This document shows positions 1 to 64,000 of a stretch of DNA of 64,000 nt, one piece after another. Location of the stretch: assembly GCF_002975205.1 (NCBI RefSeq), contig NZ_PCOC01000001.1, forward strand, positions 186,001-250,000, written 5' to 3'. A model generated the notes under the pieces. The model worked only from the letters and a program-made list of their open reading frames with translations. It had not been told where the DNA came from and did no database searches. This stretch comes from Ochrobactrum vermis. GTDB lineage: Bacteria; Pseudomonadota; Alphaproteobacteria; Rhizobiales; Rhizobiaceae. A program made the translations under genes and the position numbers. How positions within the stretch are numbered: position 1 is the stretch's first letter; each line of letters starts with the position of its first letter.

Positions 1-2
1 GC

Positions 3-647
3 ATGCGCTTTGGTGCGTCGGAGAAGGCCGATTCGCTCTTCCATGCTGCGCAGCGCCATTCGGTCCGTGTTCGTGTTTTGAAGACAGCTCTTCCGGTCGC
101 CGCGATTATCGTTGGAGCCGTATTCTCTTGGTACACGTTCCTCGCAACGCCGAACACGCCCGTAAAGGTGGAAGTGAACAACGGTGGTGAAAGCGGCAAG
201 CTTGTCATGACGAGCCCGCATCTGAATGGATATACCAAGGACAATCGGCCCTATTCGATGACCGCTTCCAAGGCGACGCAGGATGCGAAGAACAGTGGCG
301 CGATTTCGCTTGAAGGTATCTCAGCCGAGCTACCAGTCGGTGAAAAGGGCACTGCCAAGGTCGAGGCAACGTCCGGTGTTTACGACAATGCCAACGGGCG
401 TTTGCAACTTGATAAGGACTTTACTGTTACGACGGATGACGGTTTACGTGCAGTGCTGCGTTCTGCGGACGTAAACCTCAAGAGCGGGCAGATTACGACC
501 GATAAGCCCGTCGATATCCGCAGTGGCAGCACGCATATTCTGGCTGACAGCATGCAGGTCAAGGACAACGGCAAAGTTCTGATTTTCGAGAACAAAGTTC
601 GAATGACCGTTGACGGCAGCGTTGTTTCGCCCAACAAGGCTCCCTGA
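3..647 (+). CDS. lptC: LPS export protein LptC (5' end uncertain)
   Basis: Bitopic inner-membrane component of the LptB2FGC complex, which extracts lipopolysaccharide and hands it to LptA. One hydrophobic segment at about residues 26-48 is followed by a periplasmic beta-rich domain of the LptC/OstA type. It lies upstream of lptA and lptB, the usual order. The window opens two bases before the first ATG with no upstream stop visible, so the true start may lie outside. The call rests on topology, domain character and synteny. Confidence 0.85.
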   Translation: MRFGASEKADSLFHAAQRHSVRVRVLKTALPVAAIIVGAVFSWYTFLATPNTPVKVEVNNGGESGKLVMTSPHLNGYTKDNRPYSMTASKATQDAKNSGAISLEGISAELPVGEKGTAKVEATSGVYDNANGRLQLDKDFTVTTDDGLRAVLRSADVNLKSGQITTDKPVDIRSGSTHILADSMQVKDNGKVLIFENKVRMTVDGSVVSPNKAP

Positions 648-710
648 AAAGGGTCTTTGATTTGAGAATAGGGGAAGCGTTCGAGCCGATTTATATCTGT
701 GCGGACGCTT

Positions 711-858
711 GAGTGCATTCTGAAGCCGGTTTTCGGATCGGAATGTGCTCGAAAACAAATTGTTAGAGCGTGATTCTGATGCAATCAGAATGCTACACGC
801 TCTAAACCACTTTTTTGATCGCATTTTGCGATGCCAAATGTTCCCATTTGGTCGCAAA
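711..858. repeat. Composite palindromic repeat between lptC and lptA
   Basis: Three inverted repeats in tandem. At 711-750, GAGTGCATTC faces GAATGTGCTC around a CCGGTTTTCGG core (family B). At 765-803, AGAGCG faces CGCTCT around ATTCTGAT/ATCAGAAT (family A). At 825-858, TTTGCGA and CCAAATG pair with CATTTGG and TCGCAAA around a TTCC loop, giving a 14-bp stem with a 2-nt bulge. Families A and B recur across the window. The block separates lptC from lptA in what would otherwise be a compact operon. Confidence 0.75.
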
Positions 859-926
859 GTGCTTAAAGTTGCGTCTGACCGCATGTCGGCCCAGGGATGG
901 CTGAATGCTTCGGGGAGCTGAAATAT

Positions 927-1577
927 ATGAAACGCGAGACGGGCAAGATGAACAAGGGTACGATGGCCCGCACTTTGCGGATGGGATTTGCGGTTCTGGC
1001 GCTCGGCCTGACCGCGGCTCCGACAGCCTCTCTGGCTCAGGAAGGCGCAGCCGTAAACGGCCTGAAGCTTTCCAACAGCAAGGCGCCCGTCAAAATTGAC
1101 GCTGACAAGCTGGAAATGCGCGACAAGGAAGGCATTGCCATATTCACCGGCAATGTTGCCGTGTCGCAGGGCGATGCTCTGCTGAAGGCAGGTCAAATGA
1201 CGGTCTATTACAACAAGGCCAAGAAAGACGGCGAGGCGCAAGCTCCGGAACCGGCGAGTGCTGGCGTGGGCGGCCTCGATTCATCGAGCATTGATCACAT
1301 CGACATCTCGGGGAAAGTTTATCTCAAGTCCGGTACGCAAGTCGCAACCGGTGATACCGGCCGTTACGACGCGAAAAACCAGGTGATGGTTCTTCAGGGG
1401 CAGAAAGTGGTCCTTACCGATGGCGACAATGTCGTGACCGGCTGCAAGCTGACGGCGCATCTCGACACAGGTCGCGCCAATGTCGAAAGCTGCAAGGGGC
1501 AGACCAAGGGTCGCGTATCGATCATCATGGCTCCGAAAGATCAACAGCAGGGCGGCGCCGCGCCCAAGCAGAACTGA
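927..1577 (+). CDS. lptA: LPS transport periplasmic protein LptA
   Basis: Periplasmic bridge protein that carries LPS from LptC to the outer-membrane LptD/E complex. The 216-residue product has a signal peptide (hydrophobic core at about residues 18-33, likely cleavage after ASLA) followed by an OstA-like domain with repeated short beta segments. I chose the ATG at 927 because GGGGAG lies about 9 nt upstream. An ATG at 948 and a longer start at 897 are alternatives. Only 11 nt separate it from lptB. Confidence 0.9.
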   Translation: MKRETGKMNKGTMARTLRMGFAVLALGLTAAPTASLAQEGAAVNGLKLSNSKAPVKIDADKLEMRDKEGIAIFTGNVAVSQGDALLKAGQMTVYYNKAKKDGEAQAPEPASAGVGGLDSSSIDHIDISGKVYLKSGTQVATGDTGRYDAKNQVMVLQGQKVVLTDGDNVVTGCKLTAHLDTGRANVESCKGQTKGRVSIIMAPKDQQQGGAAPKQN

Positions 1578-1588
1578 CCGGAGCAGGC

Positions 1589-2428
1589 GTGGGATTGTTC
1601 TGGAACAAGAAGGCCGACGGGCCGCAAGCCGCATCGCAAACTATGAACGCACCATCCGATGTTGCGGGCACTATGCCTGACCAACCGGGTAAATCAACGC
1701 GTCTCAAGGGCACGCTGGTAGCGCGCGGTCTTTGCAAGAGCTATCGCGGCAGGCAGGTCGTCAATGGCGTGTCGTTCGGTGTGCGCGCTGGCGAAGCGGT
1801 CGGTATTCTGGGTCCCAACGGCGCAGGCAAGACGACCTGCTTCTATATGGTAACCGGTCTTGTTCCGGCCGATGCCGGTTCCATCGAGATCGACGGTTTC
1901 GACGTCACTTCGATGCCGATGTATCGTCGTTCCCGTCTTGGCATCGGCTATCTCCCGCAGGAAGCTTCCATTTTTCGCGGCCTTTCGGTTGAGAACAACA
2001 TCAAGGCTGTGCTGGAAGTGGTGGAGAAGGATCGCTCCAAACGGGCCTCCGAGCTGGATGCGCTGTTGGAAGAGTTTCACATCGCTCATCTGCGCAAGGC
2101 ACCTGCCATTTCTCTTTCAGGCGGTGAACGCCGTCGCCTCGAAATTGCGCGTGCGCTTGCATCGCGCCCGAACTTCATGCTGCTTGATGAACCCTTTGCC
2201 GGCGTCGACCCGATTGCCGTTTCGGATATCCAGCAGCTCGTTCGTCATCTGACGAGCCGCGGCATCGGGGTTCTGATCACCGACCATAATGTGCGCGAAA
2301 CGCTCGGTCTTATCGACCGTGCCTACATCATTCACGCCGGTCAGGTGCTGACGCATGGCCGCCCCGCCGAAATCGTTGCCAATCCTGACGTACGCAGGCT
2401 CTATCTCGGCGACCAGTTCACACTTTAA
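1589..2428 (+). CDS. lptB: LPS export ABC transporter ATPase LptB
   Basis: Cytoplasmic ATPase that powers LPS extraction with LptF, LptG and LptC. Walker A GPNGAGKT is at about residues 75-82; the signature LSGGERRR and Walker B MLLDEPFAGVDP follow, then an H-loop TDHNVRE. The GTG start gives 279 residues, about 40 more than a typical LptB; an ATG at 1643 would remove part of that extension. The stop codon overlaps the first base of a palindromic repeat. lptF and lptG are not in the window. Confidence 0.95.
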   Translation: MGLFWNKKADGPQAASQTMNAPSDVAGTMPDQPGKSTRLKGTLVARGLCKSYRGRQVVNGVSFGVRAGEAVGILGPNGAGKTTCFYMVTGLVPADAGSIEIDGFDVTSMPMYRRSRLGIGYLPQEASIFRGLSVENNIKAVLEVVEKDRSKRASELDALLEEFHIAHLRKAPAISLSGGERRRLEIARALASRPNFMLLDEPFAGVDPIAVSDIQQLVRHLTSRGIGVLITDHNVRETLGLIDRAYIIHAGQVLTHGRPAEIVANPDVRRLYLGDQFTL

Positions 2429-2574
2429 AGCATAATCCGATCGAAGTGAAACGAGGACGATCAAGATTATGCTTGAAATAGAAGAAGTTAGAGCGCCGAT
2501 CTGATCCAATCGGATCGAAACGCGTTCTACTATCCAAGGCATTTTCAGGCCGTCCTGTGTTTTCTGGAAATGCC
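2428..2574. repeat. Palindromic repeats between lptB and rpoN
   Basis: AAGCATAATC (2428-2437) faces GATTATGCTT (2465-2474), a degenerate family B element that begins on the last base of the lptB stop codon. A family A element with GATCTGATC/AATCGGATC follows at 2490-2528. A third hairpin at 2538-2574 pairs GGCATTTTCAG with CTGGAAATGCC. The rest of the gap, 2575-2892, must hold the rpoN promoter, but I see no convincing box. Confidence 0.7.
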
Positions 2575-2892
2575 CTTCTTGCTGCCGGTTCAGGCCAGCA
2601 ATGTTTTGTACAAAGTTGCAGAACACGCCGTTTAGGCGCGACTATTTTCCCTTTTGGACCAAATCCCGCACATTCTGAATTGACAAGCAAGGTTCATACC
2701 AGTTTTCATTGACGTGAACTTTCAGCTTGAAATGGCTGTGAGTGGGCGGCTTATTCCTCTGCGCCGGCTCAGGTCCGGTGCTGATGGAGTATCGCAAGAA
2801 GGTCGAATTTAACTGTCAGAGGGTGGCTTGTAGGTTGACCATGTGCTCCGCAGTTATTGGCAAGGATTAACTGGGGGAGAATAACGCGTCGC

Positions 2893-4434
2893 ATGGCTTT
2901 GTCGCCCAAGCTCGATTTCCGTCAATCGCAATCGCTGGTGATGACACCCCAGCTGATGCAGTCGATCAAGCTGTTGCAGATGACGCATGTCGAGCTGGAA
3001 CAGTTTCTCGACGTTGAAATCGAGAAAAATCCGCTGCTGGATAGAATTGAGGCAGCGAATGATGATTTTGCGGGCGCCGATCCTGCACGAGACAGCACCG
3101 ACATCGGCGGGGATGAAGCCGCGTCAGACGACCTTTCGGATGGCGACTGGTTCAAAACAGGCGCCTCGAATGACGCCGAGGATCTCTCATCCACTTTCGA
3201 CAGTTCGCTGGAGAATATCTTTCCGGATGATCCGGGGCGCTTTGACGAGATCGGCCCCGATCTTGCGGCGCAATGGAAATCGTCGGCCGGTGACGGATAT
3301 GTTTCAGGCAGCAGTTACGACATCGATCAGGTTACGGCCAGCCGGGTCTCGTTGAGCGAGCATGTGACAGAACAGATCGCACTGAGTTTTTCCAGAACTG
3401 CCGACCGGTTCATTGCGACAGCACTTGCCGATGCGCTGGATGAAAGTGGCTATCTGCGTATCGATATAGTCGGGCTGGCCCAGAACCTGGGTGTGGAAAC
3501 GGCTGAGGTCGAACATATTCTTGGAATAGTGCAAACCTTTGATCCGCCTGGCCTTTTTGCCCGTGATTTGGGAGAATGCCTGACAATACAGTTGCGTCTC
3601 AAGGATCGCTTCGATCCGGCCATGGAAGCGTTGATCGACCATCTTGATCTTCTGGCGCGGCGGGATTTCGCGACGCTCAAGAAGCTGTGCGGTGTCGATC
3701 AAGCCGACATTCTCGATATGCTGACTGAAATCCGCATGCTCGACCCCAAACCCGGTGCATTCTTCGAGATATCCGTGGTTGATGCCATTATTCCGGACGC
3801 GCTCGTGACGCCGTCGCGGGATGGTGGCTGGGCTATCGAACTGAATGCAGCCGCAATGCCGCGCCTCATCGTCAACAACGAATATTATGCCGAGGTGAGC
3901 AGCTCGGTAAAAGCCGAGGAGAAATTGTTTCTCTCGGACTGCATGCAGACTGCGAACTGGCTCGTACGCAGCCTCGATCAGCGTGCGCGCACCATCCTGA
4001 AGGTCACACAGGAAATCGTCCGGCAGCAGGACGGTTTTCTGCGCCATGGGGTGACGCATTTAAAGCCTCTTAATCTGCGCACCGTCGCGGATGCGGTTGG
4101 CATGCATGAATCGACAATCAGCCGTGTGACCGCGAACAAATTCATGGCCACGCCGCGCGGCGTGTTTGAATTGCGCTATTTTTTCACGGCGTCGATCGCC
4201 TCATCCGAGGGCGGCGACGCCCATTCGTCGGAAAGCGTGCGCCATCGTATTCGTCAGATGATCGACGCCGAAAAGCCGGACGATGTTCTCTCCGACGATG
4301 CTATCGTGGATGCCTTGAAGAAGGACGGTGTGGATATCGCGCGAAGAACGGTCGCAAAATATCGGGAATCGATGAATATTGCTTCATCAGTTCAGCGCAG
4401 GCGTGAAAAGAAGGCAAGATTGTCGGCCTCTTGA
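2893..4434 (+). CDS. rpoN: RNA polymerase sigma-54 factor
   Basis: Sigma-54 directs RNA polymerase to -24/-12 promoters and needs AAA+ activators to open them. The 513-residue product has the glutamine-rich region I at the N-terminus (KLDFRQSQSLVMTPQLMQSI), an acidic linker, the core-binding domain, an HTH region and a C-terminal RpoN box ARRTVAKYRE at about residue 483. I chose the ATG at 2893 over an upstream TTG at 2857 because region I starts right after it. hpf and ptsN follow, as in many proteobacteria. Confidence 0.97.
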   Translation: MALSPKLDFRQSQSLVMTPQLMQSIKLLQMTHVELEQFLDVEIEKNPLLDRIEAANDDFAGADPARDSTDIGGDEAASDDLSDGDWFKTGASNDAEDLSSTFDSSLENIFPDDPGRFDEIGPDLAAQWKSSAGDGYVSGSSYDIDQVTASRVSLSEHVTEQIALSFSRTADRFIATALADALDESGYLRIDIVGLAQNLGVETAEVEHILGIVQTFDPPGLFARDLGECLTIQLRLKDRFDPAMEALIDHLDLLARRDFATLKKLCGVDQADILDMLTEIRMLDPKPGAFFEISVVDAIIPDALVTPSRDGGWAIELNAAAMPRLIVNNEYYAEVSSSVKAEEKLFLSDCMQTANWLVRSLDQRARTILKVTQEIVRQQDGFLRHGVTHLKPLNLRTVADAVGMHESTISRVTANKFMATPRGVFELRYFFTASIASSEGGDAHSSESVRHRIRQMIDAEKPDDVLSDDAIVDALKKDGVDIARRTVAKYRESMNIASSVQRRREKKARLSAS

Positions 4435-5249
4435 TTGCGTAGCCAAGGCAACTCCACCGATCGCGCTGCGAAGGGGTTGTTTTAAATGACAGATTGCACC
4501 TCTGGGGTTCCATTCCCGTATTCGAATACGGAGATATGCTCTAAAATTTCGGATCTGCATCGCCGCTCTTTCAGAAAAATTCGATCTCGATTTGTGGAAA
4601 GAACGGCATTGCAAGACGACCAACTGGTAGGAGGACCAATTGACAAGCGCCAATTCACCCAATAGAAGCCCCGCTCGCGCTGCGGCACATGTCGGAAAGC
4701 CTTGGTTTTCTGGGGGCGATGATCGGTTGTCAGCGCGAGTTGGCGTGATGTAGGCAAAAACACCTGGTGTTTTTGCAACGGAAGATGCGTCGAAGCAGAA
4801 TGAGGGCATGTCTCCCAAACGCGGAACCGGCTTTGGGGATACGGACATGGATAGGGCGTTTCCGGCGAATGTATTTTTGCGGGTACGCTTGATAATTTGA
4901 CTGTAATTTCTGGAAGAAATTGCGGTTGTTCATATGCTTGAAGGAAGGGCAATGTGACGTTCCGGAATAATCCGGGCAACGGACCGGCTACTGGGGCGTT
5001 ACGTAAATGAGCGATGTGCGGCAACCATCCCGTTGAGGGGCTATCTATGGGAACAGCTACGACTTCGGAGACTTTTGGGAAGGTGTTTCAACGCATCGCC
5101 GGAAAGTGTGCCGAGAAGTGTGCTTGCACCATGAATTTAGTTGGAAAACGCACAGGACGAAAAGCATCTTTGATGCTGGTTCGCTTTGCGCTTCGCTCGC
5201 CTTGTGATTAGACTGGGTCCTGTGGTGTAACGCAAATGAGGTGTGCCAA
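4435..5249. other. 815-bp gap between rpoN and hpf with a perfect palindrome
   Basis: No recognisable gene. The clearest element is a perfect 23-nt palindrome at 4754-4776: GCAAAAACACC, one T, GGTGTTTTTGC. It could be an operator or the hairpin of a small transcript. A 55-codon ATG frame at 5047-5211 is preceded by GAGGGG but matches nothing I know. An hpf promoter must lie in the right part. The length of the gap is unusual for this gene cluster. Confidence 0.5.
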
Positions 5250-5843
5250 ATGACTCTGCGTGTATCTGGAAAGCATATGGACGTCGGTGAAGCTTTCACA
5301 ACCCGGATCGTTGATCGGGTGAATGAAGCTGTCGGCAAATATTTCGATCATGGCTTTTCCGGACAGGTTACGGTCACCAAGTCCGGTTCGCGTTACAGTG
5401 CGGATTGCACTTTGCACCTCGATAGCGGTGCAACCCTGCAAAGCACTGGCGACGCGCAGGATCCGCAGTTGGCTTTTGAAGCGGCTGCGGACAAGATCGA
5501 AACCCGCCTTCGCCGCTATAAGCGCCGTCTGAAGTCGCGCCCGGCTACGCAGCCAGATGCGATCTATGACGACGTTGCATATCGTGTTATGGCACCGCTG
5601 TCGGAGGAAGAGGAGGATCTTCCGGCGGATTATGCGCCGACTATCGTTGCGGAATCGTCCGTCGCTCTGCGCACCATGTCAGTGGCGTCGGCGGTCGTGG
5701 AACTGGATCTGATCGAGAACCCGGTTCTGGTATTCCGCAATGCTGGCAATGATGAAGTTAATATCGTCTACCGTCGCGCGGACGGCAATATCGGCTGGGT
5801 CGATCCATCGATGGTCACCCGGCAGGCCGCGCCACGCGCCTGA
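5250..5843 (+). CDS. hpf: Ribosome hibernation promoting factor, long form
   Basis: Binds the 30S decoding region in stationary phase and dimerises 70S ribosomes into inactive 100S particles. The 197-residue product has an N-terminal S30AE/RaiA domain (about 1-105) and a C-terminal dimerisation domain (about 130-190) ending in a NIGWVDPS-type motif, which makes it the long form. The ATG at 5250 fits the family N-terminus MTLRVSGKH; a GTG at 5241 would add three residues. It sits between rpoN and ptsN, the classical context. Confidence 0.95.
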   Translation: MTLRVSGKHMDVGEAFTTRIVDRVNEAVGKYFDHGFSGQVTVTKSGSRYSADCTLHLDSGATLQSTGDAQDPQLAFEAAADKIETRLRRYKRRLKSRPATQPDAIYDDVAYRVMAPLSEEEEDLPADYAPTIVAESSVALRTMSVASAVVELDLIENPVLVFRNAGNDEVNIVYRRADGNIGWVDPSMVTRQAAPRA

Positions 5844-5853
5844 CGGCAAACCT

Positions 5854-5897
5854 GAAGCGCACGCAGCGGATCGCGATTAGGCGGCCGCGTGCGCTTC
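5854..5897 (+). other. Stem-loop between hpf and ptsN
   Basis: GAAGCGCACGC (5854-5864) pairs perfectly with GCGTGCGCTTC (5887-5897), an 11-bp stem with a 22-nt loop. There is no U-tract, so it is a weak terminator candidate. It may stabilise or process the hpf mRNA or tune ptsN read-through. Confidence 0.6.
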
Positions 5898-5942
5898 CCA
5901 AAACCGGGCTTCAAAGGCCTGATTGAAGAAGGAACGGAGAGA

Positions 5943-6407
5943 ATGGATCTTAGTGATCTGATTCAGCCTGGGGCGATTATCCCGGCGCTGAAAGCCAGCT
6001 CCAAAAAGCAGCTTTTGCAGATTCTATCTGAGAAGGCTGCGGAACTGACCGGTCTCCCTGAGCGTGAAGTTTTCGAAACAATTCTCCAGCGTGAGCGCCT
6101 CGGTTCCACCGGGGTAGGTAATGGCGTTGCCATTCCGCATGGCAAGCTGGCGAACATCAACAAAATAGCCGGAATCTTCGCTCGTCTGGAAACACCGGTC
6201 GATTTTGAGGCGCTGGACGATCAACCCGTCGATCTTGTTTTTCTGCTTCTCGCGCCGGAAAATGCCGGCGCGGACCATCTAAAGGCTCTCTCGCGCATTG
6301 CCCGTATGCTGCGCGACGCCGACACTGTTGCCAAATTGCGCGGCACGCATGACGCGCAGGCACTCTATTCATTCCTCACCACTCAGCCGGCTTCCAACGC
6401 CGCCTGA
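5943..6407 (+). CDS. ptsN: PTS IIA-like nitrogen-regulatory protein (EIIA-Ntr)
   Basis: Phosphoacceptor of the nitrogen PTS, a regulatory chain without sugar transport that links nitrogen, carbon and potassium status. The 154-residue product is a normal PTS EIIA type 2 domain; the phosphorylated histidine is His66 in GVAIPHGKL. The ATG at 5943 follows GAACGGAGAGA. An upstream in-frame start at 5889 overlaps the hairpin and lacks family similarity. A strong terminator follows. Confidence 0.95.
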   Translation: MDLSDLIQPGAIIPALKASSKKQLLQILSEKAAELTGLPEREVFETILQRERLGSTGVGNGVAIPHGKLANINKIAGIFARLETPVDFEALDDQPVDLVFLLLAPENAGADHLKALSRIARMLRDADTVAKLRGTHDAQALYSFLTTQPASNAA

Positions 6408-6430
6408 GTGCAAATAGTTTCGCGTAAACA

Positions 6431-6468
6431 AAACCGCCGTTCAGCTCGAACGGCGGTTTTGTTTGTTT
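6431..6468 (+). terminator. Rho-independent terminator after ptsN
   Basis: AAACCGCCGTT and AACGGCGGTTT form a GC-rich hairpin with loop CAGCTCG, followed by GTTTGTTT. It ends the hpf-ptsN transcript. Confidence 0.9.
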
Positions 6469-6625
6469 GCTCGGAGAAACAATTTTCAAGGAATGGAAGC
6501 ACTACAAGCAGAATGATGCTTACTGCGTGAAAACGACTAGCGGCAATTGAATGCACCGTAATCCTCCGCGCTGATCTCGCGCGGAAATGCGATACCGGCG
6601 CTTGCCGGTATCGCAGCATCAAACC

Positions 6626-6871
6626 CTAATGCAGCATCACCGTGCGCAGTTCGTGCTCTTGTGCACCCTGTAGTGCGGTGGCACGAACATCGGAAAGGAC
6701 AATTGGCTCACCGCTGGCGCCAAAAAGCGCCCAGAGTTCCAGACCCGGTTCGATCGGTGGGAGAGCGGGGAAGCTGCGGGCAAGCTCATCAGAACGGATC
6801 TTGCGTACATAGGCAACTTCACCTTCGCCGAGATGGGCGAATTCATTTTCGGTGAAAATATGTCTGTTCAT
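6626..6871 (-). CDS. DUF1150 family small protein
   Basis: Small acidic protein of 81 residues (begins MNRHIFTENEFAHLGE) that resembles the DUF1150 family of Hyphomicrobiales; its function is unknown. GGAGGC lies about 8 nt before the ATG at 6871, so I prefer that start to an ATG at 6886 which itself contains the ribosome-binding site. The next gene on the same strand is a small heat-shock protein, and such genes often sit side by side in this order, which hints at co-expression under stress. Confidence 0.75.
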   Translation of the reverse strand: MNRHIFTENEFAHLGEGEVAYVRKIRSDELARSFPALPPIEPGLELWALFGASGEPIVLSDVRATALQGAQEHELRTVMLH

Positions 6872-6974
6872 GGTCTTAGCCTCCATTTAGTCGGCATGTC
6901 ATTTGCGACCACGCCGCATCAGAGCTTCACTTCTTCAATATAGCGGTATTGTGCTGAACAAAAACTGAACAAGT

Positions 6975-7397
6975 TCAATCCTTCACCGCTATGTTGATTC
7001 GTTTAACCAGTCGTTCGGGTTCTGGACGGTCGAGATCTATGGCCAGGAGACCATTCTTCAGATCGCAACCGAGAACCCTCATACCGTCTGCCAGAACGAA
7101 CACGCGCTGGAACTGTCGGGCAGCGATGCCTCGATGCAGAAACTCGCGTTCGGTATCGTCGGTCTGGCGTCCGCGGATGACGAGCTGATTGTCTTCCGTC
7201 ATGACTTCGAGGTCTTCGCTGGCAAAACCGGCCACCGCCAAAGTGATGCGCAGACGTTCGGAACCCGTCTCGCCGCGCAGGCGTTCAATATTGTAGGGCG
7301 GATAACCGTCGCCGGATTTTGCGATCCGTTCCAGCGTCTTTTCCATCGTGTCGAATCCGAGCAGCAAAGGGCTCGAAAACGGTGTCATTCTTGTCAT
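6975..7397 (-). CDS. Hsp20/alpha-crystallin small heat-shock protein
   Basis: ATP-independent chaperone that holds unfolding proteins during heat stress. The 140-residue product has an alpha-crystallin domain at about 35-130, with RLRITLAVAGF and the beta-strand LVIRGRQ, and ends in RINIAVKD, an I-x-I type tail used for oligomer contacts. It resembles the IbpA/HspA class of rhizobia. The ATG at 7397 has AAGGA 8 nt upstream; that Shine-Dalgarno is sequestered in a ROSE-like hairpin. Longer starts upstream would overlap the leader and lack similarity. Confidence 0.92.
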   Translation of the reverse strand: MTRMTPFSSPLLLGFDTMEKTLERIAKSGDGYPPYNIERLRGETGSERLRITLAVAGFASEDLEVMTEDNQLVIRGRQTDDTEREFLHRGIAARQFQRVFVLADGMRVLGCDLKNGLLAIDLDRPEPERLVKRINIAVKD

Positions 7398-7402
7398 TGC
7401 AT

Positions 7403-7484
7403 CAGTCCTTGATGAGAAGCGACCGTTAAGAAGAGAACCCTGACGGCGTATCTCTTCGCTAACTGATATGGCTTGTGAAAAGCC
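7403..7484 (-). promoter_or_regulatory. ROSE-like RNA thermometer in the hsp20 leader
   Basis: Reading the minus strand, three hairpins precede the start codon: GGCTT/AAGCC (7470-7484), GAAGAGA/TCTCTTC (7430-7457), and a final one (7403-7425) in which TCGCTT pairs with the Shine-Dalgarno AAGGA. UCGCU against AGGA, leaving one unpaired G, is the hallmark of ROSE elements (U-U/C-GCU opposite the SD). Pairing continues outward as CGG with CUG through a wobble. ROSE elements control small heat-shock genes in rhizobia by melting at high temperature. Confidence 0.78.
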
Positions 7485-7569
7485 TGACTTCAAGGGCCAA
7501 TCCGGATTCCTTCGTTTCAGGATAAAACGACATTCAGGCACAATATAGCCGGAAAGATTAGGAGTGTTG

Positions 7570-8121
7570 CTATCGACGTGCTTCTGCGAGCGCTGTGCCG
7601 AAAGCCGTCGCAAAGCTCTCACGATCGTCTGGCGTAAGGAAGCTTCCTATCGCGACACTCTTTTCACGGCTCTCGATGCTCATGCCGGTAATTCCGATAT
7701 CCGGCTTGCGTGCGACCTTGAAGCGAGTCCAGAACGGATTGAAGCGATGCACGGTCATCTTGCCTGACGCTGCGTATTTGCGAATATGCAAGGCAGAGCG
7801 CGACACGGAAATTTCCTCGCGAGCGCGGGCTGCACGGTAATTCCAACGAAAGGCCAGATAAATCAGCAATACGTCTAGGCCGAAAAAGCCGAAGATTGGC
7901 CAGGCGCCAATGGACCAGAAAAGAATACCGACGAATATCCAGCAGCCGATCAGGGCTCCCATCAGGATGGTGAAACCAGTCCGCCCCAGTGAACGATAGG
8001 GGGTGAGCAGGGCTTCGAAAATGGGTTTGTCGAACCGGTCAGGTTCTGCGCCGTCTGGATGATGCATAGCATTCAAGTCATCTGGCAGATTGTCCGCGTC
8101 GTCTTGAGGGGGCTGCGTCAA
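7570..8121 (-). CDS. DUF2244 domain membrane protein
   Basis: 183-residue integral membrane protein that fits the DUF2244 family. A hydrophilic N-terminus of about 45 residues is followed by two adjacent membrane segments (about 48-70 and 72-92) and a cytosolic beta-rich C-terminal half with NPFWTRFKV. Its function is unknown. It is divergent from nth with 44 bp between the starts, so the two promoters overlap. Confidence 0.8.
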   Translation of the reverse strand: MTQPPQDDADNLPDDLNAMHHPDGAEPDRFDKPIFEALLTPYRSLGRTGFTILMGALIGCWIFVGILFWSIGAWPIFGFFGLDVLLIYLAFRWNYRAARAREEISVSRSALHIRKYAASGKMTVHRFNPFWTRFKVARKPDIGITGMSIESREKSVAIGSFLTPDDRESFATAFGTALAEARR

Positions 8122-8165
8122 GCTGCTGATTGTTTTGTCGATAGGGAAACCATTATAGAGGCGGA

Positions 8166-8915
8166 ATGGAAAAGGCCAAAATCAAATCGCCTGTGAACGC
8201 TTCTCTCGCCGCCCGCCCTCAACGTCGGGTGCGTGGTACGCTTTATACGGCGGATGAAATTCATGAGATATTCCGCCGTTTCTCCATCCAGAGGCCAGAG
8301 CCGAAGGGTGAACTTGAGCATGTGAATGCTTTTACACTTCTCGTTGCTGTTGTTCTGTCAGCGCAGGCTACCGATGCAGGCGTCAACAAAGCCACCCGTG
8401 GACTCTTTGCCGTAGCCGACACGCCACAGAAAATGCTGGCGCTCGGCGAGGAGAAAGTCGGCGACTACATTCGCACCATCGGTCTTTGGCGCAACAAGGC
8501 GAAGAATGTCATTCTTCTGTCCGAAGCGTTGATCCGCGATCACGGCGCTGAAGTGCCAGGGGATCGGGACGAACTGGTGAAGCTGCCGGGCGTCGGCCGC
8601 AAGACGGCCAACGTGGTGCTGAACATGGCTTTCGGCCAGCCGACTATGGCAGTGGACACGCATATTCTGCGTATTGGTAACCGGATCGGTCTTGCGCCTG
8701 GAAAAACGCCGGAGGCCGTGGAAGCCATCCTTGTCCGGGTCATCCCGGCGGAATACATGCTTCATGCGCATCACTGGCTCATCCTGCACGGGCGCTATAC
8801 CTGCAAGGCGCGTAAGCCGGAATGCGAAAACTGTGTCATCGCCGATATCTGCAAATATCCGGCGAAAACTTGTGACGTCCCTGCGCCGCTTATCCCCTTG
8901 CCGCCGCAGGCGTGA
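8166..8915 (+). CDS. nth: Endonuclease III
   Basis: Bifunctional DNA glycosylase/AP lyase that removes oxidised pyrimidines in base excision repair. The helix-hairpin-helix motif LPGVGRKTA spans residues 140-148; catalytic Lys146 and Asp164 (in VDTH) are present. The four [4Fe-4S] ligands are Cys213, 220, 223 and 229 in the C-x6-C-x2-C-x5-C spacing. AGAGGCGGA precedes the ATG. The 3' end overlaps the convergent neighbour by 26 bp. Confidence 0.97.
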   Translation: MEKAKIKSPVNASLAARPQRRVRGTLYTADEIHEIFRRFSIQRPEPKGELEHVNAFTLLVAVVLSAQATDAGVNKATRGLFAVADTPQKMLALGEEKVGDYIRTIGLWRNKAKNVILLSEALIRDHGAEVPGDRDELVKLPGVGRKTANVVLNMAFGQPTMAVDTHILRIGNRIGLAPGKTPEAVEAILVRVIPAEYMLHAHHWLILHGRYTCKARKPECENCVIADICKYPAKTCDVPAPLIPLPPQA

Positions 8916-9618
8916 GCCGGGCTTCGCGTTGCGAGACGGCCTTGTGCAAGTGCACCATCATTGTTGCGGCAAACAGTGGCGTCAGAAGATTGACGATGGG
9001 GATCGCCATGAAACCCGCAATCAGCAGTCCGGCCAGAAAGACCGTTACACCATAATGCGACCGTAGCGCTTTCGCCTCGGCCTCGGATCGATAGCGCATG
9101 GCTGCAAATTCGAAAAACTCACGCCCGAGCAGATAGGCGTTAATGACGAAGAAGGCGATCAGATTGACGCCGGGTATGAAGAGCATGAACAGCGCGACAA
9201 TGTTGCCGAGGATGACGATGCCGAGAAATTTCAGTGAAACGAGGATGGAGCGGCCGGTCGGCAATGGTGTGCCGAGGGGATCGTTCGGATAGTCTTCGCG
9301 CTCGACGACATCTGCCACATCGTCGAGAAAGAGGCCCGCCACGAGCGCGGTGACAGGTGCGATCATCAATGCGAGCACCAGCGCCAGACCGAGACCGGCG
9401 ACAATGGCGGCAACGATACCGAACCAGCCAGCCCATTCCGGCATGCCGGGCAGTATTTGTTCCATCCACGGCCAGGCAAAAGTAAAAAAGATTTGACGGG
9501 CAGCGGCCCAAAGGCCGACCAGAAGCAACAGTGTCAATCCAAGTGTCTTCCAGAAAACCGAGCGCAATTCTGGTGTGGTCAGACGTTTCAGGGCTTTCAA
9601 GGCAGCATCTAAGATCAT
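8890..9618 (-). CDS. EI24/CysZ-like membrane protein
   Basis: 242-residue protein with several hydrophobic segments (roughly 25-48, 60-95, 135-175 and 205-230), fitting the EI24 superfamily, which includes the sulfate permease CysZ. Proteins of this type in Brucella are usually annotated as sulfate transporter family. Sulfate transport is a family inference; the cys operons start about 9 kb away. The ATG at 9618 gives the N-terminus MILDAALKALKRL; a longer frame to 9720 seems non-coding. Confidence 0.65.
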   Translation of the reverse strand: MILDAALKALKRLTTPELRSVFWKTLGLTLLLLVGLWAAARQIFFTFAWPWMEQILPGMPEWAGWFGIVAAIVAGLGLALVLALMIAPVTALVAGLFLDDVADVVEREDYPNDPLGTPLPTGRSILVSLKFLGIVILGNIVALFMLFIPGVNLIAFFVINAYLLGREFFEFAAMRYRSEAEAKALRSHYGVTVFLAGLLIAGFMAIPIVNLLTPLFAATMMVHLHKAVSQREARLTPAAARG

Positions 9619-9861
9619 TTTCGACCCAATTCTGAGCGTGGACGAAGATGGAAATAGGTATGCCTCCACCTTGGCGCAAGCTGCACTACCCACAATGTGG
9701 GAGGCGTGCAGGGTAGCCAAATGGGTTGCAAACGGCTAAACCCGCACCCGAATATCTATCTGATCGTATCATGCTAAAGGTAGATAGCTGGCGCCAAAGC
9801 CTCCTCCCGCCAAGTAATTGGGTGGGCTGGAGAATTGAAAAAAGGGGAGCTTCTCGCGCTC

Positions 9862-10857
9862 ATGGCCACATTCGACGTTCTTTGCATCGGCAATGCCATT
9901 GTCGATATCATTTCGCGCACTGATGACTCTTTTCTGGAAACGAACGGTATCGTCAAAGGTGCGATGAACCTGATCGATGCGGAGCGTGCGGAATTGCTCT
10001 ATAGCCGGATTGCGGGCCCTGCAACGGAAATGTCCGGTGGCAGTGCCGGAAATACGGCAGCAGGCGTGGCAAGCCTCGGCGGGCGCTCAGCCTATTTCGG
10101 CAAGGTGGCGACCGATCATCTGGGGCGTGTTTTTGCCCATGATATCCGTTCACAGGGCGTTGCCTTCGACACGCGCCCGCTGGAAAAAGGGTCACCGACC
10201 GCCCGCTCCATGATTTTCGTGACGCCGGACGGCGAACGCTCGATGAACACTTTTCTCGGCGCCTGCGTCGAGCTGGGACCGGAAGACGTCGAAACCTCGA
10301 AGGTATCCGATGCGAAGGTCACCTATTTCGAAGGCTATCTGTGGGATCCGCCACGTGCCAAGGAAGCTATCGTCATGGCATCGAAAATCGCACACGAGAA
10401 AAATCGCCAGATGGCCATGACGCTTTCTGATCCGTTTTGTGTAGACCGGTATCGCGAGGAGTTTCTGGAACTCATGCGTTCGCGCACGGTCGATATCGTC
10501 TTTGCCAATGAGGACGAGGCCAAGTCCTTGTATAAGACGAAGTCGCTTGAAACGGCGATAGCCTCCATACGCATGGATTGTGCGCTTTCGATCGTCACCC
10601 GTTCGGAAAAAGGCGCAATCATCGTCACGCCTGACCAGACCTTGACTGTTCCTGCCATCGAAATCGATACACTGATCGATACGACCGGGGCGGGCGATCT
10701 CTACGCTGCCGGTTTCCTTTATGGCTACACGAACGAGCGTTCGCTTGAAGATTGCGCTCGTCTTGGTTCCCTGGCAGCGGGTCTCATCATTCAGCAGATG
10801 GGCCCGCGTCCGCAGCTCAGTCTGCAGGCTGCTGCGAGCCAGGCTGGTCTCGTATAA
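9862..10857 (+). CDS. PfkB-family carbohydrate/adenosine kinase
   Basis: Ribokinase-fold kinase of 331 residues, of the type annotated adenosine kinase in Brucella and Rhizobium. It shows the N-terminal GNAIVD strand, the glycine pair SGGSAGNTAAG, and the C-terminal signature DTTGAGDLYAAGF, whose Asp is the catalytic base. The exact sugar or nucleoside substrate cannot be told from sequence alone. I chose the ATG at 9862 over a TTG at 9835 because AAGGGGAGC lies between them. It converges with the TRIC gene, 3 bp apart. Confidence 0.85.
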   Translation: MATFDVLCIGNAIVDIISRTDDSFLETNGIVKGAMNLIDAERAELLYSRIAGPATEMSGGSAGNTAAGVASLGGRSAYFGKVATDHLGRVFAHDIRSQGVAFDTRPLEKGSPTARSMIFVTPDGERSMNTFLGACVELGPEDVETSKVSDAKVTYFEGYLWDPPRAKEAIVMASKIAHEKNRQMAMTLSDPFCVDRYREEFLELMRSRTVDIVFANEDEAKSLYKTKSLETAIASIRMDCALSIVTRSEKGAIIVTPDQTLTVPAIEIDTLIDTTGAGDLYAAGFLYGYTNERSLEDCARLGSLAAGLIIQQMGPRPQLSLQAAASQAGLV

Positions 10858-10860
10858 GGC

Positions 10861-11535
10861 TTATTCCGGCCTGATGATCCGGTCGCGCTGAAGTTCTTCT
10901 TCCGTGCGCCCGGGACGGCTTTTGTAGACGGGCAGTGTCCAGCCAAAATAGAGTGCGCCCCCGCGAATGACAAATGCGGTCAAAGCTGCTGCGATTGCGC
11001 ATATGGCTGGTTCAAGCTGCAGCCAGGCAAGCAGAACATAAAGATACGCACCGGCGAGCGACGCCGTGACATAGATTTCACGACGCATCAGCACGGAAGG
11101 CTCGCCAGCCACCATATCGCGCAATATGCCGCCGAGCGTGGCAGTAGAAATACCGGTCACTATAGCGACGGATGGCCCGAAGCCGAGTGCGAGCCCCTTG
11201 GCTGCGCCCAGTACCGTATAGGCCGCCATGCCGATGGCGTCGAGCCAGAGCAGGACGCGGTAGCGCGACTCGACCATATGTGCCGTGAAATAAACGAAGA
11301 TGGCTGCCAGTGTACCGGCAAGCAGATAAGTGGGTTCGACAACCCAGAAAACCGGTGCGCCGAGTACGAGATCGCGGAACGTTCCGCCACCAATACCGGT
11401 AATATTGGCGAGGAACAGAAAGCCGATAATATCAAGCTGGCGGCGCGAAGCGGCGAGAGCGCCGGTCGCAGCGAAAACGAAAACGCCTGCGAAGTTCAGA
11501 AACTCAGGAATCGTCACGCTGCAGGTCTCCTCCAT
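10861..11535 (-). CDS. TRIC-like cation channel family protein (UPF0126)
   Basis: 224-residue membrane protein with about seven hydrophobic segments and two internally repeated halves marked by GIGGGTFRD and ATLGGILRD, the glycine-rich signature of the UPF0126/TRIC family. Prokaryotic members form trimeric monovalent-cation channels. Role here is unknown. It stands alone on the minus strand between the kinase and grpE. Confidence 0.85.
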   Translation of the reverse strand: MEETCSVTIPEFLNFAGVFVFAATGALAASRRQLDIIGFLFLANITGIGGGTFRDLVLGAPVFWVVEPTYLLAGTLAAIFVYFTAHMVESRYRVLLWLDAIGMAAYTVLGAAKGLALGFGPSVAIVTGISTATLGGILRDMVAGEPSVLMRREIYVTASLAGAYLYVLLAWLQLEPAICAIAAALTAFVIRGGALYFGWTLPVYKSRPGRTEEELQRDRIIRPE

Positions 11536-11610
11536 ACATCCTGCGACAATTTTTCACCGGTTGGCTGCAATAGCAATATGCACTTCATTGCAAAGCGGAC
11601 CGCAGATATG

Positions 11611-11638
11611 AAAAGAGCGGCAGACAAAGCCGCCGCTC
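11611..11638 (-). terminator. Terminator after grpE
   Basis: Read on the minus strand, GAGCGGC pairs with GCCGCTC and is followed by TTTT. It lies 25 bp past the grpE stop. Confidence 0.8.
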
Positions 11639-11662
11639 CTGATTCATCAGTTATTACTGAAA

Positions 11663-12355
11663 TCAGACATTGCCCTCGGAAGCAGCTCCGCCATTATCGA
11701 CGGCTACCTTCGGGCCTCCCTTTGACACACCGACCATAGCGGGGCGCAGAACTCGGTCCCCAATGGCGTAACCATCTTGCACCACCTGCACGACGGTGTT
11801 GTTCGGCAAATCCTGATTTGGCACTTCGAACATGGCCTGATGGAAATTCGGATCGAACTTCTGGCCTTCCGGTTCCAGTTTCTTGACGCCATGACGTTCC
11901 AGAGCCTGCAGCATGGCGCGTTCGGTCATCTCGACGCCGTCCGCAAGCGATTTCAGGCTTGCGTCGGTGGCCAGAGCATCGGCAGGAATAGCCTCGAGTG
12001 CACGGCGCAGATTGTCGGAAACCGACAGCATGTCGCGCGCGAAATTGGTCACGGCGTAGGTGCGCGCATCCTGCACATCACGCTGGGTGCGTTTGCGTAG
12101 ATTTTCCATCTCAGCCGCAGCGCGCAAGAGCTGGTCTTTCAGCTCGCCGTTATCGGCTTCGAGCGCGAGAAGCCGGTTAGCGGTTTCATCAGCCGCGTTG
12201 TCCGCTTCGTCTTCCGCAACTTCCGCGCTGGCTTCCGCCTTGCGCGCTTTCAGGAAATCGGCGGCAGCCCGGTTCAGCGCCTCACGATCCCGTGGATTGT
12301 TGATGTCGCGCTGCTCAAGATCGGGGTTCTGGGTTTTGTTCTTATCGTCAGACAT
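11663..12355 (-). CDS. grpE: Nucleotide exchange factor GrpE
   Basis: Releases ADP from DnaK and so drives the Hsp70 cycle. The 230-residue product has a charged coiled-coil N-terminal half (about 15-120, many Glu/Ala/Asp), then the conserved RKRTQRD and the C-terminal beta domain with [24 protein letters not shown] sequence and [17 protein letters not shown]. It follows hrcA on the same strand with a 98-bp gap, the usual pairing. dnaK and dnaJ are not here. Confidence 0.97.
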
Positions 12356-12453
12356 AATGCTTCTTCCGTCTTGAATATCTTCTGGGGCGGATATCGAGTT
12401 TCATGCCATTAAAATCAAGGCTTAATTTCTGCTGACCCGGTAAGATTGACATC

Positions 12454-13524
12454 TCACCGCAACAGTCTCGACACGATCTGCGCCGTATAGTCCACCATCG
12501 GCACTATGCGCGCATAATTGAGGCGGGTCGGACCGATGACGCCAAGCGCCCCGACCACACGCTGTTCACTGTCGCGATAGGGCGCGACCACCAGCGACGA
12601 GCCGGAAAGCGAAAACAGCTTGTTTTCCGAGCCGATGAAAATGCGCACGCCCGAGCCGGTTTCGGCCAGATCCAGAAGCTGGACCATGCCGTCCTTGGTT
12701 TCCAGATCGTCGAAGAGATGGCGCAGGCGCTCGATATCTTCTTGAGCGTGAATGTTTTCCAGAAGATTGGCGCGTCCGCGCACGATCAGTCGCGATGGCT
12801 GGTCCGCACCGGTGCCGCCCCAGACGGCGAGGCCCTGTTCGACAAGTTCCTGCGAAAGCTGGTCGAGTTCCTGACGGGTTTCTTCCATCAGCACCTTAAG
12901 CTCGGCTTTAGCTTCGGAAAGCGTATGGCCGTGAATATGGGCGTTGAGGAAATTCGACGCTTCAATCAGCTGCGATGCGCTGATGCCGACCGGCAGATTG
13001 ATGACGCGGTTTTCCACGTCGCCATTTTGCATCACCAGCACGGCCAGCGCACGGGTCGGCTCCAGCCGCACGAATTCGATATGTTTCAGCGCGCCTTCCG
13101 TCTTGGTGGCAAGCACCAGACCGGCACCACGCGACAGGCCGGACAGAACCTGACTTGCCTCGGTCAGCACACTTTCAACCGAATTGCTGTTTCCGGCGGC
13201 GCGCACCTGCGCCTCGATGGATGAGCGTTCGCCCGGCGGCAGATCACCGACTTCCATAAAGGCATCGACGAAAAAGCGCAGGCCGATCTGTGTCGGCAGG
13301 CGGCCCGCCGATATATGCGGTGCATAGATCAGGCCCAGATGCTCCAGATCGCTCATCACGTTACGAATGGTGGCAGGCGAGAGCGAATGCGGCAGCAGGC
13401 GGGACAGATTGCGCGATCCCACCGGGTCGCCGTCGTTGAGATAGCTCTCGACGACCAGCCGGAAAATTTCGCGCGACCGCTGGTCGAGCGAATTCAAAAG
13501 CTGATGTTCAGGCGATTTCATCAT
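12454..13524 (-). CDS. hrcA: Heat-inducible transcription repressor HrcA
   Basis: Represses groESL-type operons by binding the CIRCE inverted repeat. The 356-residue product has a winged-helix N-terminus ([20 protein letters not shown], then [18 protein letters not shown]) and a GAF-like domain ending in [19 protein letters not shown], the conserved HrcA C-terminus. It is divergent from rph. I see no CIRCE element in the window, so its targets lie elsewhere. Confidence 0.97.
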
Positions 13525-13731
13525 GATAGAGCGGCGAACCTGTTGATTGCTTGTCCTAAATATAAGGTTGCTGCGCCAAGCGTCAAAGCCTTTAGCTCCA
13601 TACTGGCAATCCTCTCAACATATCTTTGGCTACGGACAGATGTGAAATGCCTTTCTATTTGCGCCCGGGGGGCCTAAAAAGCCGCACGGAAAACTTTGAA
13701 TCCCAAAAAACTCGATCAAGGAATTTACTAT

Positions 13732-14448
13732 ATGCGTCCATCCAAGCGTGCTGCCGACGAAATGCGCGCCGTCTCTTTCGAGCGCGGCATCTCCAAACAT
13801 GCGGAAGGCTCCTGCCTGGTCAAATTTGGCGACACGCATGTTCTGTGCACGGCAAGCCTTGAGGAAAAGGTGCCGGGCTGGATGCGCAATACCGGCAAGG
13901 GCTGGGTCACGGCGGAATACGGCATGCTGCCGCGCTCGACTGGCGACCGTATGCGCCGCGAAGCCGCTGCTGGCAAGCAGGGCGGACGCACGCAGGAAAT
14001 CCAGCGTCTGATCGGACGCAGCCTGCGCGCTGTCGTTGACATGCAGGCGCTTGGCGAAGTGCAAATCACGGTGGACTGCGATGTCATTCAGGCCGATGGC
14101 GGCACGCGCACGGCAGCCATCACCGGCGGCTGGGTGGCCCTGCATGAATGTCTGCGCTGGATGGAAGCACGCCAGATGGTGCGGGTCGAAAAGGTGCTGA
14201 AAGACCACGTCGCGGCCATTTCCTGCGGTATCTATGAAGGCAATCCTGTTCTCGATCTGGACTATGCGGAAGATTCCGTCGCACAGACCGACAGCAATTT
14301 TGTCATGACCGGCACGGGCGGCATTGTTGAAATTCAGGGCACCGCCGAAGGCGCGCCTTTCTCGGAAGAAGAATTCCTGAACCTGATGAAGCTGGCGCGT
14401 AGCGGCGTCGATCGCCTCGTGTCACTACAGAAGATGGCGGTAGCCTGA
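13732..14448 (+). CDS. rph: Ribonuclease PH
   Basis: Phosphorolytic 3'-5' exoribonuclease that trims tRNA 3' ends. The 238-residue product carries the family features [11 protein letters not shown] at the N-terminus, the GDTHVLC strand, the phosphate-binding [16 protein letters not shown] and [14 protein letters not shown]. The ATG at 13732 gives the canonical start; a TTG at 13696 lies in leader sequence. A ~120-bp palindrome begins just past its stop. rph-rdgB-hemW is a conserved order in this group. Confidence 0.97.
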
Positions 14449-14460
14449 CGGTTCACCGTT

Positions 14461-14580
14461 ATTCCGGCTCTGGCGGCCTGCAAATGGCGTTCTTTTTCGC
14501 TTCCGGTGCTCATGTACTTTAAGTACACTCCGCTCCGGGTCTCAAAGACCACCATTTTCGGCTCGCCATAACCGGAATCT
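14461..14580. repeat. ~120-bp imperfect palindrome after rph
   Basis: The left arm starts ATTCCGGCTCTGGCGGCC and the right arm ends GGCTCGCCATAACCGGAAT. The arms stay complementary with scattered mismatches and meet at GTACTTTAAGTAC (centre about 14514-14526). A second copy lies at 45167-45287. Size, symmetry and host group recall the Bru-RS palindromic elements of Brucella; I could not verify sequence identity. Confidence 0.8.
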
Positions 14581-14621
14581 CGACGAACCGTATCGGATGC
14601 GTCGCAACCGAGGGAAAATCC

Positions 14622-15026
14622 ATGCGCGCTGCACGTATTCTTGAAACGGCTCTCTATGTTCGCGACGTCGCGGAGGCGGTAGAATTCTATCGCGACACGA
14701 TGGGGCTGGAACCAGTAGGCCAGCTCAGCGAACGCAACGCTTTCTTCCGCTGCGGCGAGGGCATTTTGCTGCTCTTCAAGGCGGAAGAAACCTTGAAGCC
14801 GCCTTTGTCAGGCCACCTGCCTGTGCCCCCGCATGGCACGACGGGGCCGGGTCATATATGTTTTGCCGCAAGCCGCACCGAGATTGAGGACTGGCGGAAA
14901 CATCTGGAAAAGCATGGCGTCGCCATTGAGGCCGGTTTCGATTGGCCCAATGGCGCACATTCGATTTATTTCCGCGATCCATCCGGCAATTCGCTGGAGA
15001 TTGCCGAACCCAAACTATGGAATTGA
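14622..15026 (+). CDS. VOC family protein (glyoxalase/bleomycin-resistance fold)
   Basis: 134-residue protein with a vicinal-oxygen-chelate fold: [19 protein letters not shown] at the N-terminus and [18 protein letters not shown] at the end, where the Glu is a probable metal ligand. Substrate unknown. It sits between rph and rdgB and almost touches rdgB (2 bp), so it is probably co-transcribed. Confidence 0.85.
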
Positions 15027-15028
15027 AA

Positions 15029-15691
15029 ATGAGAACGCTGGAAAAGGGCAAGCTGATTGTCGCCTCGCACAATGCGGGCAAGCTGAAGGAATTCGACGGG
15101 CTGATTGGCCCGTTCGGCTTCGATGTCAGCTCTGTCGCGGCACTTGGCCTGCCGGAGCCGGACGAGACCGGCACCACGTTTGAGGAAAACGCCTATATCA
15201 AGGCGCTTGCTGCGGCTGAAGCCACCGGCTTGCCCGCTTTGTCCGACGATTCCGGCCTGATGGTCGATGCGCTGGACGGTGAGCCGGGCGTTTACACAGC
15301 CAACTGGGCCGAGACCGAAGACGGCACGCGTGATTTCAACTTGGCGATGCGCAAGGTCGAAGATCTTTTGCAGGAAAAAGGCGCGACAACAGCAAACAAG
15401 CGCGGCGCGCGTTTTGTCTCTGTCATCTGCCTTGCATGGCCGAATGGCGAAGCGGAATATTTCCGCGGTGAAGTGGAAGGCGTTCTGATATGGCCGCCAC
15501 GTGGTACGACCGGCTTCGGCTATGATCCGGTTTTCCTGCCGGATGGCCATGAAAAGACCTTTGGCGAAATGACTGCCGACGAGAAGCACGGCTGGAAGCC
15601 CGGCGACGCCGACGCCCTGTCGCATCGCGCCCGCGCCTTCAAGCTTTTTGCCGAAAAGGCGCTCAATGTGGAGCAGGTTTCCGCGAAATGA
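15029..15691 (+). CDS. rdgB: dITP/XTP pyrophosphatase RdgB
   Basis: Hydrolyses non-canonical purine nucleoside triphosphates (dITP, XTP) to monophosphates and keeps them out of DNA. The 220-residue product has the Ham1 signature: SHNAGKLKE at the N-terminus, [20 protein letters not shown] and [11 protein letters not shown]. An ATG at 15017, inside the end of the VOC gene, would add four residues. Its stop overlaps the hemW start (ATGA). Confidence 0.95.
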
Positions 15692-16902
15692 ACAAGCTGT
15701 TTCCCCCTTTGCAGGCGATCGATACAGCCAGCGCGTTTCCTATCGCGCGGGTGAACGGGGAAAATGCGTTCGGCGTTTATGTGCATTGGCCGTTCTGTCT
15801 GGCCAAATGCCCTTATTGCGACTTCAACAGCCATGTCCGTCACAAGCCGGTAGATCAGGCGCGGTTTTCCGAGGCCTTCCGACGCGAGATGGAAACGCTG
15901 CGTGAGCGCACCGGCCCGCGCACCGTGACCAGTATTTTTCTGGGCGGTGGCACGCCATCGCTGATGCAGCCTGAAACGGTGGGTGCGCTGCTGGACAACA
16001 TTGCATCCCATTGGTCTGTCGCCCCGGACATCGAAGTGACGTTGGAAGCCAACCCGACCAGTGTGGAAGCTGACCGTTTTCGCGGCTATCGCGCCGCAGG
16101 CGTCAATCGCGTCTCGCTGGGCATTCAGGCGCTCAACGATCCCGATCTGCGCCGTCTCGGTCGCATGCATTCGGTCGAGGAGGCAAAGGCGGCCATTCGC
16201 TTGGCGCGTGAGATTTTTCCGCGCCTGTCCTTCGATCTGATCTATGCGCGCTCGAACCAGACCATTGAGGCTTGGCGCGAAGAGCTGAAGGAAGCCATAG
16301 GACTGGCTGCTGATCACCTCTCGCTCTACCAGTTGACCATCGAGGAAGGCACTCAGTTCTATAATCTCTGGAAGGCTGGCAAGCTGACCACGCCGGAGCC
16401 GGATCACGCCGCAGCGCTCTATGAAGAAACGCAAAGGATCACGGCGGAGCATGGTCTTCCGGCCTATGAAATTTCCAATCATGCAGTGCCGGGGCGTGAA
16501 TCGCAGCACAATCTCGTCTATTGGCGCTATGGGCAATATGTCGGCATCGGCCCCGGCGCGCATGGGCGTTTCGTGGAAAGCGACGTTCGCACCGTAACGA
16601 TGACGGAAAAGCATCCGGAAACCTGGCTCGATCACGTTGAACGGCGTGGCCACGGCATTGTCGAGGAAGAATATCTCGACGGCGGGCAAGAGGGCGACGA
16701 GTTTCTGATGATGGGGCTTCGTCTGCGCGAGGGCATCGATCTGGATCGCTACAAGCGGCTGTCGGGTCACGATGTCGACCAGAAGCGTCTGGCGAAACTC
16801 ATTGCCGAGGGCATGATCGAGACGATGGGCGGCAGCTTCATTCGCGCAACGCCGGACGGTGCGCTGGTGCTGGATGCGCTGGTCGCCGATCTGGCCGCAT
16901 AA
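15688..16902 (+). CDS. hemW: Radical SAM heme chaperone HemW
   Basis: Binds heme and delivers it to membrane cytochromes; formerly annotated as anaerobic coproporphyrinogen oxidase. The 404-residue product has the radical-SAM motif CLAKCPYC with Cys37, Cys41 and Cys44, the GGGTPS loop and the HemW-specific HNLVYW. A stretch that usually reads near GLPGQT is ARSNQT here. It overlaps rdgB by 4 nt and is followed 7 bp later by rsmI. Confidence 0.93.
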
Positions 16903-16909
16903 AGGACCC

Positions 16910-17839
16910 ATGATGACGGAAGAAACAGGCGCCCAGAATCTTGGCGATGGACGGCGCGATTATGTGGTGGGTGGCACGGCCATGCGCGCCCGTCCGCTGG
17001 AGCCCGCGCTCTATATTGTCTCCACGCCGATCGGTAATCTTGGCGATATGACGCTGCGCGGCATCGAAACGCTCGCCGCAGCCGATGTTCTGGCTTGCGA
17101 GGACACCCGTGTGACCCGCGTTCTCCTCGACCGCTACGGCATTTCCCGCCGTCCGATCAGCTATCACGAGCACAATGCTGCGGAGGCTGGTGAAAAGCTG
17201 ATTGCGGCACTGACAGCGGGTAAAAGCGTTGCGCTGGTGTCCGATGCGGGCACGCCGCTCATTTCCGATCCGGGTTTTCGTCTGGTCGGAGAAGCACGCG
17301 AGGCGGGTATTCGTGTCGTTCCCATTCCGGGCGCTTCCGCCGTTCTGGCCGCACTTGCCGCTTCGGGCCTGCCGACCGATGCCTTCATGTTCTGTGGCTT
17401 CCTGCCGTCCAAGCACGGGCAAAAGCAGACGAAACTCGAAAGTCTCAAGGGCATCGACGCGACGCTGGTTTTCTATGAATCGCCCAACCGGACTGCAGCG
17501 ACGCTGACCGAAATGGCCGAAGTGTTCGGGACGGATCGTCTGGGCGCGCTCTGCCGCGAACTGACCAAGGCCTATGAAACCATTCGCACCGCGCCACTGG
17601 GTGAACTGGCGAAGGAGTTCGACGGCGAGGATCGCATTCGCGGTGAAGTGGTTCTGCTGGTCGGACCGCCGACAGGCAATGCCATTCCGCAAAGTGAGGA
17701 AGACATCGACAAGCTGCTTCTGTCGCTTGCCGCAGAGCTGCCGCCATCCAAGGCGGCAGGCGAAGCGGCGCGCATGACCGGCGGACAGAAATCGGTTCTC
17801 TATCAGCGTCTTATGCAACTGAAATTGGATCAGCAATGA
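16910..17839 (+). CDS. rsmI: 16S rRNA (cytidine-2'-O)-methyltransferase RsmI
   Basis: Methylates the 2'-O of C1402 in 16S rRNA using SAM. The 309-residue product is a tetrapyrrole-methylase-fold enzyme with [39 protein letters not shown] and [23 protein letters not shown] lies just before the ATG at 16910; an adjacent ATG at 16913 is equally possible. Its stop overlaps yraN (ATGA), so the two are translationally coupled. Confidence 0.95.
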
Positions 17840-18216
17840 CAGGCCTCCGCGAGAAAAAGCGCATTGCTTTCTTTCGCGGACACTGCGCCGAACGCTTTGC
17901 GGCGATGGTGCTTCTTCTGAAAGGTTTTCGCATTGTCGCGCGACGCTATCGGACACGGCTCGGCGAAATCGACCTGAACGCCCGGCGGGGCAATCTGGTG
18001 CTGATCGTCGAGGTCAAGGCGCGGAGCAGTCTGGAAGCAGCGCAACTCGCCGTCACACCGCAGGCGATGCACCGTATCGAAGCCGCAGCCGATCTCTGGC
18101 TGCTACGCCAGCCCGACCATGCCCGCCTGTCGCTGCGCTTCGACCTGATTGCCGTGCTGCCGCTCCGCCTGCCGAAACACGTTCCGGCGTTCTTCACGAG
18201 CGGCGCTTATCGATAA
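17836..18216 (+). CDS. YraN family (UPF0102) endonuclease-like protein
   Basis: 126-residue protein with the UPF0102 restriction-endonuclease-like core: [17 protein letters not shown] followed by [10 protein letters not shown], in which Asp, Glu and Lys form a PD-(D/E)xK-type site. Biological role unsettled. It follows rsmI with a 4-nt overlap, the usual arrangement. Confidence 0.88.
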
Positions 18217-18233
18217 GTCTATGTAAATCCTAT

Positions 18234-18284
18234 AAAAATTGTGGGATATATTTCCGGTCTTATGGGAAATTAAAATCCCGCAAT
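18234..18284. promoter_or_regulatory. Long imperfect palindrome upstream of cysG (candidate cys operator)
   Basis: ATTGTGGGAT (18238-18247) faces ATCCCGCAAT (18275-18284); inside, TTTCC (18251-18255) faces GGAAA (18265-18269) nine bases on. AAAAATTGT precedes it. A similar string (AAAAATTGT, GAT, TTTCCG, GGAAAT) lies before cysD at 31866-31901. It could also act as a terminator of the hemW-rsmI-yraN unit, but the shared motif favours a regulatory site. Confidence 0.6.
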
Positions 18285-18389
18285 CGGCTGTTTTGAGAAA
18301 AAGTGATGCTCGCCATCATTTTCGCGCGCAAGCACGTTTCTTATAAATCTCCCGCTCTCCATAGATAATGGCGCCAACTTTCACAAGAC

Positions 18390-18433
18390 GCATTCCCGCA
18401 CGCGAAACCGGTATCCACTTTCGCTGGAAATGC
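18390..18433. repeat. Family B palindromic repeat upstream of cysG
   Basis: GCATTCCCGCACGCGAAACC on the left faces TTTCGCTGGAAATGC on the right, with the family core CCGGTATCCACTTTCG. It ends 16 nt before the cysG start codon, so it lies in the leader or between promoter and gene. Confidence 0.75.
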
Positions 18434-18449
18434 TCCCAAGGATCGCGCC

Positions 18450-19877
18450 GTGTCTCTACCGCAAAAGCGTTTACTGGCTGATTTTCCTGCCTTCTTCCGG
18501 GTGTCGGAAGAGGTGGTTGTCGTCGTTGGCGGCGGCGAGGAAGCTTTGAACAAGGCGCGCCTCGTGGCGCAGACATCCGCACGTCTTCGCATCGTTGCCG
18601 AAGAAACAGAGCATCATCTGGCCGATTTTATTGCAAGCCATGGTGCGGAGCATGTGGCTGCACCTTTTGCGCCGAAACATGTCGCTGGCGCAAAGCTTGT
18701 TTTCGTGGCGACCGGCGATGAAGCGCAGGACCGCGCCGTTGCCGCTGTGGTCAAGGCCGAGAGGGTTCCGGTCAATGTCGTGGACCGTCCTGCCCTTTGC
18801 GATTTCCTGACGCCTGCCATCGTCAACCGCGCGCCGCTAACGATTGCCATCGGCTCGGAAGGAAGCGCTCCGGTTCTGGCGCAGATGGTTCGTGCACGTA
18901 TCGATGCCGCCTTTTCGCCGCGCCTTGGCGAGCTTGCGCATTTCGCCGAAAGCTGGCGTCCACTGGTCGAGCGTGCGTTGCCCAAGGGTCTGGCGCGTCG
19001 CAGTTTCTGGCGCGGTTTCTTTTCGGGCCGTGTTGCCAGCGCCATTGAAAATGGCGACCGAGTGGAAGCCTATAAGGCTGCGAGCGACCTGATCGAGCAG
19101 CGCGACAATGCCGCCGGTTATGTCTGGGTGGTCGGCGCCGGTCCGGGTGCCGAAGACCTACTGACGCTTCGCGCGCACCGCGCTTTGATGGAAGCCGATG
19201 TCATCGTGCATGATGCGCTGGTGCCGGAAGGCGTCATCGCCATGGGCCGTCGTGACGCCGAGCGCCTTGCCGTCGGCAAGCGCAAGGGCTGCCATTCCAA
19301 AAGCCAGGACGAGATCAACCGTCTGCTGGTTTCGCTGGGTCGGGAAGGCAAGCGCGTTGTGCGGCTGAAATCCGGCGATCCTCTGGTTTTCGGGCGCGCA
19401 GGCGAGGAAATGGCGGCACTGCGTGCCGCCGGTATCGGTTTCGAAATCGTGCCCGGCATCACCTCGGCCTTTGCTGCCGCTGCCGATATGGAATTGCCGC
19501 TGACCCTGCGCGGCGTTGCCTCGTCGCTGGTGTTCACCACCGGTCATGACATGACGGGCGACGTGCTGCCGGGCTGGGCGAAGCTCGCCGTCTCGGGTGC
19601 AACGATTGCCGTCTATATGGGCTCCACGGTCGCGGCATCGGTTGCTGCGCGGCTGATTGGTGCGGGCCTGCACGAAGATACCGCCGTTGCGGTGGTGGAA
19701 AATGCGAGCCGGCAGGACAAGCGCCTGTTCCACGGCACGCTGAAGGATTTGCCGGATTTGGAAAGCCGCAAGGAGCTTTCGGGCCCGGTCATGGTGATCA
19801 TTGGCGATGCAGTCGCCGGTGCCGCTATCGACAAAGCCGAAGCGCTGGCTCTCAAGCCGGTTTCCGTAGCAGCGTGA
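18450..19877 (+). CDS. cysG: Siroheme synthase CysG (bifunctional)
   Basis: Makes siroheme for sulfite reductase. The N-terminal half (about 1-215) is the precorrin-2 dehydrogenase/ferrochelatase domain with the NAD loop VVVVVGGGEEALNKARL. The C-terminal half (from about 222) is the uroporphyrinogen-III C-methyltransferase with VVGAGPGAEDLLTLRA, VGKRKG and RLKSGDPLVFGRAGEE. At 475 residues it has full length. The start is GTG with AAGGA about 8 nt upstream. It is the first gene of the sulfite-reduction operon. Confidence 0.95.
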   Translation: MSLPQKRLLADFPAFFRVSEEVVVVVGGGEEALNKARLVAQTSARLRIVAEETEHHLADFIASHGAEHVAAPFAPKHVAGAKLVFVATGDEAQDRAVAAVVKAERVPVNVVDRPALCDFLTPAIVNRAPLTIAIGSEGSAPVLAQMVRARIDAAFSPRLGELAHFAESWRPLVERALPKGLARRSFWRGFFSGRVASAIENGDRVEAYKAASDLIEQRDNAAGYVWVVGAGPGAEDLLTLRAHRALMEADVIVHDALVPEGVIAMGRRDAERLAVGKRKGCHSKSQDEINRLLVSLGREGKRVVRLKSGDPLVFGRAGEEMAALRAAGIGFEIVPGITSAFAAAADMELPLTLRGVASSLVFTTGHDMTGDVLPGWAKLAVSGATIAVYMGSTVAASVAARLIGAGLHEDTAVAVVENASRQDKRLFHGTLKDLPDLESRKELSGPVMVIIGDAVAGAAIDKAEALALKPVSVAA

Positions 19878-19894
19878 TTTTGAGGAGTTTGGAA

Positions 19895-20212
19895 ATGGTC
19901 GTAAAAGTTCTCACAGCAAACCGGCTGATCGACGGGCAGGCTGTGTGGCTCGGTGCTGACGGTTCGTGGCAGGAGACCATCGACGGCGCGCTGGTTGCTC
20001 GCCATGCCGAAGCTGTCACAGCGCTGGAAGACGCGGGCAAGGTTGCAGCGAAAGCCAATCTGGTTGTCGATGTGAATGTGATCGATGTCGAGGAGCGCGA
20101 GGAGGGGCTTTACCCAATCCGCCTGCGCGAGCGCATCCGCCTTTCCGGCCCGACCATCGTGACCTTTGGTGATCTGACTCTCGACAAGCCTGCTTTGAAG
20201 CGTGCCTCCTGA
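19895..20212 (+). CDS. DUF2849 family protein in the cys operon
   Basis: 105-residue protein resembling DUF2849, found almost only between cysG and cysI in alphaproteobacteria. No catalytic motif is visible; Trp and Glu residues are scattered and there are no cysteines, so it is unlikely to bind an iron-sulfur cluster. A role in sulfite reductase maturation or electron supply is inferred from context only. GAGGAG precedes the ATG at 19895. Confidence 0.85.
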   Translation: MVVKVLTANRLIDGQAVWLGADGSWQETIDGALVARHAEAVTALEDAGKVAAKANLVVDVNVIDVEEREEGLYPIRLRERIRLSGPTIVTFGDLTLDKPALKRAS

Positions 20213-20227
20213 AACCGGACCTAGACT

Positions 20228-21898
20228 ATGTATCGTTATGATGAATTCGACCGTGATTTTGTTGCGGCCCGCGTTGCCCAGTTCAAGGATCAGGTCGAGC
20301 GCCGCCTGACAGGAGAGCTGACCGAGGACCAGTTCAAGCCGCTGCGTCTGATGAACGGCCTCTATCTGCAATTGCACGCCTATATGCTGCGCGTGGCCAT
20401 CCCCTATGGCACGCTGTCGAGCCGCCAGCTGCGCAGGCTTGGGTCGATTGCGCGCGACTATGATCGGGGCTTTGGCCATTTCACCACGCGACAAAACATC
20501 CAGTATAACTGGCCTTCGCTGAAGGACGTGCCGCGCATTCTGGAAGAACTGGCGGAAGTCGAGATGCATGCCATCCAGACCTCCGGCAATTGCATACGCA
20601 ACGTGACCGCCGATCATTTCGCAGGCGCTGCCGCCGACGAAGTGGCCGATCCGCGTCCCTTCGCCGAAATTCTGCGCCAGTGGTCGTCGCTGCATCCGGA
20701 ATTTTCCTATCTGCCGCGCAAGTTCAAGATCGCCATTGTCGGCTCGGACCATGACCGCGCCGCCATTCAGGTGCATGACATCGGCTTGCACCTGAAGAAG
20801 AACGAGGCGGGCGATCTGGGACTGGCCGTCTATATTGGCGGCGGTCAGGGTCGCACGCCGATGATTGCCAAGAAAATCCGTGACTTCCTGCCCATCGAGG
20901 ACATGCTGACCTATGTTACGGCCATCGTGCGCGTCTATAATCTGCATGGTCGTCGCGACAACAAATATAAGGCGCGTATCAAGATTCTCGTCCATGAAAC
21001 GGGCGTCGAAGAACTGACCCGCGAGATCGATGCTGAATGGGAAGATATTCGTTATGGCGAGCTGAAGCTGCCGCAGCGCGATATCAGCGCCATCGAAAGC
21101 TATTTCCGCATGCCGAACCTGCCGCAACGGCCGGAAGGCTGGGAAGTGCTGGCTGTTACCCAGAAGGCCGATGCGGAATTTGCAAGCTGGGTGGCGCGCA
21201 ATGTCACGCCGCATAAGAACCCGGATTATGCCGTGGTCACCATTTCGCTGAAGCCCATCGGCGGCATTCCCGGTGACGCAAGCGCCGAGCAGATGGAACT
21301 GGTGGCGGATATTGCCGAAACCTATTCCTTTGATGAAATCCGCGTCAGCCACGAGCAGAATCTGGTTCTGCCGCACGTGGCGAAGGCCGATCTCGCAGCG
21401 GTCTATGATCTGCTGCAATCGGACGGTCTGGTGACGCCGAATGCCGGTCTCATCACCGACATTATCGCTTGCCCCGGTCTCGACTATTGCGCCCTTGCCA
21501 ATGCGCGCTCCATTCCGGTGGCGCAGCGTATTTCCGAACGCTTCGGCGACCAGCAGCGCCAGCTTGAAATCGGCGATCTCAAGATCAAGATTTCCGGCTG
21601 CATCAATGCCTGCGGCCATCACCATGTCGGCCATATCGGCATTCTGGGCGTCGAGAAGAAGGGTGAGGAACTCTATCAGATCACGCTTGGCGGTTCGGCG
21701 GATGAGCATTCGACCATTGGTGACATCACCGGTCGCGGCTTCTCGTCGGAAGAAGTGGTGGATGCCATCGAAACGGTCGTGGACACCTATCTGTCCTTGC
21801 GTGAAAGCCCGGAGGAAAACTTCCTCGCCGCCTATCGCCGCGTCGGCATGGAGCCGTTCAAACGCGCGCTTTATGGAGAAATAAGCCGTGCAGCTTGA
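20228..21898 (+). CDS. cysI: Sulfite reductase hemoprotein (ferredoxin/NirA-like type)
   Basis: Six-electron reduction of sulfite to sulfide at a siroheme-[4Fe-4S] centre. The 556-residue product has the two nitrite/sulfite reductase repeats; cluster ligands are Cys415 and Cys421 (CPGLDYC) and Cys458 and Cys462 (CINAC). RHSRQ-type basic residues (FTTRQNIQYNW) bind siroheme carboxylates. No cysJ flavoprotein is adjacent, so electrons probably come from ferredoxin or another donor. It overlaps cysH by 11 bp. Confidence 0.95.
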   Translation: MYRYDEFDRDFVAARVAQFKDQVERRLTGELTEDQFKPLRLMNGLYLQLHAYMLRVAIPYGTLSSRQLRRLGSIARDYDRGFGHFTTRQNIQYNWPSLKDVPRILEELAEVEMHAIQTSGNCIRNVTADHFAGAAADEVADPRPFAEILRQWSSLHPEFSYLPRKFKIAIVGSDHDRAAIQVHDIGLHLKKNEAGDLGLAVYIGGGQGRTPMIAKKIRDFLPIEDMLTYVTAIVRVYNLHGRRDNKYKARIKILVHETGVEELTREIDAEWEDIRYGELKLPQRDISAIESYFRMPNLPQRPEGWEVLAVTQKADAEFASWVARNVTPHKNPDYAVVTISLKPIGGIPGDASAEQMELVADIAETYSFDEIRVSHEQNLVLPHVAKADLAAVYDLLQSDGLVTPNAGLITDIIACPGLDYCALANARSIPVAQRISERFGDQQRQLEIGDLKIKISGCINACGHHHVGHIGILGVEKKGEELYQITLGGSADEHSTIGDITGRGFSSEEVVDAIETVVDTYLSLRESPEENFLAAYRRVGMEPFKRALYGEISRAA

Positions 21899-22637
21899 TG
21901 CTGAACAAAGTGCCAGCGCCGAAGCCCGCCTTCTGGAGGTCAGCCACGGTGCGTCTACCCCGCAGGAAGTGATCGCGCTCGTCACGCGCGAACTCTTTGA
22001 CGGGCAGATCGCGGTCGTGTCTTCCTTCGGGGCGGAATCGGCTGTGCTTTTGCATATGATCTCGGAAATTGACCCGGCCACCCCGGTGCTGTTTCTCGAT
22101 ACGGGCAAGCATTTCCGGGCCACGCTCGATTATCGTCACGATCTGGTGGACCGGCTGGGGCTGACCGATGTGCAGGATATCCTGCCGCTGGAGGATAGTC
22201 TTAAAAGCGATGATCCGTTCGGTGCCCTGTCGATGACCGACAAGGACCGCTGTTGCTTCATCCGCAAGGTTGAGCCGATGGCGCGCGCCGTCGCGCCCTA
22301 TCGCGCCTGGATGACGGGCCGCAAGCAGTTTCAGGCATCGACGCGCGAAAGCCTGCCGGTGTTTGAATCGGTCGGCCCACGCATTCGCATCAATCCGCTG
22401 GCGCGTTTGCAGGCAGCAGACCTCAAAGCCTATGCCGAAAAGCATGATCTGCCGCCGCATCCTCTGACCGCGCAGGGCTATCGTTCCATCGGCTGCATGC
22501 CCTGCTCGCGGCCCGTGAGCGATGGCGAAGACCAGCGTGCCGGACGCTGGGCGGGATCGGAAAAGACAGAATGCGGCATCCATCTGACTGGCCTTGCCGA
22601 CAGCCTTAAAACATTGGGAGCCACCGAGCGGAAATGA
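21888..22637 (+). CDS. cysH: Adenylyl-sulfate (APS) reductase
   Basis: Reduces activated sulfate to sulfite with thioredoxin or glutathione. The 249-residue product has the PP-loop VSSFGAESAV, the catalytic ECGIHL tail (Cys229) and the four extra cysteines Cys122-Cys123 and Cys203-x2-Cys206 that bind a [4Fe-4S] cluster. Those cysteines mark the APS-using rather than the PAPS-using type. It starts with GTG inside the end of cysI and overlaps the next gene by 4 nt. Confidence 0.95.
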   Translation: MQLDAEQSASAEARLLEVSHGASTPQEVIALVTRELFDGQIAVVSSFGAESAVLLHMISEIDPATPVLFLDTGKHFRATLDYRHDLVDRLGLTDVQDILPLEDSLKSDDPFGALSMTDKDRCCFIRKVEPMARAVAPYRAWMTGRKQFQASTRESLPVFESVGPRIRINPLARLQAADLKAYAEKHDLPPHPLTAQGYRSIGCMPCSRPVSDGEDQRAGRWAGSEKTECGIHLTGLADSLKTLGATERK

Positions 22638-23158
22638 GCGATATCAACGAAACCAAACTCTGGTCCGCCGATGGCTTTCGTGAAGACGATTATGTCTTTG
22701 CCGACGATCTTGAAGCGGCGGGCGACGCCCCGGCGATCGTCATTCCGCTCGCCGTCTGGCTCGGGCTGGGTGAAGAGCGCCGCCGCGCCTCCAATCGCCG
22801 CATCGGCGTTTCGGTTGCACCGGGCGAAGCCATTGAACCGCTGCTGAATGATCTGGGCAGCGTGCCGCTGATCGCCTTGCAGTTCCCGGCTTTCAATGAT
22901 GGTCGTTCCTATTCCAAGGCCGAGATTTTGCGCCGCGAAGGTTTTGCCGGTGAGTTGCGAGCCGTTGGCGACGTGCTGATCGATCAGGCCGCGCTGATGC
23001 TGCGCACCGGCTTTGACAGCCTTCAGGTGACCAACAAGGTTGCACAAGGCCGTCTCGGCGAAAATCGTCTGGTCGATACGCCCGGCTATTACCAGCCCGG
23101 TCGCGGTTCCGTGCAGGAAGAGGGCGGGTTTGCCTGGCGTCGTGTCCAGACCAGTTAG
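22634..23158 (+). CDS. DUF934 family protein, probable sulfite-reduction accessory
   Basis: 174-residue protein of the DUF934 family, which occurs next to cysI/cysH in proteobacteria and is often labelled oxidoreductase probably involved in sulfite reduction. The middle part has PAIVIPLAVWL and PLIALQFPAFNDGRSYSKAE, the conserved core. No cofactor motif is seen. It overlaps cysH by 4 nt and ends the operon. Confidence 0.88.
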   Translation: MSDINETKLWSADGFREDDYVFADDLEAAGDAPAIVIPLAVWLGLGEERRRASNRRIGVSVAPGEAIEPLLNDLGSVPLIALQFPAFNDGRSYSKAEILRREGFAGELRAVGDVLIDQAALMLRTGFDSLQVTNKVAQGRLGENRLVDTPGYYQPGRGSVQEEGGFAWRRVQTS

Positions 23159-23236
23159 GCACATCACTCAAATTTGCCATTTTTCTGCGCGCCTTGATGC
23201 GCTAGACACGCCTCATTAGTTTCAAGGAGTCGAGGC

Positions 23237-23530
23237 GTGATCCGGCATATTGTTTTCTTCAGCGTCAAGGAAGGTCAGGATATAGAGGCCGTGAGGAAAG
23301 GGCTGGAGCAACTTGGCACCATCCCGCATTCCGAAGTCTTCGAAGTTCTGCCAAATTCCAAGGTCGATCCGATGTGTGAACGCATCGATCTCGTTGTCTA
23401 TGCAGAGTTCAAGGATGAGGAGGCGCTTTTTGCTTTCAAAAGGCATCCGACCTATGACGCCACGACGCAGCTTGTGCGTCCGATGCGTGAATTGCGCTTT
23501 TCCGCAGACGTTGTGACAGACAAGCGCTGA
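23237..23530 (+). CDS. Dabb family protein (stress-responsive A/B barrel)
   Basis: 97-residue single dimeric alpha/beta-barrel domain beginning IRHIVFFSVKEGQD, with the family pattern of a buried His-Ile-Val strand and a C-terminal YDATTQLVRPM stretch. Small enzymes and stress proteins of this fold have varied roles; none can be assigned. GTG start behind AAGGAG. It converges with ogt, no gap. Confidence 0.8.
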   Translation: MIRHIVFFSVKEGQDIEAVRKGLEQLGTIPHSEVFEVLPNSKVDPMCERIDLVVYAEFKDEEALFAFKRHPTYDATTQLVRPMRELRFSADVVTDKR

Positions 23531-24109
23531 TTACCAGTCAGCCAGCGGCTTTTCCTGCAGCGGTAGACCACCAAACAGATCGGGCTCGCTAGAGATTTTG
23601 GCGCGCTCGATATTGAGAAGCTTCAGTTTCGTCGCCGTGCCCCCTGCCGCCGAAAAACCGCCAACCTTGCCATTGGCGCCCAGTACCCGATGGCATGGCA
23701 CAATGATTGGAAACGGGTTTTTGCCCAGTGCATAGCCGACAGCCTGTGAGAGGCTGATATCGCCGAGCCGCCGCGCAATCGCGCCATAAGTCGTCGTCTC
23801 GCCCGGTTTCAGTTCCAGGATGATTTCATAGACCTGACGGTTGAGATCGGGTTGGGTATCGAGCGCCAGCGGTGCGTCGGAAAAATCGACAGCGGCTCCG
23901 GTCAAAAGCGCGCGCACCCCTTGGATTGTATTGGTGACGAAAACCGGAAGATCGGTATCTTCTGCACCGGGGAACCGCTCATCGAGCCGATAACGGGTTT
24001 CTTTCTCGTCGGCGTCTCCGATCTCGACGCCAACGATCTTTTGGCCGCGCCAGGCAATGCCGCACGGTCCGATCTCTGTTTCGAAAATGGTGATACCTGA
24101 CGATTCCAT
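23531..24109 (-). CDS. ogt: Methylated-DNA-protein cysteine methyltransferase
   Basis: Suicide enzyme that moves alkyl groups from O6-alkylguanine to its own cysteine. The 192-residue product has the active-site PCHRV with Cys139, preceded by a winged-helix region (GETTTYGAIARRLG, LSQAVGYALGKNPFPIIV). The N-terminal part is the ribonuclease-H-like domain. Family members are named Ogt or AdaB; no AdaA partner is adjacent. Confidence 0.92.
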   Translation of the reverse strand: MESSGITIFETEIGPCGIAWRGQKIVGVEIGDADEKETRYRLDERFPGAEDTDLPVFVTNTIQGVRALLTGAAVDFSDAPLALDTQPDLNRQVYEIILELKPGETTTYGAIARRLGDISLSQAVGYALGKNPFPIIVPCHRVLGANGKVGGFSAAGGTATKLKLLNIERAKISSEPDLFGGLPLQEKPLADW

Positions 24110-24338
24110 GGAAGAGATACTAGCATGGTTTCGATCGCGGCAAGCCGGTTATCGGGCGACTATAGGAACGTTCAAGTGAAAAGTCGTAATAATTGCGGAA
24201 ATTGCCGCAGTGAAATGGTTGAAGAACGACACGAATAATGATTGTGTGATGGCAACCGGCCAATGCCCTTAAATGGCCAAACGGATTGACGAGAGTTTCC
24301 GGCACCTGTCACGGCGGGAGCGGAACCGAGGAATTTAA

Positions 24339-24584
24339 ATGGACGATTACGAGCGATATGCCACAGGGTTGATGATCGTTTTTGGTGCGCTGATTATCGG
24401 CGGCCTCATGGCGGCTAACCTGTATCACGGCGACAAGCCGGGCTTTTTATTCGCGCTAGGCGCTGCAGTTGTCAGCTGGTTCGCGGCCTTTGCCGTCTTG
24501 TTTGACAAGCCGCGCGTTTACGGCGTGATGATTGCAGTTGCGATCGGCCTGGTTGCGGCTTCAATCGGTGCCTACGTCACCTGA
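24339..24584 (+). CDS. Small three-helix membrane protein
   Basis: 81-residue hydrophobic protein with three predicted membrane helices (about 9-27, 35-53, 58-79) joined by short polar loops. GAGGAA precedes the ATG. I do not recognise a family. It ends before a bidirectional terminator shared with the BA14K gene. The 229-bp gap upstream holds no other gene that I can see. Confidence 0.65.
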   Translation: MDDYERYATGLMIVFGALIIGGLMAANLYHGDKPGFLFALGAAVVSWFAAFAVLFDKPRVYGVMIAVAIGLVAASIGAYVT

Positions 24585-24605
24585 TTTCTAAACCACGTCA
24601 TTTAG

Positions 24606-24636
24606 AAAAAGCCCCGGACTATCCGGGGCTTTTTTG
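24606..24636. terminator. Bidirectional terminator
   Basis: AAAAAGCCCCGGA and TCCGGGGCTTTTTT form a GC-rich hairpin with A and T tracts on either side, able to stop both the small membrane protein gene and the opposing BA14K gene. Confidence 0.9.
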
Positions 24637-24638
24637 AT

Positions 24639-25049
24639 TCAGAGATAGGGCGAGTAGCACTGGCGCCGCGGCCCGTAATTGGGCTGGAACGTGTTATCAT
24701 AGGCTCGATAAGAGCGATAACGATTGTAGCACCAACGCACATGCGGGTTGCCGCCACGATAGACCGGAGCTGGACGGTAGCGATAAGCGGGAGGCGGCCC
24801 CCAATAACGACGATCATACCGATAGTAAGGGCGATAACGCGGACGGTCGTGTCGCCAGTGACGACGGTCTTCCCGCCAGTAGTCACGGTAGTCGTAATAT
24901 TGAACATTCTGCACATTCGGTGCGGAGGTCTGTGCGGACGGTGTCACCATCAGAGACGGCTGTGCCGCATTTGCAGTCCCGGCAACAGCAGACAATCCCA
25001 TGCCGAGTGACAAGCATGCGGCAAACAGGGAATAAGTAAACCTTTTCAT
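24639..25049 (-). CDS. BA14K family secreted protein
   Basis: 136-residue protein with a signal peptide ([20 protein letters not shown], cleavage near ANA-AQ), a Tyr/Arg/Pro-rich repetitive middle ([13 protein letters not shown]) and the BA14K ending [19 protein letters not shown] followed by RRQCYSPYL with a conserved cysteine pair. Brucella BA14K is an immunoreactive protein reported to have lectin-like properties. AGGAGAGG lies before the ATG at 25049. A family B repeat sits 16 bp upstream. Confidence 0.85.
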
Positions 25050-25064
25050 AGGCCTCTCCTCACA

Positions 25065-25109
25065 GCGCATACCGAAAAGTGTGAAACGGCTTTCGGATAA
25101 GATGCGCGT
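25065..25109. repeat. Family B palindromic repeat
   Basis: Core CCGAAAAGTGTGAAACGG, then CTTTCGG and GATGCGCG, flanked by GCGCAT on the left. CCGAAA/TTTCGG and GCGCAT/ATGCGC give nested stems. It lies in the 5' region of the BA14K gene. Closely matching copies are at 39300-39345 and (inverted) 43448-43491. Confidence 0.85.
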
Positions 25110-25251
25110 AAAAATAAACAACACATACTGTCCTTGGTCCTATTTTGCCTGGACAATGTGGCGCAGCGGTGGCCCTGCGAAGTCACGATTTCTTCGAGCT
25201 GGCAACAGATGGGTGATGCTCGATTATAGGCCGGAGAACGGCTTCTCCGAA

Positions 25252-25280
25252 TTGACATAAAGATATGTTTATGTCATTAA
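25252..25280 (+). promoter_or_regulatory. Putative metH promoter with overlapping palindromic operator
   Basis: A 22-bp inverted repeat at 25254-25275 has arms GACATAAA and TTTATGTC around GATATG. Its left end overlaps a consensus-like -35 TTGACA (25252-25257), with CATTAA 17 bp on as a weak -10. A repressor bound here would block polymerase. ArsR-type regulators such as SahR control methionine genes in proteobacteria; which protein binds here is not known. Confidence 0.6.
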
Positions 25281-25375
25281 GCGACTTTCGCAATGTGCGT
25301 ATGGCAGGCAATTTAGATTGGTATGTCCCGAACAGACCTGTTGCCTGGTAACAGATTGAATACAGGCGGTGTTTG

Positions 25376-29167
<3,792 letters not shown>

Positions 29168-29608
29168 TGAATGTCGCAGCTCAATTAACTTAACCTCATA
29201 TATTCGTATTTCTGACAGATGCGCCAAGCGCGTTCGGCTGGTTTGTAGTTGCTTATCGACTGCAGATCAGCAGACGAGGCGGCGTCAGCCCGGTATTCCG
29301 TGTTTTGGGGTGCAGATTTAGTTGTCGTTCAGAGCGCGTTTCATCTGATTGAACGAGATCCGCGCGTCTCAACGGTCTATTTTAACGCGCATCTTGTTCC
29401 GAAAGGTTGCGCTGTGTAGATATTAAGTATTTATTAAAGTAAAGCATAATTTATATAACTGTAATATTTAATTGGTGGTGATTTATATATTTCACAATAC
29501 TATATATAGAAAAATACAGGGATGCGTTAGTGATTTGTTGGCGTTTTATTTAAATTCGTCGAATTTCAATAATCATCAATAGTTATATTTTTCATTGAGA
29601 AGTCTGCA
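29168..29608. other. 441-bp AT-rich gap with an A+B repeat
   Basis: A repeat block occupies about 29331-29418: AGAGCGCGTTTCATCTGATT (family A), then ACGCGCATCTTGTTCCGAAA (half of family B). From about 29420 to 29600 the sequence is much richer in A and T than its surroundings. No gene is seen; the promoter of the former LuxR gene would lie here. Confidence 0.6.
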
Positions 29609-30316
29609 ATGAAATGGGAACAAATCTATGAATCCATGCAATCTGCTGACGATGCCGGACAGCTCCTTGAATACATAAATACCTATGCCAAACAGTGTGG
29701 TTTTGCACACACGGCCTATGTCATACGCGTGCCTTTGTTAAACGGTGTCGTCAAATAGCCTAGCTTTGGATCGTTGCCGCGGGAATGGATCGATCACTAT
29801 GCGGCCATAAAATATGCGGATCTGGCCCCACTGGTTCGCAAGGCATTGAACAGCATCGAGCCGCTGGTCTGGTCATCAAAGCTGTTTGCAGATGCGCCGC
29901 AGATCTGGGCGGACGCACAGCGCTTCGGTCTGAAGGTTGGAATTTCCCAGCCGTGCTGGGCGGCACAGGGCGTGTTCGGAATGCTGTCGTTCCTGAGAAA
30001 TGGCCAGGCATTATCTTCCGGCGAAGTTTCAATGTTGTGACGTCAGATGCAGATCGCAGCCAACCTTTTGCATCTTTCGATGTATGAACATCTCGATGTT
30101 CCGACGATGAATTGCGTTTCGGAAGTGAACCTGACGATGCGTGAACGGGAAATCCTGCGCTGGACAAGCGAGGGAAAGACTGCCGAGATAATCGGCACGA
30201 TCCTCAACATTTCGACACGCACGGTGAATTTCCACATCAGTAATGTGCTTACAAAGCTGGTTGCGGTCAATAAAGTTCAGGCGGTCGCCAAAGCCCGCAC
30301 CTTCGGTCTTCTCTAA
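29609..30316 (+). pseudogene. LuxR-family autoinducer-binding regulator with two in-frame stops
   Basis: One frame of 236 codons encodes a LuxR-type regulator interrupted by TAG at 29756-29758 (codon 50) and TGA at 30038-30040. No frameshift is present. The ligand-binding half keeps EWIDHYAAIKYADL and PLVWSS, matching the conserved Trp, Tyr, Asp and second Trp of AHL receptors. The C-terminal half keeps a full HTH (LTMREREILRWTSEGKTAEI, STRTVNFHISNVLTKL). An ATG at 30047 could still start an 89-residue HTH-only protein. It is most likely a recent pseudogene. Confidence 0.85.
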
Positions 30317-30431
30317 ATCTCTTCCAAGTCCCTCGGCGGTTTGATCCGAAGGGCAATTTTCAGCGGCTTTCCGGTTTGCGCTTTTTCGGAAACGGGCTAC
30401 AAATTCATTATCTTTCCCGGAGGATCAATGA

Positions 30432-31802
30432 ATGACTGCTCAGCCAAACTCTCTTGAAGCCCGCGATATCCGTTATCATCTCCATTCTTACACTGACGCT
30501 GTCCGCCTCGAAGCGGAAGGCCCGCTTGTCATCGAGCGTGGCGATGGCATTTACGTCGAAGATGTCACGGGCAAGCGCTACATCGAAGCGATGTCAGGAC
30601 TTTGGAGTGTCGGCGTGGGCTTTTCGGAACCGCGTCTGGCTGAAGCAGCCGCAAGGCAAATGAAGAAGCTGCCTTTTTATCATACATTCTCCTATCGTTC
30701 ACACGGCCCCGTCATAGATCTGGCTGAAAAGCTTGTTTCGATGGCTCCTGTTCCGATGAGCAAGGCTTACTTCACCAATTCAGGTTCCGAGGCTAACGAT
30801 ACGGTTATCAAGCTGATCTGGTATCGCTCCAATGCGTTGGGCGAACCGGAGCGCAAAAAAATCATCTCGCGCAAGCGTGGTTATCACGGCGTGACGATTG
30901 CCTCTGCGAGCCTGACTGGCCTGCCCAACAATCACCGCTCCTTCGATCTGCCGATCAACCGTATTCTGCATACGGGCTGTCCACATCACTATCGTGAAGG
31001 GCAGGTGGGCGAGAGCGAGGAACAGTTCGCAACGCGACTCGCGGATGAGCTGGAACAGTTGATTCTTGCTGAAGGTCCCCACACTATCGCCGCCTTTATC
31101 GGCGAGCCTGTGATGGGTGCTGGCGGCGTGGTCGTGCCGCCGAAAACCTATTGGGAGAAGGTTCAGGCGGTTCTCAAGCGCTACGATATTCTCCTGATCG
31201 CCGATGAAGTCATTTGTGGCTTCGGGCGGACGGGCAATCTGTTCGGCAGCCAGACATTCGACATGAAACCTGACATTCTGGTCATGTCGAAGCAGCTTTC
31301 GTCATCCTATCTGCCGATTTCGGCCTTCCTCATCAATGAGCGTGTGTACGCTCCGATTGCCGAAGAAAGCCACAAGATCGGCACGCTTGGCACGGGCTTC
31401 ACGGCATCGGGCCATCCGGTGGCGGCGGCTGTGGCGTTGGAAAATCTCGCTATCATTGAAGAGCGTGATCTGGTCTCCAATGCGCGCGACCGCGGTGCCT
31501 ATATGCAGAAGCGCCTGCGCGAGTTGCAGGGTCATCCTCTGGTCGGCGAAGTGCGTGGCGTCGGTCTCATTGCCGGTGTCGAGCTTGTCACCGACAAACA
31601 GGCCAAGACAGGCCTTGAGCAGGCTGGTGCGCTGGGTGCACAGGCAAATGCAGCTCTTCAGGAGCGAGGCGTCATTTCGCGCGCAATGGGCGACACACTT
31701 GCCTTCTGCCCGCCGCTAATCATCAATGATCAGCAGATCGATACGATGGTGTCAGCGCTTGAAGCGACGCTGAATGATGTTCAGGCGAGCCTCGCCAGGT
31801 AA
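30432..31802 (+). CDS. Class-III omega-transaminase (amine/omega-amino acid:pyruvate type)
   Basis: PLP-dependent aminotransferase that moves amino groups from amines or omega-amino acids to pyruvate. The 456-residue product has the class-III core: NSGSEAND, YHGVTIAS, IADEVICGFGRTG and the PLP lysine Lys287 in VMSKQLSSS. From memory it is nearly identical to the (S)-selective transaminase described from O. anthropi, but I could not run a comparison. GGAGG precedes the ATG at 30432. Its natural substrate is unknown. Confidence 0.92.
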   Translation: MTAQPNSLEARDIRYHLHSYTDAVRLEAEGPLVIERGDGIYVEDVTGKRYIEAMSGLWSVGVGFSEPRLAEAAARQMKKLPFYHTFSYRSHGPVIDLAEKLVSMAPVPMSKAYFTNSGSEANDTVIKLIWYRSNALGEPERKKIISRKRGYHGVTIASASLTGLPNNHRSFDLPINRILHTGCPHHYREGQVGESEEQFATRLADELEQLILAEGPHTIAAFIGEPVMGAGGVVVPPKTYWEKVQAVLKRYDILLIADEVICGFGRTGNLFGSQTFDMKPDILVMSKQLSSSYLPISAFLINERVYAPIAEESHKIGTLGTGFTASGHPVAAAVALENLAIIEERDLVSNARDRGAYMQKRLRELQGHPLVGEVRGVGLIAGVELVTDKQAKTGLEQAGALGAQANAALQERGVISRAMGDTLAFCPPLIINDQQIDTMVSALEATLNDVQASLAR

Positions 31803-31808
31803 TAATTT

Positions 31809-31845
31809 GCTCTGGAGCTGTTTGAATGACGGGCAGCTCCAGAGC
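31809..31845 (+). terminator. Stem-loop after the transaminase gene
   Basis: GCTCTGGAGCTG (31809-31820) pairs perfectly with CAGCTCCAGAGC (31834-31845) around a 13-nt loop. There is no T-tract, so it may terminate weakly or protect the mRNA 3' end. Confidence 0.6.
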
Positions 31846-31865
31846 GCAAATTCGCTAAATATCAC

Positions 31866-31901
31866 AAAAATTGTATGATTTTCCGTCACTTGGTCGGAAA
31901 T
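31866..31901 (+). promoter_or_regulatory. Candidate cys operator upstream of cysD
   Basis: AAAAATTGT (31866-31874), GAT, then TTTCC (31880-31884) and GGAAA (31896-31900) 11 bp apart. The order and words match the palindrome upstream of cysG at 18234-18284. It lies about 225 bp before cysD; the rest of the 322-bp gap holds no gene that I can see. Confidence 0.6.
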
Positions 31902-32124
31902 CGGCCTTTTCGAGCGTGCGCAAGTTTGTTCCGGTCCAGCTTGCAAATACGGTAAGTTTTTCGCGCAAGCCAGTTGCAATACGCGATAGGTTTCTTTCAC
32001 TTTTCCGCATCATTTCACGACAATGCGCGCATCGTGGCCTTTGCCGCACCTGCGCCGGATGAAGGCTTGCGCCACCCCTCCAGCCAGTATCGAGTCCCCA
32101 TCCGGTTACCGGGAGTAAGTAGTC

Positions 32125-33045
32125 GTGCATCATGCATCCCTGACCAAGAACCTGACGCATCTGCAGCGCCTAGAGGCGGAAGCGATCCATATTTTTCGTG
32201 AGGTTGCAGCAACCTTCTCCAATCCGGTGATGCTTTACTCGGTCGGGAAAGATTCTTCGGTGATGCTGCATCTGGCGATGAAGGCATTCTATCCGGCTCC
32301 GCCACCCTTTCCCTTTCTGCATGTCGATACGACATGGAAGTTTCGCGAGATGATCGAGTTTCGTGATGCCCAGACACGTGAAAAGGGTTTCGAACTGCTC
32401 GTGCATATCAACGAGGATGGCGTGCGCGAGGGTATTGGTCCATTTAGTCATGGATCGAATATCCACACCCATGTGATGAAGACGGTCGCTTTGCGGCAGG
32501 CGCTCGACAAATACAAGTTCGATGCCGCTTTTGGCGGCGCTCGTCGCGACGAGGAGAAATCGCGCGCCAAGGAGCGCATCTTTTCTTTCCGTAACGCGCA
32601 GCATGGCTGGGACCCCAAGAACCAGCGTCCGGAAATGTGGAAGATCTATAATACGCGAGTTTCCGCCGGGGAGTCGATCCGCGTCTTTCCGCTGTCGAAC
32701 TGGACCGAACTCGATATCTGGCAATATATCCTGCAGGAGAACATCCCCATCGTGCCGCTTTATTTTGCGGCGCATCGTCCGGTGGTCGAACGCGATGGCA
32801 TGCTGATCATGGTCGACGATGACCGTATGAAGTTGCGTCAGGGCGAACAGGTAGAAAACCGACTGGTGCGATTCCGCACGCTTGGCTGCTATCCACTCAC
32901 TGGCGCAATTGAATCCAGCGCGGCCGACCTCTCGGGCATCGTCGAAGAAATGCTGATTGCTCGTACATCCGAGCGGCAGGGCCGCGCCATCGATCGTGAT
33001 GAAGCCGGATCGATGGAGAAAAAGAAGCGCGAGGGCTATTTCTGA
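32125..33045 (+). CDS. cysD: Sulfate adenylyltransferase subunit CysD
   Basis: Small catalytic subunit of ATP sulfurylase; with CysN it makes APS from sulfate and ATP. The 306-residue product has the PP-loop [45 protein letters not shown] and the C-terminal EKKKREGYF. It starts with GTG behind GGGAG. It overlaps cysNC by one base. Confidence 0.96.
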
Positions 33046-34979
33046 TGAATGCGATAATCAAGCCTGTTGCGACCAATGCCGCAGTTAGCGATTTTCTGGC
33101 CGATCAGGAGCGGAAAACTTTGCTGCGTTTTCTCACTTGCGGGTCAGTGGATGATGGTAAGTCAACGCTCATCGGGCGTCTGCTTTACGACACGAAACTC
33201 ATCTTCGAGGACCAACTTGCATCATTGAAGAATGATAGCCGCAAGTTCGGCACGACGGATGACGACTTCGATTTTGCGTTGCTGGTCGACGGGCTGGAAG
33301 CCGAGCGGGAGCAGGGGATCACCATCGATGTCGCCTATCGCTTCTTTTCGACGCCACGTCGCAAATTCATCGTCGCGGACACGCCGGGGCATGCGCAATA
33401 CACGCGCAACATGGCAACCGGTGCCTCGACAGCCGATCTCGCAATCGTGCTCATCGATGCCCGTCAGGGCGTACTGACCCAGACACGGCGCCATTCCTTC
33501 ATCGCCTCGGCGCTCGGCATTCGCCACATCGTTCTGGCCGTGAACAAGATCGATCTGGTCGATTTCTCGCAAGAGGCTTTTGAGCGCATTGTCGCGGACT
33601 ATATGAGCTTTGCCAAAGAACTAGGTTTTGTCAGCATCCAGCCGATTCCCCTCTCGGCACGCTTTGGTGATAACGTTACCCTGCCGTCGCCACGCATGGG
33701 CTGGTATGAGGGGCCGCACCTGCTTGAACATCTGGAAACCGTGCGCATCGATACTGAGGCAGCGGCAAAGCCGTTTCGTTTTCCCGTGCAATATGTAAAC
33801 CGGCCCAATCTTGATTTTCGCGGCTTCTCCGGCACCGTGGCGTCAGGTTCGATCAGCGTGGGTGATGCCGTGGTGGTTGCCAAATCTGGCAAGACATCCC
33901 GTGTAAAGCGCATTGCCACCTATGACGGTGACCTGCCGCGTGTTTCCGAAGGGCAGGCTGTCACATTGGTGCTGGAGGACGAGATCGAGGTTTCACGCGG
34001 CAATATGCTGGTAGGGACGGAAGCCCGGCCCGAAGTGGCGGATCGCTTCTCAGCCAATATAGTCTGGTTCGGCGAAGAGGCGTTGCAGTCCGGCCGTTCC
34101 TATATCCTTCGTACAGAGACGGATCAGACACCGGTAACGATCAACGAGATCGTTTACAGAACTGATGTTGACAGTATTACGCATCAGGACACCTCTCGCC
34201 TCGACCTCAACGAGATTGGACTTTGCCATCTCCAGACAGTAGATCAGATTGCATTCGATCCCTACGCCGACAATCGTGTAACGGGTGCATTCGTATTGAT
34301 CGACAGGCTTACCAACGCCACTGTAGGTGCAGGAACGGTCGATAGTGCTCTCCGGCAGGCGACGAATGTGCATCTTCAGCCTCTCGACCTCGACAAGCAG
34401 ACACGCGCAGCGCAGAAATTCCAGAAACCGGCTGTACTCTGGTTTACGGGTCTGTCCGGCTCTGGCAAATCCACCATCGCAAACCGGCTGGAACAGCGCC
34501 TCCATGCGCTGGGAAAGCACACTTATCTGCTGGACGGTGATAATGTCCGCCATGGCCTCAACAGCGATCTGGGCTTCTCAGAGGAGGATAGGGCAGAGAA
34601 TATCCGCCGTGTCGGCGAAGTCGCCCGATTGATGATCGATGCCGGACTGGTGGTGCTGGTCTCCTTCATTTCGCCATTTCGGAGCGAACGGGATCACATT
34701 CGCTCTCGGCTGCCTGAGGGCGAATTTGTGGAAATATTCGTGGATACGCCAATCGAGGAATGCATCGCCCGCGACCCGAAAGGGCTCTATGCGCAGGCTT
34801 TGCGCGGAGAGATCAAGGCTTTCACTGGGATAGATTCTCCTTACGAAGAGCCGGTTTCACCGGAACTTCGCCTGAATACGACAGGTCGTGACGTTGACGA
34901 ACTCGTCGCAGAAGTAGAAAAGTATCTTGCCGAACATGGTATCATCGGCAGTTATGGCAGTGATTCCTGGTCGATCTGA
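33045..34979 (+). CDS. cysNC: Bifunctional CysN/CysC (ATP sulfurylase GTPase plus APS kinase)
   Basis: 644-residue fusion of the NodQ type. The N-terminal part is an EF-Tu-like GTPase with G1 [14 protein letters not shown] and NKIDLVD, which couples GTP hydrolysis to APS formation. From about residue 460 follows APS kinase with a P-loop GLSGSGKST and [10 protein letters not shown], which makes PAPS. As the CysH here is of the APS type, PAPS may serve sulfotransferases. It is followed 3 bp later by cysQ. Confidence 0.96.
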
Positions 34980-34982
34980 GCA

Positions 34983-35828
34983 ATGAAGATTTCAGCCTCC
35001 CCGAAAGCCGATCCAAACGGCGAAGCAATGCTGGCCGTCCTGCAGGAAGCTGCACTGGCGGCGGGGCGCATTATTATGAAGCACTATGCCAATGGTTGCG
35101 CGGTTCAGAGCAAAAAAGATGCTTCGCCCGTCACGGAAGCAGATCGTGACGCGGAGGCCATCATTCTTGCGGCAATCGCTTCTGTCATCCCAGATATTCC
35201 GGTTGTGGCGGAAGAAGAAGTGGCGGCGGGACGTTTGCCTTCGCAGTTGGGAAGGCGGTTTCTATTGGTCGATCCGCTGGATGGAACACGCGAATTTCTA
35301 CTGCGAAACGGCGATTTCACGGTGAATATAGGCCTGATCGAGGATGGCGTTCCGGCTCTCGGCATTGTCTACGCGCCGGTTCGCAATCGTTTGTTCATCG
35401 GAAACAGCAACGGTGCCGAAGAAATAACGACGACCAAAGATCATGCGGTCGGATCACGGCGTGGGATAGCAGTGCGTGTTCACGGGCCGGAGCGCGTGGC
35501 CGTCTGCAGCCGGTCCCATAAGAACCCGGAGACGGAAAAGTTCCTGAACGACAACAGGATCAGCAACTGCGTTTCCATTGGCTCGTCGTTGAAGTTTTGC
35601 CTGATCGCCAGCGGAGAGGCCGACATCTATCCGCGGTTCGGCCCGACGATGGAATGGGATACGGCAGCAGGCGACGCTGTGTTACGCGCTGCGGGCGGCC
35701 TTACCACGACATTCGAGGGAACACCGCTCTCCTATGGTCAACGCGCCGATGAAGGTGTCGCCGGATTTGCCAACCCTAATTTTGTGGCTTTCGGCGGTGG
35801 AACACTGCCTGTTTTTGCCGCGATGTGA
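34983..35828 (+). CDS. cysQ: 3'(2'),5'-bisphosphate nucleotidase CysQ
   Basis: Hydrolyses PAP (and PAPS), a toxic by-product of PAPS use, to AMP. The 281-residue product is an inositol-monophosphatase-fold enzyme with metal ligands in VVAEEE, LVDPLDGTREF and MEWDTAAGDAVL. It ends the cysD-cysNC-cysQ operon. Confidence 0.95.
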   Translation: MKISASPKADPNGEAMLAVLQEAALAAGRIIMKHYANGCAVQSKKDASPVTEADRDAEAIILAAIASVIPDIPVVAEEEVAAGRLPSQLGRRFLLVDPLDGTREFLLRNGDFTVNIGLIEDGVPALGIVYAPVRNRLFIGNSNGAEEITTTKDHAVGSRRGIAVRVHGPERVAVCSRSHKNPETEKFLNDNRISNCVSIGSSLKFCLIASGEADIYPRFGPTMEWDTAAGDAVLRAAGGLTTTFEGTPLSYGQRADEGVAGFANPNFVAFGGGTLPVFAAM

Positions 35829-35873
35829 CACCTATCGATAACAAACCGACAGAGTGTCCGGTTCTCATATTCA

Positions 35874-35911
35874 GCGCGCCCGAAAGCCGTGTCCAACTTT
35901 TCGGGTTGGGC
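35874..35911. repeat. Family B-like palindromic repeat before tRNA-Pro
   Basis: GCGCGCCCGAAAGCCGTGTC then CAACTTTTCGGGTTGGGC. CCCGAAA pairs with TTTCGGG. It lies between cysQ and the tRNA gene. Confidence 0.65.
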
Positions 35912-35992
35912 ATTTAAAAAAACGGCAAGATGCACTTGCAGCTTGAAATTTGGGGCGTTATAAGCCGCCTCAAGGTCACGACCACATGGTCA

Positions 35993-36069
35993 CGGAGTGT
36001 AGCGCAGCCTGGTAGCGCACCTCGTTCGGGACGAGGGGGTCGGAGGTTCGAATCCTCTCACTCCGACCA
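35993..36069 (+). tRNA. tRNA-Pro (anticodon CGG)
   Basis: 77-nt cloverleaf. The acceptor CGGAGTG pairs with CACTCCG. The anticodon stem CCTCG/CGAGG encloses loop TTCGGGA, anticodon CGG. The T-arm is GGAGG-TTCGAAT-CCTCT. The CCA end is encoded (36067-36069). GAGGG-CGTG-CCCTC at 36076-36089 may be its terminator. Confidence 0.96.
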
Positions 36070-36485
36070 TTTACTTGAGGGCGTGCCCTCATTCATCTGA
36101 TGTTTCACTTTCCAGTTCGGTGGCAACAAGTTGTTGTATGCGAATTGCACGATGCAACTCTTTCAAAAGAACTCAGCGCAGGGCTACATCTTAAGCTGAT
36201 ATTGTGTTAAGTGCTTCGTCGAAGAGCATTGGCGCATTGAGGTAGATTTTGCCTAATTAATACCGGTCTCATCCAGTTTCACCTGTACACCTGATAGCAA
36301 GAAGCTGTCGGGGTATGAACTTGTTCATCGGGTGGCGGTAGAGACCGGTTTGGCATTGTCAAATGTGCCGGACAGCTTGTGCTGTCTCTGCTCTTCAGCC
36401 ACTCAAAACATCGCCATACCGCGCCCGGAACGGGGCACCTCATTCGCCATCTTGGTGAGCTTCCAAAATGGAAGACCGAGATATT
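36070..36485. other. 416-bp gap after tRNA-Pro
   Basis: Besides the small hairpin just after the tRNA, 9-nt inverted repeats ACCGGTCTC (36262-36270) and GAGACCGGT (36341-36349) enclose 70 nt. I see no gene and no known RNA family. It presumably carries the DUF1062 promoter. Confidence 0.4.
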
Positions 36486-37133
36486 ATGAGCGATACTCTT
36501 CGGGTACGGTGGATCATCACACCGAAAATTGCCCCTCAGCCTTGGATTGCGTGCGGTGGATGCAGCAAATTGAAGGCTTTTCAGTCGAGCGGAAAGGTTC
36601 GACTGAATGCCAATGGTCGCAAGCTGGATGCGTGGCTGATCTATAAGTGTCTGACATGTGACAAAACATGGAATCGGCCGATCTTCGAACGACAGAATGT
36701 TCGCGAGATCGACCCTAAGATATTGGAGGCACTTCAGTCCAACGATCCGCAATGGATCCGGAGGGAAGCGTTCGATATCCAGGCACTGAGACGTAAATCG
36801 CAGCGCGTCGATGAGTTTTCAGAGTGCGAAGTTGTGAAAGGCATCGCGCATGGCACAGCAAACTCCAAACTAATCGAGATCGAATTGCAGGTGGCCTTGA
36901 CCGCCAGCATACGCCTCGATCGTCTCTTGGCAACCGAGCTTCAAATCTCTCGCGCCAGCCTTCAGGCGCTTTGCGATAGGCGGGTAATTCGGATTGCACC
37001 GGACGAAAACAGCATCTTGCGGCGACGCGTCAAGACCGGTGTCGTGATCTCGATAAATCCGGGGGGACTGGATCGCGAGACCGGATGGCAGGCGCTTGTC
37101 GCGGGAAGAGCGTTAGAGCGCCGATCTGATTGA
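36486..37133 (+). CDS. DUF1062 protein with zinc-ribbon and S4-like part
   Basis: 215-residue protein fitting DUF1062. The N-terminal part has two cysteine pairs (CGGC and CLTC) spaced like a zinc ribbon. The C-terminal part RLDRLLATELQISRASLQAL resembles an S4-type RNA-binding segment; that is my reading, not a computed hit. The last codons (RRSD and stop) lie inside a family A repeat at 37115-37148. An ATG at 36468 is an alternative start. Function unknown. Confidence 0.75.
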   Translation: MSDTLRVRWIITPKIAPQPWIACGGCSKLKAFQSSGKVRLNANGRKLDAWLIYKCLTCDKTWNRPIFERQNVREIDPKILEALQSNDPQWIRREAFDIQALRRKSQRVDEFSECEVVKGIAHGTANSKLIEIELQVALTASIRLDRLLATELQISRASLQALCDRRVIRIAPDENSILRRRVKTGVVISINPGGLDRETGWQALVAGRALERRSD

Positions 37134-37148
37134 ATCCGATAGGCGCGT
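37115..37148. repeat. Family A palindromic repeat overlapping the DUF1062 stop
   Basis: AGAGCGCCGATCTGATT and GAATCCGATAGGCGCG form the arms. The stop codon TGA at 37131-37133 lies in the centre. Confidence 0.8.
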
Positions 37149-37157
37149 TAAAACAAT

Positions 37158-37179
37158 GAAGGCCCGGTTTCGGGCCTTC
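37158..37179. terminator. Bidirectional hairpin between DUF1062 and Crp genes
   Basis: GAAGGCCCG pairs perfectly with CGGGCCTTC around loop GTTT. It separates two convergent genes. Confidence 0.75.
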
Positions 37180-37220
37180 TGTCGCTCTGCGAACAGATGA
37201 CTGAGGTCGGCAGTCCCTGC

Positions 37221-37982
37221 CTATTCCCTCTTCCCGAAAACCGACATACGCATGAACTCGCCGTCATATTCAGCGAGAGCAACCACGCGTTTTCGATCCA
37301 GTATTTCCACACGATTTGATCGAAACTGGATCAATCCTTCCTCGCGCAGGTCACGCAGCATCCTGTTGAGATGGATGGGCGTCAGTCCCAGAGCATCAGC
37401 GAGCTGATATTGCGTAAGGGGGCAATAGAAGGAGTTCGGGTCGCCCATCCCGCACGATTCCACACGGTCGGAAAGCTCAAGAAACAGATGTGCGGTTCGG
37501 ACGAACGCGGCGCGACATCCGATATTGGTAAGGTGCTCGATCAACATGGACCGTTGGCGTGCAAGAAGCTCGATAAGGATCAGACTGAGGCGCGGCGCGC
37601 GTTCAATAGAGGCTTCAAGCGAGGCGAGTGGGATCTCGAAAACCGACATCGGTGTGATTGCCGCGATTGTGTTGTAGCTATATCCATCGGCGGTTCTAAG
37701 GCCGAGAAAATCGCTCCGCATGGGGAAGTCGATAATCTGCCGTTCACCACTCGACAGATCGCGATAAACGCATCCCCAGCCGGAGCGCACAAGATGGATG
37801 CTTCTGACGCGCGCACCTTGCTCGATGATGGTGGCATCGGCGGCAAAATCGTTTTCAATCACAGTGAGCGAAGAAAGCGCGTCTGTTTCCCGCGCTTCAA
37901 GCTTGGCCAGAATTGGAGCCGTCTCCAATAAACCAATAAGCGCTTCAATCGATGGGGCTGTGGTCTGCTTGCCACTATGCAT
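37221..37982 (-). CDS. Crp/Fnr-family transcriptional regulator
   Basis: 253-residue regulator with a cyclic-nucleotide-binding-like N-terminal domain (IIEQGARVRSIHLVRSGWGC) and a C-terminal HTH (YQLADALGLTPIHLNRMLRDL). No N-terminal Cys cluster is present, so it is not an oxygen-sensing FNR with a [4Fe-4S] centre; the ligand is unknown. I chose the ATG at 37982; one at 38015 abuts a repeat. Confidence 0.85.
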   Translation of the reverse strand: MHSGKQTTAPSIEALIGLLETAPILAKLEARETDALSSLTVIENDFAADATIIEQGARVRSIHLVRSGWGCVYRDLSSGERQIIDFPMRSDFLGLRTADGYSYNTIAAITPMSVFEIPLASLEASIERAPRLSLILIELLARQRSMLIEHLTNIGCRAAFVRTAHLFLELSDRVESCGMGDPNSFYCPLTQYQLADALGLTPIHLNRMLRDLREEGLIQFRSNRVEILDRKRVVALAEYDGEFMRMSVFGKRE

Positions 37983-38487
37983 TTCTAACCCACTAGGACG
38001 TATTCCGAGATGCATGGAATAGCTTTTCGGAAAAGATGCGCGTTAAAACGAACAATTAGAGCGCGATTTGATTCAATCAAATCGAAATGCGTTCCGAAGC
38101 ATTTCCCGCAGGACCGCATTGCGATCTTGCGTTTGGAAAAACGGATAAACCATCAAACGGTTTTTCCGTCAGAATTTTGAGTATTCTTGAATTTGGGAAT
38201 ACGCAACTGCCCCATGCTACGTCGATAAATTCTGTAAGCCCGAAAACCATCTAAACGAAAGATATAGAGGCTATATCCTCCCGCTCTACAAGTCGTTCTT
38301 ATGGACGGTCATAAATTTTCTGCATTGCTAACATAAGTTAATGACACGATTATTTCCCGATAGCAATATTTACCCCAGTCAACGCCATAGGTCTATCCAG
38401 GCAGGCACATGAAATCACTCGTCTCTGACGAAAGTAATAGTTGGATGCATAAACATAGAGCAACTTGAGTAGCGCCGGGAGTATCAC
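37983..38487. other. Divergent intergenic region with A+B repeats
   Basis: Half of a family B element (GCTTTTCGGAAAAGATGCGCG) sits at about 38020-38045 and a family A element (AGAGCG, then GATTTGATTCAATCAAATC) at 38058-38094. An imperfect hairpin at 38138-38171 pairs GGAAAAACGG with CGGTTTTTCC. The promoters of the Crp-type and the LuxR-type gene must lie here; I cannot place them. Confidence 0.55.
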
Positions 38488-39213
38488 ATGTTGGAAACAA
38501 GAGGGGATAGCCTTTGGGCGGCTTCGGAGAGCGTTGGCGATAGGGGCAACGCCGCAAGCGTTGAGGCAGCGCGTGGACGGCGTATGTTGCTCGTATGCAA
38601 AAGCAACCTTGAGCGCCAGTGCCTTTATAACGGGCTCGTGCTGAATGGTCTCAAGCTTCCCGTGGAGACACAAGCGGCGGTCGAGCTCGCGGATCCAACG
38701 GACGATATTGCTGTCGTTCTCATCAATATCGGCTCGAAACGATTGGCCGATCCATTTTTCTCGGAAAAATTGCAGGCTGTGATCGAACTTTGGCGTCCGG
38801 TTCCGGTCGTTTTTCTTGCTGAACGCGAAGAGTGGGCTCAGGTTGTGCGCGCAATGGAAATCGGCGCGCGCGGCTATATCCCAACTTCAGTCGATATAAA
38901 AGTCTGCGTCGAGGCCATTCATCTTGCAACTGCCGGCGGCATGTATGTGCCCGCTTCGATGGTTTTCCAGACCGCGCCGACCGATATCGATGATGATGTT
39001 CTGGGTGAACTGCTTACGGCGCGAGAAATCGAAGTCGTCCATGCCATCCGGATTGGCAAGTCGAACAAGATCATCGCATTCGAACTCGGTATGAGCGAAG
39101 GCACGGTCAAGGCGCACGTGCACAACATCATGAAGAAGATCGGCGCTGCGAACCGCACCGAAGTAGCATGCAAACTGCACAGAATGTACGGAGAGAAGTT
39201 CGATCTCGACTGA
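38488..39213 (+). CDS. LuxR-type regulator with degenerate receiver domain
   Basis: 241-residue protein with a NarL/FixJ-like layout. A receiver-like domain (about 30-150) starts RRMLLVCKSNLERQCL, but the expected phospho-Asp position reads VVLINIGS, without an Asp, so it is probably not phosphorylated. The HTH (LLTAREIEVVHAIRIGKSNK, EGTVKAHVHNIMKKI) is intact. No histidine kinase is adjacent. GGAG lies 6 nt before the ATG. Confidence 0.82.
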   Translation: MLETRGDSLWAASESVGDRGNAASVEAARGRRMLLVCKSNLERQCLYNGLVLNGLKLPVETQAAVELADPTDDIAVVLINIGSKRLADPFFSEKLQAVIELWRPVPVVFLAEREEWAQVVRAMEIGARGYIPTSVDIKVCVEAIHLATAGGMYVPASMVFQTAPTDIDDDVLGELLTAREIEVVHAIRIGKSNKIIAFELGMSEGTVKAHVHNIMKKIGAANRTEVACKLHRMYGEKFDLD

Positions 39214-39260
39214 ACCATCCGATTATTTTCATCGGTTTGGTGCCGTTCGCCTAAAAAGTT

Positions 39261-39290
39261 TGGAGAGGCGAATTGGCGATCGCCTCTCCA
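39261..39290 (+). terminator. Stem-loop after the LuxR-type gene
   Basis: TGGAGAGGCGA and TCGCCTCTCCA pair perfectly around an 8-nt loop, 48 bp past the stop codon. No U-tract follows. Confidence 0.65.
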
Positions 39291-39299
39291 GAATCGAAC

Positions 39300-39345
39300 A
39301 TATTCCGAAAAGTGTGAAACGGCTTTCGGGAAAGATGCGCGTTCG
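39300..39345. repeat. Family B palindromic repeat
   Basis: TATTCCGAAAAGTGTGAAAC, then GGCTTTCGGGAAAGATGCGC. It matches the copy at 25065-25109 almost word for word over the core. Confidence 0.85.
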
Positions 39346-39944
39346 AAAAAATGAGAGCGGGGTGTTCCTTTATTGGGTTCTTATTCCGGTCTTGCCGAAG
39401 ACACCGCCCTGCCTTCCGGAGCCCATCACACACTCGGTCTGTTACGCATCAACACCACGCATCACTCCCCGCATTCTTTTGCCTGAATTGAACAGCTCGA
39501 TAGTCTTGATTGTATGTTTGCGTCGAGCTGGCATGAGCGCATCATGCTTTGTTTGCGGTCCTTGCGCCCTTGTCTCCTGCATTATTTCAGTCTTTTCTGC
39601 GCAAGAGATGATTTAAATAATAGGTTGTTTTGGCTCCTTGTGAATATAGATATTAGATTTTCCTATAACAAATAGGTTTATGAGGATTCTATGGACTCCC
39701 CCGAAGGGATCGTTCGAGTTTAAGCATTAACAGACGAAATATCTGTTTTGTCAGAAATGTAAACGAAGGTTTATATTTGAATTTATACTTGTATTCCGTA
39801 AATCGTGGGTAAGGGGTGATGAATGTCAAAAACTGCTGGAATGGGAATGCAGTCGATGCCATTCGAACTGAAGTGGTTGCTTTCTATTGAAAAACCGCGA
39901 AATTACCCTAACGCAATCAGACGAATTCCAGCTCTGGGATAAAA

Positions 39945-40736
39945 ATGCAGCTTACTCCCCGTCACAACGCAATTCTTGAGCTCGCGCGCAAGCAAGGGCA
40001 GGTTCTGGTGGACGACCTCGCCGCGGCTTTCGAGGTGACGCCGCAGACGGTGCGCAAGGATTTGAACGACCTTTGCCGCGCCCGGATGCTGCGCCGTATC
40101 CACGGGGGGGCACTCTATCCGTCTGGCGTGGAGAATATGGAATATGAAGCGCGACGCCGCATCGCCGCGCATGAAAAGGAATCGATCGGGCGGGCTGCTG
40201 CGGAGATTATTCCTGACGGGGCTTCCTTGTTCATCAATATCGGCACTACGACCGAAGCTGTCAGTCAGGCACTGGTCGATCACAGCAATCTGATGGTCAT
40301 CACAAATAATATCAATGTTGCCAACACGCTGCGTGTCCACCCTTCGATAGAAGTGGTGGTTGCAGGTGGTGTCGTGCGCCCGTCTGATGGGGGCATCGTC
40401 GGCGAAGCTGCCGTTGATTTCATCCGGCAGTTCAAGGTTGATTACGCGATCATCGGCGCTTCCGCCATGGACGAGGACGGGGCCCTGCTCGATTTCGATT
40501 TCCGTGAAGTGAAAGTGGCGCAGGCCATCATCGCCAATGCCCGACATGTAATTCTCGTGACCGATTCCACAAAGCTGGAGCGGACCGCACCGGTGCGCAT
40601 CGGCCACATATCGCAGATCGATACCTTCATCACCGATCACTGCCCGTCAAAGCAGTTGCGGGAATTGTGCCGTGAAAACGAGGTTGAGTTGATCGAAACC
40701 CTTGGAGAAAGTCCGGCGGAAGAAAAACGAATGTAG
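39945..40736 (+). CDS. glpR: DeoR/GlpR-family repressor
   Basis: 263-residue DeoR-type regulator: N-terminal HTH (VDDLAAAFEVTPQTVRKDLN, then RRIHGGALYPSG) and a sugar-phosphate-sensing domain with INIGTTTEAVSQAL and GIVGEAAVDF. Next to glpD it most likely represses glycerol-3-phosphate catabolism, with G3P as inducer. Phased TTTCG repeats follow it and precede glpD. Confidence 0.87.
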   Translation: MQLTPRHNAILELARKQGQVLVDDLAAAFEVTPQTVRKDLNDLCRARMLRRIHGGALYPSGVENMEYEARRRIAAHEKESIGRAAAEIIPDGASLFINIGTTTEAVSQALVDHSNLMVITNNINVANTLRVHPSIEVVVAGGVVRPSDGGIVGEAAVDFIRQFKVDYAIIGASAMDEDGALLDFDFREVKVAQAIIANARHVILVTDSTKLERTAPVRIGHISQIDTFITDHCPSKQLRELCRENEVELIETLGESPAEEKRM

Positions 40737-40795
40737 TTTCGTTTTATTTTCGGTTTGCTTTCGTATGAAATGAATTATATTCGCTTTGGTTTTCG
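40737..40795 (+). promoter_or_regulatory. Phased TTTCG repeats upstream of glpD (probable GlpR operator)
   Basis: TTTCG occurs at 40737, 40748 and 40759, exactly 11 bp apart, and again as ATTCG at 40779 and TTTCG at 40791. One helical turn between TTTCG half-sites is typical of DeoR-family operators. It fills the gap between glpR and glpD. Confidence 0.65.
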
Positions 40796-40818
40796 GAGAG
40801 TGGTCTTCGGGGTTCGCC

Positions 40819-42330
40819 ATGGCGCAAGAGAAACTATTCGACATTTTTGTAATCGGCGGCGGTATTAACGGCTGCGGTATCGCGCGTGATGCGGTTGGCC
40901 GGGGATTTTCAGTTGGTCTTGCCGAAATGAACGATCTGGCAAGCGGCACCTCGTCGCGCGCAACCAAGCTCATTCATGGCGGTTTGCGTTATCTGGAGCA
41001 CTACGAGTTTCGTCTGGTGCGCGAGGCGCTGATGGAGCGCGAGGTGCTGTGGGCCAATGCACCGCACATCATTCATCCGATGCGGTTTGTGCTGCCCTAT
41101 CATAAAGGCGGAATGCGTCCCGCGTGGCTGTTGAGGCTCGGATTGTTCCTCTATGACCACTTGGGCGGGCGTAAAAAGCTTCCCGCGACGCGTACGCTTG
41201 ATATGCGTTCCGATCCGGCAGCAGAGCCCCTGAAGCCGCTTTTTACAAAGGCGTTCGAATATTCGGATTGCTGGGTGGACGATGCGCGCTTCGTCGCTTT
41301 AACCGCCCGGGATGCAGCGGATCGCGGCGCGATCATCAGAACGCGAACCAAAGTCGTGGCGGCTCGCCGCGACAGGGAATACTGGACCATTACGCTCGAA
41401 GATACTGGTACATACGAACGCGAGGAAGTTCGCGCTCGCTTGCTGGTCAATGCCGCTGGCCCTTGGGCTGACAAGGTTCTGCAAGGTGTCGAGGGAGATC
41501 GACAGCTTCACAATGTCCGCCTTGTGCAGGGCAGCCACATCGTGGTGCGAAAAAAATTCTCCGATCCGCGTTCCTATTTCTTCCAGAACAATGACGGGCG
41601 TATCATATTCGCTATTCCCTATGAGGACGACTTTACTCTGATTGGCACGACCGATCAGGACTATCGGGGCGATCCAGCCAAGGTTGCGATCACCGATGGT
41701 GAGACCGACTATCTCTGTGCGGCAGCCAGCGAATATTTCAAGGAGCCGGTCACGCGGGCGGATATCGTGTGGACCTATTCCGGGGTGCGTCCGCTATATG
41801 ATGATGGTGCAAGCAAGGCACAGGAAGCAACCCGCGATTATGTGTTGAAAGAAGACGCTCCCGACGGGCTTGCTCCCCTGATCAATGTGTTCGGCGGCAA
41901 ACTGACGACAGCGCGTCGGCTCGCCGAACATATGCTGGAGAAGATTGAACAGCGGCTGGGTGAAAAGGGCGCGCCATGGACACATGCTGCTCCGTTGCCC
42001 GGCGGCGATTTCGTGGACGTCGAGTTCGAGCTTGAGCTGCAAAAGGTGAATGCTGTTTATGCTTTCCTGGCACCTGCTCATGCTCGGCGTCTGTTCCGAC
42101 AATATGGGACGCGTATTCATGTCCTCCTCGGGCAAGCCGTTTCACTCGCCGATCTCGGACAGTATTTCGGTGCCGATCTTTATGAAGCTGAAGTGCGTTA
42201 TCTCCTGGAGAATGAATGGGCAGTCAGCGCTGAGGATATTTTGTGGCGGCGCACGAAACTTGGCCTTCTCCTCAATGCGGCGGATGTTTCCTCGCTTGAG
42301 CGATATCTGAAGCCAGCACGTGTCGCTTGA
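40819..42330 (+). CDS. glpD: Glycerol-3-phosphate dehydrogenase (FAD, aerobic)
   Basis: Membrane-associated flavoenzyme that oxidises glycerol-3-phosphate to DHAP and feeds quinone. The 503-residue product has the FAD dinucleotide fold FVIGGGINGCGIARDA, SSRATKLIHGGLRYLE and a C-terminal DAO_C domain (from about 390). I chose the ATG at 40819 with TCGGGG upstream. glpK and a transporter are not adjacent. Confidence 0.95.
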   Translation: MAQEKLFDIFVIGGGINGCGIARDAVGRGFSVGLAEMNDLASGTSSRATKLIHGGLRYLEHYEFRLVREALMEREVLWANAPHIIHPMRFVLPYHKGGMRPAWLLRLGLFLYDHLGGRKKLPATRTLDMRSDPAAEPLKPLFTKAFEYSDCWVDDARFVALTARDAADRGAIIRTRTKVVAARRDREYWTITLEDTGTYEREEVRARLLVNAAGPWADKVLQGVEGDRQLHNVRLVQGSHIVVRKKFSDPRSYFFQNNDGRIIFAIPYEDDFTLIGTTDQDYRGDPAKVAITDGETDYLCAAASEYFKEPVTRADIVWTYSGVRPLYDDGASKAQEATRDYVLKEDAPDGLAPLINVFGGKLTTARRLAEHMLEKIEQRLGEKGAPWTHAAPLPGGDFVDVEFELELQKVNAVYAFLAPAHARRLFRQYGTRIHVLLGQAVSLADLGQYFGADLYEAEVRYLLENEWAVSAEDILWRRTKLGLLLNAADVSSLERYLKPARVA

Positions 42331-42424
42331 ACTGATCGTCAATCTGCAGTCACACTTGCCAGTTGTGTTTTGAGCAGTCATTATTCCTCCAGACAGCGGG
42401 TTCCAGCCTTCCTGGGAGGAAAAG

Positions 42425-43396
42425 ATGGGCACACCGCAAGACCGAATACATGCGGATCGGATTCAATCCGCGATAATGACGGCAGGTGGGGCTGCAAGAT
42501 CTGCTCTGGTTGCCTCCTGGCGCCGCTCGGCTGAGCTGCACGGACTTGATCCTGCTGAGCTGGGGGCCGTGCGCACGCTTTCCGATGGCGAGTTTAGGAC
42601 CGCACATCAGCGTATCGAACGCCTTGTCAGTATCGCTCAAGCCAGCATGGATCGCCTCTATCTGGCCGTCGGTGGTGTTGGCTGTTGTGTGCTTCTGGCT
42701 GATAGCGAAGGTGTGCCGGTCGAACGTCGCGGCGCACCGGGCGATGACGATACCTTCTATCGCTGGGGGCTTTGGACCGGTGCTGTCTGGAGCGAGCAGA
42801 GCGAAGGCACGAATGGCATAGGTACCTGTATTGTCGAGCAGCGGCCACTAACGATTCATCGCGACCAACATTTTCACACCCGTAATATCGGACTTTCCTG
42901 TACGGTCGCTCCAATCCACGATCATCAGGGGCGTTTGATGGCCGCGCTTGATGTGTCCTCGTGTCGTGCGGATCTGACCGAGGCGTTCGCACAGTTGATA
43001 TCTGTCGCTGTAATTGATGCTGCACGGCGCATCGAGGCCGAAAATTTCCGTCAGGCTTTTCCCGAGGCTCGTATCATGTTGGCACCGAGCCCCGACAGAA
43101 CCGGCGGAGCATTGATCGCGGTCGACAAGGATGATCTGGTCATTGGCGCTACGCGTGCAGCCCGTCTGGCAATGGGTCTTGACGATGCTGCTCTGGCAGT
43201 TTCGTTGCCGGCAGCAGATCTTCTCGGCTGGCATGCCGATCCACGTGAAGACATGGCAGAGTCGGAGCGGAGCGTTATTTTGCGGGCTCTTGCGCGCGCC
43301 GAAGGGAATATTTCGGCCGCTGCCGGACTTTTGGGCATCAGCCGTGCCACACTTCATCGCAAGCTGAACCGCCTGAAGATCATTCGTTCGCATTAG
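42425..43396 (+). CDS. GAF-Fis transcriptional regulator lacking the AAA+ domain
   Basis: 323-residue regulator related to AcoR-type activators. The N-terminal region ASWRRSAELHGLDP and a GAF-like sensor (EGTNGIGTCIVEQRPLTIH) are followed directly by a Fis-type HTH (NISAAAGLLGISRATLHRKL). The sigma-54-contacting AAA+ module with GAFTGA is absent. It precedes an aldehyde dehydrogenase gene and probably controls it. GGGAGG precedes the ATG; the stop codon touches a family A repeat. Confidence 0.85.
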   Translation: MGTPQDRIHADRIQSAIMTAGGAARSALVASWRRSAELHGLDPAELGAVRTLSDGEFRTAHQRIERLVSIAQASMDRLYLAVGGVGCCVLLADSEGVPVERRGAPGDDDTFYRWGLWTGAVWSEQSEGTNGIGTCIVEQRPLTIHRDQHFHTRNIGLSCTVAPIHDHQGRLMAALDVSSCRADLTEAFAQLISVAVIDAARRIEAENFRQAFPEARIMLAPSPDRTGGALIAVDKDDLVIGATRAARLAMGLDDAALAVSLPAADLLGWHADPREDMAESERSVILRALARAEGNISAAAGLLGISRATLHRKLNRLKIIRSH

Positions 43397-43491
43397 AGCG
43401 CGTTTCGATCTGATTGAATCAGATCGGTGCCCTATCTATTTGTTCAGACGCGCATCTTATCCGAAAACCGTTCCACACTTTTCGGGATGTG
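43395..43491. repeat. Family A plus family B repeats after the GAF-Fis gene
   Basis: AGAGCGCGTTTCGATCTG and the inverted GATCTGATTGAATCAGATC form family A (43395-43430). ACGCGCATCTTATCCGAAAA with CACACTTTTCGGGATGTG forms an inverted family B copy (43448-43491). The block starts within the stop codon of the preceding gene. Confidence 0.85.
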
Positions 43492-43518
43492 TTCTAAGCA
43501 GAAATAAGCGGACGCAAC

Positions 43519-43536
43519 TGTCTCAATATTGCGACA
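43519..43536 (+). promoter_or_regulatory. 18-bp near-perfect palindrome upstream of the aldehyde dehydrogenase gene
   Basis: TGTCTCAATATTGCGACA differs from perfect symmetry (TGTCGCAATATTGCGACA) at one base pair. TGTC/GACA ends are usual for Fis-type HTH activators of the AcoR class, so this is a good candidate site for the upstream regulator. It lies about 104 bp before the ATG. Confidence 0.6.
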
Positions 43537-43639
43537 CATAACCTTGCGAGCTTGAATGCGCGGGATGACTCTTTCGTGTCGCCGGGCGATCCTCGACCAT
43601 CAAGCGCTGTAGGAGCAGCGTTGTTTTTGGGAGGATGTC

Positions 43640-45157
43640 ATGAACAAGGTTGAATTCAGCCGGACAGTGAAGCCGGCTTTTGCAAAGCGCTACGGAAATT
43701 TTATCGGGGGCAAATGGGTCGAACCCAAGTCGGGACGCTATTTCGAGAACACCTCGCCAGTGAACGGCCAGGTGCTTTGCGAAGTCGCCCGATCGGATGC
43801 TGCCGACGTTGAAGCGGCTCTCGATGCAGCGCATGCCGCCAAGGATGCCTGGGGTAAGACGAGTGCGGCTGAACGCGCACTTATCCTCAATCGCATTGCT
43901 GACCGGATTGAGGAAAATCTGCCCGCACTCGCTGCCGCCGAAACATGGGACAACGGCAAGCCGATCCGCGAAACCACCGCTGCCGATCTTCCGCTGGCTG
44001 TCGATCACTTCCGCTATTTCGCCGGTGTCATCCGCGCACAGGAAGGCGGCATTTCGGAAATCGACCACGACACGGTCGCCTATCACTTCCATGAACCGCT
44101 GGGCGTTGTCGGCCAGATTATTCCGTGGAACTTCCCTATCCTGATGGCGGTGTGGAAACTGGCTCCGGCGCTCGCCGCTGGCAATTGCGTGGTGTTGAAG
44201 CCCGCTGAACAGACCCCGGCCTCAATCCTAGTGCTGATGGAACTGATCGGCGATCTTTTGCCCGCAGGCGTGGTCAATGTCGTCAATGGTTTCGGTCTCG
44301 AAGCAGGCAAGCCGCTGGCATCCAGCCCGCGCATCGCCAAGATCGCATTCACCGGCGAAACCACGACCGGTCGCCTCATCATGCAATATGCCAGCCAGAA
44401 CCTCATCCCGGTCACGCTGGAACTTGGTGGCAAGTCGCCCAACATCTTTTTCAAGGATGTGGCAGCCGAAGACGACGACTTCCTCGACAAAGCCATCGAA
44501 GGTTTTGTGATGTTCGCGCTCAATCAGGGTGAAGTCTGCACCTGTCCGAGCCGTGCACTCGTCCATGAATCGATCTACGACAAGTTCATGGAAAAGGCGC
44601 TGAAGCGTGTGGAAGCCATCGTGCAGGGCGACCCGCTCGACCCGGCCACGATGATCGGCGCGCAGGCGTCGAGCGAGCAGCTTGAGAAGATTCTGAGCTA
44701 TCTTGATATCGGTCGTCAGGAAGGCGCCGAAGTGCTGACCGGCGGCGAACGCAATGTTCTGCCGGGTGATCTGGCGGGCGGCTATTACGTCAAGCCGACC
44801 GTGTTCAAGGGCAACAACAAGATGCGCATCTTCCAGGAAGAAATTTTTGGACCGGTCGTGTCTGTTGCAACCTTCAAGGACGATGCGGAAGCGCTGTCGA
44901 TTGCCAATGACACGCTCTACGGTCTCGGTGCCGGTATCTGGACCCGTGACGGCACGCGCGCGTATCGCTTCGGTCGCGCCATTCAGGCGGGCCGTGTGTG
45001 GACCAACTGCTACCATGCCTATCCGGCCCATGCGGCCTTTGGCGGTTACAAGCAGTCGGGCATCGGTCGCGAAAACCATCTGAAGATGCTGGAGCATTAT
45101 CAGAATACCAAGAACATGCTGGTGAGCTACAGCCCGAAGAAGCTGGGCTTCTTCTAA
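43640..45157 (+). CDS. NAD-dependent aldehyde dehydrogenase (acetaldehyde type)
   Basis: 505-residue enzyme of the ExaC/AldB-like class that oxidises acetaldehyde and related aldehydes to acids. It has [20 protein letters not shown], the catalytic Glu in LELGGKSPN and the catalytic Cys in [17 protein letters not shown] precedes the ATG. With adhP and DUF779 downstream it forms an ethanol-oxidation cluster. Confidence 0.93.
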
Positions 45158-45166
45158 GGGGCGTTA

Positions 45167-45287
45167 TATTCAGGCTCTGGCGGCCTGCAAACGGCATTCT
45201 TCTCCGCTTCCGGTGCTCGCGTACCTTTAAGTACGCTCCGCTCCGGTTCTCGAAGAACACCATCTTCGGCACGCCATAGCCAGAATC
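45167..45287. repeat. ~120-bp imperfect palindrome after the aldehyde dehydrogenase gene
   Basis: Second copy of the element at 14461-14580: TTCAGGCTCTGGCGGCCTGC on the left, GGCACGCCATAGCCAGAATC on the right, centre GTACCTTTAAGTAC. Both copies begin within about 12 bp of a stop codon. Confidence 0.82.
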
Positions 45288-45320
45288 TAATCACCCCTTG
45301 TCCTCGTCACTGGGCGAGTT

Positions 45321-45470
45321 GCAATGCGAAGAATGCGTCTCCGCATTGCGTCTAATCAAAGAGCATTTCAGTCTTCCATGTCAGTATTGCGTTGGAAGAA
45401 CGGTATCAGTTCACCCTCCCAAGGGGACTGACGAAGGGGCCTGGGCGAAAATGCCCGGGCGACCCTTTCC
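45321..45470 (+). promoter_or_regulatory. Leader inverted repeats upstream of adhP
   Basis: GCAATGCG (45321-45328) faces CGCATTGC (45342-45349). A weaker stem near 45434-45468 pairs GGGC/GCCC around GAAAAT. TGTCAGTATTGCG at about 45380 resembles half of the palindrome at 43519. It may be where the same regulator acts; evidence is weak. Confidence 0.4.
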
Positions 45471-45599
45471 GACCGGAAGCCATCACGCGGCTGGCTGGAC
45501 GCGGCAACAGGGTGCACCATATTTCCGACTACATTTCTTCCGTCCCGTCTCGGGGAACAGCTTGAAAGAAACTCAATTCGATAACGAAGGAGAGACTTT

Positions 45600-46634
45600 A
45601 TGGCCAAGACAATGAAAGCGGCAGTGGTACGAGAATTTGGCAAGCCGTTGACAATCGACGAAGTGCCGATACCCGAACCGGGACCGGGCCAGATTCAGGT
45701 TGCCATTCAGGCTTCCGGCGTCTGCCACACCGATCTTCATGCCGCTGAAGGCGATTGGCCGGTGAAGCCCAATCCGCCGTTTATCCCCGGTCATGAAGGC
45801 GTTGGTTTCGTGTCGGGTGTCGGTGCTGGCGTCAAGCATGTGAAGGAGGGCGACCGCGTTGGCGTTCCATGGCTTTATACGGCCTGCGGTCATTGTCGCC
45901 ACTGTCTCGGCGGTTGGGAAACGCTCTGCGAAGAGCAGCTCAATACCGGCTATTCGGTCAATGGCGGCTTCGGGCAATATGTGGTCGCCGATCCGAATTT
46001 CGTCGGCCATCTGCCGAAGAATATCGATTTCAACGAGATCGCGCCTGTGCTGTGTGCCGGTGTCACAGTTTATAAGGGCCTCAAGGTGACGGACACCAAA
46101 CCGGGCGATTGGGTGGTGATTTCCGGCGTTGGCGGTCTCGGTCATATGGCGGTGCAATATGCCAAGGCCATGGGGATGAATGTTGCTGCCGTCGATATTG
46201 ACGACAAGAAACTCGACCTTGCCCGTAAGCTTGGCGCGACGGTGACGGTCAATGCCAGGACGAATAAGGATCCGGCAGCCTATATCAAGAAGGAAACCGA
46301 TGGCGGTGCGCAAGGCGTGCTGGTGACGGCGGTTTCTCCTATCGCCTTCGAACAGGCGCTCGGCATGGTGTCACGCGGCGGCACGGTTTCGCTGAACGGC
46401 CTGCCGCCGGGCGATTTCCCGCTGTCGATCTTCAACATGGTGCTGAACGGCGTCACCGTGCGCGGCTCCATCGTCGGCACCCGCCTCGATTTGCAGGAGT
46501 CGCTCGACTTCGCCGCGGACGGCAAGGTGCGCGCTACTATCCGCACTGAAAAGCTGGAAGATATCAACTCCATCTTCGATGATATGCGTCAGGGTAACAT
46601 TGAAGGTCGGGTGGTAATGGATCTGACACAATAA
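45600..46634 (+). CDS. adhP: Zinc-dependent alcohol dehydrogenase AdhP
   Basis: 344-residue medium-chain dehydrogenase that oxidises ethanol and other primary alcohols with NAD. Catalytic zinc ligands lie in SGVCHTDLHA and GHEGVG; the structural zinc cysteines in CGHCRHCLGGWETLC; the Rossmann loop is GVGGLGHMAVQYAKAMG. GAAGGAGAG precedes the ATG. Confidence 0.95.
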   Translation: MAKTMKAAVVREFGKPLTIDEVPIPEPGPGQIQVAIQASGVCHTDLHAAEGDWPVKPNPPFIPGHEGVGFVSGVGAGVKHVKEGDRVGVPWLYTACGHCRHCLGGWETLCEEQLNTGYSVNGGFGQYVVADPNFVGHLPKNIDFNEIAPVLCAGVTVYKGLKVTDTKPGDWVVISGVGGLGHMAVQYAKAMGMNVAAVDIDDKKLDLARKLGATVTVNARTNKDPAAYIKKETDGGAQGVLVTAVSPIAFEQALGMVSRGGTVSLNGLPPGDFPLSIFNMVLNGVTVRGSIVGTRLDLQESLDFAADGKVRATIRTEKLEDINSIFDDMRQGNIEGRVVMDLTQ

Positions 46635-46653
46635 TGTTCAGGCGTTAATCTTA

Positions 46654-46680
46654 GAACGGGCATCGTAAAAGTGCCCGTTC
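46654..46680 (+). terminator. Hairpin between adhP and DUF779
   Basis: GAACGGGCA pairs with TGCCCGTTC around a 9-nt loop. No strong T-tract; it may only attenuate read-through into the DUF779 gene. Confidence 0.55.
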
Positions 46681-46699
46681 ATCTTCTTGGGAGGACGAT

Positions 46700-47059
46700 A
46701 TGGCGGAGGAAAACCTGGATGAAGGTCGAGGTCAGGTCAGCGCTACACCGGCAGCGCTCGATCTCATCCGTGAATTGCAGGCCGAATATGGGCCGATCAT
46801 GTTCCACCAGTCGGGCGGTTGTTGTGACGGGTCATCGCCGATGTGCTATCCGCAAGGAGAATTCATCGTCGGGGATACGGACGTAAAACTTGGAGAAATC
46901 GGTGGCGCTCCAGTCTATATCAGCGGTCCGCAATATGAAGTTTGGAAGCATACTGAACTCATCATCGATGTCGTTCCGGGGCGCGGAGGCATGTTCTCCC
47001 TCGACAATGGACGCGAGCTCCGGTTTCTGACGCGCTCGCGGGTTTGCTCGGTTCCGTGA
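46700..47059 (+). CDS. DUF779 family protein
   Basis: 119-residue protein of DUF779, regularly encoded beside aldehyde or alcohol dehydrogenases. It has HQSGGCCDGSSPMCYP, a cysteine-rich motif that could bind a metal, and LIIDVVPGRGGMFSLDNGRE. Function unknown; the context suggests a dehydrogenase accessory. GGGAGG lies before the ATG. Confidence 0.85.
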   Translation: MAEENLDEGRGQVSATPAALDLIRELQAEYGPIMFHQSGGCCDGSSPMCYPQGEFIVGDTDVKLGEIGGAPVYISGPQYEVWKHTELIIDVVPGRGGMFSLDNGRELRFLTRSRVCSVP

Positions 47060-47122
47060 TTTCCCTTTTCGTTTTATGTTGAAGCGGTTAGTTAGATCGG
47101 AGAGGGAGGGAGACGATCCGAT

Positions 47123-48145
47123 ATGGCCGCAGCAGGAAAACGAGCAACCATTCATGATGTGGCACGTCTTGCCGGCGTGTCGATCAAGACAGTTTCGCGC
47201 GTCTATAATGACGAACCGAACGTGCGTGAAGCCATTCGCGAAAAGGTCAGGCAAGCCGGAAGCGAATTGCGTTACCGGCCCAATGTTGCCGCCCGTAATC
47301 TTGTTGAACGGCGTTCACATCTGATCGGGCTGTTCTTCGAGAATCCGAGCGCCAGCTATGTCACCGAACTGCAGATGGGTGCGTTGGAACGGCTGCGCGA
47401 CACGCGATATCGGTTGCTGATCTTTCCTGTCGAAAATCGTGAAGATATTCGTGGTTCGCTGATCGAAACGGCACATGCTTCCGGTCTCGACGGTATCATC
47501 GTGACACCGCCCATGTCGGACGATCCGGAAATTCTGGCCGAATTGACTGCCTCAGCAATGCCTTTTGCCCGTGTCGCAGGTGATGTGAATGTGCATCCGA
47601 CCGACAGTGTCACAATCGATGACGAGGCGGCTTCCGTCGATCTCATGGAGTATCTTCTGAAGCTCGGTCATCGTCGCATTGCAATCGTCATTGGCGATCC
47701 AACCCACCGCTCAGCGGAGCTGCGTCTCGCGGGTTATCGGCGCGCGCTGGAAGATGCCAGAATCGAACGTAATCCCGACTATGAGGTGCAGGGTGGTTTT
47801 AGTTTTGCAAGTGGCCTCGCGGCGGGAAAGAAGCTGCTCTCGCTTGAGGAGCCACCGACCGCCGTGTTTGCGTCAAACGACGATATGGCGGCTGCCGTCA
47901 TGCAGATCGCCTATGACCGTAACATCGCGATCCCTGATCAGCTAACGGTGGTCGGCTTCGATGACAGTGCAATTGCCTGCATGGTTTCGCCGCAGATCAC
48001 CACCGTCCGCCAGCCGATTTTCGAAATGACCCGCGATGCAGCGGATATGCTCCTCAACCAGATCGAAACCGGCCATTTATCGCCCTCACGACGGATCGAG
48101 TATAAACTCATCATCCGCCAGTCGTCAGGTAAAGCGCCAGTCTAG
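47123..48145 (+). CDS. LacI-family transcriptional regulator
   Basis: 340-residue repressor with HTH TIHDVARLAGVSIKTVSRVY at the N-terminus and a periplasmic-binding-protein-like sensor (GLDGIIVTPP, AVFASNDDMAAAV, VVGFDDSAIA). GGAGGGAG precedes the ATG. No sugar-uptake operon is adjacent, so its ligand and targets are unknown. Confidence 0.9.
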   Translation: MAAAGKRATIHDVARLAGVSIKTVSRVYNDEPNVREAIREKVRQAGSELRYRPNVAARNLVERRSHLIGLFFENPSASYVTELQMGALERLRDTRYRLLIFPVENREDIRGSLIETAHASGLDGIIVTPPMSDDPEILAELTASAMPFARVAGDVNVHPTDSVTIDDEAASVDLMEYLLKLGHRRIAIVIGDPTHRSAELRLAGYRRALEDARIERNPDYEVQGGFSFASGLAAGKKLLSLEEPPTAVFASNDDMAAAVMQIAYDRNIAIPDQLTVVGFDDSAIACMVSPQITTVRQPIFEMTRDAADMLLNQIETGHLSPSRRIEYKLIIRQSSGKAPV

Positions 48146-48167
48146 GGAACAGGCTCTACAACTGACT

Positions 48168-50078
48168 CTAGCTCTGTGTCGGGTGCGAGGGGAAGAATCG
48201 CTCGCGGGCAAAATTGCGACCGAAGATCATATCGTATTGCAGCATCTGATAATCGCGCAGGAGCGGAGGGAAAGGCGGCTTCTGTTGCCAGCCTTCCTCG
48301 GCATTCTCTGATCGGTCGAAAACCGCGTGATTGTCAACGACCCGGTATTGTTCGTGCAACTGACGCAGGAAGCCTGTGTAATAGGGATGCTGCATCCCGG
48401 CCATGTCCAGAATGTGCAATGGCAGGAAGGCGGGGCTGATCGTACCGGTTCCCTGCTCGGCGCCACGCTTGTTTGACCAGAGGACAAGTGGCGTTTCATG
48501 CTGCAACATCAGATCAGCGGCAGGGGCCGTGCGACTTGCAACCCGGTTTGCCATAAATCCGGTCTCCACATAGACAGGACCGAGTGGTGGCAGATGATCG
48601 CCGAAGAACACCAGAATGGTTTCGCGTTCGCGCTTGGACGCCCAATCCATCAACCGTGCAAGGCTTGCATCAGCATCCATGGCGCCTTGTGAATAGGAGC
48701 GGATCGACTGGCGCGTATGCTCACTGGTGTCGGCCTGGACCTCTAGTTTGGAATCCGGGTAGCGATTGGTTTCGTAAGGGCCATGCCCCTGAAGGGAAAC
48801 CGCGAAGAAGAAGAATGGCGCGTCCGTGGAATCTGCCTCGCGGATGATTTCATCGGTCAATGCCGCGTCGGAGGCCAATGAGCCGCGTTTTTCCAGCGGA
48901 GGCATGTTTTCTTCTGACATGAACCGGTCGAAGCCCATGTTTTCATAGACGGGACCACGATTCCAGAACCATTGGCGGTAGGGATGGATGGCACGCGTCG
49001 CGTAGCCCTGATCCTTGAAAAAGCTTGCAAGCGAGGGAAGCGGACGGCGAATATATTGCTGATAGGGGATGCTGCCGGAGGGTAGGAATGCTTTGGAAAA
49101 ACCGGTCAGGGCCTCGAACTCGACATTGGCGGTCATGCCGCCAAATTCCGGCGAGAAGACATGTCCGGATTGTTCGGCACGGACTGTCGGGATCGGGTCT
49201 GCGCTGAAAGCCACACCCGGAAGGCGTGTCGGATCCCAAAAAGATTCGCTCATTACCATAATGACGTCAGGCTTGCTGGTGTCGAAGGCAGCAGGGATTA
49301 GCTGCGCAGGCGGCTCAATGGCGGCAATCGCTTCCGGCGAATAGCCTTCAGGGGCGAAGACAGTGGCCATTGGCACATTCAGGATGAAAGCCATGGTAAA
49401 GCCGTTATGCGCGTAATTTTCCTTCTGGTCCCACATGATCGGCAGAATGCGCAGGCGGTCGCGTGCAAGCGAAAACCTGGCATAGTCTGAAATCACCGCG
49501 AACCAGGCAAGCAGCGGTAGCGCGAAGGCGAGACGCAACATCCGTCCTTTTCTCGGGATCGGATCGAAGCGTCTCCACCAATACAGCGTGACGGTGATCA
49601 TTAATGCTGCGGAGGCGATGAGAAGCAGCGCTATGCCCAAGGCACTCCATGGCCGGTCACGTACGAGCAGCGGTAGAAGGTCGACAATCTGGCGGGCATA
49701 GAGAAAATCGCTCGGATAAAGCGGATCGCCAAGATAGAGGCTTTTTTCCCGTGCTGTTGCGGCGGCGATCAGCGCCAGCGGACCGATAACAAAAAAGCCA
49801 TAATGAATTCGCCCGAAAATGGCGTCGCTTGCTGTCAGCACCACGACGAAGAGTGCAACGGTCGTCCATGCGGGCTTATGCGGCGTGCGGAAGAACTGCA
49901 TCGTGTCAGTGAACGAGCCGCGCACAATCCATTCGATGGAGAAAACGAGCAAGGTCGAGAGCACGATGGACGCAAGCGCGATTGCGGCAAGACGCAGGGG
50001 CCACGCAACACGGGTAGGCCCGAAAATCGCGGCATCGATCCAGCGACGCGTAGCGGTATTTTCCATCACACCCGGCAT
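48168..50078 (-). CDS. LTA synthase/phosphoglycerol transferase family membrane protein
   Basis: 636-residue protein with about five N-terminal membrane helices (within 1-185) and a periplasmic sulfatase-fold domain. It has SESFWDP, the probable nucleophile Thr in GGMTANVEFEALTG, SLQGHGPY and the metal-binding FFGDHLPPLG. In Gram-negatives such enzymes add phosphoglycerol to periplasmic glucans or other glycans; the substrate here is inferred. GGTGAG lies 6 nt before the ATG at 50078. Confidence 0.85.
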   Translation of the reverse strand: MPGVMENTATRRWIDAAIFGPTRVAWPLRLAAIALASIVLSTLLVFSIEWIVRGSFTDTMQFFRTPHKPAWTTVALFVVVLTASDAIFGRIHYGFFVIGPLALIAAATAREKSLYLGDPLYPSDFLYARQIVDLLPLLVRDRPWSALGIALLLIASAALMITVTLYWWRRFDPIPRKGRMLRLAFALPLLAWFAVISDYARFSLARDRLRILPIMWDQKENYAHNGFTMAFILNVPMATVFAPEGYSPEAIAAIEPPAQLIPAAFDTSKPDVIMVMSESFWDPTRLPGVAFSADPIPTVRAEQSGHVFSPEFGGMTANVEFEALTGFSKAFLPSGSIPYQQYIRRPLPSLASFFKDQGYATRAIHPYRQWFWNRGPVYENMGFDRFMSEENMPPLEKRGSLASDAALTDEIIREADSTDAPFFFFAVSLQGHGPYETNRYPDSKLEVQADTSEHTRQSIRSYSQGAMDADASLARLMDWASKRERETILVFFGDHLPPLGPVYVETGFMANRVASRTAPAADLMLQHETPLVLWSNKRGAEQGTGTISPAFLPLHILDMAGMQHPYYTGFLRQLHEQYRVVDNHAVFDRSENAEEGWQQKPPFPPLLRDYQMLQYDMIFGRNFARERFFPSHPTQS

Positions 50079-50213
50079 ATTCTACTCACCAATTCCCGAA
50101 CTTCTACAAAAATCCTGTCACATTTCCGTCATGGAAATGTCAAGCAACGCTTGGGCCGCGAGTGATACGCACCGTGATCTGAATGAATGATGAATGGAGA
50201 ATATAAAATGAAA

Positions 50214-50240
50214 ACAGGGCCGGAAAGATCGCGGCCCTGT
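50214..50240 (-). terminator. Rho-independent terminator after the ABC exporter
   Basis: On the minus strand ACAGGGCCG and CGGCCCTGT form a hairpin followed by TTTTCATTTT, 23 bp beyond the exporter stop. Confidence 0.85.
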
Positions 50241-50263
50241 CCATGGTAAGATAGCGGATCGGA

Positions 50264-52069
50264 TTACGAAATGACGTCTTCCAGTCCTTTGGTCAGTTCC
50301 AGCGCCTGACGCTCGAACAGCCGGCGATAGATGCCGCCCGGCCTGCGAATTAGCGCGTCGTGGTCGCCTTCCTCAAGGATCTTGCCCTTGTCGAAAACCA
50401 GCAACCGGTCAAGCGCACGGACAGTCGAAAGCCGGTGTGCAATGACAAGCGTTGTACGACCGATCATCAGCCGTTCCATTGCCTGCTGGATCAGCACTTC
50501 CGATTCTGAATCAAGGCTCGATGTCGCCTCATCCAGAATAAGGATCGGTGCATCTGCCAGAAACGCACGGGCAATAGCCACACGCTGACGTTCACCGCCC
50601 GAAAGCTTCACACCACGTTCACCGACAAGCGTCGCGTAGCCCTTAGGCAGACGCATGATGAAGTCATGCGCACTTGCAAGCTTTGCAGCTTCTTCGATCT
50701 CCGCCTGTGTCGCGCCGGGGCGGGCATAGGCGATGTTTTCGGCCAGTGTCCGGTGGAACAGGATCGGCTCCTGCTGCACGATAGCAATCTGCGAACGAAG
50801 CGAAGCCTGTGTGACTTCGGCAATGTTCTGTCCGTCGATTTTGATGGCACCACCACTCACGTCGTAAAGACGCTGGATGAGCTTGACGAATGTCGTCTTG
50901 CCCGAGCCCGAATGACCAACCAGACCAACCCGTTCGCCAGCTTCAATCTTGACCGAGAAGTCGCGATAGAGAGCTGCATCATGATTGCCGTAATGGAAGG
51001 TGACGTTATCAAACGTGATCTCGCCATTTCCGATCTTGATCGCGCCCGCACCCGGCTTGTCGGCAATGCCGTAAGGCTCGGCCTCGATCTGAACCAGTTC
51101 TTCCATATCGTTGACCGAACGTTGCAGGTTACGGATATGCATACCCACATCGCGCAGATAGCCCTGCAACATGAAGAAGGCCGTCAGAACGAAGGTGATA
51201 TCGCCCGCCGTTGCCTTGCCCTGGCTCCAGAGATAGAGCGCAAAGGCAATGACCACACCGCGCATCACCAGCAGGTTTACACCCTGAATGAAGCCGTTCA
51301 GCGTGCCGATCAGCCACGTGCGGCGTGTACGACCGCGCCACTTGGTGACGACCTTTGCAAGACGCCCATCTTCACGACCTTCCGCACCGAATGCCTTGAC
51401 AACGGCGTTGCACGAAATAGCGTCGGCCAGAGCGCCGCCCATACGTGTGTCCCAGCTATTGGCAAGCGTTGCCGCAGGAGCGACAAAGCCAAGCGAAATC
51501 ACAATCGTACAGACGATGAAAAGCACTGAGCCGATCGCAACAAGAAGACCCATCACCGGCCAGTACCACGACAGAAGTGCTACCGAGCCGAGCAGCATAA
51601 GGATCGACGGCAGCAGCGCTACGATCAGCGTATCGTTGAGCAGATCGAGCGCCCACATGGCGCGCGAGACCTTACGCACCGTCGATCCGGCAAAGGCATT
51701 CGCATGCCAGTCGGTCGAAAAGCGTTGCAGCTTGTGGAACGAGCTGGCCGCCATGTCGCTCATGATCTTCAATGTGAAGTCAGTAATGACATAGAAGGTC
51801 AGCTGACGCGTGATCAGTGCCAGCGCACCCAGCGCAAGCAGGACGATCAACGCGTGAATGGCTGCATCCCACGCTGCATCATTGCCCAATGAAAGCGCAT
51901 CGACCAACCGCCCTGAATAGAGTGGCGTCAGAACATCTGCGGCTGTTGCAAGCAGCATGCCGATTATCATCAGCGCCAGCCGCAGAGGTTGACTTCGCCA
52001 ATGGCCGAATGTGTAGCCGAGGACGTTGCGGAAGGCAGGTCCCCGGAAATCTATACGAAACCGAGTCAT
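50264..52069 (-). CDS. ABC transporter, fused permease/ATPase (exporter type)
   Basis: 601-residue half-transporter: six membrane helices in the first 330 residues and an ATPase with Walker A GHSGSGKTT, signature LSGGERQRVAIARAFL and Walker B ILILDEATSSLD. It resembles MsbA/lipid-A or multidrug exporters of the homodimeric type; the cargo is unknown. I prefer the ATG at 52069; a TTG at 52123 would add 18 residues. Confidence 0.88.
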   Translation of the reverse strand: MTRFRIDFRGPAFRNVLGYTFGHWRSQPLRLALMIIGMLLATAADVLTPLYSGRLVDALSLGNDAAWDAAIHALIVLLALGALALITRQLTFYVITDFTLKIMSDMAASSFHKLQRFSTDWHANAFAGSTVRKVSRAMWALDLLNDTLIVALLPSILMLLGSVALLSWYWPVMGLLVAIGSVLFIVCTIVISLGFVAPAATLANSWDTRMGGALADAISCNAVVKAFGAEGREDGRLAKVVTKWRGRTRRTWLIGTLNGFIQGVNLLVMRGVVIAFALYLWSQGKATAGDITFVLTAFFMLQGYLRDVGMHIRNLQRSVNDMEELVQIEAEPYGIADKPGAGAIKIGNGEITFDNVTFHYGNHDAALYRDFSVKIEAGERVGLVGHSGSGKTTFVKLIQRLYDVSGGAIKIDGQNIAEVTQASLRSQIAIVQQEPILFHRTLAENIAYARPGATQAEIEEAAKLASAHDFIMRLPKGYATLVGERGVKLSGGERQRVAIARAFLADAPILILDEATSSLDSESEVLIQQAMERLMIGRTTLVIAHRLSTVRALDRLLVFDKGKILEEGDHDALIRRPGGIYRRLFERQALELTKGLEDVIS

Positions 52070-52562
52070 ATCTATAATACCAGGCCGCGTTGAAACGGAT
52101 TCTGGTTCCTTTAAAGAAGACAAAACAAGCAGCCAGTGATGGCTGCGGCAAATTTGGAAGTTTTTTTGAATGCGCCCTCTTAGGGAGGGCGTTCAGGCCT
52201 TAGCCTGCAATGCGGGCCAAAGACTTAAAGCTTGGAAGCGCCCGCGCAAACACTGGGCACCATCGGGAATGGGTAATAGACACGCATCTCATACCTCTTG
52301 CCAGTGTTGCAGATGCGTGCACAATAAATGAGCATAAAATTTTGCCAAGGCAAAAAATGAAGACTTTTCTATCCGCTCATTTGACTGTGACAAATTTGCA
52401 AGCCTTGTTCTGAGCCATGCCGATGCAGTCTTTCAGACTTGTGCCGAGCTCGCATTTTCACTTTTTTCGTTACAAGGCGGCTCCGGCCTTGCAATTCAAC
52501 GGCTGATGGGTGATGGGTCATTTTGAGATATATCAGAGCCGTGCGGCGCACAGGGAGAGTTC
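52070..52562. other. 493-bp divergent gap
   Basis: A hairpin at about 52172-52192 (GCGCCCTC with GAGGGCGT) lies in the exporter leader. The remainder must hold the promoters of the exporter and of the aldehyde dehydrogenase gene. No family A or B repeat and no gene are seen. Confidence 0.4.
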
Positions 52563-53996
52563 ATGACAATTCATCAAAATCTGATCGCTGGCGAGTGGGT
52601 TGGCGGTGACGGCACTGCCAACATCAACCCGTCCGACACCAATGATGTTGTGGGAACCTATGCACGGGCAACTGCCGAAGACACCAAGACAGCCATCGCT
52701 GCTGCGAAGGGCGCTTTCCCGGCCTGGTCCCGTTCCGGGATTATGGAGCGCCACGCGATCCTGCGTAAGACAGCAGACGAGATTCTGGCGCGCAAGGACG
52801 AGCTTGGCCGTCTCCTGTCGCGCGAAGAGGGCAAGACGCTAGCTGAGGGCATCGGTGAAACCATCCGCGCCAGCCAGATTTTCGATTTCTTCGCGGGCGA
52901 AGCCTTGCGTTTGGCTGGTGAAGTTCTGCCGTCTGCACGTCCGGGTATCGGTGTCGAGATCACCCGCGAACCGGTCGGCGTCGTCGGCATCATTACGCCA
53001 TGGAATTTCCCAATTGCTATTCCGGCCTGGAAAATCGCTCCGGCGCTGTGCTACGGCAATACCATCGTCTTCAAGCCGGCCGATCTGGTGCCTGGCTGTT
53101 CCTGGGCGATTGTCGATATCCTGCATCGCGCCGGATTGCCGAAGGGTGTTCTCAACCTTGTTATGGGTAAGGGTTCTGTGGTCGGCCAAACCATTCTGGA
53201 CAGTGCCGATGTTCAGGCCGTCACCTTCACGGGCTCGACGGGCACGGGCAAGCGCGTTGCGGCTGCCTCCATTGAACATAACCGCCGCTTCCAGCTTGAA
53301 ATGGGCGGCAAGAACCCGGTCGTCGTTCTGGACGACGCCGATCTTGATGTTGCGGTCGAGTCCGTGGTCAATTCGTCCTTCTTCTCGACCGGCCAGCGTT
53401 GCACCGCATCCTCGCGCATCATCGTGACGGAAGGCATCCACGACAAGTTTGTTGCCGCCGCCATCGAAAGGCTGAAGGGCGTCGTGGTCGACAATGCGCT
53501 GAAGCAGGGCACGCATATCGGCCCGGTCGTGGATGAAAGCCAGCTTCAGCAGGACATGGATTATATCGAGCTTGGCCGCAAGGAAGGCGCAAAGCTTGCC
53601 TTTGGCGGCGAACGCCTGAACCGCGAAACGCCGGGCTTCTATCTCCAGCCAGCACTTTTCACCGAAGCCACCAACCAGATGCGCATCAGCCGCGAGGAAA
53701 TCTTCGGCCCGGTCGCTTCGGTCATCCGTGTCAAGGATTATGAAGAAGCGCTTGCCACCGCCAATGATACGAACTTCGGCCTGTCGTCGGGCATCTGCAC
53801 GATGAGCCTGAAATATGCGACCCATTTCAAGCGCAATTCGGAAGCGGGCATGGTGATGGTCAATCTGCCGACTGCCGGTGTCGATTTCCACGTGCCGTTC
53901 GGCGGGCGCAAGGGTTCGAGCTACGGTCCGCGTGAGCAGGGCCGTTATGCTGCCGAGTTCTACACGACGGTCAAGACGGCCTATACGCTGGCCTGA
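52563..53996 (+). CDS. Aldehyde dehydrogenase, ketoglutaric-semialdehyde/succinate-semialdehyde type
   Basis: 477-residue NAD(P)-dependent enzyme with TPWNFPIAIPAWKIAPALCYG, the catalytic Glu in LEMGGKNPV and the catalytic Cys in FFSTGQRCTASSR. Length and sequence fit the alpha-ketoglutaric semialdehyde dehydrogenase group, used in pentose or hexuronate breakdown, but succinate semialdehyde cannot be excluded. No sugar-acid genes are adjacent. GGGAGAG precedes the ATG. Confidence 0.82.
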   Translation: MTIHQNLIAGEWVGGDGTANINPSDTNDVVGTYARATAEDTKTAIAAAKGAFPAWSRSGIMERHAILRKTADEILARKDELGRLLSREEGKTLAEGIGETIRASQIFDFFAGEALRLAGEVLPSARPGIGVEITREPVGVVGIITPWNFPIAIPAWKIAPALCYGNTIVFKPADLVPGCSWAIVDILHRAGLPKGVLNLVMGKGSVVGQTILDSADVQAVTFTGSTGTGKRVAAASIEHNRRFQLEMGGKNPVVVLDDADLDVAVESVVNSSFFSTGQRCTASSRIIVTEGIHDKFVAAAIERLKGVVVDNALKQGTHIGPVVDESQLQQDMDYIELGRKEGAKLAFGGERLNRETPGFYLQPALFTEATNQMRISREEIFGPVASVIRVKDYEEALATANDTNFGLSSGICTMSLKYATHFKRNSEAGMVMVNLPTAGVDFHVPFGGRKGSSYGPREQGRYAAEFYTTVKTAYTLA

Positions 53997-54016
53997 TAGC
54001 GGTCTGAATGAATGTG

Positions 54017-54045
54017 AAAACCGGCGGTTTCCCCGCCGGTTTTTT
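54017..54045. terminator. Bidirectional terminator between the aldehyde dehydrogenase and thiX
   Basis: AAAACCGGCGG and CCGCCGGTTTT form a hairpin with A and T tracts. It overlaps the last codon of thiX and ends both convergent transcripts. Confidence 0.88.
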
Positions 54046-54820
54046 ATGCGGCTTTTTTCGGCCAGGCGGCAAGCTTGCGGGCGAAATGCGATACCATGCC
54101 ATGCAGCAGCATGGTGAAACCCGCCAGCACGAACAGGCAGGCGAACATCAGATCCACCTTGGCGCGTCCATTGGCGAGCAGCATCAGATAGCCGAGGCCC
54201 TTCGATGCGCCGACCCATTCGCCCACCACAGCGCCGATGGGCGCGTAGATGGCGGCGAGGCTCAAACCCGACGCCAGCGATGGAAAGGCTGAGGGGATGC
54301 GGATGCGAAACAGGATCGCCATGCGCCCGGCCCCCAGAATTTCCGCCGCGTCGATCAGGCTGCTATCGGTACGCCGCATGCCGTCGAAGAAGGTCGAAAC
54401 GATGGGGAAGAAGATCATCAGCACCGTGACCGCGATCTTCGATGCGGGACCGTAGCCAAGCCACAAGGTTAAAATCGGGGCGAGGGCGAAGATCGGGATC
54501 GCCTGACTGAACACCATGGCGGGCATGACAAGCCGCTGCGCCAGCGGCGACATCATCAGGCAGATGGCGGTGGCGATGCCGACCGCACTGCCGAGGGCGA
54601 GGCCGCCCAGCACTTCGCCGATGGTGGCGGCGGCATTTTCTGCAATCAGCCCGGCATTGCCGATCAGCGCCAGCACCACATCGAGCGGGCCGGGCAGAAT
54701 GAAGCGCGGCATCTGGCCGATGCTCACTACCGCCTGCCAGATGGCCAGCGCCACCGCCGCCGACAGCAAGCCGTCGGCGATGCGCCTTGTGCGGGAACGA
54801 TTTGAAATCGTAGCGTCCAA
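54044..54820 (-). CDS. thiX: ABC permease for thiamin precursor ThiX
   Basis: 258-residue BPD-type permease with about six membrane helices and the EAA-like loop DAAEILGAGRMAILFRIRIP. Together with ThiY it would take up formylaminopyrimidine or HMP-type precursors. It is the last gene of the operon: a terminator follows at once, so the usual ATPase gene thiZ is absent here. Confidence 0.85.
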   Translation of the reverse strand: MDATISNRSRTRRIADGLLSAAVALAIWQAVVSIGQMPRFILPGPLDVVLALIGNAGLIAENAAATIGEVLGGLALGSAVGIATAICLMMSPLAQRLVMPAMVFSQAIPIFALAPILTLWLGYGPASKIAVTVLMIFFPIVSTFFDGMRRTDSSLIDAAEILGAGRMAILFRIRIPSAFPSLASGLSLAAIYAPIGAVVGEWVGASKGLGYLMLLANGRAKVDLMFACLFVLAGFTMLLHGMVSHFARKLAAWPKKAA

Positions 54821-54834
54821 TTATGCTGCCTTCA

Positions 54835-55578
54835 TCATTTTGCTGACGCAGTTTCGGACGGAAAACCGGTTCCCACTTTTCCTGAAACTGCTTTCAACCC
54901 CATCGACCAGAACTCGGCTTCGAGCCTGCTTGCGGTGGCAAAAATCTGGCAGAGTTTTGCCCAGCGCGGGCTTTTCTCGAAGTCGGTGCCGATGCGGTCT
55001 TTGGCGGCCTGATCGAACAGCTTGCCGACCGTGTGGCACATGTCCTGATATTCAGGCCCCGCATAAGTATCGATCCACTCCTGATAGGGTGTGCCGGGCA
55101 GGGCGGTCACCGCGAGGTTGAGGCCGATCTCGCCATAACCATGCGCGCAGGGTACGAGCGCGGTCAACAGATCAAGGAAGTCGCCCGCCTGCCCGCAGTC
55201 GAGCACATAGCGCGTATAAGCGAGGTTTTCCGGCTCTTCCTTGGTCGCGTAAAGCTCGTCTTCGCTGATCCCCTCGCGGGCGCAGATGCTGACATGCAGC
55301 GGCAATTCCATATGGGCGAGACCGTGCATGATATCGGCGCAGAGCCGGGTTTCCTGCAATGTATTGGCCTTGACGACGCCGAGCGCGAAGGCGCGGGCAT
55401 AATGGTGCAGATAGACATAATCCTGACGCAGATAATGCAGGAAGGCAGCTTTCGGCAGCGTGCCGTCGCCCAATCCGCGCACGAATTCATGCTCGATATA
55501 GGGCTTCCAGTCGGCAAGCGTTGCGGCGCGAAGGCGCGTGAACAGTTCGGATGAATAATGCGGCTGTGGCTGGCTCAT
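54835..55578 (-). CDS. tenA: TenA-family aminopyrimidine aminohydrolase (thiaminase II)
   Basis: Hydrolyses aminopyrimidine breakdown products of thiamin to HMP for salvage. The 247-residue product is an all-helical TenA with the catalytic Cys in VLDCGQAGDF and LVPCAHGYGEIG. The last ~20 residues (LKAVSGKVGTGFPSETASAK) are encoded by a family B palindromic repeat, so this tail is probably not part of the TenA fold. It overlaps thiY by 4 nt. Confidence 0.9.
   Translation of the reverse strand: MSQPQPHYSSELFTRLRAATLADWKPYIEHEFVRGLGDGTLPKAAFLHYLRQDYVYLHHYARAFALGVVKANTLQETRLCADIMHGLAHMELPLHVSICAREGISEDELYATKEEPENLAYTRYVLDCGQAGDFLDLLTALVPCAHGYGEIGLNLAVTALPGTPYQEWIDTYAGPEYQDMCHTVGKLFDQAAKDRIGTDFEKSPRWAKLCQIFATASRLEAEFWSMGLKAVSGKVGTGFPSETASAK
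54848..54891. repeat. Family B repeat inside the tenA 3' end
   Basis: GCAGTTTC (54848-54855) faces GAAACTGC (54884-54891) around GGAAAACCGGTTCCCACTTT. It is read through as the TenA C-terminus. Confidence 0.85.
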
Positions 55579-56543
55579 GACTTGCTCCCTTCGGCGTTGA
55601 CGTCGATGGCGAATTTCTCGACCGGCAGGATGGAGGGCACCAGATTGTGCTCCTTGAGATAGGCCTCATAACGCCGCCAGCGACCAGTATCGAGGCTCGC
55701 CGGTGCGCGTGAAAAGCGTGCGACCGTGTCTTTCCAGGCGCGCTGGTTCAGCTCGTCCTTGAGTTCGGTGCTGTAGGATGAAAACAGCTCATAACCCTTG
55801 TCCGGGTGATTGACGATATATTGCGCAGCCTTTTCGGTGGCTGCGAGGAAGCGCGAAATCTTGTCCTTTTCCGCCGCATCCAGTTTGTCGGAAGCGGCGA
55901 CATAGACCAGCTCGTCATAGACCGGCACGCCCTCTTCCTCGACGAAGAAGCATTTGCCGGGCACGCCTTCAACAGTCATCTGGTTCAATTCGACGTTGCG
56001 ATAGGCCCCCATCACCGCATCGACCTGCTTCGACATCAGCGATGGCGCCAGCGAAAAATTCACATTGATGAGTTCAACGTCGGAGAGTTTGACGCCATGC
56101 TGCCCGAGAATGGTGCCAAGCAAAGTTTCCTCGGTTCCGGCGACCGAATAGCCGATCTTCTTGCCCTTGAGATCGGCGATGGCATTCACCGATCCGTCGT
56201 CGCGGGTCATCAGGCAGTTGAGCGGCGAGTCGATCAAGGTCCCAACACGGACCAGCGGCAGCCCTTCATGCACCTGAAGATGCACCTGCTGCTGATAGGA
56301 AATGGCAAGATCGGCCTGTCCTGCCGCCACCATTTTGGTGGGCGTCGAGGCGTCGGCAGGCGCGACGATATCCACGTCCAGCCCGGCGTCCTTGAAATAG
56401 CCGAGCTTGTCGGCGACGATGATTGGGCCATGATCGGGGTTCACATACCAGTCGAGAATGAGCTTCAGCTTGTCGTCGGCGTGAGCGGCGGTGGCAGCGG
56501 TGAAAGCGAGGCCGAACAAGGCGGCGAAGACGGTCTTTTTCAT
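55575..56543 (-). CDS. thiY: Thiamin-precursor ABC substrate-binding protein ThiY
   Basis: 322-residue periplasmic binding protein of the NMT1/ThiY type. The signal peptide is MKKTVFAALFGLAFTAATAA (cleavage near AHA-DD), then LKLILDWYVNPDHGPIIVA, the pyrimidine-binding N-terminal strand. It overlaps thiE and tenA by 4 nt each, so it is co-translated with them. Confidence 0.92.
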   Translation of the reverse strand: MKKTVFAALFGLAFTAATAAHADDKLKLILDWYVNPDHGPIIVADKLGYFKDAGLDVDIVAPADASTPTKMVAAGQADLAISYQQQVHLQVHEGLPLVRVGTLIDSPLNCLMTRDDGSVNAIADLKGKKIGYSVAGTEETLLGTILGQHGVKLSDVELINVNFSLAPSLMSKQVDAVMGAYRNVELNQMTVEGVPGKCFFVEEEGVPVYDELVYVAASDKLDAAEKDKISRFLAATEKAAQYIVNHPDKGYELFSSYSTELKDELNQRAWKDTVARFSRAPASLDTGRWRRYEAYLKEHNLVPSILPVEKFAIDVNAEGSKS

Positions 56544-57169
56544 GGTGTCTGCTCCAGAGCATGGTCAGCATAAGCGCGCGTGGTTTCGATCCATCGGCGC
56601 AGGCGGCTTTCGGGGTCGGCATTGAGGGTGATGTCGGTGACGACGGACACGATATCGGCGCCCGCATTGAAAACGCCCGGCGCACGTTCGACGCTCATAC
56701 CCCCGATCCCGACCAGCGGAATGTCGCCGATCTGCGCCTTCCATTGGCCAAGGCGGGGCAGGCCCTGCTCGTGCCATTTCATCTTTTTCAAAATGGTCGG
56801 GTAGATGGGGCCAAGCGCGATATAGTCAGGCTTGACCGACAAAGCGCGGTCGAGTTCCGCTTCGTCATGGCTCGAAACACCCAGTTTCAAACCACCGGCG
56901 CGAATGGCGTCGAGATCGGCATCGTCAAGGTCTTCCTGTCCGAGATGGATGAAGTCGCAGCCTTCTTCCAGCGCGAGCTTCCAATAGTCGTTGACGATCA
57001 GCTGGCAGTCATGCGCAAGGCAGATTTCCCGTGCGGCGCGGATTTCACTGCGCAGCTCCGGCTCGGTCTTGTCCTTGACGCGCAACTGTACCAGCCTGAC
57101 GCCGAGCGGCACCATGCGCTCCAGCCATTTTGCGCTGTCGAAGATTGGGTAAAACGGATCGAGGGCCAT
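56540..57169 (-). CDS. thiE: Thiamin-phosphate synthase ThiE
   Basis: Joins HMP-PP and thiazole phosphate to thiamin phosphate. The 209-residue TIM barrel has LVQLRVKDK, the conserved HLGQEDL, the ALGPIYPT loop and the phosphate-binding VGIGGMS. Its ATG shares a base with the thiG stop (TAATG). Confidence 0.93.
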   Translation of the reverse strand: MALDPFYPIFDSAKWLERMVPLGVRLVQLRVKDKTEPELRSEIRAAREICLAHDCQLIVNDYWKLALEEGCDFIHLGQEDLDDADLDAIRAGGLKLGVSSHDEAELDRALSVKPDYIALGPIYPTILKKMKWHEQGLPRLGQWKAQIGDIPLVGIGGMSVERAPGVFNAGADIVSVVTDITLNADPESRLRRWIETTRAYADHALEQTP

Positions 57170-57939
57170 TACAAAAATGCCTTTCCGAGAAGAGGGGTGG
57201 ATGGCGCGGCCATGTCGCGCGCTTCGATGGCGTCCGCTTCGAAAGCGAGCCGCCCGGCTTCAACCGCAAGCGCGAAACCGCGTGCCATGGCGATGGGATC
57301 GCCTGCCTTGGCAACGGCGGTGTTGATGAGCACGGCGTCATAGCCCAGCTCCATCGCCGCAGCCGCATGGGACGGCACGCCGATGCCGGCATCGACCACC
57401 AGCGGAATATCGGGGAAATGCGCCCGCATGGTCTTCAGTGCGTAAGGGTTGTTGAGGCCACGGCCCGAACCGATGGGCGCGCCCCAGGGCATCAGCACCT
57501 TGCAACCGGCTTCAATGAGCTTTTCCGCGACGACGAGATCGTCACTCATATAGGGAAAGACCTCAAAACCGTCGTCGCAGAGTATGCGCGCTGCTTCGAC
57601 CAGACCGAACGGGTCGGGCTGCAACGTGTCGTGGTCGCCGATCACTTCCAGCTTGATCCAGTTGGTGCCGAAGATTTCACGCGCCATCTTGGCCGTGGTC
57701 ACCGCTTCGCGGGGCGTGTGGCAGCCTGCCGTATTGGGCAGAATGGCAACGCCCAGTTCGCGGATCAGCGCCCAGAAGTCCTGTCCGGCGCGGGCCTCGC
57801 CGCTTTCGCGACGCAGCGATACGGTAACGATCCCCGCCCGCGAGGCGCGCACCGCATCGGCAAGAATAGCGGGCGATGGATATTCCGCCGTGCCGAGCAG
57901 CAGGCGGCTTTCAAACGTTTTGCCGTAGAATTCGAGCAT
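57169..57939 (-). CDS. thiG: Thiazole synthase ThiG
   Basis: Builds thiazole phosphate from DXP, glycine imine and ThiS-thiocarboxylate. The 256-residue product has [29 protein letters not shown] with the Schiff-base Lys, and [10 protein letters not shown] chose the ATG at 57939, giving [14 protein letters not shown]; a longer start lies within thiS. Confidence 0.95.
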
Positions 57940-57940
57940 C

Positions 57941-58138
57941 TCAGCCTCCCTGCATCGGGGCCAGAACTTCAATGCGGTCGCCAGCCGAGAGGGTCGCGGT
58001 GGCGCGCTCGTCGCTGGCCACGAATTCGCCGTTCAGCGCGGTTGCGACCACCGCTTCGTCGAGTTCGATTTCGGCGAGCAGCGCCGCCAGATTGGCCGCT
58101 GCCGTGGTGATGACTTCACCGTTCAGCACGATCGTCAT
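57941..58138 (-). CDS. thiS: Sulfur carrier protein ThiS
   Basis: 65-residue ubiquitin-like protein that carries sulfur as a C-terminal thiocarboxylate. It ends in GG, as required for adenylation. It overlaps thiO by 4 nt. The adenylating enzyme (ThiF/MoeB type) is not in the window. Confidence 0.93.
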
Positions 58139-59127
58139 GCATAGTCCTCCACAAATTCGGGCCTGGTTTCGGGCGCGGTCGCGCTCGCAACCGCCATGCG
58201 TGCTATCGCCGGCGAGAGCAGGAAGCCGTGGCGGTAAAGCCCGTTGACATAGATGGTTTTGCCACGCCGTCTCACGCGGGGCAGGTTGTCGGGAAAGGCG
58301 GGACGCGCATCGACGCCGGTTTCGAGAATTTCCGCCTCGCCAAAGGCCGGATGCAGGGCGTAAGCCGCGCTCAAAAGCTCCAGCGTCGAGCGCACGCTGA
58401 TGCCACTGCGCTGATCGCTTTCGATCATCGTCGCACCGATCATGTGCACACCGTCGCCACGCGGCACGATGTAGAGCGGAATGCGCGGATGCAGGAGGCG
58501 CACCGGCCGCGAAAGGTTGATGTCCCGCGAGCGGACAACCAGCATTTCCCCCTTGACGCCGCGCAGATCCGGCAGTGCATCGCGGGCGCTAAGACCGCGT
58601 GCATCCACCACGATATCCGCATCGCTCATCGCTTCATCGGCTTCCGTATTGAGGTGAAAGACGACACCCTTTCGTTGCAGGTTTCCGGCCAGTTCAACCA
58701 GTGTCTTGCGCGGATCGAGATGCCCTTCACGCGCGAAGAACAGGCCCTGCCGGAAACGCCCGGCCAGATCGGGTTCCAGCGCATTGATGCGGTCGTGGTC
58801 GATTGTGTCGAAGGCTTCCGTGCGGCGGGCGAAACGGCGCAACTCGCTGGCATCGCGGTTGTGCGACAGAACCAGCGTGCCTTCGCGCTTGACGCCGGAG
58901 ACGTGCTTTTCCCACCATCCGATGGATTCCTGACCGAGCCGCACCACAGGCTCTTCGGCGCTTTCGCCCTCGCACCATGGCGCCAGCATGCCGCCCGCAA
59001 GCCACGAACAGCAGTCGGAACCGATCTGCGGGCTGCGGGCAATCACCGTGACGGCATGGCCCTGATCGGTGAACTCGGCGGCGGTGGCAAGCCCGGCGAC
59101 ACCCGCTCCGATGATGGTGACGCGCAT
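58135..59127 (-). CDS. thiO: Glycine oxidase ThiO
   Basis: FAD enzyme that oxidises glycine to the imine used by ThiG, the aerobic alternative to ThiH. The 330-residue product begins MRVTIIGAGVAGLATAAEF (dinucleotide fold) and ends with VNGLYRHGFLLSPAIARM, as in the DAO family. The ATG at 59127 shares one base with the thiD stop. Confidence 0.93.
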   Translation of the reverse strand: MRVTIIGAGVAGLATAAEFTDQGHAVTVIARSPQIGSDCCSWLAGGMLAPWCEGESAEEPVVRLGQESIGWWEKHVSGVKREGTLVLSHNRDASELRRFARRTEAFDTIDHDRINALEPDLAGRFRQGLFFAREGHLDPRKTLVELAGNLQRKGVVFHLNTEADEAMSDADIVVDARGLSARDALPDLRGVKGEMLVVRSRDINLSRPVRLLHPRIPLYIVPRGDGVHMIGATMIESDQRSGISVRSTLELLSAAYALHPAFGEAEILETGVDARPAFPDNLPRVRRRGKTIYVNGLYRHGFLLSPAIARMAVASATAPETRPEFVEDYA

Positions 59128-60002
59128 CACGCAATCTCCTCTGTTCGGATCGTCCAGAGGTTATGGAAATGATGCACCGGCCCATGGCCGTGTCCGATCT
59201 TCAACGTATCGGCGGCGCGGATTGCCCCTTGCAGATAGGCGTGCGCGTTCAGAACGGCTTTCTCCAGCGGCAGGTTCTTGGCAAGCTCTGCCGCAATGGC
59301 CGAGGAGAGCGTGCAGCCTGTGCCATGGGTGTTGACGGTGAGGATACGCGGCGCCTCGACGCGCAGCGTCGGCTGATCACGACGCACCAGCAGGTCGACG
59401 CAGATTTCGCCTTCCGCATGACCGCCCTTCATAAGAACGGCCTTCGCACCGAGTTCGAGCAAGGCGCGGCCCTGTTCTTCGGCGTCTGCATCGTCGAGCG
59501 CAAGATCGCAGCCGAGCAGGCAGGCCGCTTCCGGTCGGTTGGGCGTCAGCAATGTGGCGAGCGGAATGAGTTTCTGGCGCAAAAGCGCGATGGCGTTTTC
59601 ACTCAAAAGCCGGTCGCCCGACTTTGCCACCATCACCGGATCGACAACGACGGGACCGGAAAAATGCGCAAGGCCGCGCGCGATGGCGTCGATGGTTTCA
59701 GGTACGGAAACCATGCCGATCTTCACTGCCGCAACATCGAGATCGCTGAAAACAGCGTCGATCTGCCCTGCTACGATGGCGGGCGGGATATCGTGCACCG
59801 CGCTTACCGCGCAGGTGTTCTGCACGGTCACAGCGGCAATGACGCTTGCGCCATAAACGCCAAGTGCGGAAAATGTCTTGAGGTCGGCCTGAATGCCAGC
59901 GCCGCCGCCGCTGTCGGAACCGGCAATAGTCACACAGATGGGCACAGACCGCGTCTGGCCATTGTTGGTTTTGGTTCGGGAGAAACTATGTTTCTGGTTC
60001 AT
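59127..60002 (-). CDS. thiD: Hydroxymethylpyrimidine (phosphate) kinase ThiD
   Basis: Phosphorylates HMP and HMP-P to HMP-PP. The 291-residue product is a ribokinase-fold enzyme with IAGSDSGGGAGIQADLK at the N-terminus and NTHGTGCTLSSAIAAELA at the anion hole. I chose the ATG at 60002; one at 60017 would add five residues. First gene after the TPP riboswitch. No ThiE fusion is present. Confidence 0.94.
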   Translation of the reverse strand: MNQKHSFSRTKTNNGQTRSVPICVTIAGSDSGGGAGIQADLKTFSALGVYGASVIAAVTVQNTCAVSAVHDIPPAIVAGQIDAVFSDLDVAAVKIGMVSVPETIDAIARGLAHFSGPVVVDPVMVAKSGDRLLSENAIALLRQKLIPLATLLTPNRPEAACLLGCDLALDDADAEEQGRALLELGAKAVLMKGGHAEGEICVDLLVRRDQPTLRVEAPRILTVNTHGTGCTLSSAIAAELAKNLPLEKAVLNAHAYLQGAIRAADTLKIGHGHGPVHHFHNLWTIRTEEIA

Positions 60003-60099
60003 CGTGTCGTCTCTCATTCCGAACGGAAAAATGAGACGCCATGAACCTTTATGGAGCGTAAGCTCCTGTGGGGATGAACCCCGTCCGCGACGCATCAAA

Positions 60100-60187
60100 C
60101 TCCGTTCCCTACGCAGGTATTACCCGGATCAGGTTCAATGGGTTAACGCGAGAACGCGCCTCTCAGCCTCTTGCGAGGCACCCCAAC
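60100..60187 (-). promoter_or_regulatory. TPP riboswitch (THI element)
   Basis: Minus-strand reading: GGGGTGCCTCGCAAGAGGCT, then GAGA, a variable stem (GGCGCGTTCTCGCGTT), ACCCATTGAACCTGATCCGG and GTAATACCTGCGTAGGGA. These are the conserved blocks of the thi-box aptamer. Downstream stems GGGG/CCCC and GGAGC/GCTCC lie before the thiD start; with no T-tract, control of translation seems more likely than termination. Confidence 0.96.
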
Positions 60188-60498
60188 GAATTTTGCATCC
60201 ATAGGCATAGGCCGGAAGTTTTGAACGGTCAAGCAGTGTTCTGTTGTGTCTGGTACTGCGTCTGACGCGATGAAAACGCGATAATCAGAAAAAACTTATA
60301 TGAAAGGGCTTTTCATATATGGTTTGTTAAAACCATTAGTCGTAATCTCTCTGCGGGGAAGTGTGCCTGGGTGGCAGTCCTCGCCTGTCGGCTCGTGAAC
60401 TTGTCTGTTCATGAACACATGCGGAATATGATGTTCCAGTGAAAGGTTTTGTTGGCTGAATTAGCGGACGACACGTGTCGGTGCGGAGCAAGGGGTAC
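60188..60498. other. Divergent promoter region of the thi operon and the GGDEF-EAL gene
   Basis: 311 bp without a gene. It must carry the thi promoter (left) and that of the diguanylate cyclase gene (right). I see no repeat and no clear operator. Confidence 0.4.
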
Positions 60499-62625
60499 AT
60501 GATGGGGAAGCGGAAAGCCGGTCCGGAACGGGCGGAATGCATCATGGCGAGCACGTCCCAGCAGGATTTCCGTATTCTTTTCACCACCCATCCGACGCCG
60601 ATGTGGGTCTATGATCCACAAACCCTGGGCTTCATCATCATGAACGATGCGGCCTATGCGCTTTACGGCTACACGCCCGATGAGCTGCCGGGCATGACTG
60701 TTCTCGATATTCGTCCACATACAGAACGCGAGCGTATGCTGAGCGCTGTCCGTGATCGTAGCGATCTGGAGCGCCCGGAGCGCTGGCAGCATTTGCGCGC
60801 GGATGGCGAAATCATCGAGGTTCTGACCTACGGGCGGGAAGTGCAGTTCGACGGCAGGGAAGCAATTCTGGCTATTGTTCAGGATAGAACGGAGTTGGCG
60901 GAAGCCAATCGTCAGGCAAGTCACGCCCAATCCTTACTGGACAGTCTCGTCAATAATCTGCCGCTTGGTGTTTTCGTCAAGGATATGCACGACGGCGGCC
61001 GTTATGTGCTCTACAATCAGGCTGCATCAACAGCGAGCGGACAGACGATAGAAGAAGCTATTGGCTCCACCGACCTTGATTTATTTCCCGAGCGCGAGGC
61101 TGCTGCTTTCAGCCAGCAGGACCGCATGGCGATGCGACGCCGGGAGGTGTTGAGCGTTGAACGCAAGGTCGCGCGCAAGGATGGAACTTCGCGAACGATG
61201 CGGATCATCAAATGCTCGATCCCACCGGTCGAGGACAACGAGCCTCGCTATTTGATTGGGCTTGTTGAAGATATTACCGAACGGCGCGAGATCGAGGAGC
61301 GCATGGCACATATCGCCATGCATGACAGCCTGACCGGCCTGCCGAACCGTGCCTATTTTGCGCACCATGTTGAGAGTCTGCTGAAAAAAGGTGGAGATTC
61401 TGAACCTTTTGCCTTGTTCTATCTCGACATAGACCATTTCAAGAACATCAACGACAGTATCGGCCATCAGGCAGGTGATCAGCTTCTGCAGGAAGTGGCG
61501 CGTCGGCTGAAGCAGATCACGACTTCAGATGAATTCATCGTTCGACTGGGTGGTGACGAATTTGCCATCGTTTATCGCAGCGGAACGCTGGCCCAGATTG
61601 CGATGTTCGCTGACCGTATCCTTTCCGCTTTTCAGGATCCGTTCAAACTGGTCGGCAACTCGGAATTTGTCACTTGCAGCATGGGCATTGCTCAAGCGCC
61701 GTTGCATGGTGATAACCCGGATGCGCTGATGCGCAATGCCGATCTTGCGCTTTACGCTTCAAAATCAGGCGGACGTCGCACATTCCGTTTTTATCAGCAC
61801 TCCCTGCGTCTGGCAGCGGAGAAACGCCATGTCATGACCGGCGAGCTTCGACAGGCTCTGCTGGATGAACAGTTCGAGCTTCATTATCAGCCGATATTCA
61901 ATCTTGAGAGCGGTAAGATTTCCGGTTTTGAAGCGTTGATCCGCTGGCGTCATCCGGGTCGCGGTATGGTTTCGCCTGCAGAGTTCATCCCGTTGGCAGA
62001 AGAAACAGGACTGATCGGACCGATCGGGGACTGGGTTTTGAGCACAGCATGTCGGGAAGCTGCGTTCTGGCCTGAGGATATAAAAGTTTCCGTCAATCTT
62101 TCGCCGGTCCAGTTCAGCCAGACCTCGCTTCTGCGCTCTGTCACCGATGCGTTGCAAGCCGCAAGCCTGTCCCCCGACAGGCTCGAACTTGAAATCACGG
62201 AGTCGGTCTTTCTTTCGAACAGCAAGAACAATATCGAGCTTTTGTTTGAACTTCGCCGATTGGGCGTTCGTATTGCGATGGATGATTTCGGAACCGGTTA
62301 TTCTTCACTCAGCTATTTGCGAGCATTCCCATTCGATAAAATCAAGATTGATCGCAGTTTCGTTTCGGGGATTGAGGTCGATGCGCGCGATCTGGCCATC
62401 ATCCAGGCCGTGGCAACTCTTGGTGCAGGCTTCAACATCGTCACTACGGCTGAGGGCGTGGAAACCGCGCAGCAGCTGGAGCGTTTGCGGACTGAGCGTT
62501 TTGGCGAAGTACAAGGCTTTCTGACCGGGAGGCCTATGCCTGCCGGGGACGTGCATTCCTTTATCCAGAACCGCAGCAACGTCGGTCTGGAAATGCCTGC
62601 AGCGCATAACAGATTGCCGATTTAG
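60499..62625 (+). CDS. PAS-GGDEF-EAL cyclic-di-GMP signalling protein
   Basis: 708-residue protein: two PAS domains (about 20-135 and 145-265; PMWVYDPQTLGFIIMNDAAY and NLPLGVFVKDM), a GGDEF domain with intact RLGGDEFAIVY, and an EAL domain with FEALIRWRHP and DDFGTGYSSLSYLR. Both active sites look intact, so it may make or degrade c-di-GMP depending on PAS input. No membrane segment is seen. I chose the ATG at 60499 behind AAGGGG; a GTG at 60475 is possible. Confidence 0.92.
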   Translation: MMGKRKAGPERAECIMASTSQQDFRILFTTHPTPMWVYDPQTLGFIIMNDAAYALYGYTPDELPGMTVLDIRPHTERERMLSAVRDRSDLERPERWQHLRADGEIIEVLTYGREVQFDGREAILAIVQDRTELAEANRQASHAQSLLDSLVNNLPLGVFVKDMHDGGRYVLYNQAASTASGQTIEEAIGSTDLDLFPEREAAAFSQQDRMAMRRREVLSVERKVARKDGTSRTMRIIKCSIPPVEDNEPRYLIGLVEDITERREIEERMAHIAMHDSLTGLPNRAYFAHHVESLLKKGGDSEPFALFYLDIDHFKNINDSIGHQAGDQLLQEVARRLKQITTSDEFIVRLGGDEFAIVYRSGTLAQIAMFADRILSAFQDPFKLVGNSEFVTCSMGIAQAPLHGDNPDALMRNADLALYASKSGGRRTFRFYQHSLRLAAEKRHVMTGELRQALLDEQFELHYQPIFNLESGKISGFEALIRWRHPGRGMVSPAEFIPLAEETGLIGPIGDWVLSTACREAAFWPEDIKVSVNLSPVQFSQTSLLRSVTDALQAASLSPDRLELEITESVFLSNSKNNIELLFELRRLGVRIAMDDFGTGYSSLSYLRAFPFDKIKIDRSFVSGIEVDARDLAIIQAVATLGAGFNIVTTAEGVETAQQLERLRTERFGEVQGFLTGRPMPAGDVHSFIQNRSNVGLEMPAAHNRLPI

Positions 62626-62710
62626 GATATGCTACGTTGCCGTTGCGCAGGGCTTTATAAGCTTTCGCGCCAATTAAAAACCCAAATCAAATGCTGCTTT
62701 GAAAAAGGGC

Positions 62711-62741
62711 TTGACCTTCCAACGGTGGGAAGGACTATCTA
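62711..62741 (+). promoter_or_regulatory. CueR/MerR-type copper promoter
   Basis: The -35 box TTGACC (62711-62716) and the -10 box TATCTA (62736-62741) are 19 bp apart. The spacer holds the dyad CCTTCCAACGGTGGGAAGG (62715-62733). A 19-bp spacer with this dyad is the signature of MerR-family activators such as CueR, which untwist the DNA when copper binds. Confidence 0.85.
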
Positions 62742-62789
62742 AGGAGCAACTCTCGAATTGTGCCCGTTGGGGCAGTGAAGGGAATTGCT

Positions 62790-64000
62790 ATGAACAAGCC
62801 TGTTAATCACGAAACCATCAGCTTTCCTGTACCTGTTGAAGGGATGAGTTGCGCATCCTGCGTGTCGTCCGTGGAAAAAGCCGTGTCCAAAGTTCCCGGC
62901 GTTGACAAGGTTTCCGTCAATCTTGCAACGGAACGCGCTGATGTGACCTTCAAGGGTGCGCCGGATCTGCCTTCAGTGATAGATGCCATTCGCAAGGCAG
63001 GTTACGAAGTCCCAGCGGCAAGCATAGACCTGGCAATTGAAGGTATGAGTTGCGCGTCTTGCGTCAGCAAGGTTGAGAAGGCGTTGAACAGTGTACCCGG
63101 TGTCACCCGCGCCAGCGTCAATCTCGCAACCGAACGGGCTCATGTCGATCTGGCCGGGCAGGTGCCGGTTAGCGAACTGATAAAAGCGGTTGAAAATGCT
63201 GGTTACGAGGCGCGGTCGCTCAATGACAAGCAGGGCGGCGACCAACAGGAAACTCAATCAGAGAAACGGGACGCGGAAGCGGCTGAGCTGAAGAAAAGCG
63301 TCATCCTTGCCGCGGTTCTTACATTGCCGGTATTCGTGCTCGAGATGGGGTCGCATCTCATTCCGGCGGTTCATATGTTCGTCATGGACCGGATCGGCAT
63401 GCAGAACAGCTGGTATCTGCAGCTTGTGCTCACCACGCTGGTTCTATTCGGACCAGGATTGCGTTTCTTCAAAAAAGGCATACCGACGCTCCTGCGTGGC
63501 ACACCTGACATGAATTCTCTTGTCGTGGTGGGTACACTTGCGGCCTGGGGCTTTTCCGTCGTTGCGACATTCCTCCCGGGTGTGCTGCCCGAAGGTACGG
63601 TGAACGTCTATTTCGAAGCTGCCGCGGTCATCGTCACGTTGATCCTGATCGGGCGTTATCTGGAAGCGCGCGCCAAGGGACGCACGAGTGCGGCTATCAG
63701 CCGGCTGGTCGGCTTGCAGGCAAAATCAGCGCGGGTTTTGCGCGATGGACAAGCAATCGACGTGCCACTTGAAGATGTTCGAGCGGGCGACGTCGTACAA
63801 GTTCGTCCCGGCGAGAAAGTTCCGGTCGATGGTGAGGTGATTGAAGGTTCGTCCTATGTCGATGAATCGATGATCACGGGTGAGCCTGTGCCTGTCGCCA
63901 AGGAAAAGGGTGCGGAAGTGGTCGGCGGCACGATCAACAAGACCGGTGCTTTCACCTTCCGCGCCACCAAGGTTGGCCGCGACATGGTGATCTCGCAGAT
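62790..64000 (+). CDS. Copper-exporting P-type ATPase (5' part)
   Basis: Heavy-metal P1B ATPase that pumps Cu(I) out of the cytoplasm. Two N-terminal HMA domains each carry GMSCASC (Cys21/24 and Cys88/91), followed by membrane helices and the actuator domain with [12 protein letters not shown]. The phosphorylation and CPC motifs lie past the end of the window. It is driven by the CueR-type promoter upstream; copper rather than silver or zinc is inferred from this. Confidence 0.94.

What the first reader, a model, noticed from the sequence alone, without database searches (positions are those of the whole stretch)
18234..31901. Shared motif upstream of both sulfur-assimilation operons
The cysG and cysD operons lie about 13 kb apart. 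Each has AAAAATTGT, a GAT word, then TTTCC...GGAAA inverted half-sites (18234-18284 and 31866-31901). The inner spacing is 9 and 11 bp. At cysG the site sits in a larger 47-nt palindrome. This suggests one regulator for both operons, possibly a LysR-type CysB analogue; I know of no described motif that matches.
Basis: partly seen in the sequence, partly recalled or inferred. Interest (0 to 1): 0.7.

Follow-up and report, generated by a model that had tools for sequence, protein, structure and literature searches.

The report
Shared switch site before sulfur genes
Two sulfur-assimilation operons of a Brucella/Ochrobactrum-type bacterium carry the same 23-letter mirror-image DNA word, probably the docking site of one control protein that has not been identified here.

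Summary
But it is not the TTTCC...GGAAA pair: that pair survives in only 5 of 31 cysG and 5 of 33 cysD upstreams of genus genomes that keep the element. It scores above 20 bits at cysG in 32 of 35 and at cysD in 33 of 35 genus genomes, and at both operons of another genus, G050. A matrix trained only on cys sites also finds it at a flavoprotein/nitroreductase divergent promoter in 28 of 32 genomes and upstream of a TauE/SafE-family gene in 10 of 35, at nearly constant distances. One transcription factor for these loci is likely. Its identity is unknown: E. coli CysB gave no match at E<=1e-25 in 35 genus genomes (no positive control), and the T-N11-A word of LysR sites is absent from both window dyads. 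Separately, a TTYCTTC element of cysG recurs in 26 of 28 upstreams of other genera. New member of a known kind.

The parts
18226..18248 (.). 23-bp dyad AATCCTATAAAAATTGTGGGATA, predicted operator upstream of the cysG operon
   Evidence: 33.6 bits; >20 bits in 32 of 35 genus genomes; present in another genus, G050 (21.9 bits)
31858..31880 (.). 23-bp dyad AATATCACAAAAATTGTATGATT, predicted operator upstream of the cysD operon
   Evidence: 29.3 bits; >20 bits in 33 of 35; G050 cysD 23.3 bits
   Evidence: Conserved in the 26 distinct rows of A2; kept in L086 and L088, which have lost the dyad (G077, G069)
18297..18309 (+). GAAAAAGTGATGC, upstream half of a promoter-proximal region of cysG
   Evidence: By eye in genus and family upstreams; not tested statistically
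18330..18343 (+). AAGCACGTTTCTTA, promoter-proximal TTYCTTC-type element
   Evidence: Motif search in 28 cysG upstreams of other genera: score >=10 in 26 of 28; 32 of 35 genus genomes pass. The window copy scores 10.2, and at least 14 other places in the 64 kb score as much, so the evidence is conservation, not rarity
18364..18369 (+). GATAAT, inferred -10 of the cysG promoter
   Evidence: Sequence and conservation only; no start site known; consensus scan found no sigma-70-type match
18450..19877 (+). cysG, siroheme synthase
   Evidence: NF007922 550 bits
19874..20212 (+). DUF2849 gene
   Evidence: PF11011
20228..21898 (+). nitrite/sulfite reductase family gene (cysI/sir-like by place in the operon)
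   Evidence: PF01077 and PF03460, two stretches each; no listed NCBIfam model above its cut-off
21888..22637 (+). cysH, phosphoadenylyl/adenylyl-sulfate reductase
   Evidence: NF002537 266 bits
22634..23158 (+). DUF934 gene
   Evidence: PF06073
31991..31996 (+). TTTCTT upstream of the inferred cysD promoter
   Evidence: Similar in genus; below threshold of the cysG-derived element (4.4)
32019..32024 (+). GACAAT, inferred -10 of the cysD promoter
   Evidence: Conserved in genus; inference, no match in consensus scan
32125..33045 (+). cysD, sulfate adenylyltransferase subunit
   Evidence: NF009214 534 bits
33045..34979 (+). cysNC, bifunctional sulfate adenylyltransferase subunit 1/APS kinase
   Evidence: NF004035 1045 bits
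34983..35828 (+). inositol monophosphatase-family gene (cysQ-like by position)
   Evidence: PF00459; name inferred

Best explanation
A 23-bp dyad (about AATCCTAYAAAWTTRTAGGATT) upstream of the cysG-DUF2849-sulfite reductase-cysH-DUF934 and cysD-cysNC-cysQ-like operons is the operator of one dimeric transcription factor that controls both sulfate-assimilation operons together. In this genus the same factor probably also controls a divergent flavoprotein/nitroreductase pair and, in a subclade, a TauE/SafE-family gene. Shown: the dyad, its conservation, its recurrence at the four loci. Inferred: that a protein binds it, that it is one protein, that it answers to sulfur or thiol state, and the sign of regulation. 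The dyad centre lies about 127 bp (cysG) and 150 bp (cysD) upstream of the inferred -10 boxes, so it acts from a distance or on an unseen distal promoter. At cysG a separate TTYCTTC element, seen across the family, sits near the inferred -35 and is probably the older promoter control.
For: Matrix trained on cysG and cysD sites only: >20 bits at cysG in 32 of 35 and cysD in 33 of 35 genomes. Not used in training: flavoprotein/nitroreductase promoter >=15 bits in 28 of 32 genomes, 26 of these 28 at -88 to -99 from the flavoprotein start (G080 at -81, G076 at -128); TauE-family gene >=15 bits in 10 of 35, all ten at -354 or -355 (two positions printed for G068 were counted from the wrong end and are set right). 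Background: best score outside the two window sites is 11.2 bits in 148,364 bases; in 995,058 bases of 80 loci the only score >=15 away from the flavoprotein promoter is 16.6, in a cyanobacterial locus. Both cys operons of genus G050 carry it (21.9 and 23.3 bits). In the window's own genome the five best-scoring pattern hits are cysG 33.6, cysD 29.3, TauE-family 25.0, a site before a proS-like gene 20.9 and the flavoprotein site 19.8. Pattern with <=1 mismatch: 109 strand-rows in 35 genus genomes against 14 for the reversed pattern, though the pattern came from these sites.
Against: No regulator is known; none was recognised beside a site among open frames read by eye from their first residues, without a family search. 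The site is absent at both cys operons of G069 and G092 and at cysG of G077. Of 28 cysG and 28 cysD upstreams of other genera, one each scores >=15 (L042 18.4; L119 of G050 23.3), so it is lineage-specific. Of 23 places outside cysG and cysD, 10 are at the flavoprotein or TauE-family loci, 8 lie elsewhere and 5 were not fetched. The flavoprotein/nitroreductase pair has no clear link to sulfur and TauE is linked by family name only. Paired positions of the dyad do not covary within cysG: 73.8% of cells pair, against 53.1% at best when slid, but no pair changes on both sides. Genus sequences are related, so counts are not independent.
Confidence: 0.75

Rival explanations
1. The regulator is a LysR-type protein (a functional CysB analogue) and the dyad is its recognition site.
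For: Some sites have an inner 4-N7-4 dyad such as CTAC-N7-GTAG, the geometry quoted for BenM (ATAC-N7-GTAT) in PMC11329422 (passages). T-N11-A in some register occurs in 31 of 62 distinct sites. The TTA-N7/8-TAA box quoted as classic for LysR proteins (PMC7486931, passages) occurs once in each upstream region, at 18260 and 32106, outside the dyads; its chance rate and conservation were not tested.
Against: Central T-N11-A in only 13 of 62 distinct sites; neither window dyad has T-N11-A in any register. No match to E. coli CysB at E<=1e-25 in 35 genus genomes (no positive control). The dyad lies 127-150 bp above the inferred -10, farther than the 50-60 bp before the start site given for CysB activation sites.
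Confidence: 0.3
2. The reader's TTTCC...GGAAA inverted half-sites with 9-11 bp spacing are the regulator site.
For: Only two such matches in the window, both here.
Against: The pair is kept in 5 of 31 and 5 of 33 upstreams that keep the dyad; not seen by eye beside the G050 dyads.
Confidence: 0.04
3. The 47-nt palindrome at cysG acts as an RNA hairpin (leader or terminator) rather than a DNA site.
For: -19.8 kcal/mol, z -2.45, 3 of 200 shuffles as good. Of 455 cells 78.2% pair and the covariation score is above all 500 shuffles; 4 pairs change on both sides, which 166 of 500 shuffles also reach.
Against: cysD has none (z 0.08); no terminator-like site; 3 of 5 relatives folded have other structures; two relatives keep only one arm. 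The shuffles ignore relatedness.
Confidence: 0.05
4. LsrB/VtlR, the LysR regulator of Rhizobiales, controls these operons directly through this site.
For: In Agrobacterium, cysI, cysN, cysD-2 and cysH are among the genes affected after H2O2 in lsrB, oxyR and double mutants (PMC11975290, passages).
Against: Published boxes GCAT-N3-TG-N3-T and TGCA-N6-GCAT (PMC7486931, PMC10746234, passages) are absent from both window upstream regions, and the dyad is lineage-specific although LsrB is said to be encoded by members of the Rhizobiales (abstract start).
Confidence: 0.06
5. An Rrf2-family regulator (like CymR of Firmicutes) binds the dyad.
For: [quoted passage not shown] aureus (PMC2869319, start of abstract; one passage); that it is of the Rrf2 family is recalled.
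Against: The genome has two full-length Rrf2 genes: one looks RirA-like, one lies beside a thioredoxin-reductase-like gene (names by eye); neither is near a site. No CymR motif was seen in print here.
Confidence: 0.08

Closest known systems
CysB cysteine regulon of enterobacteria (PMC11329422, passages)
   Same: One transcription factor jointly controls sulfate-assimilation operons.
   Different: No match to E. coli CysB at E<=1e-25 in the genus; CysB sites are described as having very weak consensus and lying 50-60 bp before the start site, whereas this is a sharp 23-bp dyad farther upstream.
LysR-type operator boxes (T-N11-A; BenM ATAC-N7-GTAT; VtlR GCAT-N3-TG-N3-T)
   Same: Dyad symmetry with an A+T-rich centre; some sites have 4-N7-4 symmetry.
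   Different: Central T-N11-A in 13 of 62 distinct sites only; VtlR and LsrB boxes absent.
CymR regulon (Rrf2, Firmicutes)
   Same: A regulon of cysteine metabolism under one factor (palindromic operator recalled, not seen here).
   Different: No CymR-like gene recognised; two full-length Rrf2 genes only.

Membership tests
Transcription-factor operator shared by a regulon | Sequence conserved above its flanks at orthologous promoters | tested here: met
   1.71 and 1.49 bits per column against 0.68 and 0.49 in the 30 bp upstream, 1.03 and 1.18 in the 20 bp downstream
Transcription-factor operator shared by a regulon | Recurs at further promoters not used to define it | tested here: met
   28 of 32 flavoprotein and 10 of 35 TauE-family upstreams
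Transcription-factor operator shared by a regulon | Bound by a protein | not testable with these tools
   Needs binding experiments
LysR-type (LTTR) recognition site | T-N11-A core | tested here: not met
   Neither window dyad; central T-N11-A in 13 of 62, any register in 31 of 62 distinct sites
CysB regulon | CysB orthologue in the genome | tested here: inconclusive
   0 of 35 genus genomes at E<=1e-25 with E. coli CysB; that search had no positive-control genome
LsrB/VtlR site | GCAT-N3-TG-N3-T or TGCA-N6-GCAT | tested here: not met
   No match in either upstream region, both strands
Rrf2/CymR site | Rrf2 regulator of cysteine metabolism | tested here: inconclusive
   Two full-length Rrf2 genes, neither linked to a site
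RNA leader hairpin | Fold present in both operon leaders | tested here: not met
   cysG z -2.45, cysD z 0.08

The most novel reading that the evidence does not exclude
Brucella/Ochrobactrum-type bacteria have replaced CysB by an undescribed, lineage-specific regulator that reads a sharp 23-bp dyad and couples sulfate assimilation to a flavoprotein/nitroreductase redox pair and a sulfite-exporter-family gene.
Probability: 0.45. Interest if true: 0.5.

Novelty: new member of a known kind. Interest (0 to 1): 0.4.

Why it matters
Sulfate assimilation is controlled by CysB in enterobacteria, but no such protein was found in this group and no regulator was seen named for it in the searches made. A sharp operator at cysG, cysD and two further loci gives a concrete handle for finding that regulator and predicts a joint sulfur/redox regulon.

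Tried and rejected
Rejected: TTTCC...GGAAA as the site; one RNA hairpin shared by both operons; LsrB/VtlR boxes. CysB was looked for and not found. Led nowhere: looking for a regulator gene beside cysG, cysD or the flavoprotein gene; using distant flavoprotein relatives to find the site with a neighbouring regulator. Of the 80 loci, 23 are of the Brucella/Ochrobactrum/Falsochrobactrum group by name, identity or matching contig, and 20 of these have a score >=15 at the flavoprotein promoter; none of the other 57 does. One search kept the best 80 of 109 relatives.

Of the 23 places outside cysG and cysD with <=1 mismatch, 10 are flavoprotein or TauE-family sites, 8 others were read and set aside, and 5 were not fetched. 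Among the 8, a match shared by G064 and G083, one shared by G065 and G071, and single ones in G066, G081 and G084 were not pursued; one in G082 is told under Noticed in passing. In the own-genome scan, hits inside coding frames (L351 17.0, L357 16.7) and the others at 16.8 bits or less were set aside as chance; one of these, L354, lies beside a DeoR-like gene (name by eye) but scores 3.7.

Rows dropped: L087 (G062, reading broken) was replaced by L261; G082 has only a contig end at cysG and was left out (31 rows instead of 32); the alignments used 30 of 35 genomes per operon; A2 holds 26 distinct rows; the flavoprotein set has 32 of 35 genomes (two without a match at E<=1e-60, one with a broken gene). 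The 28 cysG and 28 cysD upstreams of other genera are the best-matching ones that searches returned as loci, out of 61 genomes searched. The matrix was trained on 35 distinct cys sites, so cysG and cysD scores in the genus are not independent; G050 was not in training. The shuffled control is one shuffle per width.
Full report
What was checked. These are the only two TTTCC-N6..14-GGAAA matches in the window, against a mean of 0.6 in 40 first-order Markov sequences. The operons are cysG-DUF2849-sulfite reductase-cysH-DUF934 and cysD-cysNC-inositol-phosphatase family.

Where the window lies. The window is part of G000, a 5.4-Mb genome in three contigs. The window's own record is not named.

Footprinting. 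Upstream regions of cysG and cysD were collected from 35 genomes of the genus and, as the best-matching loci, from 61 family genomes. Within the genus the TTTCC/GGAAA pair is not conserved: 5 of 31 cysG and 5 of 33 cysD upstreams that keep the dyad. TTTCC alone is kept at cysD (28 of 33) but not at cysG (5 of 31). The conserved block is a 23-bp dyad at 18226-18248 and 31858-31880. Some relatives have it as a nearly perfect palindrome, such as AATACTATAAAATTTGTAGTATT (G061 cysD). Its columns carry 1.71 (cysG) and 1.49 (cysD) bits on average, against 0.68 and 0.49 in the 30 bp upstream and 1.03 and 1.18 in the 20 bp downstream.

Recurrence elsewhere. A symmetric matrix was trained on 35 distinct cysG and cysD sites only. 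It gives >20 bits at cysG in 32 of 35 genomes (misses G069, G077, G092) and at cysD in 33 of 35 (misses G069, G092). Pattern scans of the window's genome and of the genus pointed to further places. In one search there were 23 outside cysG and cysD; 18 were fetched and read, and 10 of these recur at two orthologous loci. First, the divergent promoter of an FAD-NAD(P)-binding protein (PF13454) and a nitroreductase (PF00881): 28 of 32 genomes score >=15 bits, 26 of these at -88 to -99 from the flavoprotein start. Second, a TauE/SafE-family gene (PF01925) next to an Alph_Pro_TM gene: 10 of 35 genomes, all at -354 or -355. Neither locus was in the training set. In 148,364 background bases the best score was 11.2. 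In 80 loci (995,058 bases) fetched by flavoprotein homology, the only score >=15 away from the flavoprotein promoter was 16.6. Since these places were first found with a pattern drawn from the cys sites, the independent part is their conservation and near-constant position across genomes.

Beyond the genus. Of 28 cysG and 28 cysD upstreams of other genera one each reaches 15 bits: G051 cysG 18.4, and the same G050 cysD. The site is therefore lineage-specific.

A second, older element. A motif search in 28 cysG upstreams of other genera found ..TCTGTTYCTTCAAT (log-likelihood 212 against 64 for one shuffled set at width 20). At width 14 the score is >=10 in 26 of 28, 23 of these at -59 to -68. 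The window keeps it as AAGCACGTTTCTTA at 18330-18343, score 10.2, which at least 14 other places of the window also reach. 32 of 35 genus genomes pass at cysG but 5 of 35 at cysD, and the window's cysD scores 4.4. So this element belongs to cysG and is not shown to be shared. It lies about 21 bp before an inferred -10 (GATAAT, 18364-18369).

RNA alternative. The 47-nt palindrome at cysG folds well (z -2.45) and 78.2% of cells pair across 26 rows, above all 500 shuffles, though pairs changed on both sides are no more than shuffles often give (166 of 500). cysD has no such fold (z 0.08), no terminator-like site was found, 3 of 5 relatives fold otherwise, and two relatives keep only its right arm.

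The regulator. E. coli CysB gave no match at E<=1e-25 in 35 genus genomes; the tool notes that without a positive control an empty answer shows nothing. A central T-N11-A is in 13 of 62 distinct sites (any register: 31 of 62) and in neither window dyad. A TTA-N7/8-TAA box, quoted as classic for LysR proteins, is present once in each upstream region outside the dyads (18260, 32106); its conservation was not tested. Published VtlR and LsrB boxes are absent (boxes from passages). Two full-length Rrf2 genes exist. No regulator gene was recognised by eye next to a site. The class is open; I give LysR about 0.3.

Literature. The listings of searches showed no paper on such a motif for sulfur genes of this group; only open-access papers are held. 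Searches were for CysB, CymR and LsrB. Of five papers I saw passages only. CysB sites are described as weak in consensus and 50-60 bp before the start site (PMC11329422). In Agrobacterium the same kinds of cys gene are affected after H2O2 in lsrB and oxyR mutants (PMC11975290), which leaves a redox input possible.

Verdict. Ordinary in kind, useful in detail.

Noticed in passing
window 18264-18281: Second conserved cysG block RGGAATKAAAATCCYGC, kept in two relatives (L086, L088) that lost the dyad; role unknown.
   Followed up: partly
L184-L205, about 270-300 bp before the TauE-family start: Another palindrome, of the type TTGTTGTTC..AAACAACAA, is seen by eye upstream of the TauE-family gene in most of these loci (not in L201), including genomes without the 23-bp dyad.
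   Followed up: no
L355:1501-1523 (G000:C1:1083736) and L180:2337-2359: Dyad-like sites (20.9 and 27.6 bits) in the long intergenic region before a proS-like gene (name by eye) in two genomes; possible fifth target.
   Followed up: partly
window 60089-60195, - strand: TPP riboswitch, 81.4 bits.
   Followed up: no
G069 and G092: Both genomes (Falsochrobactrum ovis and F. tianjinense by matching places) lack the dyad at both cys operons, a natural contrast set for finding the regulator.
   Followed up: no
L252 (G075, second cysD copy): G075 has a second cysD copy (75% identity) whose upstream lacks the dyad (best 5.3 bits).
   Followed up: no
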